Shown piece by piece: positions 1-64,000 of a stretch of 64,000 nt of DNA; the stretch's first letter is position 1, and each line of letters opens with the position of its first letter. The notes under the pieces are model-generated. The model was not told where the DNA came from. It made no database searches and saw nothing but the letters and a program-made list of their open reading frames with translations. The DNA lies in assembly GCA_019925105.1 (NCBI GenBank), contig JAHGAU010000038.1, forward strand, positions 372,001-436,000, written 5' to 3'. The translations under genes were made by a program, and so were the position numbers. This DNA is from Niebla homalea. Lineage: Eukaryota; Ascomycota; Lecanoromycetes; Lecanorales; Ramalinaceae.

Positions 1-705
1 GGTGGGGAAAAGCTTCAAGAGGCTGCCGAGGGTAGAGGTGTGAAGAGGAAACACGGGATTGATGAGGACGAAATGTTGAAGAACACGGTGGAAGAGCGGG
101 CAAAGGCGAGAAAAGCCATTGATGATGAGAAAGCTGCCGACCCCAAGCTTCCATCATTCTGGGTCCCGTCTCTCACACCATCGACGAAGAAGGATTTCGC
201 TGCCGCTGGTCCTCCGAAGCTCAATCCTTTATGCCCGGCCTCCTCACCCTCGAACAAGCACAGCATGTCCCTCAAGTCTCTGATCACCATCAACTTCAAG
301 CAATCCAGCGACCGACGGGGAGGGACAGAGTCCGCCTCAACAGTTTGTCCAGCTTGTATGAAGGTGTTGAGCAACACCAACAAAGCAGTCATGGCGATAC
401 CTTGCGGTCATGTACTGTGCAAATCATGCGTCACCAAGCTAATGACTCCCGATACTGGGCCACCCGATCCTCACGCAATCCTGGAAGACAGAACAGAAGT
501 AGGCATCGTCTCCTGCTACGTGTGCTCATCGGATCTTACGCCTCAGGAGCCATCGCAGGTGGTCAAGGAGGGTAGGAAGAGATCCATGAAAAAAGACAAA
601 GGTGATGTGAAACCAGGTCTAGTAGAGCTCAAATGTGATGGAACTGGCTTCGCCGGTGGCGGTGAAAACGTGGTTCAGAGACATGGGACCGTCTTTCAGT
701 GCTGA
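1..705 (+). CDS. NOSIP-type RING/U-box protein, C-terminal part (5' partial)
   Basis: The frame is open from the first base of the window to the stop at 703-705, so the gene begins upstream and the GTG at 40 is not its start. The visible part has a charged, coiled segment, then a zinc-finger-like region with Cys pairs (VCPAC, GHVLCKSC, CYVC), and ends with the GTGFAGGG motif. This layout is typical of the NOSIP family (nitric oxide synthase-interacting protein). Family members are nuclear or cytoplasmic proteins with split U-box/RING domains, thought to act as E3 ubiquitin ligases linked to RNA processing. Seen: the Cys/His spacing and the C-terminal GTGFA block. Inferred: E3 activity. The N-terminal half-finger lies outside the window. 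Confidence 0.8.
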   Translation, partial: GGEKLQEAAEGRGVKRKHGIDEDEMLKNTVEERAKARKAIDDEKAADPKLPSFWVPSLTPSTKKDFAAAGPPKLNPLCPASSPSNKHSMSLKSLITINFKQSSDRRGGTESASTVCPACMKVLSNTNKAVMAIPCGHVLCKSCVTKLMTPDTGPPDPHAILEDRTEVGIVSCYVCSSDLTPQEPSQVVKEGRKRSMKKDKGDVKPGLVELKCDGTGFAGGGENVVQRHGTVFQC

Positions 706-1342
706 TCATGCCCACAAACGAGTTATGCAAATGAGATTTCGTACTATGTATTTACACCATCTCTTGCTCTCCTTGGCACTTCTCAGCTTCTGATTGTTTC
801 GCTTCCTTGAAGAACTCCAAAGTATGAGCTTTTGGTGTGAAGCAATAATGAATATCACAGAAGCTCTTGTCAGACGTGGTTGACACCAGGCTAAGCTAAG
901 ATCGGTTCAAATGACATTCGAGCAATCATAAATTTTGAACCATTCGTCATTTGTTACGCGCTACATTCCAACTCTGAGCATTAGCTGACTCGAATTTTAC
1001 CAAGTACAATACTTGGAAAAGCCACGTCCAACGGTTGATGCCAATTTCTCTCGAGGGCTGGGATCAATTACACTGGGTTAATCCATCTTGGGAATTGTCG
1101 AAGCCTCATCAGAACCTACCTGGATTAAAGCACTATGCAAGTCCTAGAATCTGAGGATACTCCACTGCAACTGGAACAGTGGAAACGGCAGACCCAATCA
1201 CTGAACACGCAGCGCCACCTACCATCACGGCTGATAGGACACCAGAGCCACTGAGTCTGGGCGGCTGCGAGCTAATTGTAGGATCAGTGCTAACAATAAT
1301 TAGTCCCTTGAACTACTTCATGGTGGAGTATAGATAGATCTC
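706..1342. other. Intergenic, no gene seen
   Basis: This is the 3' flank of the NOSIP-type gene. It is AT-richer than the genes and stop codons are frequent on both strands. I see no RNA gene or repeat here. Confidence 0.5.
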
Positions 1343-2322
1343 ATGCAGCTATCAGCAACATGTCGATATGACGGAATCAGCTATGTATTGTGGGCTGAAA
1401 TTGGTGGACCGGAAAGGAAACGTCGAATCCTGCAGCTTACAATATTTAGAATCGAGTGTTCCAATGAGCATGCCCCACTCCACCCCTTCAGTTTGCCACA
1501 GACCCCTGAGGTGAGGAGACTTTCTATCGACTTTGAGAATTATTTCAAGCAGCTGCCCGGTCTCAACACGCTTCACACCGGCGCCAACTCTGTCCTCGAG
1601 AAGATTAGCCAGATGTCAAGCATGTCGATGCGTTTCAAGGTTCCCTCGTGATCAAATTCCGATGAACAAACTTGGCCTGATCTTAGGATTTATTCTGGCT
1701 TCGAGTGCGGCCTGCCCCGCTCAAAGATCATTGCTGAGATCTCATATCGTCTAGATTTTGAGTATGCAGCCTTCAAGGCACGGCAGTCCCTGTTCGAAGT
1801 GAACGAGCCATGACCTTTCATTCTAGTGACCCTTAAGGCTCAATACTCAAGTGTCGATCTCCGGAATACAACCGTATTTCTCGAGGTCTGGCGTCGCGAT
1901 GAGAACAATATTGGCCAGCTTCAAAAAGCAGAGCAAGGGGTATGTCTGAGGCAGTATCATTATAGATGCGAATGAGCTAATGATCATAATTCTAGCAGCT
2001 ATCGCCTCGCTCGGAAGCTCTCAATGTGACCAATTCACAACACATCCAGGCCGCCCTTGAAGAGTTGGTGGGCAAGATGGATGTCGCCGATGCCGCTGTT
2101 CGCCGACCGAATGATCCTCATCTGGACGAAGCAGATCGTGGATCAAAATTCTGGCCCGAGGATTGCTCTAGGCGGCGTCCAGGGTTTTTGCAAGAGATTC
2201 ATAATCAGATTGGGAACCGTGCAACTACAAAGCTTCGAATGTCCGTCTTTACTGACACAATTGCAAAGGACTCGCTGCAAAGCCCGGGGAGACCTGGGAA
2301 GGATGATTCTGGTTCCAAGTAG
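1343..2322 (+). pseudogene. Decayed protein-coding gene with two in-frame TGA codons
   Basis: From the ATG at 1343 one frame runs through TGA codons at 1649-1651 and 1811-1813 without any frameshift. It reaches a well-formed intron (donor GTATGT at 1940, acceptor TAG ending at 1995) and continues in phase to a stop at 2320-2322. Read through, it would give about 306 codons. Neither stop can be removed by a splice of normal length. Both are compatible with CGA-to-TGA changes, but that direction is an inference. I do not recognise the family. The last exon is charged and polar, and the middle part is rich in short hydrophobic-acidic stretches. It could instead be a short functional gene ending at 1651 (102 codons), which I think less likely. 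Confidence 0.45.
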
Positions 2323-2876
2323 CTCGATTCAATGATCTGTTGAGACAAGCACCAATGATATGAGACTGTGGAGCATTTATGTCGTTAGAAGGTGGTAACT
2401 ACCAAGATTGGCTAAGAAATGCATATTTTGTTCATCAGAAAGCTTGACAGTATATCGTGCAATGCCATTTAATACACCTTATTTGACTGTGTTGTCACCC
2501 AAATTACCATACCATTCACCGAGACTTTCTGCTGGAGAATAGGGGATGACCTAGCGAATTACGGCAGCCGACAATCACATCTGCGCATTAATTCGAACTC
2601 ACACAAGCCACCCCTGACGTCGCTTGTTCATGTGCTCACTCACTCAGCATGTGAACAAAGTCATGATCGAGACTCCGAAAACCATATGACAGACAGCTAG
2701 CACCTTTATATATCACCATGAAGCTTCGACGAGGCTGAAAGCCTCCTTGAACATTCCAATTCCATCTCCTTCATCAACGAAACTTCTCAGAACCACCCCC
2801 CCTTTCTGGCTTACCAGCATTTAGGTCCCTGAAAGCCCCTATCTCTTCTCACACACTCCACTCCTCCCACGGAACA
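2323..2876 (+). promoter_or_regulatory. Upstream region of the acyltransferase gene with TATA box
   Basis: This intergenic region includes a TATATAT box at 2707-2713, about 165 nt before the ATG at 2877. A pyrimidine-rich leader (CTCC and CCACCCCC runs) follows it, as expected for a fungal core promoter and 5' UTR. No other gene is visible. Confidence 0.5.
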
Positions 2877-3851
2877 ATGGACCTTCGCACCGCTCTCTAC
2901 TACCTCTTCGTCCTCCTCCCGGCCTTCTACCTCGGCCTAACCCTAACATTTTACACCCTCTCCGCCCTCTCCATCTCCCTCCCCCGCTCAACCTTCTACG
3001 CCCGCACCCTCGCCGCCTACGGCACCCTCGCCGCCTGCGCCATCTACGGCGCCTGCGCCTCCATCGTCCTCCGCCTCGCCGGGCACCGCTACCTCTCCCA
3101 GTGGGCCACCGCCCGCTCCTTCAAATGGAGCATGCGCTACACCACGGACATCCGCTTCGAGATCATCGGCGGGGCAGAGCACCTGGACGGGGCGCGCCCG
3201 GCCGTCGTGGTGGGGAACCACCAATCCGCGCTGGACATCTTGCTGCTGGGCACCATCTGGCCGCACTACTGCTCGGTGACGGCGAAGGCGGCGCTCTGGT
3301 GGACCCCGTTCCTGGGCCCGTTCATGGCGCTGAGCGGGACCGTGTTCATCGACCGGGGGAACTCGCGGACCGCGCGCCGGGCGTTCGATCGCGCGGCCGA
3401 GGTCATGGTGGGGCAGCGCCAGAGCGTGTTCATCTTCCCCGAGGGGACGAGATCGAATACCCCGCACCCGGACATGGCGGCCTTCAAGAAGGGCGCGTTT
3501 CATCTGGCGGTCAGGGCACAGGTGCCTGTGCTGCCGGTCGTGTGCGCGAATTACCATGGCGTGCTGAGTATCAAGGAGGGACGGTTCCGGGCCGGGAGGA
3601 TCCCCGTGAGGGTGCTGCCGCCGGTGGAGACGAAGGGGTTGGGGACCGAGGATGTGGATAGGTTGTGTGAGGAGGTTCGGGAGATGATGGTGAGAGAGCT
3701 GGTGGAGTTGACGGCGAGTCCGTTGGGGCAGAAGGCGAGTAGGGCGGATCCTGTGGGGGTGGGGGAAGCGGATCTGGCGAGATTGGTGCAGGAGAGGACG
3801 AGGCCGATGGGTGGGGTAGAGGATGCGGTGGCGAGTGGGGTGGAGAGATAG
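2877..3851 (+). CDS. SLC1: 1-acyl-sn-glycerol-3-phosphate acyltransferase (PlsC/SLC1 type)
   Basis: This enzyme acylates lysophosphatidic acid to phosphatidic acid in glycerolipid synthesis, normally at the ER or lipid droplets. It is a single exon of 324 aa. Two hydrophobic segments occupy roughly residues 5-35 and 42-65. The acyltransferase motifs are in the expected order: NHQSALD (catalytic His115 and Asp120), FIDRG near 158, FIFPEGTRS (Glu189) and PVLPVV near 219. The length fits fungal SLC1 proteins (about 300 aa). The start is the first ATG after a pyrimidine-rich leader and gives a sensible hydrophobic N terminus. The gene is clearly richer in G+C than its flanks, which also creates long antisense open frames that I disregard. 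SLC1 is the closest familiar name; other AGPAT paralogues cannot be excluded. Confidence 0.9.
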   Translation: MDLRTALYYLFVLLPAFYLGLTLTFYTLSALSISLPRSTFYARTLAAYGTLAACAIYGACASIVLRLAGHRYLSQWATARSFKWSMRYTTDIRFEIIGGAEHLDGARPAVVVGNHQSALDILLLGTIWPHYCSVTAKAALWWTPFLGPFMALSGTVFIDRGNSRTARRAFDRAAEVMVGQRQSVFIFPEGTRSNTPHPDMAAFKKGAFHLAVRAQVPVLPVVCANYHGVLSIKEGRFRAGRIPVRVLPPVETKGLGTEDVDRLCEEVREMMVRELVELTASPLGQKASRADPVGVGEADLARLVQERTRPMGGVEDAVASGVER

Positions 3852-4429
3852 TCCCCGTATCACATAGGTATGAGGTGATACGAGTGGAGATGAAAGAAAC
3901 GAGGGATGTAGTTCTTCAACAAGTCTAACAAGCTTGTTTGCCGGAATCAAAGGGCCTGGTGCAAGATGAACGAGCCAATATCATCAATCCTTGCAGGGGC
4001 AGTAGCAACCTACGAGACATGAAAAGAATTCCCATGTATAGACTCATAAGACTGGGTACGAGGTACCATCTGAATTGAAGAGATGATGGGAGACATACAC
4101 ACGCCCTCAGGATGATAGAAGGATTCAAAAGCCTTTGGAAAGAGATTCCAGTTGGCAAGTTGGCCTTCATGTTGGCTATCATGATGTACAAGTAGATCAA
4201 GAACGTAATTACCCAAGCCGTAAACGCCCGGCTGTTATGCTTGTCATATCGTCCGCCCGCATAATGCATCAAGGACCTTCGCTGTGCCACGCCGTCAATG
4301 CTCGATGCGATCCTCGACTCTCTTTCCCAAAGACATCGAGTTGAGGACCAATATCATCCATTCCTCGCTTATACTGCACTTGTCGCACTCATCAATGAAT
4401 CTTGACGGTGGTTCAGCATCTTGCATGAT
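3852..4429. other. Convergent intergenic region, no gene seen
   Basis: This lies between the 3' ends of the acyltransferase (plus) and CDC27 (minus). Short antisense frames occur at 3925-4290, but they have no start context or recognisable family. It is probably 3' UTR from both sides. Confidence 0.5.
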
Positions 4430-7066
4430 TCACATCTCTGCATCTTCGTTTTCGCTTTCATTATCAAGCTCCTCCATAGCCTCTTTGATGTGGGCGGAAG
4501 CCTGCCAAGTAGTCAGCATGATATTACACAAGACCGGCGGATACGGCATACCTTTGGATCCAGGTTTTGGGCCATTGTGTAATGCTTGATCGAATCGGCC
4601 TTCTCCCCTAATGTCTTATAAACGTTGCCAAGAGAGAAGTGGACGTTTGCATCGTCAGGGGCAAGATCCTTGATGATCTTCAATTCCACCAAGGCCCTTT
4701 CCGGCTGTCCCAACTTCTCCAGAACCCTCGCCTTCTTGTATCTCCACAACGTACCCCTCTCTGCAATCTGGCACGCTTCACTGTACTTGACCAGAGCTGC
4801 TTTTGGATTCTTTTGCTTTTCGAGCATGTTGCCAATGCATGTGATGAGAACCGCATTTGTAGGGTTGATCTGAGAGGCCGTCCGGTAATGCTGCTCGGCT
4901 GCTTTATACTTACCTTGCTTCTCAAACACGCGGCCCAGACCATACCAAGCATTGTAATGGCGATTATGAGCCGTGATGGACGCTCGATACGCTAGCAATG
5001 CTTTGTCGTATTCTTCGTTTGACATGTGTTCATGACCTTGGAGAGTATATCCGTACGCAAAGTATGGATCCAATTGTGTTGCCCGCTTGAAGCATTTGAG
5101 AGCTTGATCATGGTCCCGCTGCAGGGCAAAGCTGTTACCTACAGCACACCAAGCCTGCGGTGATTGCCGGTCGAGTTCTATGAGCTCATGAGAAAGAAAT
5201 GCAAGGTCAATCTCGTTCTTCCGGTGCCACAATACAGTCGAATAGTATTCCATATCCTCCATTCGGAATGGCGACAGTGTTCGCACTCGAGCAAAAACTT
5301 TCTCTGCATCGGCCCACGACGCTTGCTCATAGTATGAACGTCCCATGAGAGCCAAGACCCATGGTGTTTCCCGTTGGCTGGGTGTCATGGCTTGGAAAAC
5401 GCGGAGAGCATTCTCACACTGATAATGACTTAGTGCAAAGTAACCGGTGCCAAGTTTTGAGCAGAGCTCAAGCAGCCATCGTACTGCCTCCATATCCCTC
5501 GAGGCCTCGCTTGACGGCGCTTTGTGGATTGCTGGGTGAGCATTCGTATGACTGCTGAGCGCTGCTCTGGGCTCCTTGCTGTCCAGATCCATCGGCTCAT
5601 GCTTCCTATTGCCGCTAACGACTCTTCCCACATTGAAGGTGTTAGCACTGCGAGCTTTTGAGCTTGGCGCTTTTGCCTTTCGGAGCTCCCTCTCTTCTCT
5701 CAGGGAGCCTCCAGCACCAGCACCAGCACCAGAAGCAGCAAACTTGCCACTCTGCGGTCTTAGCTGATTCAGTAGCCGTACACTCTTTCTCTGAGGGGCT
5801 CCTAGATCTGCAGACGCAGTACTAGATGATTTTGATCCAGCTGTAGCAGCTGTCGAATTTGCAGACTTGCCGGATATCGTTCGTTTCAACTCCGTGCTAC
5901 CGGTCGTGGTTGTAGAAGATCTACTCAGACTCGTGTCGTCGTGCTCCTCGGACTGTAAGTTGATTCTCGATTTTGATCTCATGCTCGTGTTGGAGCGCAT
6001 CTTCGGCGGAGCTTCTGCACCAAAATCTAGACCCATCCCAGGCAGCCCTCTTGCCTTCCTCGTCGGTGCTAAAGGAGGTTCATTCCCAACACCCTTTCCT
6101 GTGAAAAATGTTGGATCCATAATCCCGTTGCCCGTCGGTGTCTCATCCACAGTAATTTCGGCGGTCACTGGTGGTGTCATTATATTCTTACTACCATTGT
6201 ATTTTTCAAATAGTGCGGAGCCTGCTGAGCTGTGCTTTACTTCCCCATTGACTCTGTTTTTGGAAATGCTGAAAGGGTCGTTGCTCGATGGCGGTTGATT
6301 CGGCACCTGGATATTAATATTTGATTGCGATAATGCATTCGGCGGAGACTCGTCCAGTACCCCTAATGGTGTTTGACCATGTGACGCCTCAGACATGACA
6401 CTCACCATTTCTGGTGTCATTTTGAAAACATTCGGTATGAGAACGTTGTTGCCTTGCAAGAATAAGCTTAGACACTGAAGCCACAGAAGTGTTCTTACCC
6501 AGGTCGCACAGAGCAGTGAAAGCGTCCCACATGAAAGGGTTCAATTTCAAGGCTTCAGCATAGCACTCTGTCGCCTTTTGATGCTCTGAATGTGCTTGCC
6601 ATAGCTTTCCTTGCATGTTGTATACCGCAGCAGCATCCGGCAAGTATTGTCTCCGAGTTTCATTGTGCTTGCCTAAGGCATCCACCGTCAGCTAAGCGCC
6701 CAAGATTAGTTTTCATCACATCTTACCCCATCCACTCTTGCCTAGCCACAGTCCCTTGCTCTTCTCTAGCGCTATTGCGCCTTCGTGGTATTTCCCAAGC
6801 CCCAGACATGCCTGTGCAAAGGTGTAGGAGCAGCCCAGATGGGTCCCTCTTGAACCCTGGGGTCTGCTGGTTTCGTAGGCGGCGCTTAGTTGTCCAAGCT
6901 TTAGATGACACAGAGAGAGGAGGTAGGCTGCTTCTGAAGATCGTGGTTCGTAGGCGGAGAGTCTGCCAGCGAAAAAGAGGGCATTGCGTGTGAGATTGCA
7001 ATCGAGATGGTAGTAGATCAGCTGCCGTAATTGAGACACGACATGGGGATTATTGCTCGGACCCAT
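4430..7066 (-). CDS. CDC27: Anaphase-promoting complex subunit CDC27/APC3 (BimA, Nuc2)
   Basis: This is a TPR scaffold subunit of the APC/C ubiquitin ligase, which binds Cdc20/Cdh1 and drives exit from mitosis. Exons are 7066-6727, 6672-6499, 6452-4552 and 4501-4430, giving 828 aa. All introns are short (46-54 nt) with GTAAGA or GTATGC donors and preserve the frame. An N-terminal TPR block (about 1-170) contains the conserved NPFMWDAFTALCDLG stretch. A Ser/Pro-rich linker (about 175-440) follows. A long C-terminal TPR array (about 450-790) carries SPQAWCAVGNSFALQRDHD and YNAWYGLG, which are hallmarks of APC3. The tail is acidic and ends in EDAEM. The domain order and length match fungal BimA. 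The first intron uses the acceptor at 6673-6674. The nearer AG at 6692-6693 would break the conserved GKHNETRR join. Confidence 0.93.
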
Positions 7067-7752
7067 GATGGATTGCCAGATCGTTCAGCCGTCGAAGTGC
7101 TGACCTGAAAGAAGCGGTGTAGAGAGATGGGGCGGTTTGATTGGGCTGAGTTGAAGTATCGTTTTGGAAGAGTATGGAACATCTGAAGGGGGATAGAAAT
7201 ATTGTAGGTAGAACGCGTTCACCAGAGATCAAATGAGTGTTGGAATCTTATTTTGACTGGCGCGTGCTCTCAGTGTGTTAAATCATGATGGAGATCCTGA
7301 CCGGTCAACTACGGTAGGAAGGAGCTTTGTTGACTTGAGACGGGCAATTTGACTCCCGAGGACGACGTCAAGTGCATGCACACCTTGACGGCATGGTGGA
7401 AGAGGTGCGACGCATGTTAGTTTCAACCCCAGGTAGCAGTAAATGGCTGTAAAGTAGAACGATGTGGTCAAAAATAGTATGCATGGATTGCTGATGCATT
7501 TGTTTAGAGATATCAAGCATTCAGCCCTACAAGGTCACCGCGCTTATCGATAAGTGTTCTCCGCGGCGGCGACGGTCCCTCGGGTGCACTTTGCAAGGAA
7601 TCATGAAACACTTGGATGGAAGCAAATCAGCTTCTCAAAGTGGAGACTTCAGAAGATACCGTAACACATGAGGACCGAGAATGCATCACTGTTGCTAATG
7701 GGGTATCAAGCATTGAGCGAAACGTACGCCATTGTCAAAGTGACCGCTCCCC
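7067..7752. other. Intergenic region between CDC27 and sconB
   Basis: This holds the CDC27 promoter and 5' UTR (minus) and the 3' end of sconB. It has one notable site, the palindrome TTATCGATAA around 7537-7546 (two facing GATA cores). No gene is seen; a 60-codon antisense frame at 7050-7232 is not convincing. Confidence 0.45.
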
Positions 7753-9881
7753 TTAAAAGCTGTACATCCTCACTTCCGAGTCCTCCCCACCAGACACCAA
7801 GCAGCTATCGCTAAGCCCGATGCAAGTGACTGGCCCAGAGTGGCCAGTAAACGTCCTTTCGCATTTTCCCCGTGCATCCCACACTTTCACCGTTCGATCC
7901 TGGGACCCGCTCACGACTCGCAAAGAATCTGCTGCAACAGTCCAAACCCCTTCAACGTGCCCGAAATAAGTGCGAAGTGATTTGCCTGTATACGTATCCC
8001 ACAACCGGATTGTTGAGTCGAGCGCTGCTGTAAGTATGTACCTTGGTGGCAATGGACGATCGCACGTCGTAAAACCTGGACCATATGGCTCTGCGATAGG
8101 CTGTTCAGTTGGAGCCGGAGTCGTTGCTTGAGACGGGTTGCCCGATGTGCACTCGACCCCATCGTGGGAATCCACTTCTTCCTCGCGATCGTCAAATTCA
8201 AAGTCGTGTGGTAAGGGAACAATTTGTTGCACTTGACCCACGTGACCTTCGAAACTCTTGATGCAAGTCTTGGTGTCCAGGTCCCATAGCTTTATCAGGC
8301 TGTCGTCCGATGCTGTGAAGACTGTGCGTGAGACTGAATCAATCTTCACCGAATTCACCCAATCGCTATGTCCACGCAGAACCGACGCGGATCTGTCATC
8401 AAAATCCCAGATTCGTACCGTGTGGTCCACAGACGCAGTTGCCAGCATTGAGGAATCAAAATGGAGCCCAATGATACCAGCACTGTGACCAGAGAGCGTT
8501 GAGACACACTGCCCTGTGCGCCAGTTCCAGACCCTAACCTGATGATCGAGACTACCGCTGATGAGTTTTGATTCGTCGAATTGCAAGCAGCGGACAGCCG
8601 AGGTATGGCCTCTGAGGGTCCGAACCTCCTCGCCAGTCTGAACATTCCAGATCTTGATAGTGGTATCATACGAGCCCGTAGCGAGGATATGCTCATCGAA
8701 TTGGAGGCACATCACGCCGTTCTGGTGGCCCCGGAAGATCTTGGTGTTGTATCGTCCATACTTCCAATTTGTGCCAACCTTGAATCGGTCTTTGTACACA
8801 TCTTTCCATGGACGTGTACGGAGCTCAAAATAAGAGTCATCGTCAGCAGAGATTCGGGGTTCTAAGAAGTCTGTGTTTGGGGTCAGAGATCGGCGAGGAG
8901 AGTCTGGAGCTTCGCCAACTCGCAATTGAGCAATACCGCTGGCAGGCGTCATGGATGCTGTATGTCTGTGTTCGGCCAGAGGAGTTATGTTGGGTGACCA
9001 TTCATTCAACCCTCGTCCAGTTGCACGCAGCTGAATCTGTCGCTTTGAGGCCCTCAACCTCTTTCTTTCTAAGAGTGGCAAACCCCATCCGCATTTGAGA
9101 CATTTCCGATCTATGTGCTGCTCACACATCCGATGCCATACTACATCATCGTCCGCGAGAATTCTCCACCTTTGACTGACCTGGGCTGCCCTGCAGAGAG
9201 ACGCCGTATCGAGGAAGCAGAGAACTCGATAGGAGACTTCGGGGGGAAGGGCCGCCAGGAAGTCGATGCGGATGAGCTCCCGAACGCTTGCCGAGAGATA
9301 TGATAACTGAGGGAAGCAGCATTGAGTGAGAATCCCCTGCAGGATGAGATTTCGCTGCTTGGCTGGCGAGGCCGAGAAGATGGACCATGTGTGAGCGATC
9401 GCTTGCTGATCGATTTGAGAAAGGTTTTCAAGCTCCTGTTCAGGTTTAGCTTGTACTTCTAATGATGATGAGCAAGACTTCATACATTCTGGAGCTGTTC
9501 CATGGAAGGCTCGTTGGCTTGTCTTCGACATTTCAAGTCTGGCTGATGCCTATAACAGTACTTGGTATTCAAGTCTTTCCTCCTGTCCACTGCAACAGTC
9601 TCGGCCCTCCCCGCTGGGGGATATTGGGCCGGGATGTGCTTCGCTAAAAAGGGTGCGATTGTCTGACCAGCCTGTTTCGGTGTCGCAGAGAAAGATATGT
9701 TACTTCTCTCATCATCGCAATTGTCAATCACTGCACTAGACTTTTGGGAATAGGATTCACGTCTTGGGTGCGCGCCTGCAAACAAGGATAGGTATGGTTG
9801 TCCATCATTTCTTGGTATCGAAATCCTCCTTCTTTTGACGGGCCCATCAACCTCGAACTCCTCTCTGGGATCTATGTCCAT
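7753..9881 (-). CDS. sconB: sconB/Met30-type F-box and WD40 protein (SCF substrate receptor)
   Basis: This is the substrate-recognition subunit of an SCF ubiquitin ligase. In Aspergillus (sconB), Neurospora (scon-2) and yeast (Met30) it represses sulfur-assimilation genes by targeting the bZIP activator. Exons are 9881-9486 and 9435-7753, giving 692 aa. The 50-nt intron has a GTATGA donor, a GCTAAAC branch site and a CAG acceptor. The product has a low-complexity N terminus, an [23 protein letters not shown] block, an F-box at about 190-238, the [17 protein letters not shown] segment and seven WD40 repeats from about 365. The acidic insert after [13 protein letters not shown] between repeats is diagnostic for sconB over Cdc4/Fbw7. 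It ends in EVRMYSF. The gene is divergent from ATG17 across 479 bp. Confidence 0.93.
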
Positions 9882-10360
9882 GGCTCGCCTGTGATGCTAT
9901 TAGAACAGGCGGCGCAAGCTTCGTGAGTGACAATGTAGAGGGTCGGAGAGGGCAATGTTGTTGGCATTTCGAGGCTGGTGGCTCCCTCTTATTCGGATTT
10001 GCTCGCGAGATGGCGTGCGATGAAGCAATTGGATGGGCCTGGCACGATCTCAATGCGAAAATTCCGCCTTAGTTCTACACTCCAATGATGTCGGACCTCA
10101 AAAACCAACAGGATCTCATCTCACTCGACAAACCACAAAGCTTCTCCTGTCATCCGTTGGTCAGATGGTGCCATTACGGTGGCTTGGGTGGGAAGTTCCA
10201 GGCTTTGCGGAGGGCGGACTTCCACTCCGCAATTCTTGGCAGGGATATTTCTACTAGAACTACGAGTAAGGCTGGATCACGTGCCAGCCTTCCGCATCCG
10301 CGATTCCTAGACTTCGAGACTCTTGATTGTGACGCATAATCATGCTCATTGCATAGTATA
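9882..10360. promoter_or_regulatory. Shared divergent promoter of sconB and ATG17
   Basis: The 479-bp interval separates two head-to-head start codons. A short non-coding leader with an in-frame stop precedes the ATG at 10361. I see no TATA box and no clear operator. Confidence 0.4.
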
Positions 10361-11806
10361 ATGTCAACATCCTCCTCCGGGTCAGACTCGTCTCGACATT
10401 CTCAACCCAATGTGCCGCCTTCAAATGCTTTGGATACTCTACTACCCTATCTCCTAGCCTCCAAGCGATCGCTCTCTACGATCGAGCATGTCTATCGGGC
10501 AAACGATCTATGTACTGCTACCCGTCTCGCTGCCGAGAAGAATGCTACGATCCATGCGCGAACCTCCTTCCTCACCACGGGAGTTCATTCCCAAGTGAGT
10601 GTCCTTGAGAATGTACAACTCCGCACCAATCAGGCAGAACAGCTTGCAAGAGCCGAATACCAGAGCGTTGTCAAAAGTCTGGATGCTGCAGAGAAGCGGC
10701 TCAGGCACACTCTTCGTGGGTTGAAAGAGACCATTGTGGAAGCAAAATTGAGGCCTGAGGGGGAAGGGAAGAGATGCTTGCTTGACTTTGTGGATGAGAC
10801 TGGCGTTGAAGGATTAGTCGCCGGGATCAGGGAAGATGTCAAGAAGACCCACCAGCAATTCCAAGAGTTCGAAGAGGGCAATACAAGGTTCGGGGGTGAT
10901 TTGCGAAGCATTAAAGATATGTTGAATCAAACGGAAAACCACAGTCAAAGTCAAAGCCTGGGTACCCCGAGCGTTGAGCCAATATCGGAGACCCTGGCCG
11001 ACATGGAGGAACATGCCAAGGAAATGGCCATTAATCTGGAAAGCTTGGTCAGTCACTTCGACTTGTGCGTCACAGCCATCAAGCACACAGAAGGCGGGGG
11101 TGACGCTGCACTGAAGATCGCCGAGGAGCTACCCGACGGGGTAGATGTTGGCCAAGGTGCGAAGAATGCGCCGCCGGAGCCCATGAGCGACGAACAGAGG
11201 ATCGAGATGATGCGAGTACTGGATGAAGATGCTGGCCAGGTGGACGACGTTGTGATGGAGATTAAGAGCAACATTTCCGGATTGGAAAGTATGTACCAGC
11301 AAGTGGAAGCTCACATGGTTCGGTTGAGTCGACTTCGAAATAATGCCGATCTTGCTTTTAAGCTTCTCGAAGCCCTTGGTCGAGGCTTGCCCAAGCACAT
11401 CACTCGGAATCAAGACTTCCTCGTGAAATGGCACGAGCAGAAGACACAGATTGAAAAACGACTGGAGGAACTCCATAATGCTAAAGGCTTTTATGATGGC
11501 TTCTTGAAGGCGTACGATAACCTCATCATTGAGATCGGCCGACGCAAGTCTGTCGAAGCCAAGGTTGACAAGGTGATTCACGAGGCGACATCTAAGCTCC
11601 ACAAGCTTTACCAAGACGATCTGGACGAACGTGAGGCATTCAAAAACGAGCAAGGCGAATTCATACCTGTTGATTTGTGGCCTTCCCTTTTGAACGCGCC
11701 GAATCGATTCGACGTTGTACCTGTCAATGGTACCGTCGAGAAGGCACCTGATATCTCAAGCTCCATCATTCACAAAGCTATCCGTCGTGTCCACGGGCAA
11801 GGCTGA
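10361..11806 (+). CDS. ATG17: Autophagy scaffold protein Atg17
   Basis: Atg17 organises the Atg1 kinase complex at the phagophore assembly site when selective or starvation autophagy begins. It is a single exon of 481 aa from the ATG at 10361; a TTG just upstream in frame is not used. The N terminus is Ser-rich. The rest is almost entirely helical and coiled-coil, starting with the conserved block LLASKRSLSTIEHVYRANDL and followed by VLRTNQAEQLARAE-type heptads. The C-terminal region (FYDGFLKAYDNLIIEIGRR) is also typical of fungal Atg17. Length is close to the fungal norm of about 420-560 aa. There is no catalytic motif, as expected for a scaffold. Confidence 0.9.
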   Translation: MSTSSSGSDSSRHSQPNVPPSNALDTLLPYLLASKRSLSTIEHVYRANDLCTATRLAAEKNATIHARTSFLTTGVHSQVSVLENVQLRTNQAEQLARAEYQSVVKSLDAAEKRLRHTLRGLKETIVEAKLRPEGEGKRCLLDFVDETGVEGLVAGIREDVKKTHQQFQEFEEGNTRFGGDLRSIKDMLNQTENHSQSQSLGTPSVEPISETLADMEEHAKEMAINLESLVSHFDLCVTAIKHTEGGGDAALKIAEELPDGVDVGQGAKNAPPEPMSDEQRIEMMRVLDEDAGQVDDVVMEIKSNISGLESMYQQVEAHMVRLSRLRNNADLAFKLLEALGRGLPKHITRNQDFLVKWHEQKTQIEKRLEELHNAKGFYDGFLKAYDNLIIEIGRRKSVEAKVDKVIHEATSKLHKLYQDDLDEREAFKNEQGEFIPVDLWPSLLNAPNRFDVVPVNGTVEKAPDISSSIIHKAIRRVHGQG

Positions 11807-12171
11807 GATTCGTCTCTTCACCTGGTCTTTATTTCACTTCTGTTTTCGGTATTTCCATCGCGACTGTGAAGCCAGAATTAGCGTGGAGTTTGAGGAATCA
11901 TGAAATGCCACAAAAATGGTGATGACAAAATCCGGCCTCAGTGCTCTCTTTGGTCACCAGTATCTGCCCAACAGCCTGACGATGCTTCTACCGTTATGCA
12001 GAAACGCTCAGTCAGCCAAGTTGGGCATTTTCAGTTCAAGTGTATGTGGAAATCATCACAGGCTGCTTCAATCGAAAATTGGGATGTACATACTTAGAGC
12101 ATTGATAAACCCGTCCTTGATTTTTCGTGAATTGGACATCAATTTGATAGTCGAAGGGGGCCGATACTCGT
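11807..12171. other. Convergent intergenic region, no gene seen
   Basis: This lies between the 3' ends of ATG17 (plus) and RIO1 (minus). The only frames are short and have no family resemblance. It is probably overlapping 3' UTR. Confidence 0.5.
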
Positions 12172-13842
12172 TTAATGCTTGCGTCGTGAGGAATTGTTGA
12201 TCAGCTTTTTCTTCAAATGTTTTGGCATCTTATTTTCTCTGGCCACTTTCTTCTCCTCCTTCACATGCTTCTTATGCTCCTTCTTGGCAGCCTTGTCTTC
12301 GAATCGCTTCCCTCGCGGTGTTGCTTTTTCGATGGCTTCCACGAAATCCTGGCTAACACTAGAATTATTGCCAGAATCGCTTTCATCCTCGGCTTCTTTT
12401 TCGGGATGCTCAATGACCTCCGGCTTATCTGCCAGGAGACCCCGATATACAAGGTCACCTTGGCCGCCTCTAGCAACCTCGCCGACATCTCGCTCGGCGT
12501 CATATACTTGCTCGAGCGTTTGTGGAATATACTGCTTTCGGAAGACTTCGGTATCGACCTCTTCGTCTGCTGGTTCGGAGCTGTCTTGATCCCGGGTCTC
12601 ATCCAAGATGTTCAGAGCTGCTTGCATGCCATATTTGTCGGTGGCCCCTTGGACTTCGGTGACAAATACGAAAGTGGTCTTTTCACTTAAAGTCAAAATG
12701 CCTTTCCTTCTGAAGAAGTCCGTCACATTCTTGATGTCCATTCGGAGGAATTCCAGACTTCGCGGGTGATCGTGCTCAACGCTTTGGCTGACATCAATGA
12801 GCCAGAGCTTGTCTTCGTGATACAGCATATTGTACTCGCTGAGATCAGCATGCACCAGTCGACAGGTCTGGTATAAGGTACGGACATGGCACAGAAGCTC
12901 CATGTAGAGCGATTTCCATCGAGCCTCAACGTCCTCTCCCACCAAGTTGACGTCTTTGAGTCTTGGCGCTGGTATTCCCTTCCTGTCGCCCAGAAATCCC
13001 ATGACCAGTACATGCAGACGCAAATGGACTGGCTCTGGGCATGGAATCCCGGCAGCATATATCCTTCGAAGGTTTCTCATTTCCTTTTCGGCCCAGACTT
13101 TCACCATGGCGCGATTGCTGCTCTTATTGTAACCGGACTTGAATCGGAACTCTCCAGTAACATACTTGTCCCGATCTTTGAAGACTAGTATGCTTGTCTT
13201 GTAGACCTTGATCGCTCTTTGAATGGCAGATTCGGATGACACTGTCGTTTCATCTGCTGGTACAGACAAGGCATGGTAGACATTGGCCTCTTTTCCGGTA
13301 GACAGGCAACCATTGATCTCTGATACTATGTTACGATTGATCATTTGCAATAAGATCATTCGAGTTCTAGGGTCAAGCACTTGCTCATTGGTAGCTCTCT
13401 CGCTTTTTTCAGCCCCTTTGTGACCGGGACCTTGCAATCCAGAGGAGAGTTCATCTAACTTCAGCTTCCCAGCGTGCTTGGACAGCGACGTCACCTGATC
13501 ATCTATGGACGCTACAGTATTCGCTGTAGGTTTCTGAGGATTAGCTTTTGGATATGAAGACTTGGGCGTATTTGGATCTGCAATTGCTGCTTGGAGCTTT
13601 CTTTGCCTGTTGTAGGATTTTGTAAAGTCGGAGGGATTGTAGCTTGCGAGATCTGCATCATCGAAGCCTTCGTCCTCAAAGATGTCATCCAGATCATCTT
13701 CGTCATCTGCATTGTTCTCGCCCTCTGCTGGTTCTATATGTGCAGTACCTGCTTGTAAAGTACCATCGTTCTCATATCCCTGGCCTGGTACATACACATA
13801 CGGTGGCGTATGACCTGCAACTATGCTACCTGTTTCAGCCAT
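12172..13842 (-). CDS. RIO1: RIO1 atypical serine kinase
   Basis: RIO1 is an ATPase/kinase needed for late 40S ribosomal subunit maturation (release of 20S pre-rRNA factors) and cell-cycle progression. It is a single exon of 556 aa; the start at 13842 (MAETG) is chosen over upstream in-frame codons because it has clean context. Seen: an acidic N terminus, the nucleotide loop STGKEANVYHA, the RIO1 signature FKDRDKYVTGEFRFKSGY, the catalytic loop LVHADLSEYN and the metal-binding LIDVSQSVEHDHP. The tail is Lys-rich with KKEHKKHVKEEKK-type repeats, typical of nucleolar RIO1. It is divergent from SMC3 across 292 bp. Confidence 0.95.
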   Translation of the reverse strand: MAETGSIVAGHTPPYVYVPGQGYENDGTLQAGTAHIEPAEGENNADDEDDLDDIFEDEGFDDADLASYNPSDFTKSYNRQRKLQAAIADPNTPKSSYPKANPQKPTANTVASIDDQVTSLSKHAGKLKLDELSSGLQGPGHKGAEKSERATNEQVLDPRTRMILLQMINRNIVSEINGCLSTGKEANVYHALSVPADETTVSSESAIQRAIKVYKTSILVFKDRDKYVTGEFRFKSGYNKSSNRAMVKVWAEKEMRNLRRIYAAGIPCPEPVHLRLHVLVMGFLGDRKGIPAPRLKDVNLVGEDVEARWKSLYMELLCHVRTLYQTCRLVHADLSEYNMLYHEDKLWLIDVSQSVEHDHPRSLEFLRMDIKNVTDFFRRKGILTLSEKTTFVFVTEVQGATDKYGMQAALNILDETRDQDSSEPADEEVDTEVFRKQYIPQTLEQVYDAERDVGEVARGGQGDLVYRGLLADKPEVIEHPEKEAEDESDSGNNSSVSQDFVEAIEKATPRGKRFEDKAAKKEHKKHVKEEKKVARENKMPKHLKKKLINNSSRRKH

Positions 13843-14134
13843 AGTATGCTGTTTTGAGAAAGAGACTATCATAGAATCAAAGAAAATTGAATGTGTGCAA
13901 GGATTATTTCCACAATATATTATTCTGCGGGGACCGCGCGCCAAGACCCGAGATTTCACTACCGAGGTTCAGCCGGAGTAATATCGAGGACGCGTTGATC
14001 GCGTTCACTCGCGCAAGATGTCTCAATCCAGCTTCAAGGACGATATGAATTGATGACTGTGTCATCTCTTGTCCGCACGTTTGGCATGAATTAATCATAG
14101 ATAATTGCGCTATAGTTGTCCAGCTTCGCCCACC

Positions 14135-17997
<3,863 letters not shown>

Positions 17998-20900
17998 TGG
18001 GCCCGGAGTGGAAAGGTCAGGCGGTTTCCTGGGCGGGTGGGAGTGGATTGGGAGTGGACAGTGGGAGTGGATCATGGTTGGGAAAGGGGACGGCTGAAAC
18101 GAAGGGGGAGGTGAGGTGGTGGGACATTAAGGCAGAGAGATGGGGAAAGAAAGTCGTGGGCTGGCGTGGGACTACGCAATCGAGATTTCCGGTTGCTGAA
18201 ATGGCTTACTCTGCATTTGAAGGAGTGGATGCACGGTTTCTCGAGATGTATCATGTAGTATCTAAATAGTGTGGCTTTGCGAGTGGTCAAGAAGGCGCTG
18301 GGGTCCTTCTTAGCATATCTTGCTGTAATCATCGAGTGCAGTATCAGCCTACTAAAGAAGTAACATATCAATGAATGAGCGTCCACGTCAAGCATGTGGG
18401 GATGGCGGTCAGATCCTAGATACCCCTGGGTTCACCCAACATAATTCTCAGGCTTCGCAAATCCATTGCTGGCTTATCAGCCCAACCAATAATGACGGGA
18501 GCGTGTCAGACATTTCACGTTTGACGATCCCGCCCCACCCCCATGCGATACCGGAGCAAGCTCCTACCCACTACCCAGACCCCACCACTGGCGATCCTCG
18601 TCTACCGTCCTTTAATCTAGCCACTCTTGCCACTGGTTCCCACTAAGCGCAAGATCCGTCAGCACGCAATCCATGCCGGTAAAGCCACAAGCTTGGGCGC
18701 CAATTAAGGTAGAGTGGAGCCGGGGGAGGTTCGAGCGCTTCTTTCAAGGTGGGGGCGACCCTGGGCCCCTACTGGATAGGAGGGTTAAAAGGAATAATAA
18801 TGTTTTCCTTTCTTCTTGGTTGGGAACGCCGGAGAATTGGCGGTTAATAGCGCTTTGCTGAGTGCGGGATGATGGTTGCTAATGGCCAATAATGGGTGAG
18901 GCGTCCGCTAGACTCGAGGGTTTACTTGTGGTCCTACCCTTGAATAGAAAAAGCGAGGAAAGCTGGGGAAGGGGAATATGTTATGTCCGTGTGATTGCGG
19001 ATGGGTGCGGAGAATGAAAAGAAGCAGCCAGATGAGATTTTGAAGACACTTACGATAGGCGATTCAAAACCTCATGGTCAGGGTGCAGACATTTGCATCG
19101 CTGACCTTTATGCCCAAGCATTTTGTCTTGTGTGTTGTGCAACGTGGTTAGAGTAGAGACATGCTGAAAGGTTACTGCAGAAGCGGTGACCTCGACTTCA
19201 ACCACTGGTCCCAGAGTAAGGCTAGACCGGTGCAATAATGGCGTCGATGCGCCATTTTATGTGAGGGTCGCGGAGGGATCGATGTGTATCGATTGGACAA
19301 TAGTGCAAGCGTCCAGGACCCCTGCAACCGTAGGCATTTTCCGAGTGACTGGATGTGGTACTAATCCTGTGGTTGACAGACACCAGAGTAACCCCACATT
19401 ACGCGTTTACCATCATTAGTAGTATTCGGTCCTTTCCCTATGGCGGCATGTCAGTATCAAACAGGCCAAGGCCACATGCACAGAGCTTTCTCCGCAAAAC
19501 TAATGTACCAAGCATTTTGCGTACCGCGTTCACGTCACGAACTGTCTGAGGAATCAGGACTGCCTGATATCCAAGTAGATCCTTGCATACGGCCAGAGAT
19601 GAGGAAGGTCTGATCCATGATGCTTCAATCGAAGATCCACAGAGCGGCAAGCCACAGCACGCAGACTCGAACCAAGATGATGGTGTAGACGCCGTTGTAT
19701 GCATGTTTCGCATCTGCGAATCCAGGAGCATCCTAATGGACAATCGCTTGGTATCACGCAAGAGCGCTTGGAGAGATTGCGCTCATCATCTGTCATCCCA
19801 CTCAAATTTTCTGCAAGGATATCCATTACCAGTAAAAGTGTCTTTCTCTATGGCCATATCGCTCGCAGAAAGCTGTCATTAATGCTAAGGATGGGGTGTG
19901 ATTGGTATCAATTGACGGTCATGTCGTTAGATCAGCGGCTACTTCGGCTTTTATAATGCACCTAAGTCAAGCTCGAACTAAGAGAGCCCCTGCGGAGTAC
20001 CTAAAATACATTTAAACATCATGTTGGCACCCTCGGATTGAAGGTCAAATGCTTGAGCCTCTGGACAGAATATTAATATTAACAGGGTCTCGCCGGCGTC
20101 GCCGCCAAAAACCGTGACTCGTGAAGATCTGGAGAATGTTCTCTGGAGCGGTCAAGATCTGCAGTTTCATAGGCGGCTGTCGCGCCGCTACCAGTTGGCG
20201 AGTTTGGCTTTCCACCGAAATCTTTCGGCGGAGAGGCCGTGTCTGTTGGGCGGCGAGACCCTAGCAGAGATTGGGTGGTTGGGAAGTTTCAATGATGTTG
20301 AGGAGGTACGTACAGATAGATGCAGAATAGATATTTGCCATGAACAAGCATAACGTGACCTCCTTCAAATCCAATATCACTGCTCAAGGGGCCAAGAGCT
20401 GCAGAAAGCTTGCGTATTACGCGTCGGGACGCAGGAGCAGCGAATAGGTTGAGGACGATGAGTAACGTGGATAGGTAGTATTATTAGTGCTAGCAAGCAA
20501 GGGCACAGGGTGCAGTGCTTTGAATTGCAATCATTAATCATTGTGGTCAGGAGGCGTTGTGATTGGTCGCCAATGAAGGACCCACTCGTTTCGCTCACCC
20601 AAATTTCTTCGACCGCCGTCGCGCTAGTAGTAGGCCTGATAGACTGATAGTTGATAGACTGATAGACGGATAGGACTAGTAGGAATGGTGGGCTTGTTGG
20701 TGAGGATTCTAGCAGTTTGGCTTCATGCCACCATGGCTGCAAGCAGACTTACGGTCTCACCCTCCTCCTAGGACCTCCATTCTTCCTGCAACCCTTGAGA
20801 GAGAGGATCCTTTATCCTTTATGCATCTCTAATTGCTTCTTCCATCCTTTCGACCTCCTCCAGCTCAATATCCTCAGCATCGTTGATCGAAGCAGGGAAC

Positions 20901-21597
20901 CTTGGAGGTTGTCTTGCTTTTATGTATCAGCATTGCCTTGGTTGCCTATTCGATTGACTCGTTTTCTTTTTCGAACGGGCTAGGCCGGCTTCGCCTCAAC
21001 GAAAGTCGAAAGCTGCCGAAGGATCCTTGCACCGTTTGTGGAACAGGGAAAAAGGAAGGCGGACAAAGACCCTCTCCCAATTCTCAACATTAGAACTTTA
21101 GTGTTTCAAGTCAAAACATACCAAGCTTGACAAACAGCTTTCTCTCACCATCTACAAATCTCTCAGCATCTTCGTTGAGGTCTGTGTGTGGGAGGTCGTC
21201 GTTGTCGTCGTTACCGAGAATCTCGAAGTTGAAAACGCTCGAGACCCGCCCGCAGCCAGCCCGCCGATTTCGCCCCGCAATTTCCCTTTGGCTCCGTTGG
21301 GGGAAAAAAACAACAACAGTAAGCCACCATCACTTCAACATTACCATGTACAAATCATATCTTCACCCGTGAACATTCATGAACTCGTGGCTCATGATTG
21401 TACACTTCTATTCTTTGATCACGTTTAATGTTTACTAATACCTTTCACGACCATTCAGCTCGTTAATTACATTTTATCCCCCTCACTGCACGACCTTTAA
21501 GTCTCGACCAGACATTGGCCAGTGAATGACCCTATGCAGTCTACGCTTTGTGCCGTTGTAGTACAATCCGCCCTCCAATCCAGAGGCTACCGGACGA
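17998..21597. other. Long gene-poor interval upstream of the CBM21 gene
   Basis: These 3.6 kb have only short frames without recognisable families, the longest being about 121 codons. The right part from about 20700 is pyrimidine-rich. With GTAAGC at 21317 and several CAG acceptors, it probably contains a long, perhaps spliced, 5' UTR of the CBM21 gene. The left part holds the SMC3 3' UTR. I find no tRNA or clear mobile element. The frame at 20114-20353 ends near a GTACGT donor-like site and could belong to an unrecognised transcript. Confidence 0.4.
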
Positions 21598-23985
21598 ATG
21601 CCTTACACTCCACCATCGCAACGATCCCCAGTTGCGTCACAGTCTAACACTCCGCCTCGAAACTTGGCCGTTTCCAACGGTAGCTCCACACAAATTCAGC
21701 TGGAAGATGCTTCAAGCCATGGCTTACAGCCAAACCCTCCCCACTCGTCTAGCTCCAAGACCTATCTACATAGACATCGACGCAGTCCTTCCATAACCAA
21801 ATCAACCGCATCTTTTGCAGACTCAGCCGCGCCCAAAACCAACGGCGTAAAGAAGGCTGACAGCTACTTTGATCGAGCATGGTCTTCTCCAACATCACAC
21901 CCCGGAGAGACGCCATATAGCTTACGACCTACCTTATCAGCATCCGGTGCTGACTCACCTACTGGCTCCTTCCAGTCGACCACAACGAGCGACGATGAGA
22001 CACCAGCCATCAGAGGGCGGCCTAGAGAAGTCGGAAATCTAGCCGAGCTACAAGCGGCCATCAGAAGCATCGAGCAACATCGGGAGGGCTCTCCCATGCC
22101 ACCCCAAGAGAAGAAGGGGGCAGAAAGGGGTCTGACCCTACAGCCGCCGGCCAACTTGGATGGTCCGGAAGCCCAGATCTCTCCCAAGCTGCCCTTGTCA
22201 GCTGGTGCCCGCAAGATCTCGCATTCGAGATCGAGCACCGACGCCAGTGCCTTCTTCGACTTCCCCAAGAACAAGTTCGACTCCCCCGCCAGGAGCAGTT
22301 CCGAGGACAGCTTGGACGATGACGAAGATGATCTCCACATCAAGCCTTGCCTCATTCGAAAGAAATCTGGTGAGCTTGTTCGTCCCGCTCTCCGAGCATC
22401 TTCCTCTACCAGAAAAAGGCCATCGAGCATGCCCGGCACTCCTACGTATTCAAAAGCTGTCCACTTCCAAGACAACAGCCTAGAGCACGTCCGTCATTTC
22501 CTACAGGTCGATCGGCCCATAGCTGTGAGTGCCGGATCTTCGCCCGTCGAAAACTATGATGAAGAGTCAGAATTTCCTTTTGGGGATGAGCGCACAAGGT
22601 CCATCACACCACCATACGAGTGGGAGATCCGTCTCACAAACTTCCCTCGCGATACGATAGAACGGCAAACCTGGCCTGTGCGAACAGAGAAGGTCTATCT
22701 GTCCGCTGACACGAGGACACTCATGGGGAATGTCGCTGTCCGTAATCTGTCGTTCCACAAGGTTGTCATTGCAAGGTTTACCCTTGACTACTGGAAAACA
22801 ACGTCCGAGGTGGTCGCCGAATACAACAATGATATTCGCAAAAGGCAAACCAATGATGGGTGTGATCGTTTCACCTTCAACATCAAGCTCGAAGACCAGG
22901 CGAATCTCGAGAACAAGACGATGTTCTTCTGTGTCCGTTACAGCGTCGGTGGTCGGGAGTATTGGGACAACAACAATTCGACCAACTACCAGATTGACTT
23001 CACCAAACGCTTCAAGCCACAGAAAGGGAAGCACGGCGTTACGCCCAATGCCGCTCGACCATTGAACGCCCTCCCGCGCAGCAAACCTTCGCAGCCAAGG
23101 CCTCGGAGTGTGCCTTCTTTTGATGACTTTGGGAGCCACATGGCACCATTTGACTTTTCTTCGTTCCCACAGCCAACTTCCATGGTTGGTGAGTCTCCCA
23201 TCCGCTTCAAAAATAGACCATCGAAGAAGGACTCCTCGGATGCAGCCGATACGCCCAAATCGAACTCGAGTCAGCAGGCATTTGGTAACCGTTATGACTT
23301 TGGAGCTTCGCTCTCCGCTGCCATTCAAGCAGCTAGCGTTTCGATGCCCAAAGTCTCGACACCGCAGAGTGAGACGCCGCCAGTGTTTAAGGCTCAGCCC
23401 GAGAAGCCGGCAGAGAAGCAGGAGGCTGGACCCGCGGATGCTCATCATGCAAAACCTGTAGCTCTGACGAGCGATAAACCCGCCCTGGCCTCCTCGTCCT
23501 ACCATGAATTATTGGACAAATACTGCTTCGTACGTTCAAAGCCTATCACCGAACACAGAGGGCACACGGGGCAGGTTCGCTGACAGTTTGTCTTTTTACA
23601 GTTTGGGTCGGGAAAGCCTACTTCTCCACAGCCTCGCAGCGCGGGAGCTACGGTTGATGCTGCAGTATCAAGCCACGCTGATGGCACGTCTGACGCTTCT
23701 GCGTTGCGAGCATCTGCTGCAGAACCCAAGCTCTCGCCCGTTACCTCGACTGTCTCACCTCTGCGAGCTCAATCTCCGGAGCAGGAAAAAAGGTCTCTCT
23801 CTAGGGCATCAACGAAACACTCCAGTCCCAAGCCCAGTCCCGGGCCTTCCCGATCTGCTTCTCCTGCTGCTGCTCCCTCTGCAATGAGCACTCGATCTCA
23901 CTCACCCGGCTTCGGCTATCCATATCACCAGCGCATGGAAGGCGGATTCCTAGGAACACACCACCCGACAGCCATTCAGGGCTGA
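21598..23985 (+). CDS. CBM21 glycogen-targeting regulatory subunit of protein phosphatase 1 (Gac1/Pig type)
   Basis: Such proteins tether type-1 phosphatase to glycogen and so activate glycogen synthase. Exons are 21598-23529 and 23602-23985, giving 771 aa. The 72-nt intron has a GTACGT donor and a TTTTTACAG acceptor. Seen: long Ser/Pro-rich disordered N and C termini, a PP1-docking RVxF-like motif KAVHF near 285, and a CBM21 domain at about 345-475. The CBM21 domain carries WEIRLTNFP, VYLSADTRTLMGNVAVRNLSFHKVV and the terminal glycogen-contact block GGREYWDNNNSTNYQ. Domain order and size match fungal Gac1-like proteins. The function is inferred from the family, and the exact paralogue (Gac1, Pig1, Pig2) cannot be decided. 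Confidence 0.88.
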
Positions 23986-25165
23986 ATGATGGGTTTCGCA
24001 CCCTCTACAATACTACAACTTCTTGACTGTTGCTACAGATCAACCAGATGCACTTCATGCCTTCTACGACAGCGTGCAGCGTCTTACACGATGAGCGTAA
24101 CGAGCATGATGACGAATTCGTCGAAATATCTCAGTATCCACATCATTCCCGTGCAAGGCGTTCGAACGGTTTCATATTTTGGAATTCGGGGACCAGAACG
24201 GCTGCTCCTCTCTCTGTTCGATAGACGGATATCACTTCTTCCTGCCTGGCGTTCTTTACCGGAGCATATGGGCGGCAAAAGTCGGGTCTAGCATATTTGA
24301 TTGTGAGCGATGGCGTTGAGTTCTGGGGATAATACCTCTCACCCCTGTCCAGATGGGTTCTATACATCGACGATGGTGGGCTTTGAGAGAGAGACTTGGC
24401 ATAGAAACTGTGGTATTGGCTGCCAGGATCTCTCGGGGCATATGTGGCTGTTCATGAAGATGCTTGACATAGACATAAACCAGAGCCTACGGCTCAACAT
24501 CTCTAACATCCGTTCTCCAATACTGCTTTGTATCACACGTTCCTGCACAAGGTCTGCCTACTCATTATATAGCATACCATCATCTGTATCGACAGAAAGA
24601 TTGTTGTACAGATGGGGGAAGAATCAACTCAGCGTTTCGAACAGGGTGTGCGTTGATCAGGATCAATGGAAGCGGGGGTTTATGGTTCCAACAGATAGGA
24701 CAGCCCGAAAAAGTAATCGGTGGTGATGAAACGACGTGGTATAATGATCAAGTAAAGCGCTATTTTACTACTGCGAGAGGGTAGGTTACATCATAGACGG
24801 GAGTGTTGGAGCCAGGGGTCTGACTGGGACTTTTAACTGCAAGCGTAGCTGATGAATGTGACATCGAGAGATGTACGTAGTAGGTAGGTTGAAAACCGAT
24901 TATCCAGCTAATGTACATGTCGGAAAAGGCCCAGGGCCTCTCTGCCCCGGGAACAACATCGCAGCCAGTGCGGGACCCAGCTCAAATTATGATCAGCAGC
25001 AGCGGCATGACATTGACTTGACTCCTCCTCCCTTCCTTCCCTCTCATTCTCCAGCAACGCCGTCGAGGGTCTCCTCAAACAGCGGTAAATCGTATCATCT
25101 CGTAAGCGTCGTAGCAAAACATATCTCCAGGAGTCCTAAACATCTATGCTTTCGTCACCATGTCT
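23986..25165. other. Convergent intergenic region, no gene seen
   Basis: This contains the 3' end of the CBM21 gene and the downstream flank of the DUF3712 gene. The frames present (up to 138 codons at 24310-24726) have no family resemblance and no intron structure. Confidence 0.45.
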
Positions 25166-26418
25166 TTACTTCAAGGACAGAATGCCGCCGCCGCTAGTAA
25201 GCTGCGCCAGTTCCTTGGCTGCAATGCCCAAAGCCTTCAACGCCGCGCCGACATCGAGCGTCACATTCTGCACCAGCGCCTGCAATGGTTTCTCAAAGTA
25301 CGGCAGATGCTCCCCGTTGTACACGGAACTATTGCCCGTGATCATAACGGGCAGCATGCCATCCTGGAAGGTCGCCGTGATGGCCCCGAGGACGAGGTTT
25401 TGGTCGACAGTGCTGCGCATTGGGACGACGTTGGGACCGGGAGTGAGGACTAAGTTGTCGATGTGGGAGATGCCGAGCGGTTTGGGCGGGTTGCCGGGGA
25501 GGAGGTTGTTGAAGGTGAGGTTGCCCATGGTGAGTGTCATGGCTGAAGGGTTGGGGATGGAGACGTTGCCGACCATGTTGGTGCCGTCCGGGTCTGGGGT
25601 CATTTTGATGGAGAAGGAGGTGACGTTGAAGCCGGAGAGTTTGTTAAGGCCTGTGTAGAGTGGTTAGATCGTGCATATTCTGGTAAGATTATAGGATGAA
25701 AGGGCCTAGGAAGGGGGCATGGATAGTGTTGATCTTGGCTTACCGGCCATCGTGGCTGTCTTGTGATAGTCCACATGCGCGGTGGGGAATCGCATCTCGT
25801 GCAGTGCTGTTCGGCCTTTCACGTCGACCTTCACTTGATCAGACCCAAGCACAGCGGCACTGTAGGCAGCGAAAGCTTCGGCGTCAGTGATGGCGACCTC
25901 TTGGTCTACAAGGCTGTATGCCTTTTCGGTCGCATGGATGTGCGGCAGAGTGATGGTCCCGTATGGCTTGCCGCCGTTGAGTGAAAGTGAAGCATTGAAT
26001 GCGTCGAGTTGCGGATGATAGGAAGATGGATTGCCGATGGTGGAGTTTTGGACCAGATGAAAGGACTTTGGCGTGGGATTTGTGAGGGCCAGAGCTGTCA
26101 CTGTGAGAGTGGACTTGTTGATATTGTCCTGGGCGATGCGCGGATAGGCGACATAAACCCTGATGTCAATCAGCTGTGTGGGGACGACGAGCCTTACATG
26201 CAATCACGGCATCAAGAACTTGTAGAATGGGAGACATACAGACACAGCACGAGGATCAACGTGACGGCGATGAAGATGAGGAGGTGAAGCCACCAGAATC
26301 TCCTGTAATGGGCCTTGAGTTTGCTGCCAAACGTAGGCTTTTTCAGGGGTGATGAAGAGGAATGAGAGGGCACTTCCTCTACCATGCCAACCATACCCTT
26401 CTCAAATTTTGACGACAT
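25166..26418 (-). CDS. DUF3712 single-pass membrane protein
   Basis: Exons are 26418-26240, 26159-25744 and 25650-25166, giving 359 aa; the introns of 80 and 93 nt close the frame. A short cytoplasmic N terminus with Ser and Lys is followed by one strong transmembrane helix (about 41-61, WWLHLLIFIAVTLILVL). A long extracytoplasmic part resembles the LEA-2-like beta sandwich of fungal DUF3712 proteins. It shows repeated blocks such as NISIPNPSAMTLTMGNLTFN and several N-glycosylation sequons (NLTF, NSSV, NVTL). The family is common in ascomycetes, usually at the vacuolar or plasma membrane, and has no defined biochemical role. Assignment rests on the topology and on the NPSxxTLxMGNLTFN-like block. 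Confidence 0.75.
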
Positions 26419-28212
26419 TATGTTTGCAATGATGGGAGGATGTCGGGGCGTAATTTATCAGGTGGTCGCGACGACGACTGAGATGGAAATTCTCTTAGAA
26501 GTCTTGAAAGGATTGAATAGAAGAGCTGTCAAGAAGCAGGACACGCGAGATGTAGACAGTACTCAAATCAGAGTCTGAGGCTGTATGTTAAGGGGAAGAT
26601 GGCACCACACGAGTGAGATGAGAGTATGATTGAGTCAGGGAAAGAGCTACCTGTTGTAGTCGCCACACCGTACGATCTTCGAACTTCAAGGAAACAATCA
26701 GATTCCATATCCTGTAGATCTACCATTCTACGTCAAATATGAGAATGTACAATGTCTGGATCTTCGAAAATTGTCCGCAATCCCGGAGCCAGGCGACCGA
26801 GGCAAAAGGCCATTTTGCCTAATATGGAACAGGAAAGCTGCTGGTGGCTGCATCTATAGACGCTAGCAAATGACTGCAGATTGATGTCTCAATTATCCTC
26901 GGTACACTTCTCTCGCACCTCTGACGGCGAGAAGAGTCCAAGTTACAAAAATGAAGGGAGAATGATCTTACCATTGAAGCAAGAACAAATGTTATAGCAC
27001 GGATCATTCAGCTTTTTCAAAGCGTGAAAATCACCATACACTCACTGCTGCTATCCTGGTCCTGGAAGTCGTAGATAAAAACTTTGATTATCTGAAGGCA
27101 GAGCGCACGGTTCGATATGACCATCAAGTTAAGTATGGAGCACCAGGGTTGTTCGATTCTTGCAACTACACTTACACGGTCAGGATGCGGAGACGCCGGA
27201 GAGCGAGGTCAAGATCGAGGCGCTAACGTGTCAGTAGCCGCAGATCGCGGGTAAAAGATCCTGGACCCTGTATAACATCCGATATCCAACATCCAACATA
27301 CCAAGGGACTGATACTTCGTCGTTGAAGCTATTCTCTCTTTTTCTATGAGGAAAGACAGCAAGAATGGCTTAACAGAGATCAGAAGAACACCTGGTTATG
27401 AGAACGTTGTGGTCTACACGTTGAGGATTTCCGATTAATGATAGTGGCTTTTGTCTTCAGCAGCCAACCTGGCTAATATACGCCCACAGTGCCTTGATGA
27501 AGGAGCGAAAAGTCCCAGTCGTCCGTTCAAGACAATGGACCTTGGCGAGCTTGGTGGCATGATCTCTGATGGAGACGGGCAGACTTTCCCCTTTGAGCAT
27601 GCCTCCGGCCGGTTGTGCCCGGGAAGCTGTCAACTACCTTAGGTAGACTCAAAATCCTCAGCCTGACCAGGGCTGCATGGACTCGCTTGTCTTACCCCGG
27701 ATCGACAAAACCATGATATTTTTGTCTTCAACGCCCGTCAACTTTGCCTTAGGAGCGGAGCAAATTGGCTTTGGTATTACCAGGTGGGGAAGCATGCATC
27801 TTCCACGGGTCAGGAACGCCTCTTCACCATACTCTCAGCCAATCATAGTGGGTACTGGATATTTCCCTCATTCAAGCGCATGAACCATTTTACATGAGAC
27901 GATGCTATAATCGTTTGCAAACTTGTCTCTGTGATTGAACCGCGGCATCCCCAGGCATGTGATGTCTCTTCCAATGGATCCAGGGAGTAAGTCAAATGCT
28001 TGGAAGTTGGAGGGAATTGGACGGGATGTAATTGATCCTACGGAGCTCACCACATTTGCTATCCCTTCGCTATATATAAGATATTTACCTCCCTAACCCT
28101 TGCTCCTTTCTCGACACGACCAAAACCCTGTTTACCTGTTTCTCGACATTTATTTTCAGCCAAAGAGACACTCGTTGAACATCACTCATCCCTCGAACTA
28201 CCACCGTGGACC
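26419..28212 (+). promoter_or_regulatory. Intergenic region with CFEM-gene TATA box
   Basis: No gene is seen in these 1.8 kb. A TATATATA box lies at 28071-28078, 135 nt before the CFEM start. A perfect 13-nt palindrome, CTACCTTAGGTAG, is at 27634-27646. The divergent DUF3712 promoter occupies the left part. Confidence 0.45.
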
Positions 28213-28867
28213 ATGAAAGGTACCTCTAGTCTCTTTGTACTCGGCCTTGTGGCCGCCGCCTCAGCTCAGGACCAATGTGCCTCGATTGCAGCCAAGATCC
28301 CAACTTGTGCTGTGAGTACTCCTACACCATTGAGTGTCAAAGCTGGTCCATGCTGACAATATCCAGACGACATGCATTAACAAAGCGGCTTCTGGCGTTG
28401 GCTGTACCGACCCAACCGACTTTGCATGCCAGTGCAAAAACACAGCAGCAATTAATAGCGCTGCGCTCCAATGCGTATTGAGTGGTTGCGGAGCCCAGAC
28501 CGGTCTTGCTGTTCAAGCATCCGCAAGCGCTGTCTGCGATTGCGTCTCTTCCGCGGGCTCGTCTCCTCAGACCTCCTCTGCTCCGGCTGCAATGCCAGCT
28601 ACCACAACAGCAGTACCTACAGCTCCCGGACCTGTGGTCATCCAACCTAGCTCAACTACGGCAGCGACCAGTGCTCCTTATCCTCTAGTCAGCCAGGCCT
28701 CTGATGGCCAGGTCCAAGCGACCGGTACTTCTCCTGCACCATCTAATACCGCCTCGGCTGGTGGCGCGACCGGCTCAACCGTTCCATTCACTGGTGCTGG
28801 TGTCAAACTTGTAGGATCGATTGGATGCGTTCTGGCTGCACTTACTGGCGCCACCATCATGTTGTGA
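28213..28867 (+). CDS. Small CFEM-domain GPI-anchored protein
   Basis: Exons are 28213-28311 and 28367-28867, giving 199 aa; the intron has a GTGAGT donor and a CTGAC branch site. It has a signal peptide of about 18 residues. A CFEM domain (about 20-95) carries ten cysteines, including the typical PTCATTC, DFACQC and CVLSGC spacing. A Ser/Thr/Pro/Ala-rich stalk follows, then a C-terminal hydrophobic tail preceded by small residues, as in GPI signals. CFEM proteins sit in the cell wall or plasma membrane and function in haem/iron capture or in host interaction. The Asp in the DPTDFACQC segment is the position that binds haem iron in known members. Which role this one has is not shown by the sequence. 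Confidence 0.88.
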
Positions 28868-30525
28868 GAAGCTCCCATATGAGGGGGAAAGGGGGGTCCC
28901 CTAGATCACATCAGCTACCCAGGAGCACCATGCAGCTTCTCCACAAAAGAAATTGAAGTGATCAATACAAGAAGCTCATTAATTCTCACACGAGATACTC
29001 TTTTGAGACGAGAGATGTATAATGTAACAAATGTCTACACAATTGCAAACGGACCAGACACTGAGACATGCAAATGGAGCAGATTCAAGATGAAGAAAAT
29101 GCCATCTTGACTTCTGAACTTGTAGTCTGTGCAAGCAGAGTGCTGGTAGTGCCCCGGCTGAACTTGTCCTCACGAATGTGACCGTTTGAAGCATCCTGCG
29201 CCCCCAAAGCTACAGTCCGTGCGAGATCGGATATTTCCCTTTTGTCTGCAGGGTCAACGGGGCAAATCCTCTCAGCTGCTGATGAACTCTAGCAGTCAAA
29301 TTACCATACACATGTGATCAGCGTCAAGAATTCAGGCGTTCTGACGCGTATGAGGACGATGTTGTCATCGCCCTCGCGACATCTGGCAGCATTGACAACC
29401 TATGTGGTGAATATTTGAGCTCCAAAGTAGGCCGCCGCAAGTGGATGTAAAGTGACAGATTCGCAGTACAGAGACAGTCTGCCAAGAATGGACAGCATGA
29501 GGAAGCGATTGGCTGAAGGCAAGTGACTGGCGAAGTCGATACCTTAGGTACCAAAACCGATGATGGCACGTGGTGGGTTACCTGATCAAGAACTGGTGCG
29601 ACCGTCTGGCAAAAACGGCACCAAGGAGGCTCAAATAGTAATGCGCCTGCTGATGTAAATATTTCCGCTGACTTGGTCGTCGAGATGAACCCCGACGGTG
29701 ACAATGGAGAATGGAGGTAATATGAGGAATACCTTAGGGCGATGAGGGTTTTGATAGGTAGGGCTAAGGCTTACGGTACCGTAGGACCGAAAAGCACCTT
29801 AGCGGCGCCCAGCCTCCCAACGAGGGGAGACTTCGGTATCAAAACACGTAGTGACTGGGGAGCTAGTGCCTGTCGGTGACCGGGAAGGGGAAGAAAGCTC
29901 TCCACATTTAGTTCGGACGCAAAGCTCTCAAACTCAACATTCATGTACCTCCCGATTTCCAATTTGGACAGGGATAGATTGTAAATTGGTGATGATATAT
30001 AGAAGGTCCTCGTTCTAGGTAGCAGAGACCACTGTAGACACTTTGGAATCGATCCGAGCTTTATCGCGACACAGTCTGCCCCTGTAAGAACCCAAATCGG
30101 TGCCGTTCCAACACTCTTTTTTGCAGTCTGGTACGCCAGAAGTCGCCGAGAAAATCCAGAAATGTAAAAGTGTAACCTGATCCATTAGAGCTCCATGTTG
30201 ACTTCAACGTATCCTTTGCATTTTTATCTTGTCCCATCACCTTGTCAAACTTCCTCTGTCCCTACTACCCTCCTCCGCCCGGAGTAGTCATTTCTGCTCT
30301 CCCTTCAATTCCCTCTTATTCCGCCATCGGCAACACAGTCAGCCGGGTACGTGCGAAGTGTGGCACAGGCTCGGTGATACTGCCGACACTTGACTTTTCG
30401 AGATTCCCTTGGAAACGACGCAACCACCAAAGTCTGATGGCATCCAGTTCTTGGACGTCCTGAGACAATCCCCAAAGCCCGTCAGCTTTTCTTGACACAC
30501 ACTCTTTCCTACCCTACAGTCCGCC
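28868..30525. other. Intergenic region and 5' leader of the acetyl-CoA carboxylase gene
   Basis: No convincing gene is present in these 1.65 kb. The palindromic motif TACCTTAGGTA occurs at 29540-29550. The last 300 nt are pyrimidine-rich and look like a 5' UTR. The antisense frame at 29324-29704 has no recognisable domain. Confidence 0.45.
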
Positions 30526-33500
30526 ATGGCTCCCTCTGCCACGGTCAACGGGGTGAATGGCGCACCCCAGACCAATGGCACCCTCAAAGAGCCATCTGGC
30601 AAGCCACGGCATAGAAATCCCAGCTCATATGCTGCAAAATTTGACCTCGCCGACCACTTCATTGGCGGCAATCACCTTGAGGCAGCTCCTCCGGGCTCCG
30701 TCAAGGATTTTGTATTAGAAGGCGATGGTCACACCGTCATTACAAACGTAGGGCTGAGACAATCACGTCGAAGAGTCTTCAGCTGATGCTTTACAAGGTC
30801 CTCATAGCCAACAACGGTATTGCAGCCGTGAAAGAGATAAGATCCGTGCGAAAATGGGCCTACGAAACATTTGGCGACGAGCGAGCCATTCAATTCACCG
30901 TGATGGCTACACCGGAAGATTTACAAGCAAACGCCGACTACATCCGGATGGCCGATCAATATGTTGAGGTATGAAGTCTGGACCCACGAGGAGGATAGAT
31001 GGCTAACACGGTGTTCCACAGGTTCCTGGCGGAACCAACAACAACAACTACGCAAATGTGGAACTCATCGTCGACATAGCTGAGCGAATGAATGTACACG
31101 CAGTCTGGGCAGGATGGTGAGTATGAAAACATTGTATCAGAACACCCGTCAAACTAATCTTTCGAAAGGGGACATGCTTCCGAAAACCCTGCCCTGCCAG
31201 AATCTCTAGCCGCTTCGCCCAAGAAGATTGTATTCATTGGACCCCCGGGGTCAGCAATGCGATCATTGGGAGATAAAATCTCCTCCACCATCGTTGCCCA
31301 ACATGCCAAGGTTCCATGTATCCCCTGGTCCGGTGAAGGCGTTGAAAAAGTGTCTGTGGACGATAAGCAGATTGTAACCGTGGAAGAAGATGTTTACGAG
31401 CAAGGGTGTACACACAACGCCAAAGAAGGTCTGGCAGCGGCAAAGAAGATTGGCTTCCCTGTGATGGTGAAAGCCTCCGAGGGTGGTGGTGGAAAGGGGA
31501 TCCGAAAAGTCGACTCGGAGGAAAACTTCACCAACCTATACAATGCCGCACAAAGCGAAATACCCGGTTCTCCCATGTTTGTCATGAAGCTGGCCGGCAA
31601 TGCGAGGCATTTGGAGGTCCAATTACTTGCGGATGAATACGGCAACAACATTTCCCTTTTTGGCAGAGATTGCTCGGTCCAGAGAAGGCACCAGAAGATC
31701 ATCGAGGAGGCTCCAGTCACCATCGCGAATCCCAAGACCTTCAATGCCATGGAGAAGGCAGCGGTTCGTCTGGGCAGACTGGTAGGCTATGTATCGGCTG
31801 GTACCGTGGAGTATCTCTATTCGCATGCAGACGACAAATTCTACTTTCTCGAGCTCAACCCTAGATTACAAGTAGAGCATCCCACCACTGAGATGGTCAG
31901 TGGCGTCAATTTACCCGCTGCTCAATTACAAGTTGCCATGGGTCTTCCTCTACACCGGATCCGAGACATCCGCCTACTCTACGGCGCAGATCCCCAGGGT
32001 GTCAACGAATTGGACTTCAATTTTGAGAAGGAGGAAAGCCTCAAGTCTCAAAGGAGACCGGTTCCAAAGGGACACACCACAGCTTGCCGTATCACCTCGG
32101 AGGATCCAGGAGAGGGGTTCAAGCCTTCGAGTGGTATGATGCACGAACTGAATTTCCGATCTAGCTCCAACGTCTGGGGTTACTTCTCCGTCGGACAACA
32201 GGGAGGTATCCACAGTTACTCGGACAGTCAATTTGGCCACATTTTTGCCTACGGTGAGAATCGGGCGGCTTCCCGGAAACACATGGTGGTCGCTTTGAAG
32301 GAATTAAGCATCCGTGGCGATTTCAGAACCACTGTCGAGTACCTCATCAAGCTCTTGGAAACCCCCGCGTTCGAGGACAATACAATCACGACAGGCTGGC
32401 TCGATGAGCTGATCTCTATGAAGTTGACCGCTGAGAGGCCCGATCCTATCCTGGCTGTCGTCTGTGGCGCTGTCACCAAAGCCCACGTTGCCAGCGAAGC
32501 GTGCATCCAAGAGTACCGCACCAGTCTAGAGAAAGGTCAAGTACCATCGAAAGAGGTGCTCAAAACCGTATTCCCTATCGACTTCATCTACGAAGGTGTT
32601 CGTTACAAGTTCACAGCAACACGATCCAGCTTTGACAGCTACCACCTCTTCATCAATGGCTCGAAGTGTGCCGTCGGTGTACGAACACTTGCAGATGGCG
32701 GGCTGCTGATCCTGCTTAGCGGCAGAAGTCATAACGTCTACTGGAAGGAAGAAGTCGGAGCCACGCGCATGAGTGTTGACAGCAAGACTTGTCTGCTCGA
32801 GCAGGAAAATGACCCAACCCAGCTGCGAACCCCCAGTCCGGGGAAGCTCGTCAAGTTTACTGTCGAAAATGGTGAGCATGTCAAGTCTGGTCAAACCTTT
32901 GCAGAGGTTGAGGTCATGAAAATGTACATGCCTTTGATCACGCAAGAGGAAGGTACCGTTCAGCTCATCAAGCAACCTGGCGCCGTGCTTGAAGCTGGTG
33001 ATATCCTCGGTATCCTAGCACTGGATGATCCATCAAGAGTCAAACATGCGCAGCCGTTCCAAGGTCAACTACCAGCCCTTGGTCCGCCTCAGATCACTGG
33101 TAACAAGCCTCCACAACGATTCTCGCAGCTTCACAATATCCTTCAGAACATCCTCCAAGGCTTCGACAACCAGGTCATCATGCAGTCAACGCTCAATGAG
33201 CTCGTCCAAGTTCTGCGCGACCCCGAATTGCCCTTTGGCGAGTGGAACGCTCAGTTCTCGGCGCTGCACTCTAGAATGCCTGCCAAGTTAGACGCACAAT
33301 TCTCTCAAATCGTCGAGCGGGCGAGAGCACGAAAGACTGAGTTCCCTGCCAAGCAGTTGGCAAAGGCCACATCGAAATTCTTGGAAGAGAATGTTGATGC
33401 CGGCTCAGCGGGCATCCTCAAGGCAGCATTGACACCACTGGCCGAGGTCATTGACCGTTACAAGGACGGCCTCAAAGTACATGAGTACAATGTGTACTGC

Positions 33501-36500
33501 AGCCTTTTGGAGGCTTACTACGACGTTGAGATCCTTTTTTCAAGTCGCACTTCCAGGGACGAAGATGTTGTTCTCAAGCTTAGAGAACAAAATAAGGATA
33601 ACGTGCTCACTGTGGCGCACACTGTTCTTTCTCATAGCAGAGTCGGCGCAAAGAATAACCTGGTCCTTGCCATTCTTGACATGTACAAGCCAAACAGGCC
33701 CAACAATCCTAACGTCGCCAGATACTTCCGCCCTATTCTAAAGAAACTCACAGAGCTGGAGTCGCGCGCAAGCGCCAAGGTGACACTGAAAGCTCGAGAA
33801 GTCTTGATCCAGTGCGCTCTTCCGTCACTCGAGGAGCGCGAGAACCAGATGGAACACATTCTCCGATCCTCTGTGATCGAATCACGATATGGCGAGACCG
33901 GCTGGGATCACAGAGATCCGGACTTGAATATCATCAAAGAGGTCATTGACTCCAAGTATACAGTCTTTGATGTATTGCCCACTTTCTTCAGCCATCACGA
34001 TCCTTGGGTTTCGCTCGCAGCCCTCGAGGTCTACGTGCGACGGGCCTACAGAGCCTACACCATGAAGTCTGTCAACTATCACACCGATCTTGAACCACCT
34101 TTCCTCGTTTCATGGGACTTCCTTCTGAGAAGAGTCGGGCAGTCAGAGTATGGAATGCCCCCTTCATCATCAAATTCATCCACCCCGGCCACACCTAGTG
34201 TTGACCGCAGTAACCCATACAAACGGATCACTTCCATCAGCGACATGTCATACATCATGAACCAAAACATGGAGAACTCGAGCGAGGTTCTACGGAAGGG
34301 GGTGATCCTTCCCCTTCAGTATCTTGACGAGGTCGAAGAACACATGTTGAAAGCTTTGGAACAATTACCGGCTTCCAAGCAGAAGAAGCCGGCAACGAAC
34401 GGGGTCCAGTCCGATCTGAGTGCCAAGAGGCGGCCTGTAGAGCAGAAACCTGGGGAGGAGGATGACGAGCTCACGGCAGTCTGCAATGTCGCTATCCGCG
34501 ATGCAGAGGCCACTGATGATGCCGAGTTGCTTGTCCGAATTGAAGAAATTGTCAAGGAATACAAGTCCGAGTTACTGCACCGCCATGTGCGGCGGATCAG
34601 TTTCATATGTGGACACAAGGATGGAACTTATCCAGGCTACTTCACATTCCGTGGGCCCACATACGAGGAGGATGACAGAATCCGACATATTGAGCCAGCG
34701 CTCGCCTTCCAGCTTGAACTCGGCAGACTGTCAAAATTCAAGATCAAGCCCATCTTCACCGAGAATAGGAACATTCACGTGTACGAGGCTATTGGCAAAG
34801 GCTCGGAAAACGACAGGACCGTAGACAAGCGATACTTTACTCGTGGAGTTGTGCGACCAGGCCGTCTTAGGGATGAGATCCCTACGGCCGAATACCTCAT
34901 CTCTGAAGCCGATCGTCTGATGACTGACATCCTGGACGCTTTGGAAATCATCGGCAACAATGGCTCCGATCTGAACCACATCTTTATCAACTTCTCGGCT
35001 GTCTTCCCTCTCGAGCCACGCGAAGTCGAAGAAGCTCTCGCCGGTTTCCTGGAGCGCTTTGGTCGTCGCGCCTGGCGATTGCGAGTCACTGGTGCTGAGA
35101 TCCGCATCATCTGTACAGACCCAGCCACAGGTCTCCCTTATCCTCTACGTTGTGTCATCACCAACACCTCTGGCTATGTCATCCAAGTTGAGATGTACGC
35201 CGAGAAGAAGGCTGAGAAGGGCAACGAGTGGCTCTTCCACAGCATTGGAGGCACCACTCGCATTGGAGCCATGCATCTTCGACCTGTCTCAACTCCGTAT
35301 CCTACCAAGGAGTGGTTACAGCCAAAGCGTTACAAGGCTCATCTCATGGGCACTCAATATGTCTATGATTTCCCGGAACTGTTCCGCCAAGCAATCCAGA
35401 ACAGCTGGCAAAAGGCCGTCACCAACCATTCCTCGCTTGCTGGTAAGCGTCCACAGACTGACGAATGCATGGAGGTCAGTGAGCTTGTTCTGGATGAGAA
35501 TGAGGAGCTTGCGGAGGTCTCACGCGAGGCTGGTACCAATACACATGGTATGGTCGGTTGGATCATAACAGCCAAGACTCCTGAGTATCCGAAAGGAAGA
35601 AGGTTCATCATTGTGGCCAACGACATCACCTTCAAGATTGGCTCGTTCGGACCGACTGAAGACATGTTCTTCTTCAAGTGTACTGAGCTTGCACGAAAGC
35701 TAGGCATTCCTCGCATCTACTTGTCCGCCAATTCCGGTGCCCGCATCGGCATGGCTGAAGAATTGATCCCACACTTCTCCGCCGCATGGAACAAACCCGA
35801 AAAGCCGGAAGCTGGCTTCAAATACTTGTACCTGACGCCAGAATTGAAGAAGCGTTTCGAGGATGGCAAGGACAGGGGCGTCATCACTGAGAAAGTCATG
35901 GATGAAGGTGAAGAGAGATACAAGGTCACCACAATTGTCGGTACCGAGAATGGCCTTGGTGTTGAGTGTCTGCGAGGCTCTGGTCTCATCGCTGGTGCGA
36001 CGTCGAAAGCTTACGAGGACATCTTCACAATCACTTTGGTCACTTGCCGATCAGTTGGTAAGTACAGGAAACTTCCTTCTAGCGCAGCCGTACTAATTTC
36101 AACCAGGTATCGGTGCTTATCTTGTCCGTCTTGGGCAGCGTGCTATCCAGATTGAGGGACAACCAATCATTCTTACGGGTGCAGCGGCCATCAATAAACT
36201 CCTCGGGCGTGAAGTATACACATCCAACCTTCAACTTGGTGGCACTCAGATCATGTACAAGAATGGTGTCTCCCACATGACCGCTACCGACGACTTTGAG
36301 GGTGTCTCCAAGATTGTTGACTGGATGTCCTTCGTTCCTGATAAGAAGAACTCCCCTCTGCCTATTTCCGTACACAGCGATCCTTGGGACCGGAACATCT
36401 CTTACTTCCCGCCCCAGAAGCAAACATATGATGTCAGGTGGCTGATTGGTGGCAAAGAAGATGAGGAGGGTTACCTCAGTGGTCTCTTCGACAAGGATTC

Positions 36501-37672
36501 TTTCCAGGAAGCCCTCGGGGGCTGGGCAAGGACTGTTGTTGTCGGTCGTGCGCGTCTTGGTGGTATCCCAATGGGTGTCATTGCTGTTGAATCTCGATCG
36601 GTCGAGAATGTCACTCCTGCGGATCCCGCGAACCCCGATTCAACCGAACAGATCGCGCAAGAAGCTGGCGGTGTTTGGTATCCCAATTCCGCGTTCAAGA
36701 CTGCCCAAGCCATGCGTGACTTCAACAATGGCGAGCAGCTGCCGTTGATGATCCTTGCCAACTGGCGTGGTTTCTCCGGAGGACAGCGTGATATGTACAA
36801 CGAGGTTCTCAAATACGGCTCATACATTGTGGATGCATTGGTGAAATATGAGCAGCCAATATTTGTTTACATCCCGCCGTTTGGTGAGCTCCGTGGTGGC
36901 TCATGGGTATGTCTATATTCAATCATTGTCAACTATATACATCATACTGATAATGGTCCAGGTTGTCGTCGATCCTACCATCAACGCCGAATTCATGGAA
37001 ATGTACGCAGACGAGGACGCACGTGGTGGTGTCCTCGAGCCCGAGGGTATTGTCGGTATCAAGTATAGGCGTGATCGCCAACTAGAGACCATGGCCCGTC
37101 TCGACCCTACCTACGCCAAATTGAAGGCCTCTTCTGCCGACAAATCTCTTGACGCAGACAAGCTCTCGGATATCAAAGTCAAGATGACCGAGCGTGAACA
37201 ACTTCTCCTACCCGTCTACTCGCAGATTGCCCTCCAATTCGCCGATCTCCACGACCGCGCTGGCCGCATGCAAGCTAAGGGCACCATCCGAGGAGCCCTC
37301 CAATGGAAGAATGCCCGCCGATTCTTCTACTGGCGTGTGCGCCGTAGGTTGAATGAGGAGTCCCTGTTGAAGAAGATGGGTCAATCCTCGACCAATGGCA
37401 AGGACAACCGAGCTACCAACCTAGGTCGCCTGCAATCATGGACCAACATTCAAGACTTTGACAACGATGACCGTGCAGTGGCTACATGGTATGAGGATAA
37501 CCGCAAGAGCGTGCAATCCAGGCTTGAGACTATGAAGGGTGAGGGTATTGCCTTTGACATTGCGGCGCTATTGAGCGCGAACAAGGAGAGCGGAATGAAG
37601 GGTTTGAAGCAGGTTTTGGAGACGATGCCGGTGCAGGAAAGGGAGGAGGCTTTCAAGTTCTTGAAGGGATAG
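30526..37672 (+). CDS. ACC1: Acetyl-CoA carboxylase, multifunctional
   Basis: This enzyme makes malonyl-CoA, the committed step of fatty acid synthesis and the feedstock of polyketides. Exons are 30526-30747, 30798-30968, 31022-31116, 31169-36057, 36107-36906 and 36962-37672. Together they give 2295 aa, the usual fungal length. The biotin carboxylase domain starts with [23 protein letters not shown] and has the ATP-grasp loop [11 protein letters not shown] near 267-277. The biotin carrier site is EVMKM with Lys747. The central region follows. The carboxyltransferase domains include [29 protein letters not shown] sequence from about 1654. Every intron has a canonical donor and keeps phase. The cytosolic form is indicated by the lack of a targeting peptide. 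The gene lies next to a peroxisomal carrier, but no functional link is implied. Confidence 0.96.
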
Positions 37673-38183
37673 GCATGGAAAAGGACCGATCAGGTACATA
37701 AACATGGGCCATGGCTATGTGCTTTCTTGGGACTGACTGGGCTGGCGAAGATTGGGTCTTTTGTACACACTCATGTTCGTTCTTGTGGATCGTATCGATT
37801 TCGAGGTTCGAGAAAAGCGGTGCTGCTTGGGTGCCTTTGAATATATTGTGCGCTCAGGAGGGGCTGGTTTTGTTGATGGCTATAGAGATGGATTTCACGA
37901 GCTCCAATGCAGATACAATTCACTGTACACTGCTGCTTCATCACTTCATTCACCAAAAAGGCAAATGAATGTCGAAAAGCTTTATGATGTGTATGGTGTG
38001 GAAGTACGTATGATACTTTCTAATGTTCATGGAAATACCCGAAATCCGGGGAAGCCGAGGCAGAAACGTGGCGATGACGCAGATCCAAGAAGTTAAGCTC
38101 ATGTGCTTATGCGGGCCTTTGTGGCTTTGTGCAGGTCAAGAAGATATATCGTGACTCAAGTCAGATGATATGCCCATGTAGAC
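37673..38183. other. 3' UTR of ACC1 and promoter of the carrier gene
   Basis: Short frames only. No additional gene, repeat or RNA signature is seen. Confidence 0.45.
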
Positions 38184-39491
38184 ATGGCGAAAGTATACGA
38201 TAGCCAACTGGTACGCGTCCACTGAGCCACAAGCTCCAGCTACAGGCGCATGCATGCTAAACAACATTCTTAGGACGCCTTCGACCTCTATCACAAACTC
38301 CAGGAAAGTCCAGACAAGTCCTATGCCATCCTAGGAGGCCCAGCGCTTCCTGCATTAGGCCATGCTCTCGCCGGCGCAACAGGAGCCTCGATTTCGAATG
38401 CCCTGACCTACCCTCTCTCACTCATAATCACCCGTCTCCAAGTCCAGAGATCGCTGCACAAGGCATCGGCTTCTCCACACAGTGAAGAGTACCAGTCTAT
38501 ACAAGATGCTGCCCAAAAGATCTACGCCAATGAGGGTGGCGTGGGAGGCTTCTATGCTGGGCTGTTGTCCGATACGACCAAAACCATCGCCGACTCCTTT
38601 CTCTTCTTCCTGGCTTACAATTTCCTGCGCCAGTCTCGTCTCAACGCGTCAGCAACCCCGTCGAGGCATCTACCGGTCATCGATGAGCTGGGTGTTGGCT
38701 TCCTCGCCGGCGCTGCTTCCAAACTCCTGACAACGCCCATTGCCAATGTCGTCACTCGCAAGCAGACCACGTCCATGTTGAAAGGCCGCAGTGAGACAGC
38801 CAAAACCACTCAAGGGTCAGTGTCTTCAATAGCCAAGGCAATACATCATGAACGAGGCTTGCGAGGATTTTGGTCTGGCTACTCTGCTTCTCTCGTGCTG
38901 ACCCTCAATCCATCCTTGACTTTCTTCTTTTTTGAAACGTTGAAGCGGCTTCTCCTCCCTCGCACGCAACGAAGTAAACCCACAGCTCAGGCGACCTTCC
39001 TCCTCGCGGCGACTAGTAAAGCTCTCGCTTCTTCAATCACGTACCCATTCTCTTTAGCCAAGAGTCGTCTACAAGCCGGATCTTCAGACGAGAACAAGGA
39101 TTCTCAAAAGACAAAATCCGGGGCGGCGTCTGATCGGCAGAGAGACCCGACCAACGTCTTTGCCACCATCGCACACATAGCCAGAACCGAAGGAGTGGGA
39201 GCCTTGTACGAAGGTCTAGAGGGGGAGGTACTCAAAGGTTTCTTCAGCCATGGCATTACCATGATCATCAAGGACTTGGTGCATAAATTCGTAATTCAGC
39301 TTTACTATGCTATACTAAAATTCCTACGACGATACCCCAGCGCTCAGGAGCTTGCAGGGATGGCAAAGAATCAGGCTGAGACTGGTGCTGCCAATGTCAA
39401 GGATCAAGGTCAGCAGATGGTCGAGGCAGCCAAGGACGGCGCCGAAGCCCTTTCTGTGAATTTGAATAATGTCACCGGCAATGATCCTTGA
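38184..39491 (+). CDS. Peroxisomal adenine-nucleotide carrier, PMP47/ANT1 type
   Basis: This is a mitochondrial-carrier-family protein. The closest match by eye is the peroxisomal ATP/AMP exchanger that supplies ATP for fatty-acid activation. Exons are 38184-38210 (9 codons) and 38274-39491, giving 414 aa. Three carrier repeats are visible, beginning with HALAGATGASISNALTYPLSLIITRLQ, then ELGVGFLAGAASKLLTTPIANVVTRKQ and LLAATSKALASSITYPFSLAKSRLQ. The usual acidic residue of the PxD/E signature is replaced by Ser or Ile in these repeats. That deviation is known from the PMP47 branch. A charged C-terminal tail of about 60 residues follows the last repeat. The tiny first exon was chosen because it gives an ATG, a GTACGC donor and a GCTAAAC branch site. 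Confidence 0.82.
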
Positions 39492-40031
39492 AGATCAGTT
39501 CTCGATGCTAGACATTGAGTGGGGAAATGTCAGCTTCTCAAGAAGAAACCTAAGTATCCTAGCCTCGATGGTTTCTTCTCCCATCTATGGCCTTTATGCC
39601 TGATCTCTGTCTTCAGAGATTTGGCAAACGGCGACTCGTTTGCGACAGCATCCTAAGAGATAAGGAACGCTGGGTAGAGACTTTCTAGACGATGATTTTC
39701 CGCGCACTCGAGTCTCAAAGGCTTCTTACAACGCAACGAGCTTAATGTTAGGCTTCATCAATTGGTGAACATTCAGGGGCAAGACTTAGTAGTCCAGTGG
39801 TGTGTGGACAGCCGTGGTCGTGACTACAAGCACCAATTTCCGATATTCAAGCTGATGCAGAATCATCTCGCGACGATCAAACATTCTGAGATCGAGAAGC
39901 AAAGCCTGTCAGGAGCCAACAGTAATCCTTGAACGAACCCGCCATAGGCTATCAAGAGGATTTCGAACCCTACCTTCAGCCACGGAAACATTTTCTGACA
40001 TCTGAGTCAATATCCCACAATCAAAACTTCC
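39492..40031. other. Intergenic region, no gene seen
   Basis: This is the 3' flank of the carrier gene. There are only short frames and no repeat or RNA gene. Confidence 0.45.
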
Positions 40032-40694
40032 ATGGTTTCTCTTCGACTCGCATCAATACTGCTGCTGGCCATAGTATGGAGGCAATGCCCTGGCATACTA
40101 GCCCCTGTGAATAAAATCAAACCTGTCATTGCACCAGGCTGGAAATGGTCTGTGGTATCAGCGTGTCTTTCCGCTCCTCATTCCACCCTGTTGGGTCCTA
40201 TTGGCCGGCTCATTGTGCTCGAATAGGGCGAAGGTATTTCGATGGTCGAGTTCGAGGATAATGGCGGGATGTGGCTGGTGGCGAAGTCACGAAGAATCAT
40301 GGCCCCTCCGGCCGATCTGCTTTCTTATCTCTTACTATTCATTCAACGTCTATTGACGAAAATATGATCAGCTCAACCACGCCTTAGCCCTCAAAACCCC
40401 CAACAGGAATACTGTGAGCCTGCTCACTAGCAACAGCACCCTCCTCATCAGCCGTGACAGCAGCGTGAACATCGACTCGAGCGGTTTCTATTCATCCACC
40501 GGCCGCTCCCAAGCCAAAGCCTTTGATATCTCCCCGCAACTCCTGCCCCTCGACGATTAAGCCTATACTCTGTCGATATCGCAGACTACCCCAGCGCAGG
40601 TGAGATCTACGCTGTCGAAAATTCCGTCGACCAATTCAACCGCGATGGCATCGACATGCACGAAGACAATCCCAGCGAAGACTGGCTTCATTGA
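40032..40694 (+). pseudogene. Relic of a secreted sorbosone/glucose dehydrogenase-like protein
   Basis: Three frame segments together read like the fungal L-sorbosone dehydrogenase-like family (six-bladed PQQ-type propeller). Segment 40032-40365 starts with a signal-peptide-like MVSLRLASILLLAIVW and contains APGWKWSVV, then is cut by TAG at 40224-40226 where family members have a Gln (LVVEQGKGI-type). Segment 40366-40560 begins DQLNHALAL and contains DSSVNID and GRSQAKAFDIS. Segment 40563-40694 reads SVDIADYPSAGEIYAVENS followed by VDQFNRDGIDMHEDNPSED. The frames shift between segments, and the blade between DD and SVDIA is deleted. The C-terminal half is missing or unrecognisable. This is a broken gene; family assignment is from motif memory. 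Confidence 0.68.
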
Positions 40695-41325
40695 CGAAAC
40701 CATTCTCGACGCCAAAGCGACAAAATCTGCCCTGGGCCACGCAAAGAAGCGGTGGACGTCCAATCAAAATGTCGCTCCATCTCGCTGTTCTCTTCCAGCA
40801 CTCTTGACACTATTTCTGCTCTTCTCACTTCCTTGCGCAATTAATTTGACGTTCTTGTTAAAACAGCCGAAGAGGGGACATCAGTCGATTCTGCCATGCA
40901 TCCAAAACAAGTACCCTAGAGTTGGGATGATAGTATGCATGAACCGATGTGGTACCAAACATCGATTCATCTAGAATTTGCTTCGACGGCCGATAACTGT
41001 TTCTTCTCTTTCTACGCATTCCCATTCACCTCTATCATTGCGCAATGAACGTGTTGTAATTGATATAGTCAGACTGTTGGAAATTGGCTGCGAAGTTTTT
41101 CTGGATCGATTCAGCCATGCTACATGTTTGAGGAGACTTGCCGCCTCATTTGGATTCAGACTATCTCACCGTAGAAGCCAGACTGACTCACTGATGATTT
41201 GAGATACACAATCCCTAGGGTGCTGCTCCTCCCTCGAAAGCTGCCTTACCAGCGCATTCGGCATGTGCTTTGGCAGCGACATTAAGAAATTGCTCTCACT
41301 GCTGTTGCTGTTGCAGGTTATAGGA
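40695..41325. other. Intergenic region, possible further decay of the dehydrogenase relic
   Basis: Nothing coding can be supported. The frame at 40600-40974 runs out of phase with the relic's conserved segments. It is best read as degraded sequence. Confidence 0.4.
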
Positions 41326-41658
41326 TCAGAGTGCAATCATCGTCTGCAGGATAGTGAATACGATGTGAATGACAGACAACACTTTTCCAATCCCACCAAT
41401 TATCAACACAGCCCAAAAGGTCCACCATCGTGACAAATCTCTCCGATCGCGCCACAACTCACTGATTGTGTTGAGCTGGGTATTTTCCATATCTTCTTGA
41501 ATCGCAGATAGTCGAGAACCTAGTATCGGAAAGTGTTGGTCTTTGCTGTACGACGATCGAGACTCGAATGAATTTGAGTCCTCGAACCTGCATAGTAAGT
41601 CCAACGCGGGATCGTCAACATCTTTTGGCCTGTTCAACTCATCGTAGTGTTCATTCAC
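41326..41658 (-). pseudogene. Truncated C-terminal tail of a fungal membrane-anchored protein
   Basis: The frame ends in LGSRLSAIQEDMEN, SELWRDRRDLSRWWTFWAVLII and a terminal transmembrane helix. This tail pattern (charged region, then W-R-D-R-R-D before a Trp-rich helix) is common at the C terminus of larger uncharacterised ascomycete proteins. Here no ATG opens the frame: the first in-frame codon after upstream stops is GTG at 41658. Only 77 bp separate it from the amidase start on the other strand. The body of the protein is therefore absent, and I call it a 5'-truncated remnant. It could still be the last exon of a short gene that I cannot assemble. Confidence 0.45.
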
Positions 41659-41735
41659 CGCACTATACCATCATTAGTCACAAGCGAAGCCTTTGGTGCA
41701 GAAATTGTAATCTTTTGAGCCGTGCAGATTACAAA

Positions 41736-43794
41736 ATGTCGGAAATGAAAACACAGCCAAACGTCGGCGGCCAATGTCAAAACCTAAATGTCGAATTTGA
41801 TGTCCTGACCACTACGGCTGCGGAGCTCCAGACGTCCCTGGACGCCGGACTTCTGACGAGCACCCAGCTTGTAGAAGTGTATCTTGACCAAATCGAAAAG
41901 CACAATGGGTACTTGAAAGCGGTCATCGCTACTGCTCCTAGAGCCAGCTTGATGGAGAAAGCAAAGGCCCTAGACAAGGAGCGGTCCAGTGGGACCGTCC
42001 GCTCTCAACTCCATGGACTACCTATTCTAGTCAAGGTACAGAATGCTCAACAATTTAGAGTACAAGAGCTCACAAGAAGCCAGGATAATACAGCTACTCA
42101 TCCTGATCTAGGCATGGACACTACGTCTGGCAGCTTCGCCCTTGCGGGCTCGCGGCCGAGAAAGAGCGCAGATGTGGTAGAAAGAGTAAATGCTGCTAGA
42201 CGCAAACGTCATTGATCAGGTCATTGACTCGCACGTATAGTTGATAAAGGCTGGACTCCTGATACTTGGAAAAGCAAATCTTTCTGTGAGTTTTCCGAGC
42301 GCTGTCCCGTATTACTCAAGATGTCCCCAGAGCTTACAGCTGGTTAGGAACTCAGTTGGTATAAGTAGGTCAGCACTCTTGAAGAAGACTCACGTGAGAC
42401 TACTGATCAAAGCTGTATCAGAGGTTCCAGCACAATCTGCGGCTGGTCCGCAATTGGGGGTCAAGGCCAGTCAGCCTACGTCCGAGGAGGGATGAAAGAG
42501 GACGATACATTCGGAGGGCACAGTGTAAGGGCCGTACGCCTTCTGCTTGAGTGCTCTAATTCAAGTCTAGAACCCGGGTGGATCATCATCTGGATCGGCA
42601 ATTGCAGTCAGCGCTGGTCTATCGCCCTTTGCGCTTGGCACAGAGACTGAGGGTTCTCTCATTATGCCAGGAGGCAGAGCCGCTCTCTACACAATAAAAC
42701 CTACTATCGGGATCGTCTCACAACAGGGCATTGTGCCCGTGTCCTACCTATGTGACGCGGTAGGACCAATGACCAAGAACGTACTAGATCTCGCGAACTT
42801 GATGGATATTATCGTGGATCCTTTAAAGACGCAGGTACCAAATGGCGGCTTTGCGTCTGTGATGACGGATACTTGGGCGGACTTGAAAGTTGGTGTACTT
42901 GATCCCACCGAGTGGAATTACCCGGCTGTTGTCATAAAACCTAACGAAGGGGCAACGGAGCAAATGGTACACTGGTCACACTTTACCCTCCCGCCCTTGC
43001 TAACAGTCGAACGAGTAGAACGCCGAGTTTCAGGCTGCTTATGCTAAGATCGAAAACATGGCGAAGGCGTTTCACAAATACGTCCCATTGCCCAATGGCG
43101 ACGAGTTGGAGTTTGAGGGAGGCGACTGCCTCAGCACTCTCTGCAGTATTAAACCCTCCGATCATGTTAATGCGTGGACAACGAGCGCCTTTGGCTGACA
43201 CATTCATAGCTGCCTATTTCAAGCAAGATTTCGAGAATTATACGTCTGGTTTAGAGAATTCGGCCGTTTACACCCTTCAGGGCTTAGTCGACTTTAATCG
43301 CAAGCATTCCGACAAGGAGCTTCCCCCAAGTGAGTCGGCTCGATGGATGCTTGCTTGCACTGCTTACTAGTCCAGGATACCCTAGACAAGACAAGCTCGA
43401 GAAGGCACTCAACTCAAAGATCAGTGCCAGTACCCTCGACACAGCCCTGAAGCATGCTAGAGACGTCGGGAGGACCAAGGGAATTGACAAAATTCTAAAA
43501 GAGTATGACATAGACGTCATTATTGGGCCCGCGGAAAGTTCGATGACAGACATTGCATCAGCAAGTGGTTAGCAAGAATTTTTAAATTTCTGGCAAGGGG
43601 CTTTTGAATTGACATACGCCACAGGCTACCCTATCGCAAGCCTTCCATTGGGATATCTAGATTTCAATGGGCGTCCTTTCGCCATGGCCGCTTTAGTTTC
43701 TGGTCACCAGGAGGCTACGCTGGTCAAGGTGCAAAGTGCTTGGGAAGCCACATTTCCTCCTAGGCGTCCACCACCCAGAGAAAATTTTGAATAA
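41736..43794 (+). CDS. Amidase-signature family hydrolase, ten exons
   Basis: This is an amidase (GatA/AS family) hydrolysing a carboxamide; the substrate is unknown. Exons are 41736-42035, 42084-42185, 42241-42285, 42348-42364, 42422-42524, 42571-42966, 43019-43145, 43210-43329, 43376-43567 and 43625-43794, giving 523 aa. The frame looks broken at first sight, but nine short introns restore one continuous family sequence. The Ser-cisSer-Lys triad is present: Lys100 in LPILVKD, the GGSSSGSA block, and Ser of GTETEGS. Other family blocks are SRPRKSADVVERLIKAG, WSAIGGQGQSAYVRGG and IIGPAESS. There is no signal peptide. The exon at 42348-42364 is only 17 nt. The gene lies 1.9 kb from the UstYa-like gene; a role in that locus is possible but unsupported. 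Confidence 0.85.
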
Positions 43795-45658
43795 CCCAGC
43801 GTCTGCATCAGCTGATGTTTTGGTCTCTGCCATTGGAAGCGGTGGGCGTAAGGATGACACAAACTCAAAGCTGGAGGCTAATAGGAAGTGGTGATGCTAT
43901 GGGTACCTTGAATTTGACCGTCTAGCTAGCGGAATAAGGAAGATATCAATCGCTGAACACTTGTCACTCCGGCTTTCTTTGTTATTTCTTCGTGACCATG
44001 ATGATTCGAAGTTCTATACTCTCCGTATGAGTCGCAACTTCATTCTCTCTAAACGCCGCGTGAGGGCAATCTAGCCTTTTCAGCCCTCCAGGTGCTTTCT
44101 TCGCTGGTTCGAGACTCACACGCTGGCTGATCCCCTCGTGCGGAGTCAAAACTCAAGAACAAAGCAAGTTCGTCGGGTCTCTGACTATTGACATCGTACC
44201 ATGGATGGTTCTCAAAACCACTGTAATTCGGATGCAAACTCTGAGAGCTGAGCAAAGGGCCCGCACAGCTGACCCGATGCCCGATCCTCATTTGCCCCCA
44301 CCACCACAGGCCCAAAAACACCGTGATGTGGATGGAGAACCTGAGAGCTAAGTAAGGCCTCCCCGTACCTGACGAGACGCCTGATACCCACATGCTCTCA
44401 CTGCTACCACCTAAAAATACCGCAATTTGATTGGAGAACCTAAATCTTGGGCAAATATTCCATAAGCCAGAGAAAATACCGGTGGTGTGAAGCAGAGAGG
44501 GAAACGCACGTCTGCTACGGCTTGGATGGGAAATTAGAGAGATGTGAGAGCGAAGGATGCCTGCACGGATGGGTACATCCGCTGAGCTGTCCATTCCCAA
44601 TGCTGCTTATCATGCTGGTAGCATCTTACACATCGACACACTTACATTTCAACTTCCTGATCGTGGTTTCGCTCTGGGTCATCAACGTTGCAACGTCTCC
44701 AACATCTTTGATAATCACGATGTGAAGATCATATGAAAAGGCCGTGCGCGTTTCAACCATTTTCAAACATTGCCATGGCAGACCAAAATGTGGAAATCGC
44801 CATGCCCAATTCAACGCTAGAGAGTTGGATGATGATGGATTGGGCTAGTGGATATCATTTGAACCAATCTTATAAGTCATCTCGCGTGAAGGGATAAAAA
44901 TGATCGTCAAGGATCTGGCCGTCCATCCATTCCATACACAACATTCGCTACCTATCCACATATATATGTCAGGGTGGATAACCGCCATGAAATAATTGCG
45001 CACTAAACCCCACGTGTCTCTCATTTCCATCATCCATGTATAACGCCAATACTTTCTCCTGTGTTTTTGAGATGCGGTGATGCCCGTGTTCACCGTGGAT
45101 ATCACTGCATATCTACCAATTCTTCCAACACAACACAAACCAAAAAAGAGAATAAACCATTTCATCGTACCTCCGGAGGTGGTGGTGGTGATGGTGATGT
45201 TGACCCCTCGAATTGCTGCAAGGGGAATCAATCCCATTCTGCAGCTGCTTCTTGCAAGTAGGTGCACATACTGATGCTGAGGAGGAATTATCATCGGATT
45301 TACATTCCCTACAGCCTCAAGTCAATCAGAAGATAAAATATGATTTACCTAAGCTGTATGGAAAAGCCGCACGGATGAAAATTCCTTTCACTTTTACACT
45401 ACAGTTTTGTTGGGTGGTCCCCAAAGCGATTTGAGTATTACTTAGAGAGGCTCCTAAATCTACCTCGATCGCTATCACGCATGATGTGAGGAGCTTCAGG
45501 AGGACCCACGCCTGTGGACACTATTTTTGTCAGCCTATTCACGATTTTGACCAATCTTGGTCTTCATGGCAAATCATCCCTGCTTCTACATTCTTTCTCG
45601 GCATATGAGAGCGCTACTTCCCCACCCAAACAGCAGGTTCGCGTATGCCTAGACCCGC
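43795..45658. other. Intergenic region with degenerate tandem repeats
   Basis: No gene can be supported. About 2.4 copies of a diverged unit of roughly 100 bp lie at 44217-44450. Another stretch, 44808-44872, resembles 49520-49592 on the other side of the RiPP locus. Frames at 44049-44600 and 44845-45294 (minus) run through these repeats and match no family I know. Confidence 0.4.
44217..44450. repeat. Degenerate tandem repeat, unit about 100 bp
   Basis: Two full units and part of a third can be aligned by eye. Each starts with a CACCGTGAT-like or TACCGCAAT-like segment, then GGATGGAGAACCTGAGAGCTAAG or a relative. It continues with a CTGACxxGAxGCC block and ends in CCACC..CC..AAAAA. Divergence is high, perhaps 25-35 percent. 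Confidence 0.5.
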
Positions 45659-46736
45659 TTAAGGCGGAGGATCAAGCCCAGGAATATCACTCGGCCTTCG
45701 CATCTGGTGGTCGGTCCCGGGGGCTTGGTGCTCTTTACTCCATGCCACAACGCCATCCCAATTGCGGCATTTGTGCTGGGTGTTGAAGTTCGGCCACGGT
45801 GTAGGCCGCCTGGCAACCCAGGTGTGGGTGATGACCCCGACATCCACGTCGCAGGTGAGCTTTTGCCGGAGCATTTCAATACAATGGTCTGAAAAGATAG
45901 GCTACTTGAGCGATCTCATGTACTAAGATTGAAGGAGGGGTTGGGGTTGCAAGTACTGACCGACGTGAGTACGGAGCAAGTCTGGCGGATCGGTAAAGGT
46001 GAGGGAGCGATTTTGGTAGTAATCTGGATAAGTATACTCGCGTATCAAGTTCTACAGGATGAATCGAAGTATGAGCAATCATAGCTATTGTTGTCGTTCG
46101 ACTTTCCGATACCACGACTTTTCTTACGTACCAGGCAGTGCATCTGATGGTATACTTCGAGGCCGGCGAAAATGCCACCTCCTTGACTCTCATTCAGCCG
46201 GACGACGTTCTCCGTTAGAGGGTGACCAAGCTTCAGATATTCTTCTTCAGATATGCTAAAGGCTTCGGCTATCGACGAAGATCAGCTCGCGTTCACCCGT
46301 GGAGAGAAATGACAGTACTTGTTTCCTTCCTCACAAGAGTCTCCCATGCGGCGTCAAGAGAAGGATTGGGTTCCCCCCTGAAGGGAGAAGGATAGTCTAG
46401 CGTGCCATTGAAAAAGATGTCTTCATAGGGAAGAATGGCCGAAAGCGCAGGGGCTATTCTACAGTTAGCATGATGCCAACATTGAGCGTTCGCGCACTAA
46501 CACCAAGTGTTTTCTTGACGGGTACAATCGATAGCAGATGCAGAGCTTGGTCTGAAAAGGAAGAATGCCAAGACGCCTGCTATGGCAGCAAGATAGATTG
46601 CATGTGTGACCCATAGTAGGTGAGCTCGGAATTTCTTTGCTCCCTGAGGCGTATCATAATAGTATCCATCTGCGGACAATAGAGGCTCGGCTGATAACTT
46701 GCTGGCAAGTGCGGTGTGTTCCTTGTGATAGTCCAT
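45659..46736 (-). CDS. UstYa-like oxidase (DUF3328) with two HxxHC motifs
   Basis: UstYa-family proteins carry out oxidative cyclisation of core peptides in fungal dikaritin RiPP pathways and also occur in other clusters. Exons are 46736-46502, 46453-46319, 46268-46132, 46051-45961 and 45888-45659, giving 275 aa; all four introns (48-80 nt) close the frame. The N terminus has one membrane helix (about 40-61) after a short cytosolic part. The conserved SPALSAIL and FNGTLDYPSPFRG blocks follow. The two hallmark motifs are HQMHC (164-168) and HVDHC (198-202). After them come CIEMLRQKLTCDVDV and the HKCRNWDGVVAW block. The ATG at 46736 is preferred; an upstream in-frame TTG is not. Its divergent neighbour 1.5 kb away is a repeat precursor peptide gene, which makes RiPP maturation the most likely job. 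Confidence 0.88.
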
Positions 46737-48227
46737 CTTGATGTACTCACTGGAGTATGAGGCGTTGTATATCAAATCTCATAGAAGCAGAGAAGCACGA
46801 CGTTCGAAAAATGAATCGACTAGTTTTGTTCTGAGTCTGAGCCAAAATCACGCTCCTTCTCAAACCACAAGCTCAGATTTACAAAGCTGAAGCTCACCTC
46901 CGGCGCAGTGCCATTGTTCCATCCTTATGCGGATGGAACATAGGGTAATAGTAGCAGTGGAGAGTACCGCAGTGAGTAAGCGGCGAATGTTAGTGTGAAG
47001 TCAGTACAGAAGATCACAACTTCAACGCGGTTGAGGATGCCAGGATTGATGTCCGATGCAGGTTTCTGACTACGATATGCATGGTTTCAATATGCGAGCC
47101 CAGGCACTTTAGCAATGGCCGTATATGAAGCGTAGAAGCACCCTCTCACCGCTGGGGACGAAGACCGTCGCATGAGTACGACGCGAGGAACTTCCTGATG
47201 AAGCTTGATTGAGGCGGACATGCAAGCAAAGTCTCGCCCAGAATTGCCTTTCTGATAGTAGCTTCTCCACCTAGATGCGTGGTGGCATTAGTTTTTCAGG
47301 GATGCTAGTTCATCTTGAGATTAGTTTGAACAATTGCTCATCTGAATATCAATAGATTGAAGCCAAGCGAAGATTCAGTTGCTGACGATGCAGCAGATAG
47401 AAGGCAAGCGAAGGCTCAAACTTGCTGACTATGCAGCAGCTTATGCATAGAATTAAGAAGCGAAACAAATAAGCAAAGCTTATAAGGCAGCGGTGTACTA
47501 GTAACCAGACCAGACCTTTTTACGCTAAAACCGTCACAGACGATCGACACCGTATTCGTGGAGGCATCGGCCTTATCCATCAGCGGTCAGGCCTTTCTTG
47601 AGCCTCAGAGTGACTGCATCTTGTCCGGTCATGCATCAAGTCGTTCTCTCATTAGGCAACTCACTAGCAATGATTTCTCATCTTCTTGCGGCGCGCCCCA
47701 TAGACCCCATCTTGGGTATAGTTCGTGGCTTCATCCCAACATCGAACGTCATGTATATGGTGGCTTTTGGACGGATGTAGCCTATCATGATGACCCTCGC
47801 TAGTCAATGGACAGCCGCTCTGGTCCCATGCACCAATTTGAAAGCGGAGAAGCCTGTGACGCATTTGGATATGACATCTAGATCATCATTCCAATGACAA
47901 GGTTCTCCCAGATGGATCCATGGACATATCAATTGGCTCGCTAGTAGTAGACCTGCACCATCTTCCCCATCCCAAGCGGTAAGCCGGATGCAAAGAAGCC
48001 TCGAAGAGGCCTAACACTAATTCTTGCTGCTTAGCAAGAAGCAGACTGGTCTCAGCATGTATGATTGCAGGAACGGTGACAATTCTATAAAAGACCGCTC
48101 CTTCTGCTCCAGAATGTTCCCTATCCCTTCACTCAAGTACAGATTCCAAACATCCCAGACTTTCTTTATATATGAGACATTCCGAATCCTCTCTTGAATT
48201 CCAAGGAATACGAGTCACGCTTTCAAC
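46737..48227. promoter_or_regulatory. Divergent promoter region between the UstYa-like gene and the precursor peptide gene
   Basis: This 1.5-kb intergenic region has no supported gene. An imperfect direct repeat of about 41 bp lies at 47355-47394 and 47396-47439 (shared core AAGCGAAG ... TTGCTGACxATGCAGCA). A TATATA box is at 48167-48173, 55 nt before the precursor ATG. A frame at 47598-47780 has hydrophobic character but no recognisable family. Confidence 0.45.
48167..48173 (+). promoter_or_regulatory. TATA box of the precursor gene
   Basis: TATATAT lies 55 nt upstream of the precursor ATG, in a leader otherwise rich in CT and CA. It suggests a regulated, strongly expressed promoter. Confidence 0.5.
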
Positions 48228-48733
48228 ATGCACATCCGACCCATCCTTGCCCTTGTGGTTGCGTCCGCTGCCTTGGGCATCGCAGCACCCATCCTTGAGC
48301 CACGCAAGTAGCTCAGTCCAACTCGGCGAATGTTGCTGATGGATTCGTAGTTGATGTCGTCAAGCGTGAGCCCCAGGAGAACGACCTGAAGTACAAGTAC
48401 GGCAAATACGCCGAGGAGAAGCGTGAGCCCCAGGAGAACGACCTGCAGTACAAGTACGGCAAATACGCCGAGGAGAAGCGTGAGCCCCAGGAGAACGACC
48501 TGCAGTACAAGTACGGCAAATACGCCGAGGAGAAGCGTGAGCCCCAAGAGAACGACCTGCAGTACAAGTACGGCAAATACGCCGAGGAGAAGCGTGAGCC
48601 CCAGGAGAACGACCTGCAGTACAAGTACGGCAAATACGCCGAGGAGAAGCGTGAGCCCCAGGAGAACGACCTGCAGTACAAGTACGGCAAATATGCTAGC
48701 TCTGAGGAGGCAGCGGAGGGCACTGCCGTCTGA
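48228..48733 (+). CDS. Secreted Kex2-processed repeat precursor of a putative dikaritin-type RiPP
   Basis: Exons are 48228-48303 and 48351-48733, giving 152 aa. The intron has a GC donor (GCAAGT), a GCTGATG branch region and a TCGTAG acceptor. Splicing at the neighbouring GTAGCT instead leads straight to a stop. The product has a signal peptide (about 20 residues, ending near AAP), a short leader ending in VVKR, and then six units. Five units are complete 19-mers of the form EPQENDLQYKYGKYAEEKR. The sixth diverges after GKYA into an acidic tail. Each unit follows a Lys-Arg Kex2 site. The likely core is YKYGKY, three Tyr in six residues, comparable in layout to FYYTGY of asperipin-2a. Unit 1 has Lys in place of Gln before YKYGKY. 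The divergent UstYa-like gene supports a ribosomal-peptide role. The product and its activity are unknown. Confidence 0.82.
48304..48350 (+). other. Proposed GC-AG intron in the precursor gene
   Basis: The 47-nt segment starts GCAAGT, which is the consensus for rare GC donors. It contains GCTGATG about 12 nt before its TAG end. Removing it joins the signal-peptide frame (phase 1) to the repeat frame exactly. Leaving it in gives a TAG at 48316-48318. Confidence 0.7.
48365..48694 (+). repeat. Six tandem 57-nt coding repeats
   Basis: Units start at 48365, 48422, 48479, 48536, 48593 and 48650. Units 2, 3 and 5 are identical at the DNA level. Unit 4 differs by one synonymous change (CAA for CAG). 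Unit 1 differs by one non-synonymous change (AAG for CAG). Unit 6 matches for its first 43-44 nt and then diverges. Confidence 0.95.
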
Positions 48734-49889
48734 TTCTCTTCCGATCCACGGCGACAAGCGCCGTCGTTCGAGATGTTAGGATCTCCACACGCCCTGCGGC
48801 GCATTGATACTGATCTGCATCATGAAAGAGGTCTACATTTCGGTGCTTCCTGCCCGTACGCCCAGTCACAGAGGCTGGGTGTTCACGCAGCAGCTTAGCT
48901 TTAGTATTTCCCTGACAATCAGGTTCCTGCAAACATTTATGAGAAGCTTTCCATGTCGTGCTTTCCTCGTTGAAACCTTTTCCTCGTAGTACTGCAATAG
49001 CTGCATGGGTGGCCGTCACGAATCGATTCGAATCAGAGGGAAATGATCCCAAGAATCCTTGGCTTTTCTAGGAGAGAGATTGATCCAGGAGGCCCCGATC
49101 TACTGACAGAGATAGCCCATAGTAGGATCCGTTCCACTGGAGTGAGCAAGAAGTAGGCTGGCTATAAATATAGAGAATAGAAACGACCCTGGGCTTTGCT
49201 AGATGCACGTTGCTAATATTCTGCTCCTACTTAGTATGAGAGAGAGAGGTAGATAGGTCAAGGATAAAGCGCGGAGGATTGATGGCGTGTATACACTTGA
49301 GCTGTGTATTTCAGCGGCTCCTTACGATCTTGGTAGCACTTCAACTAATCATCTCAGCCTCCATTCATTCTTCAGATTATTTGTTGGATATTCCTTGTCA
49401 ACATTTACAACGCTACCCGAAGCTCTGACTCGACACACTCTCTGAAGAAAAAATGATAGGCTCTGTCCACATTTCAAACAAGTTTGAACATTTGCTGTGT
49501 AGCTAAAACGCCAAAACCGCTTACCCCAACCCAACGCCAGAGAGTGGAGATATGATGGATCTGGTTAGCGTATTTTGTTCTGCCTGGTTCCAATCTACAC
49601 AATGATGCCTCCGTACGACATGGGATCAACTTTGTGAAAATTATAGAGATGACCACGGCAACTTATTTGCGAGCAATGATCGCTTGACATCTTACCAAAT
49701 CCACTATAACTACAGAGATCACGGGAGAACCATTAACATAACGGTACAAACTACCGCCATCAATTGAACGATGCCCAAGAAAGACACCGCCTTACATTGA
49801 ACAATGCTCCGGGGGGTATACCTCGCAAAACACACAACGCCCTGCTTGGCACGGCCAGATATCGTTGATCATTCCGTGTTAACATCCAA
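48734..49889. other. Intergenic region downstream of the precursor
   Basis: No gene is seen. The stretch 49520-49592 resembles 44808-44872. The small minus-strand frames at 49349-49656 have no recognisable domain. Confidence 0.4.
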
Positions 49890-52800
49890 TCATTGCATTT
49901 CCATCAGCTCATCAAAAGCATTCATTCGTTGTCCCTCTGGACGTCGTGTTGTCCCTTCCAACGCTGCAGCGAATTCCTCGCAATCTAGAAACACCCTCTG
50001 TAAGCGAATGTCTCAATAGGCATGAAAGATCAGACTCACCTCTCACAGTCTCAAAAGCAATAGTCACAGGTCCGACCTTCTTTCCCCCATCTTCCTTCCT
50101 CTCTCTGGAATCCCTTGCCACAAGATTCGCCATATCGATCTTCCTCCCTCGATCATACGGCAGCTTCGGTAAGGTTGCCCGATTGCTATCCCGTTTTTGA
50201 TCCAGTGCATTCCTAGGAACTGCCATGCTCAACCACTTGTCCTCAACTTTGTCATCCCATCGGCTGATGAGCCGCACACTATTTCCCTTGAGCCAGAGTT
50301 GGACTTCTGCCGCACCTTTATTGGACCTAACACTGCCGAACGGGCGCTTCGGTGGCGATTTGGTGGTGATGTACCCGGCGCGACGAGAGAAGATGAGAGT
50401 AAAGTCTGAGGTCAGTGAAGACATGAATGCGGCTGCGACAGATTCTTCGGTAAAATCGATGCTGGTGTGGCCGATCTTTTTGTCGCAGTGGGAGAATTGA
50501 GGGGGCTCGTCGAGGGGCGGCTTGTAGAGCTTGTCCACGTGCGTGGAGATGTAGTCTGTGTAAGAAAGTTGAGGCAGCTTGACGCGACGAGCAGCACGAT
50601 CGTAGACAAAATCGATGTCTCGGTATAGGTAGAAGAGATCGGAATATTTCCAATCGTGACGAGTGCGGGTTAGCATGAGAGCTTTGTACTTCTTCTGGTT
50701 GGGTTCATAATCCGATATCATGTATACCGAATGGGCTTCAGAATTGCCAGTCCAATCATAGATTGGCTGGTGTACAAGATGCAGAATCGTTTTCTCGAAA
50801 TCGTCCGCGTCTTGAGCGTTGCGGAAAAGAAGGGACAGGGCCATGTTTGGGTTATGATCGTCGTAAACATAGGTATAGATTCGATGGTAACTCCCGTCAG
50901 TCCTGTTGCCGCTTTCGTGGGTACAGTCAGACCATTTCATCTCAACTTTACGTGCTATGTCACTGTCACAGCGAATTTGGACACGCGAGAGCGGGAGGAA
51001 CAATTCAGAACACCACGGCCTCTCTTCGCCCGCAGAGGACGAGATGACGAGACGGCGGGTCGTACGCCAACCTTCTTTGCATGTAGTTTCTAGGATGCGC
51101 AGATCACATGACTGAAACCGTTGCTGAGGACTCATCTGCTTCATGGTGTCGGCTTTGAGCTGCTCAAAAACCTCGACTGATCGACTGAAGAGAAGAGTCT
51201 CCGTCGCGGACTTGAGCTGTCTTGGTAATCGACGTCTGACTGCTTCGAAGTATGCTCTAGGGATGTACATGAAGTTCTCAAGATCTTCTTCGTTGGTGAA
51301 AGCAACCGTGATGTTCGTGGAACCAAAGTTGAGGGGTATCGCTTCCCGTGGGCGCAGGCCGGCTCCAGCAAAGGGACTATTTGGAACCTCCTTTTCTTGC
51401 AGATCTTGATCGGTGAAATCCCTTGTCAAGCCAAGAGTGCCACTTTGATTACACAAGGTTACTTTCGGCTCACTCTCGCCTTCCTTGATGGAGAGCAAAA
51501 GCATATACGGAGCTCCCTTTGACCTCATCCTATGACTTTTGCGGCCAATGGCTGCATTGACGAATGTGCGGAATAGTACCTTTTCGTCCTCTGCTCCAGC
51601 ATCTTCCTGCTCGACCGTGACCCAACGCCCATTCTCTAATCCAGGGAACATCTCTTCTCCCTCGTAGGTCTCTTCCTCTGGTTGCAGAAACTCCCAAATA
51701 TTCAAGTTTTGCTCTAGCAGGCCACTCTTGTCAGGAGCATCCACTGGCTGGAAACCGTTCAAGTCCTCGCTGATACCATCGGAAAGATTGTGAAACAGCT
51801 TGCGATTTTCATGAGTCATGAGAGAGGAGACATTGTCGCCATGCAAGATGACATTATGAAGAATCCATGATGCTTTTAGCAAATCGACGTAGGCCTGGTT
51901 CACTGCCGTGGCGCCCTCACTAGACACACTGAAGCTTACGTGAGAAGTATATCGCCGATGGTCATCGTCAAGTCTTGTGTTATAGCGAGCCTTGAGCAGC
52001 CACCAAGTCGCTACTCGAAGCCAGTCCTTGGCATTGAGCCGCCTGATCTTCAATTCATCTTCAGCAAGCTGTTCAAACCGTGCGCGCAGAGCCTCATCTG
52101 GCTGATGCTGAGGATGCTGCCTGACAATGCGCAATGGTTTCGCTGATTGTTCCTTGCGCCGAATCTTTTTTAACTCTTTCATAGCTTCTGCAACGACCTC
52201 TTGTATTTCAGGATCCTTACTTCCCAGACCATGAGCACTTGGTTTGCGAGCTGATTCCGAGACGTTTGGCATTAGTCGCTTTCCAGGTCGCCTCTGGGGG
52301 TCATAATACGAATTGAGATCGTCGTCATCCTCCTCCTCCTCATTATCATCATCGATCGCTGTGGATTTCCCAGGAGGGCCCGATTGGCTGGGTGACAGCG
52401 CTTTAGGCACGTTTAAGTTCGAACTCTTCCTCATTCTTCCCATCGCTGGAGCACCTTTCTTGCGTGGCATAGACCGGCCATCCTCTGGATCGTCTTCATC
52501 ATTTGGGGGAGTGATGTCTGATGAGGTGGTGTCAGCGAGCGTAGAGCCTGTGAATGCTCGGGATAGGCCTTGCAGTCCAAGACCGTCTGAGTCTGGTGTC
52601 TCGGCGCGGGCTGTAGAAGTAGTTCGAGTTTTACGAAGAGGAGCGAGTTCGTCCAGTTGATCCTCGTCTTCTTGTTCTTGCTTTGCTCCGTCAGCACCTG
52701 GAACCTCTTGTCGCTCCAATGCCTTCATCATGGAGCTCTCGATTCGTGCGAGGGAGGAGCTAGCAATTTCAAGGTCAGCCAGGATCTTGAATGTCCGGGT

Positions 52801-53244
52801 CTGGAATGTGACGTACTTGCCTATGGAACTCATGCATAGGCTAATGTTGCACGTATGAGCCATGATCTGGCTTTTTAAAGCGTTGATCTCCCCTTGCTTC
52901 ATCGAGTACTTGATCCTCCGCCAGAATTGGATGCCTTCGTTCAAGCCCAGCTCTCGATACTTCATGGTCAACCTCTTCAGCTTTGACAGAGTATGAAAGC
53001 ACGAGTGAAGGCATCTTTCCAGTGTCTCCTTCCTGTTCTCGCCAATGCGCTGGAAGAACGATTTGTCCGAGTTGATGTCATCCCTGAGTGTACGCAAAAC
53101 ACCTTGCAGTGAGCAGAGCTCATTCACAAGCTGCCTGAAGTCGTCGGGTGCTTCTCGTGCGACCAAATAGCAGCCATGATAAAGGTCCCAGGCGAGCTTT
53201 GTCAATGCCAATATATCCCCCACACCCCAATTGATCATTGACAT
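49890..53244 (-). CDS. Large protein with fungal STAND-type N-terminal domain
   Basis: Exons are 53244-50047 and 49997-49890, giving 1101 aa. The 49-nt intron uses GTGAGA and ACAG and leads to the ending FAAALEG ... MNAFDELMEMQ. Donor choice is ambiguous between two adjacent GTGAG sites, but only this one closes the frame on a natural-looking tail. The N terminus (GVGDILALTKLAWDLYHGC, then a DDFRQLVNELCSLQGVL block) is the helical domain placed before NACHT/NB-ARC modules in fungal STAND proteins. Here no NTPase motif follows. The middle (about 180-350) is charged and Ser-rich. The remainder carries a repeated beta-rich pattern (LFRNAQDADDFEKTI, MSSLTSDFTLIF) that I do not recognise with confidence and that may be PH-like. 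The domain suggests a signalling or incompatibility role, but that is inferred. Confidence 0.75.
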
Positions 53245-54237
53245 GATGGAAGTTTTGTGTGTATTTAAATTGGTATTAGCCAGTCATCTCACTGCCCCGA
53301 ATCCAACAGACAGGTGCTTGGGTTCGGGTAATAAGTTGGCTTTTGGTCTACAGAGCCGCATAGGGCCAGCCCAGGTCCGGAGCGGGGTTGTCTGTGAGGA
53401 AGCGATCGAAAGCAGTACCCTTGACTGGCCTTATGCAGGTAGCTGCAGCTGGATACAGGACCGTGTGATTCGTGGTGCTGACGAGTGCCGATCCAGACAG
53501 ATATGTCTACATGATTATGAGACGAAAAGAATCATAAGGCAAGGCAAAGGCTGAATGATAAGAAGTGACTCAAAACCTAAGGCTCCAACGTAGGTAGGTA
53601 CCTTACCTTATGATGTTACAGAACGATTCGCGGAGTCATAGGGCATGGAGGGGGCCGTTCTAGCCGCAAAGTTAGTGGCTCTCCGTGCCCCTTACAACAC
53701 ACAGGCTTCATAGATGGATAGGTAAGGTACTTGACGGTATCACGTGCCCTAAGAAAGACCACATACAACGCAAAACCTTCTCAATATTAATGGGTGCAAT
53801 GACGATTGTACGCTCAAATAGGATCCGTTGCCGGCCGCTCGCAATGAAAAAGAACGCAGTCAAAACCCTCACCTAGCATCATTGAGCCACTGAGCCACAG
53901 CATCGTAGCAACGTTTTTGTGGGCCTGAAAACGGTCTTTCAGTCATGTGCAGTTTACGGGCATGAGAGCCTAGCCGGTCAAGGCAAGTCGTCAAAAGGCC
54001 TCGAATCATAGCTCACGATTTAATGCGGCTTTCAGCTGAGATGAGGCGGTGCTATCAGCTAGTCGGAGGCGCACGACGCCATTCATTTGAATACCCGCAG
54101 GCATCATAGCCTTCTTTCTTCATTTTGTGTATTGGTCAGTCCCGCGAGCAGAGAAGAGTCAAAAGGTGTCACTAAAAGAAACGCAATCGTAGTCGCTCCA
54201 TTAGCTTAGAAGGATCAGTAACGATGCATGCCTTGAA
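53245..54237. promoter_or_regulatory. Divergent region between two STAND-N-type genes
   Basis: About 1 kb separates the two start codons. It holds a near-palindromic GGTAGGTACCTTACC cluster around 53593-53608 and a related GGTAAGGTAC near 53722. No gene is supported. Confidence 0.4.
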
Positions 54238-55638
54238 ATGGAGGTCGTTGCCGCGGCTGCCAGTATCGCTGGTATTATCACCTTGGTTTTTCAAAGCATT
54301 GACGGTCTCGTGAAGTTCAAAGAGCTCTTTGACGATGCCTCATCCGCGTCGAGGACGATAAGTCGATTAATAGAGGACATCAATGGCCTCATCCAATTAC
54401 TCGAAGATGTTCGCAATGTGGCCGAGCACTTCGAGACCAAAAGGGGGGAACAGCAGAATTTTGCATCTTTGGATTTGAAATTGGCGGATTGTTCCAAGGA
54501 CATCCATATCTGGCTCTCGACAGCCAGAATCCTGCGACCATCCGCTGAGCACGGCGGAAGAGCTTGGTGGAAGAAAATTCGCCTTGCTGTCAACAAAGAT
54601 GCGATTCAAACCATCAGGAACGAGATTGGCCGACATCGCCAGCTCATCTCTCTCAGTCTTTCCGTGTTCGGAAGGAATATCGACATAGATACGTCGGAGC
54701 AAGTCCATCGCATCGGCAGCTCCATGTCGCAGTCATTGTCCAATCATGAAGCGCACGAGCAAGCTCTTCAAAGGATTGAGAACTACTCACGGGCCAGCCT
54801 TCACAGTTCTGCTCACAGTATCCAGAGCATGGAAAATATCCGGCATGAGCTCTCGAGGCTAGAAGCATTGATCAACAGCTCTTCGCGAGACGGCCACGTC
54901 GCGAATAGTAACGAATTCTCGGCCACCCACTCAGAAGTGCTCGATGCTCGAATATCAACTTCCTCTGCAGCACCAGTATCAAGTAGTGCCTGTGCCGCTG
55001 ATGCGCCACCGGGACCTCCAAGGCAAACTTCCGAAGAAGCAGTGAGCCTAGGAACGAACAGAGTCCCCGTTGCTTCCTCATCGAGGGCTTCTTCATCCAA
55101 AACCGGACGGAGCACACCAAAAGTTCAGGCAGAGGCCGAAATTCGAAGGGAAGAACTCAAGTACGAAAGCAGCTTTCTGTACGCATCCTACTCTACGTCT
55201 CGAATCGCCTCGAAACCATCCCAGTCTCAACAGAGCGGAGCTGCTATCCATGACTTGCTCTCTGAGTCGCTCGCCATGATGTATCCCCCATGCGTGGTGG
55301 ACTACATTTCCGTTCGGCAGCTCCTCAAGCATTGCGAAAGCCACACAGCTTTCCTTACCGATCAACCAACAATCAAATTTCAGAAGGCTTCTTCGGATGC
55401 AAAGGTGCCTCTCAATGCTCTTCAGGAGCGTACCAAGGAGCTCCAGGAGGCTTCTCGTTCCCTGCGACAGCATTGCCTTCAATCTGGGTACCCACTTATG
55501 GAGCTCGACATGTTGTTAGGATCACATCCTCGGCCCCAATTACGTCGAGTCGATGGGCTCAAGGGTACATATGGAGCATATATAGATAGTGATGAAGATG
55601 ATTGGGCCGATGCATCCGAAGGGTTGAATGCTTCTTAA
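54238..55638 (+). CDS. Protein with fungal STAND-like N-terminal helical domain
   Basis: This is a single exon of 466 aa. The N terminus (MEVVAAAASIAGIITLVFQS, then IDGLVKFKELF and IEDINGLIQLLEDV) is typical of the helical domain found at the front of fungal STAND and related proteins, often with a weak membrane-associated first helix. A Trp-Lys-containing helix pair follows (HGGRAWWKKIRLAVNKDAIQ). The remainder is Ser-rich and disordered, ending in an acidic tail with SDEDDWADASEG. No NTPase or repeat module is attached, so it is a stand-alone version. It is divergent from the 1101-aa gene. The function is unknown; a regulatory or incompatibility link is an inference from domain usage. Confidence 0.72.
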   Translation: MEVVAAAASIAGIITLVFQSIDGLVKFKELFDDASSASRTISRLIEDINGLIQLLEDVRNVAEHFETKRGEQQNFASLDLKLADCSKDIHIWLSTARILRPSAEHGGRAWWKKIRLAVNKDAIQTIRNEIGRHRQLISLSLSVFGRNIDIDTSEQVHRIGSSMSQSLSNHEAHEQALQRIENYSRASLHSSAHSIQSMENIRHELSRLEALINSSSRDGHVANSNEFSATHSEVLDARISTSSAAPVSSSACAADAPPGPPRQTSEEAVSLGTNRVPVASSSRASSSKTGRSTPKVQAEAEIRREELKYESSFLYASYSTSRIASKPSQSQQSGAAIHDLLSESLAMMYPPCVVDYISVRQLLKHCESHTAFLTDQPTIKFQKASSDAKVPLNALQERTKELQEASRSLRQHCLQSGYPLMELDMLLGSHPRPQLRRVDGLKGTYGAYIDSDEDDWADASEGLNAS

Positions 55639-55915
55639 TGTGGTTTATGATTCAGTATAATCTAATGTGCAATGATACTAAAAGCCATTTCAACATCCAC
55701 TCCCAACTCAAAACCTGTGAGATAGGAGTGCATGAATGGTCTTAAAATGCTCAGACATCATGCCACCTCAATAATACAAGGACCATAGACAATCAATCCC
55801 AGCCCTTCATCATCGCGAAAAAGTCACGTGTCCCTCCATCTCATTCAACCGCATCTTTCTCAATCTTCACCACTTCCACGCTTTCCCCCCTTCCTCACCC
55901 TGTCACCCCAAAGCA

Positions 55916-56479
55916 ATGGCCCAAAAAGCAACCAAGCTCCTCGCCGCCCGCAACGCCACCACCCTTCGCCGCACCCACCTGATCTCCCTCTCCTGCCATA
56001 CCCTCTACCTCCTCCTCCGCCTCCTCATCTTCCGATCTTCCTTCACCAGCACCTCTTTACTCCTCTACCTCATCCTCTCCATCCCATCTTTCGCCATTGA
56101 ACTATGGCTCGAGAAGATTGGGCGGCCTACCTACACTTCCAGCAACACGGGGGAGAAGAGTGTGCAGAGAGCGGGCGAGGATTTGGAAGCCAAGGGGTTG
56201 ACCGAGTATCTTTGGGATGTGCTGTATTGGACGTGGGGATGCGTTGTGCTTGCAGCGGTGGTGGGGGATCGGGCGTGGTGGGGTTGGGTGGTGGTGCCGG
56301 GGTATTCGGTCTATCTGGCTGTGGGGACCTATAGGGGTGTTACTGGTGGGGGAGGGTTGGGAGGGATGGTGGGTGGTGGGGCAGGAGTGGAAGGGATGGA
56401 TGGGTCAGGTGGAGGGGAGAGCAAGAGGCAGAAGAAGATGGAGAAGAGGGGGGGGAAGGAAAAGGTGCAATATCGATGA
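55916..56479 (+). CDS. SND2: SND2/TMEM208-type ER membrane protein
   Basis: This is a component of the SRP-independent (SND) route for inserting proteins into the ER membrane. It is a single exon of 187 aa. The N terminus (KATKLLAARNATTLRRTHLIS) is followed by a helical hairpin (about 23-60) with LLLRLLIFRSS. Then come the conserved WLEKIGRPTY segment, EDLEAKGLTEYLWDVLYWTW, and two more helices reaching PGYSVYLAVG. The tail is Gly-rich and then basic (KRQKKMEKRGGKEK). Length and topology fit TMEM208/Env10. The Gly-rich tail is longer than in yeast. Confidence 0.85.
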   Translation: MAQKATKLLAARNATTLRRTHLISLSCHTLYLLLRLLIFRSSFTSTSLLLYLILSIPSFAIELWLEKIGRPTYTSSNTGEKSVQRAGEDLEAKGLTEYLWDVLYWTWGCVVLAAVVGDRAWWGWVVVPGYSVYLAVGTYRGVTGGGGLGGMVGGGAGVEGMDGSGGGESKRQKKMEKRGGKEKVQYR

Positions 56480-56636
56480 GATGGTGATGTCTAGGCAGGT
56501 ATCTGTTGAAAGATCTACACAAAGCAGCTTGTGCCCTGGTGAAACCTGGGTTTACACACAGAATGATATCTACATTGATATATCACGCCATGTTAATGCG
56601 CTGGACTGATATGTGAAGGCAATACTGAGGCGGTGA

Positions 56637-57740
56637 CTAGAAGCAGAAGACCTGATCCTCCAACTTGCTAACGGGGCGGGGCTTCGTGTAGCCCAAGGAT
56701 TCTGTCGCTTTCTTCATGGCGCTGATCATGGGTGGTGGGCCGCAGAGGAGCAGCTTCATATCGCTCGATGGAGGTGGCAATTTTGCCTGTCACATCGAAA
56801 TCAGCATCCTCGTACCGAAGCAAACACAGGACGTTGGGGAAAACAACAGGAGAATCTCACCTTGATCATGTCGGCAGTAACGAACCCCACACCTCCATCC
56901 CACTTCTCCGGCGGATTATTCAAGACATAAGTCACCCTGAACCCTGCATCCTCCTTGGTCAAATCATCCAGATCCTGCTTCAGCAAGATGTCCTCTGGGT
57001 TGACGTTCGCAAAAATCAGATCCACCTCTGTACGATCACTACCTCCGTTCCTCGGTCTGCCCCGGACAATAGCGCGAATGATCTGCAACATTGGGGTGAT
57101 ACCCGTCCCGCCAGCAATCATTCCAAATCTCTTGACAAGGCCTGGGGAGTAAACCATTGCTCCCTTGGGGCCCTTGACCTTCATTGAATCACCAATTGAG
57201 AGGGTACCCATATGCTTGGATATATTTCCCGTGGGGTAGGATTTGATGAGGAGGTCGAAGTAGCCAGGGTTCTCGTCAGAGGATATGGGAGTGTAAGAAC
57301 GCATGATTTGCTTGGTGGAGCCGTCCACGAGCAGGTCTGCTGCAACGGACATGTGCTGGCCAATGGGTAGGCCGAGGATTTGGGTAGGGGAGTGGAGAGA
57401 GAAGCGGTAGCTGGGTACACAGATTATCAATCCGTGTTTTGTAGAGATACACATGGGCAAATCCATACATGGCAACATTCGGCGAAACCACCGTCTTCTC
57501 CTTCAGGTTGAAGTCTTGAAATATGTCAGGCCGGAGTGCCTTCGGTGCTACCGCCGTCCCCTTTATATTGCCAAAGTAATGTAGAGCCGCCAGCACCAAC
57601 GGTATGACCGTGGCAAACGGCAGCCATTCTCTCTTTGCAATCCCAACTCCTAAAAGCACAATTGCTGAAGGCACGTAGACACTGGCGATCAACTGCGGTG
57701 ACAAGGGCGAGATCGGACGAGCGGTGTGAGGCGTTGTCAT
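56637..57740 (-). CDS. CBR1: NADH-cytochrome b5 reductase
   Basis: This flavoprotein passes electrons from NADH to cytochrome b5 for desaturation and sterol steps, anchored in the ER or outer mitochondrial membrane. Exons are 57740-57469, 57410-56861 and 56786-56637, giving 323 aa. An N-terminal hydrophobic anchor (about 15-60) is followed by the FAD-binding region with RSYTPISSD and the KGPKGAM turn. The NADH domain has [19 protein letters not shown], an [12 protein letters not shown] block and the terminal [13 protein letters not shown]. It ends in EDQVFCF, the standard reductase C terminus. All blocks are intact. CBR1 (long anchor) fits better than the mitochondrial MCR1 form, which normally has a presequence. 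Confidence 0.93.
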
Positions 57741-58500
57741 CTTTTATACTGGAGCTGTAGCGGTATATTACGAAGGGCGATGCTCCTCTGAAATACGCCC
57801 TACCCACTGATTGCTGTGTTGGAATGCAGCGGCGTCGAAGCAACAAAGTTTCAAGCTCAGCAGAGTTGCATTTTCCAGCACACGAGATTATGAGCTAAAG
57901 AAGCGATTGTCGATCTTTTTCTGGTGATGGTTTCCCGCTTATCGATAAACTTGCATGGACAAGCGCCTCTCCCGTTCTCTCCTGAAGGCTGAAGGCAATG
58001 TTTAGCCGAGTGTTTGGAGCGAAAAGGGGGCCCCTTTCTTTTGAGTTTCAACACTAGTCGTCTTCGATCTCTTGTCGTTGTTTATATTTCACTGCTCAGT
58101 CGAATTCAGCTTTCAGAATGATGCTTTTTGAGATGGACCTTGTCATTCATAAACGCGTTCCCCAGATATTTGTCAACACTATTCCAGTCGTTTCAAGTTC
58201 TGTTTAAAGACTGAGAAAGCTGGAATTGTGAGATGAGTAAAGTGGTAAAGTGTTTCCCGCCCATTGCCTATGCAGAAAATCTAGTGGCATCCCCTGCGAA
58301 TTGTACGACAGAACGCCAACTTACCGACCGTTCGATATAATCACTCATACCCAACCACTGATGGGCGATCCCAGGCACAATCATGACGCAGCCAGCGAGA
58401 CATGCCTTCGTTAACAAAACCAAAATGTCAAGGCCTTGCTTCCGCGTCTGGAAAACACTGTGGCAATTGGCTTAGTCTCTCTTCATATCCTTTTGACTGG
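57741..58500. other. Intergenic region, no gene seen
   Basis: The palindrome TTATCGATAA lies near 57942-57951, about 200 nt upstream of the reductase start. A second copy is upstream of sconB/CDC27 territory at about 7537. The remaining sequence shows no gene, repeat or RNA signature. Confidence 0.4.
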
Positions 58501-59224
58501 TCAAATATTTCCAGCGCCGATCCACTGAGTCAACATGTCTTCTGGTGCGTTTCTGACTAGGACATGAAAGTGGTCAAGTCCGCGGACGCTCTGCAGGCCT
58601 ACCCAGTTCTTGAACCATATTACCCGATCCTTGGCTTCTTCTCCTTTGAGCAGCAGTGGCTTTTCAAATGTCTGATGCACAAAATCCTGGATCATGACCT
58701 TAGACTCAGGAAGCAAGTAGCCATCAGGCTGCTGTACTGGTATCCTGGTCTTCAACCACACCACGATGTGAACAATACCTGACTCCATTCCGTATGGCCA
58801 GTCGTTCTTGAGGATCCTGTAGTCTTCGGGTGAAGCGAAAGGCCTTTCATCCTTGCACAAGAACGTGGGACCATCACTTGTAGTAGCAGATGAGGGTGTC
58901 CAGTGCAGACGCTCCTTGCAGACGAAATTCGTCATTGATCCATACTCAGACTTGATTTGTCCAGTCCAAACGATGTACCGTTGAAGATCTGATGGTTTAC
59001 GTTTGAGTATCGAGAGGTCGTTGGTGGCTGAAGTCAAAAGTGTCTATGTCAGAAGTGGCAAACACAACTGCAATGCAACAAGGTAGGCGTTGTTTACCTA
59101 TGATGTGTTTGAGTTCATCCCAGGTATGTGGCTTGAAGTGCTCGTCACCAAGAAGGAGATTCTCGCGGTCGGTTTCAGTAAGTTCAAAGGGAATAGAAGA
59201 CCAATCAATTTCGTCCGCAGACAT
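58501..59224 (-). CDS. DUF3605 protein
   Basis: Exons are 59224-59098 and 59027-58501, giving 217 aa; the 70-nt intron has a GTAAAC donor and a TTCAG acceptor and keeps the frame. The N terminus contains WSSIPFELTETDRENLL and HFKPHTWDELKHII. A central RYIVWTGQIKSEYGSMTNFVCKERLHW-type stretch follows, then DWPYGMESGIVHIVVWLKTRI and a late WFKNWVGLQSVRGLDHFHVLVRNAP block. This is the layout of the fungal DUF3605 family, named in some genomes after an N-acetylglucosamine-induced protein. The biochemical role is not known. The HFHVLV end recalls small nucleotide-binding folds, but I do not claim activity. Confidence 0.75.
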
Positions 59225-60550
59225 ACTTTCCGAATAGATTGCCTGTCGACCTCTTTCCTACGAATAGAAATGTGGTTATGCGCTTTCTCAATGTTGTTTC
59301 ATGAAGCTCGAAAGACTGGAAATCTGTATGAGCGTTTTCGCTTGCCCACAAACGTGAACCCGCAACAACGCCTTTGCTTCAAAATGACTCATGTCATCAG
59401 GGTTGCCTAGGAGAACGCAATCGAGTTCTACTCAAAATATTGTGAGTCCTGTAACGTGAAAGTCAATTGGCTGTCATTAAGCTATGATGACTGTGATTTG
59501 ATTTGTGGCTTTTTGGTTCGCAACGCCTTTCCACGGATTTTGGCGCGCTTTGCCCGTTTGGACCACGTTTTTTTGGCGCGAGGATATCAAAATTGCTAGC
59601 CACCGTCACCACCACGTCGTGATGGCTGTCTTTGTTTTGATTTCAAATACAATCAAACTCAACCATGGTACGCGTTTCGCGCCAATCACCAGACCCAGCC
59701 CGTAATATATAAAGCCTCGATATCCCCTCGCCCTTTCCTTTTCTCTTTCATTCTTACACATCACTCACTTTTCGTTTCTTATTCGCTGCTCATTTTATAC
59801 AATTCATACCTCCTCATTCAACAACCATCATATCTCTCCACGCCACTTATTCGATACTAGGTCTCTCACTTTTCTCATGTTACTTTGCATTGCTTACCAT
59901 GTTTAGGGACTCTCAACATCCTACTAACCATCCCATCTATCTTCTACCTCTACCTCTACCACTACTTCTCTTGCTAATCCAACCTCCGCTCCGCTTCGCT
60001 CCACTCCGTCCTCCTCCTCCTCTTCTTCTCTCTCTACCTCTACCTCTCTCCCACTCCGCTCCGCAGATATTCTCCTATCTCTACTTCTACCTCTCTCCCG
60101 CTTCGCTCCGCTCCGACTTCCTCCTCCTCTCAACTCTCTACTTCTACCTCTACCTCTCTCCCGCTCCGCTCCGCAGACATCCTCATCTATCTAACTCTAC
60201 TTCTCTCCCGCTTCGCTCCACTCCGACCTCCTCCTCCTCTCATCTCTCTACTTCTACCTCTACCTCTCTCCCACTCCGCTCCGCAGACATTCTCCTATCT
60301 CTATCTCTACTTCTCTCCCGCTTCGCTCCGCTCCGACTTCCTCCTCCTTCTCCTCCTCCTCCTCCTTCTTCTCCTCCTCCTCCTCCTCCTTCTCCTCCTC
60401 CTCCTCCTCCTCCTTCTTCTCCACCATAGGTTTCTAGGCTTCTTATCATTCTCGAGCTCGACCGACGGCGACGACCGGCCACCCTCGACCTCGACCACCT
60501 CGACTTCGATCACCCTCAACCTTGAACACCGACCGAGCGACGACAGCAGA
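59225..60550 (+). promoter_or_regulatory. TATA-containing promoter followed by a pyrimidine-rich minisatellite
   Basis: TATATAAA at 59706-59713 is a strong core promoter. A long CT-rich stretch follows and then the tandem repeat listed separately. The frames of up to 179 codons here encode only Leu/Pro/Ser runs and are not genes. Confidence 0.5.
59985..60425. repeat. Pyrimidine-rich minisatellite and CTC microsatellite
   Basis: About three and a half copies of a unit near 110-120 bp are present. It is recognisable by CTTCGCTCCxCTCCGxC, CTCTACTTCTACCTCTACCTC and CTCCGCAGACAT blocks. The last 80 bp become a CTCCTC/CTTCTC microsatellite. Both strands give spurious long frames. Confidence 0.85.
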
Positions 60551-60883
60551 ATGCTGCAAGGCGAAGTGTGCGCACTGGCAAGGACTTGCTCAAGGGTGAG
60601 TGCCTCGCCCAGCTCAATGACATCGAATGGCTGACATATAGTACCAGACAGGCAGCATGGAGATGGAGCTTAAGGGTGTGTACTGAATGATGGAGGATAC
60701 GGTTGAGCCAGAAGCAGCATGGAGATGGAGCTTTGGGGTGTATACTACATAATGGAGGATACGGGTAAGTCAGCCTCCCATCGCCAAGTGCGCGCCTTGA
60801 GACTGACCAATTCCACAGGGAAGTTTCAATGTGAGGAGGCTGCGGGATGTTGGGAAAGCATGATTAGCTTTGAGATACTGTGA
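60551..60883 (+). ncRNA. Putative spliced transcript with a micro-ORF or no ORF
   Basis: Two well-formed introns are visible: 60596-60641 (GTGAGT donor, CTGAC branch, ATAG acceptor) and 60765-60818 (GTAAGT donor, CTGAC branch, CACAG acceptor). An ATG at 60551 opens a frame of only 29 codons across the first splice. Upstream lie the TATA box and a pyrimidine-rich leader. The middle exon contains a 62-bp near-duplicate. Together this suggests a real transcript whose product, if any, is tiny. I do not recognise it. Confidence 0.35.
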
Positions 60884-61071
60884 TTGATGAGGGCACATCA
60901 TCTTTGGGAGTGGAGGAAGCTTGGCGATTGTTTTCAAATCCACATGACACTATATCAGTCGAGCTTACATCAATCACAATCTCTTCAACCTGCAATTTAT
61001 CTTCGGTCCCACCTAACGTGTGAGAAAACCTCATCGAAGATACCCTGTGTCTCCAATGCTGTCGCTGTCTC

Positions 61072-61422
61072 TCATTTCACCTCGGATGGCTTGAAGCCGA
61101 TGGCGGTATGGACGTCGTACCTGCAATAGCAGCCTGACTCGATCTCCTCCATGGCCGCGTCCTCGATTTCTTCAACCTGCGCCATGGACATAGCCCCGGG
61201 CGCTTGCTTAGTGGCCATCATCCGCGCGAAACCGAGGAGCGCGACCAAGCCATTCTCCGTGAGCGTCCTCCTGGTTTCTACAACCCGATCGGAGCTCACA
61301 ACGTCAGTCTCAACCCTTAGGCCGCATTTCTCCATAATCTCTGGCAGGGTGCTCCAACCGTGACTGAAACGCTGCTTCAGGGGATCACTCTGGAACATGA
61401 TTTGGAATCCGCAGAACTCCAA
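61072..61422 (-). pseudogene. C-terminal fragment resembling a fungal SAM-dependent methyltransferase
   Basis: The frame contains ENGLVALLGFARMMATKQ, then MSMAQVEEIEDAAMEEIESG and CYCRYDVHTAIGFKP. This sequence pattern is familiar from the C-terminal lid of fungal class-I methyltransferases. The start region (about 61422-61360) is already degenerate, and no SAM-binding GxGxG block can be found in the next 600 bp upstream on this strand. It is best read as a 5'-truncated relic. Alternatively it could be a short independent ORF of 116 aa. The assignment is from memory of the family pattern and is only moderate. Confidence 0.4.
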
Positions 61423-62119
61423 ACTTTGAAATAAAGTATTGCCATTCTCCTTTGACGTAAACCAGAGTGCTCATGGGGATCCCGCCCATGGACAAGAACG
61501 CCGTAGGTCTTGGTTTACTGTCATTCGGCCTACCTTGAGCTGAAACTGAACAGCGATTATCCCGATTTTGGTGAAGATTTGAGTTTCGAGGGGATGTTGC
61601 GCATATATATGCTGTAACGGCGCTTGAGGCCAGTGGCTGAGCCTCAACCCCTTCCCCTGTCGAACTTCGTGTCTCGATGATTCTCGCCCCATTGTAATTA
61701 TGAACCGCTTATTGCTATTCAGAGACCTCTGCCTGACCGTTCGTTTCGGATATCATTTTCGCCCCAAGATTTCCTGTTGGGGGTTGTGATTGACTAGGTG
61801 AACGAGACCACCGCCGTCTGAAGAGCCTTGCAAACTGCAATCGCAAATACGGTCTCACCAAATTGATAGGATAATCATTGAGCCCGCGTTCCGACATGCT
61901 TCAATTCATTTTGGCGAACCTTTTGTCATTGAAGGAGAAAGCCTGGCCAAATGTTACAGACTTCTCATATATGAAGCCTAAAGAACCATCTTTTCATTCC
62001 TTCTCTCCATTCCTGACCTGATCAAGTCACTCAACACACTCGCTTCTTCCACTCAACAGCTCGATCAAACCCTCCCCTTACTACACACACGTTAAAAGTT
62101 CTTGCGTTCAATATTAACA
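61423..62119. other. Intergenic region, no gene seen
   Basis: This is the upstream flank of the secreted-protein gene. Short minus-strand frames (61471-61692, 61715-61897) do not continue the methyltransferase sequence. A CT/CA-rich leader precedes the ATG at 62120. Confidence 0.4.
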
Positions 62120-63248
62120 ATGCATCCTTTACTCATCCTCGCTCTCGCCTCTCTCACCTCTGCTATGAGCCCCAGGCTTCTAGACTTGAAACTTGGGCCT
62201 CGAGCAATCACACTCCCCCAAACCCCCCCAGATGGCCTTCCTCCAACTGCCAAGCCTGCCGTGGCTTCTGTGCTGGGCGATGGTTCGAGCGATAATTTCG
62301 CACGCAACTGGACTGGTGCCTGCACGCAAGCGGCAACAGACATGTGCAAGTCCAACAACCTGGCTACCGCCGACCAGTGGGTCTGGTCCCAAAATACCAA
62401 TCAGCCCACCTGCATGGTCGGACTCTGGCAACCCAATCCGAGCCCGAAAGATCCGAACGCGCCAAAAGGGGTGGCACTCCTAACCCAGGATAAATGTAAC
62501 CTGTACTTCGGTCAGATGCAGAAGACGTTGCAGGCGATCATCCAAATAAATCCATCGGTGGATCGGGGCAGCATCAACATTGTGAATTTCCCCAATAATG
62601 CTAAAGGCAGCGCGTACTCCGCCGGCAGCCAGGTCGATTCCACGAGGCCGAGTTTCATCATGCAACCGTGAGTTCTCTCCTCCCAGCCTGAACCTACCCA
62701 TTGTCGGTATCATCAAAAGCCACCTGGCCCCGTCTCTTACGCTCTCATATCAACCACTTCATCTTTTCTCTTTCTTCACCGCTCCCCGCCATGCATTTAC
62801 CTGTTGCTGGAACATTGGCTAAGCAATCCATCACCTCTAGGATAAATAGCAATTCGGGTCCCGATCCATTCGACTCAGGATCTGGCGGTCAATCCAACCC
62901 TGCCGGGGCGGTTCCACCGCCTTCTAAATGCCGCTCATCTGCACCAGAGGCGGCTGTGCTGACTCGGCCCCACTGTACAGGCATTGATGCATCATACTGC
63001 GAGACAAATAGTGATGTTGTATGTCAACCCCTTTTCCTCCTTCGATTCCAACGTCATGGTCGATGACGCGGAGCAACCTGATCGCAAATTGCTGCTTGTT
63101 TTAGGAGTAAATGTTGTAGAACAACCACTGACCTTGGGACGATCTTTAGGGCGCTTACTGCGACCGAGCCATGGCCCACCAACCCGTTCAATTCTGTGGT
63201 CCAGTTGGAGATCTTGGGGGGCGGTGCTCAAGTGTCTGTCAATGCTAG
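62120..63248 (+). CDS. Small secreted protein, proposed three-exon model
   Basis: The ATG at 62120 gives a signal peptide of about 15 residues. Exon 1 (62120-62667) alone would end at TGA 62668-62670, but the stop overlaps a GTGAGT donor. With introns 62668-62840 (acceptor CTCTAG after GCTAAGC) and 63019-63149 (GTATGT donor, CTGAC branch, TTTAG acceptor) the frame stays open to a stop at 63246-63248, giving 274 aa. The added C terminus is Cys-rich (KCRSS, PHCTG, SYCET, AYCDR, QFCGP, GRCSSVCQC). That makes the model attractive, but the introns are longer than others here. I do not recognise the family. Secreted, Cys-rich and small would fit an effector-like protein; this is an inference. Confidence 0.5.
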
Positions 63249-64000
63249 TCGCTGTAACCTGGAACGCTTCCCCAAAACAATGGAAGACAACGAAATGACT
63301 TCCCTCCTGGTTCGCAATAGAATTTTGTCACTATGGAAGGCAGCGATAGATTTGGGTGTGGATATGGGGGGATGGTCTGTTTTACTTAGTCGCGTCAGGG
63401 GGACTTGAAATATATATAAGCAGTCATTGAACACGGAATCGAAAGAAGTTCTACAGGAGAAATGGAAGTTCTGTCTCTTCACTCTTGCTTCTTGCTTGCT
63501 CCCAAGTGCTGCTCAGTCTGTGGGTTTTTGGACCGTTCTCTGGTACAGTCGACTACCCATTATATGAATCACGCGATTTAAGAGAAATCAGTTGTTTTAT
63601 GTACTCTGAATGCTAGAGTTGTCTTCACCCCATGAGTGGTCCATACTCGTTGTCTTCCACTTGCGATGCTTACAATTTTCCAGCTACTTTGGGCGCCATG
63701 GCCTGCAACGTGAAGGAAACGAGCGTGTGAGCCACAAGGACCATAAACCATTTGAAGGGTGATTCTTCCATGTCCGAAATACTAAGCTGGTCATCTTGTG
63801 ATGATTCGTCCATCAGGAAAACGCTCCTGAAATCCAGACCACCTTATTTTGTGATCGTCTTCGCTCAACTCCCAGAATGACAGAGATTCTCTTCTTCGGC
63901 CATGTGTCACTTGACTTGTTGATCCCTTTAGACGTTGATCGGAGGATACACAAGCTCAAGCGCCACATCGGCAATCGAAGCTGCATATGCCTCCATTCTC
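63249..64000. other. Intergenic region to the window edge
   Basis: No complete gene is present. On the minus strand a frame open from the right edge ends at TAA near 63934-63936 and spells about 22 residues with helical character (AYAASIADVALELVYPP). It could be the 3' end of a gene outside the window, but the stretch is too short to call. Confidence 0.3.

Follow-up and report, generated by a model that had tools for sequence, protein, structure and literature searches.

A repeat-bearing peptide precursor and a single UstYa (DUF3328) gene lie side by side in the window, the whole stretch of 64,000 nucleotides analysed here (C38:372001-436000) from the 50.6-Mb, 52-contig genome of Niebla homalea. 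Judged from their sequences, the two genes are likely to constitute a dikaritin-type RiPP locus, in which a Tyr-cross-linked peptide would be made from the repeat precursor. Pairs of KEP and DUF3328 genes are already a known class, and the locus is filed, on its predicted proteins, as a new dikaritin-type member with unusual signs of trimming, the product of which is probably a still undescribed cyclic peptide. The assignment draws on the genes and their arrangement, the design of repeats and KR sites, the recurrence of the pairing in the same genome and the conservation of the core in one relative. A dikaritin-type RiPP had already been proposed in a sequence-only reading of this DNA, and the proposal gains support from the pairing at six of 23 places, from a 99/98 clade of UstYa proteins and from the Tyr/Gly core kept in the database relative P0001.

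The gene pair in the window

The two genes diverge, with 1.49 kb between their start codons, that of UstYa at 46736 on the minus strand and that of the precursor at 48228 on the plus strand, with a shared intergenic region at 46737-48227; the physical adjacency of precursor and UstYa by which dikaritin loci are recognised is therefore present, much as the sequence-only reading had it (about 1.5 kb). The UstYa gene is intact, encoding 275 aa in five exons with no break (minus strand, 46736-45659). In the gene model, exon 1 (46502-46736) carries the start codon and a predicted N-terminal membrane helix and is followed by exon 2 (46319-46453), exon 3 with the motif HQMHC (46132-46268), exon 4 (45961-46051) and exon 5 with the stop codon (45659-45888), the codons of the second motif, HVDHC, being divided by the exon 4/5 junction. 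All four introns are of the GT-AG type and measure 48-80 nt each. Pfam assigned residues 36-253 to PF11807 (E 5.8e-57, 193.5 bits), and both His and the Cys of each HxxHC motif are invariant in an alignment of 23 UstYa relatives. The DUF3328 protein with two HxxHC motifs claimed earlier was found again.

The nearest relatives of this UstYa are proteins of lichen fungi, the closest among 23 matches being a Teloschistes flavicans protein with an identity of 71% over 100%, followed by one of Heterodermia speciosa with 69% over 100%. Judged from this one protein, the host is probably a lichen-forming fungus close to these species. A predicted model of P0002, which is 71% identical to the window UstYa (mean pLDDT 73.4, pTM 0.59), contains a helix at residues 39-63, on which the membrane helix is based. 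Because no fold in the PDB matched at E <= 0.001, and a PDB sequence search gave nothing at E <= 1, no catalytic site is claimed for the enzyme.

The precursor would consist of two exons on the plus strand. Exon 1 (48228-48303, ATG at 48228) encodes what on visual inspection is a putative signal peptide, MHIRPILALVVASAALGIAAPILEP, and exon 2 (48351-48733) encodes LDVVKR, six repeat units, an acidic tail and the stop codon. The tandem array of six 57-nt units (48362-48703) encodes KR-EPQENDL[K/Q]YKYGKYAEE and obtained a TRF score of 650 (5.8 copies of 57 nt, 98%); on account of this score and of a precursor relative in the protein database it stands far above chance. The register is kept through all six units, the hexapeptide YKYGKY is unchanged in every one, and KR precedes each unit and follows units 1-5, whereas unit 6 continues into the C-terminal tail, ASSEEAAEGTAV. 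Thus, the six KR-separated units with an identical Tyr-rich hexapeptide reported before were confirmed. The repeat frame is free of stops over 144 codons, and the shared part of the units differs by three silent changes and one Q/K exchange (counted by eye).

The signal peptide had been described as followed by the repeats, but the two are not in frame: the frame of the signal peptide terminates at 48309-48311, ahead of the repeats, and that of the repeats opens at 48299. A predicted 47-nt GC-AG intron (48304-48350; GCAAGT donor, GCTGAT branch-like site, CGTAG acceptor), which had escaped notice, would link the two, and without this predicted intron the precursor would be a broken gene. Under rules demanding splice consensus, a branch-like site, a length of 40-120 nt and a stop-free join, this is the one join that passes; with any GT or GC donor allowed there are many frame-keeping joins. 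Dinucleotide shuffling of the stretch, repeated 5000 times, produced an acceptable join in 52 cases; the real stretch gives exactly one. GC-AG introns are a rare type, and the three sister precursor genes of the same genome (L010, L012 and L014) seemingly have GT donors (by eye), in contrast to the GC of the window precursor. They share its layout of signal exon, intron and repeats, their signal-peptide exons ending near AAP and being followed by a short intron and then the repeats. Of the precursor features associated with dikaritins, repeats and KR sites are present as such, and a putative signal peptide would be joined to them only by way of the predicted intron.

One precursor relative was retrieved at E 1e-3 from 6882 protein-database candidates, namely P0001, a 90-aa protein from a 13-kb contig (E 6.3e-8, 53% identity over 42%). 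Its three units, NDSKYKYGKY, NDLKYKYGRY and NDLKYEYGKY, and the six of the window have N, D, three Tyr and Gly invariant in nine of nine, with variation at K/Q, K/E, K/R and in the spacers. The conserved stretch, ND-x-x-Y-x-Y-G-x-Y, is longer than YKYGKY, and the pattern of invariant Tyr/Gly, N and D fits Tyr-directed chemistry. P0025, obtained as a possible second relative in a two-row alignment search (E <= 10), was rejected as a chance match (E 9.9, no repeats), and among 183 pattern stretches in viral contigs no precursor relative was confirmed. The strings YKYGKY, KYKYGKY and LKYKYG had no match in the literature text searched, a body of text outside which most subscription journals and supplements lie.

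The Pfam scan of the window covered 21 ORFs outside the pair, passing over those below about 110 aa and many longer, non-coding-looking ones. Among these 21, as the sequence-only reading had already held, there was no tyrosinase, peptidase or secondary-metabolite transporter, the sole transporter domain being a mitochondrial carrier (38274-39488) about 6 kb from UstYa. A scan of the window outside the locus for KR repeats returned low-complexity matches only, and Arg-rich low-complexity ORFs at 2842-3120 and 60310-60669 were dropped as precursors by eye. Elsewhere in the window, amidase (PF01425) pieces occur in several frames at 41475-43800 (plus strand), about 2 kb from UstYa, and would represent either a gene with many introns or a decayed one. 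Two adjacent large ORFs at 49915-53283 (minus) and 54205-55635 (plus) matched PigL_N with 28.1 bits, just above the cut-off, and 24.0 bits, below it, the former with a weak SesA match too, and may have a connection with the NLR-like N-terminal domains of fungi. Long low-complexity tandem arrays of 110-nt and TCC-type units occupy 59991-60530.

Recurrence of the pairing and UstYa phylogeny

A PF11807 profile search of the genome yielded 33 exon-level matches, corresponding to about 25 genes at 23 places. The window and 10 kb (once 8 kb) round each of the 22 outside places were scanned for KR-separated repeats, and after removal of the duplicate copies L003, L009 and L033, Kex2-repeat ORFs were counted within about 5 kb of UstYa at six of the 23 places, a raw count without a random-region background. 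Besides the window, these are L010 (contig C3, L010:7137-7424, core ELYPAPDLGRIKVDD), L011 (contig C35, L011:6321-6650, core VVYSWSLPEE), L012 (contig C8, L012:3523-3816, cores GNFEADGMLAVGNDAESSYATKPKR and FEADGMLAVGNDAESSYATKP), L014 (contig C14, L014:3263-3700, cores GPIAYPDAYKREVE and GPIAYPDAY) and L018 (contig C29, L018:7497-7715, cores HDADAAYEVYEKR and HDADAAYEVYE), each of which is a separate RiPP candidate by its sequence. UstYa is divergent from the precursor at three of the six, the window, L010 and L012. The signal-like start of L011 lies in a different frame from its repeats, and L018, with no clear signal peptide, is the weakest of the six. A 640-aa ORF at L029 with three KR and one repeated 4-mer and an Arg/Ser-rich ORF at L020 were judged by eye not to be precursors, and the repeats of L012 and of the window also turned up in antisense or alternate frames, which were likewise dropped from the count.

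The UstYa tree was built from 22 genome and 11 database rows, with 12 of the 23 database matches unused and the genome fragments L018, L024 and L031 left out as too short; 14 of the 33 rows are under half filled, many genome genes are fragmentary, and a long-branch warning was issued. The window UstYa groups with the proteins of T. flavicans and H. speciosa (support 100/100) and falls in a clade of 18 rows (99/98), five of whose seven genome members are precursor-linked, namely L010, the plus-strand copy of L011, L012, the plus-strand copy of L014 and the window. UstYa phylogeny had been named beforehand as a test of the sequence-only reading, and its outcome, placing the window enzyme with four other precursor-linked paralogs, is favourable. 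None of the ten genome members of a second clade (99/98) is precursor-linked: the roughly 5 kb around these paralogs (L013, L015-L017, L021, L025-L028 and L030) showed no repeat precursor, and they may take part in non-RiPP chemistry or act on precursors that are unlinked. The difference between the two clades, which were picked after viewing the tree, amounts to 5/7 versus 0/10 (Fisher p 0.0034), and that between the window clade and the other placed genome rows to 5/7 versus 2/15 (p 0.014). Across the whole tree the precursor-linked label is not clustered (6 changes, shuffled mean 6.5, 222 of 500 shuffles as low). This lack of clustering weakens the dikaritin reading, as do the need for a GC-AG intron and the single precursor relative.

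Proposed maturation and competing explanations

If the locus is of dikaritin type, the signal peptide would direct the spliced precursor into the secretory pathway, where, as the KR sites suggest, it would be cleaved after each KR by kexin, a P domain of which is encoded in the genome (C24:366966-367136). A carboxypeptidase would trim the KR to leave EPQENDLQYKYGKYAEE-like peptides, EP would perhaps be removed by a Ste13-type dipeptidyl peptidase, and the membrane-anchored UstYa oxidase would cross-link tyrosine side chains in Y-x-Y-G-x-Y, giving a peptide that would be secreted. Cross-linking by a lone UstYa is proposed by analogy with AprY, which would act on the FYYTGY core of asperipin-2a; according to PMC6514808, asperipin-2a needs one UstYa homolog, and AprY was proposed to form both rings. 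More generally, Kex2 processes such precursors and cyclisation needs UstYa proteins; a DUF3328 gene lies close to 22% of 7878 KEPs, and Tyr occurs in 65.6% of the repeats of these KEPs versus 38.2% in the rest (PMC7329392). Computed [M+H]+ values are 2103.950 for EPQENDLQYKYGKYAEE (2101.935 minus 2H, 2099.919 minus 4H), 1877.855 for the EP-trimmed QENDLQYKYGKYAEE (1875.840 and 1873.824) and 821.419 for the YKYGKY core (819.404 and 817.388).

UstYa might instead introduce another change than Tyr cross-links, such as hydroxylation or a dehydro residue, or work with unlinked enzymes, for example a tyrosinase. DUF3328 reactions are reported to include hydroxylation, chlorination and others (PMC12048977), and ustiloxin cyclisation also requires a tyrosinase homolog (PMC6514808), but with three invariant Tyr in the Y-x-Y-G-x-Y core and the asperipin-2a precedent of a single UstYa (PMC6514808), such chemistry is considered unlikely. 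Little probability is given to the precursor being a recent pseudogene, its frames unjoined and nothing secreted, next to a UstYa serving another peptide or a non-peptide pathway. The single join of the real stretch, of a kind produced in 52/5000 shuffles, sits where the intron of the sister genes sits, the 144 codons are stop-free and the unit differences mostly silent (three silent, one Q/K), although the frames stay unjoined unless spliced, the intron needed has a GC donor, and UstYa proteins act in non-RiPP clusters as well (PMC12048977).

The residues that follow KR, EP in the window units and EA or EAEAEAEA in P0001, evoke a different origin. PMC6339444 describes XA/XP after KR as the Ste13 signature, links it with alpha pheromones and hormones, regards it as in general reserved for the alpha pheromones among Ascomycota, and reports it as absent from toxic cyclic peptide and epichloecyclin precursors; this reported absence from known cyclic RiPP precursors further weakens the dikaritin reading. 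The precursor could accordingly be trimmed by Kex2, Kex1 and Ste13, in the manner of alpha-factor, to a linear peptide that is secreted as a signal or mating pheromone, with UstYa not acting on it. The genome encodes the pheromone receptor STE2 (E 2.4e-84, C24:353289-354172), and a conventional pheromone was not found by pattern and profile: WCxxxGQxCW had 0 matches in the genome, WCxxxG[Q/R]xC had 12 as against 12 in the reversed control (the one inspected being a Cys-rich, non-repeat frame), and MF_alpha reached only E 7.7 at best. However, one EP per unit is weak evidence of trimming, whereas the P0001 spacer is strong; UstYa neighbours are very rare at pheromone genes, with 0/227 for yeast-type and 3/216 for fungal-type (PMC7329392); and the UstYa/repeat pairing recurs in this genome with tyrosines as the invariant residues. 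A linear pheromone is on balance decidedly unlikely. STE2 and the kexin P domain are about 13 kb apart on contig C24.

Rather improbable, too, is a cross-linked peptide hormone. Its precursor, built like that of a pheromone for trimming by Kex2 and Ste13, would have become coupled to a UstYa cyclase and be conserved in lichen fungi, perhaps as a means of communication among mates or with the alga; if true, this would connect linear pheromones with cyclic RiPPs, which are kept separate in the literature. Ste13-type trimming, if real, would bear on the proposal of PMC7329392 that linear mating factors gave rise to the cyclic repeat peptides.

Comparison with known systems

The dikaritin reading is to be seen against an older five-gene definition (Ding 2015, cited in PMC12048977), which comprises a tyrosinase, a methyltransferase, several DUF3328 genes and a transporter or peptidase; none of its extra genes is among the 21 scanned ORFs, and functional clusters lacking some of these genes are known (PMC12048977). 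Ustiloxin and phomopsin loci resemble the window in a signal peptide (putative here), Kex2-separated repeats and a DUF3328 protein, but carry more than one UstYa gene and, in addition, a tyrosinase and several genes for tailoring, whereas one UstYa and no tyrosinase was seen in the window, and their cores are unlike its core. The asperipin-2a locus of Aspergillus flavus (aprA, aprY, aprT, aprR) likewise combines a repeat precursor with a single UstYa homolog (PMC6514808); both hexapeptides, FYYTGY and YKYGKY, have three Tyr and one Gly, yet core and unit length differ, and no transporter or isoflavone-reductase-like gene was seen next to the window pair. With KEPs (PMC7329392) and alpha-factor-type precursors the window precursor shares the putative signal peptide and Kex2 repeats, XP/XA after KR being pheromone-like, but no pheromone core was recognised in it, and a UstYa gene adjoins.

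A 2025 paper described DUF3328 genes in lichens and states that Lecanoromycetes have yet to yield a characterized RiPP (PMC12048977). For the question of lichen RiPPs the locus offers a definite precursor together with its enzyme and a core for which masses are predicted, and five further UstYa-linked repeat ORFs lie elsewhere in the genome, so that cDNA and mass spectrometry can now put the question to a direct test. The 987 clusters with DUF3328 that Pasinato and Singh described from lichens (2025; PMC12048977) likewise have lichen-forming hosts and a signature gene with HxxHC, but their two conserved clans are without an identifiable repeat precursor, whereas in the window the precursor is present beside its UstYa gene.
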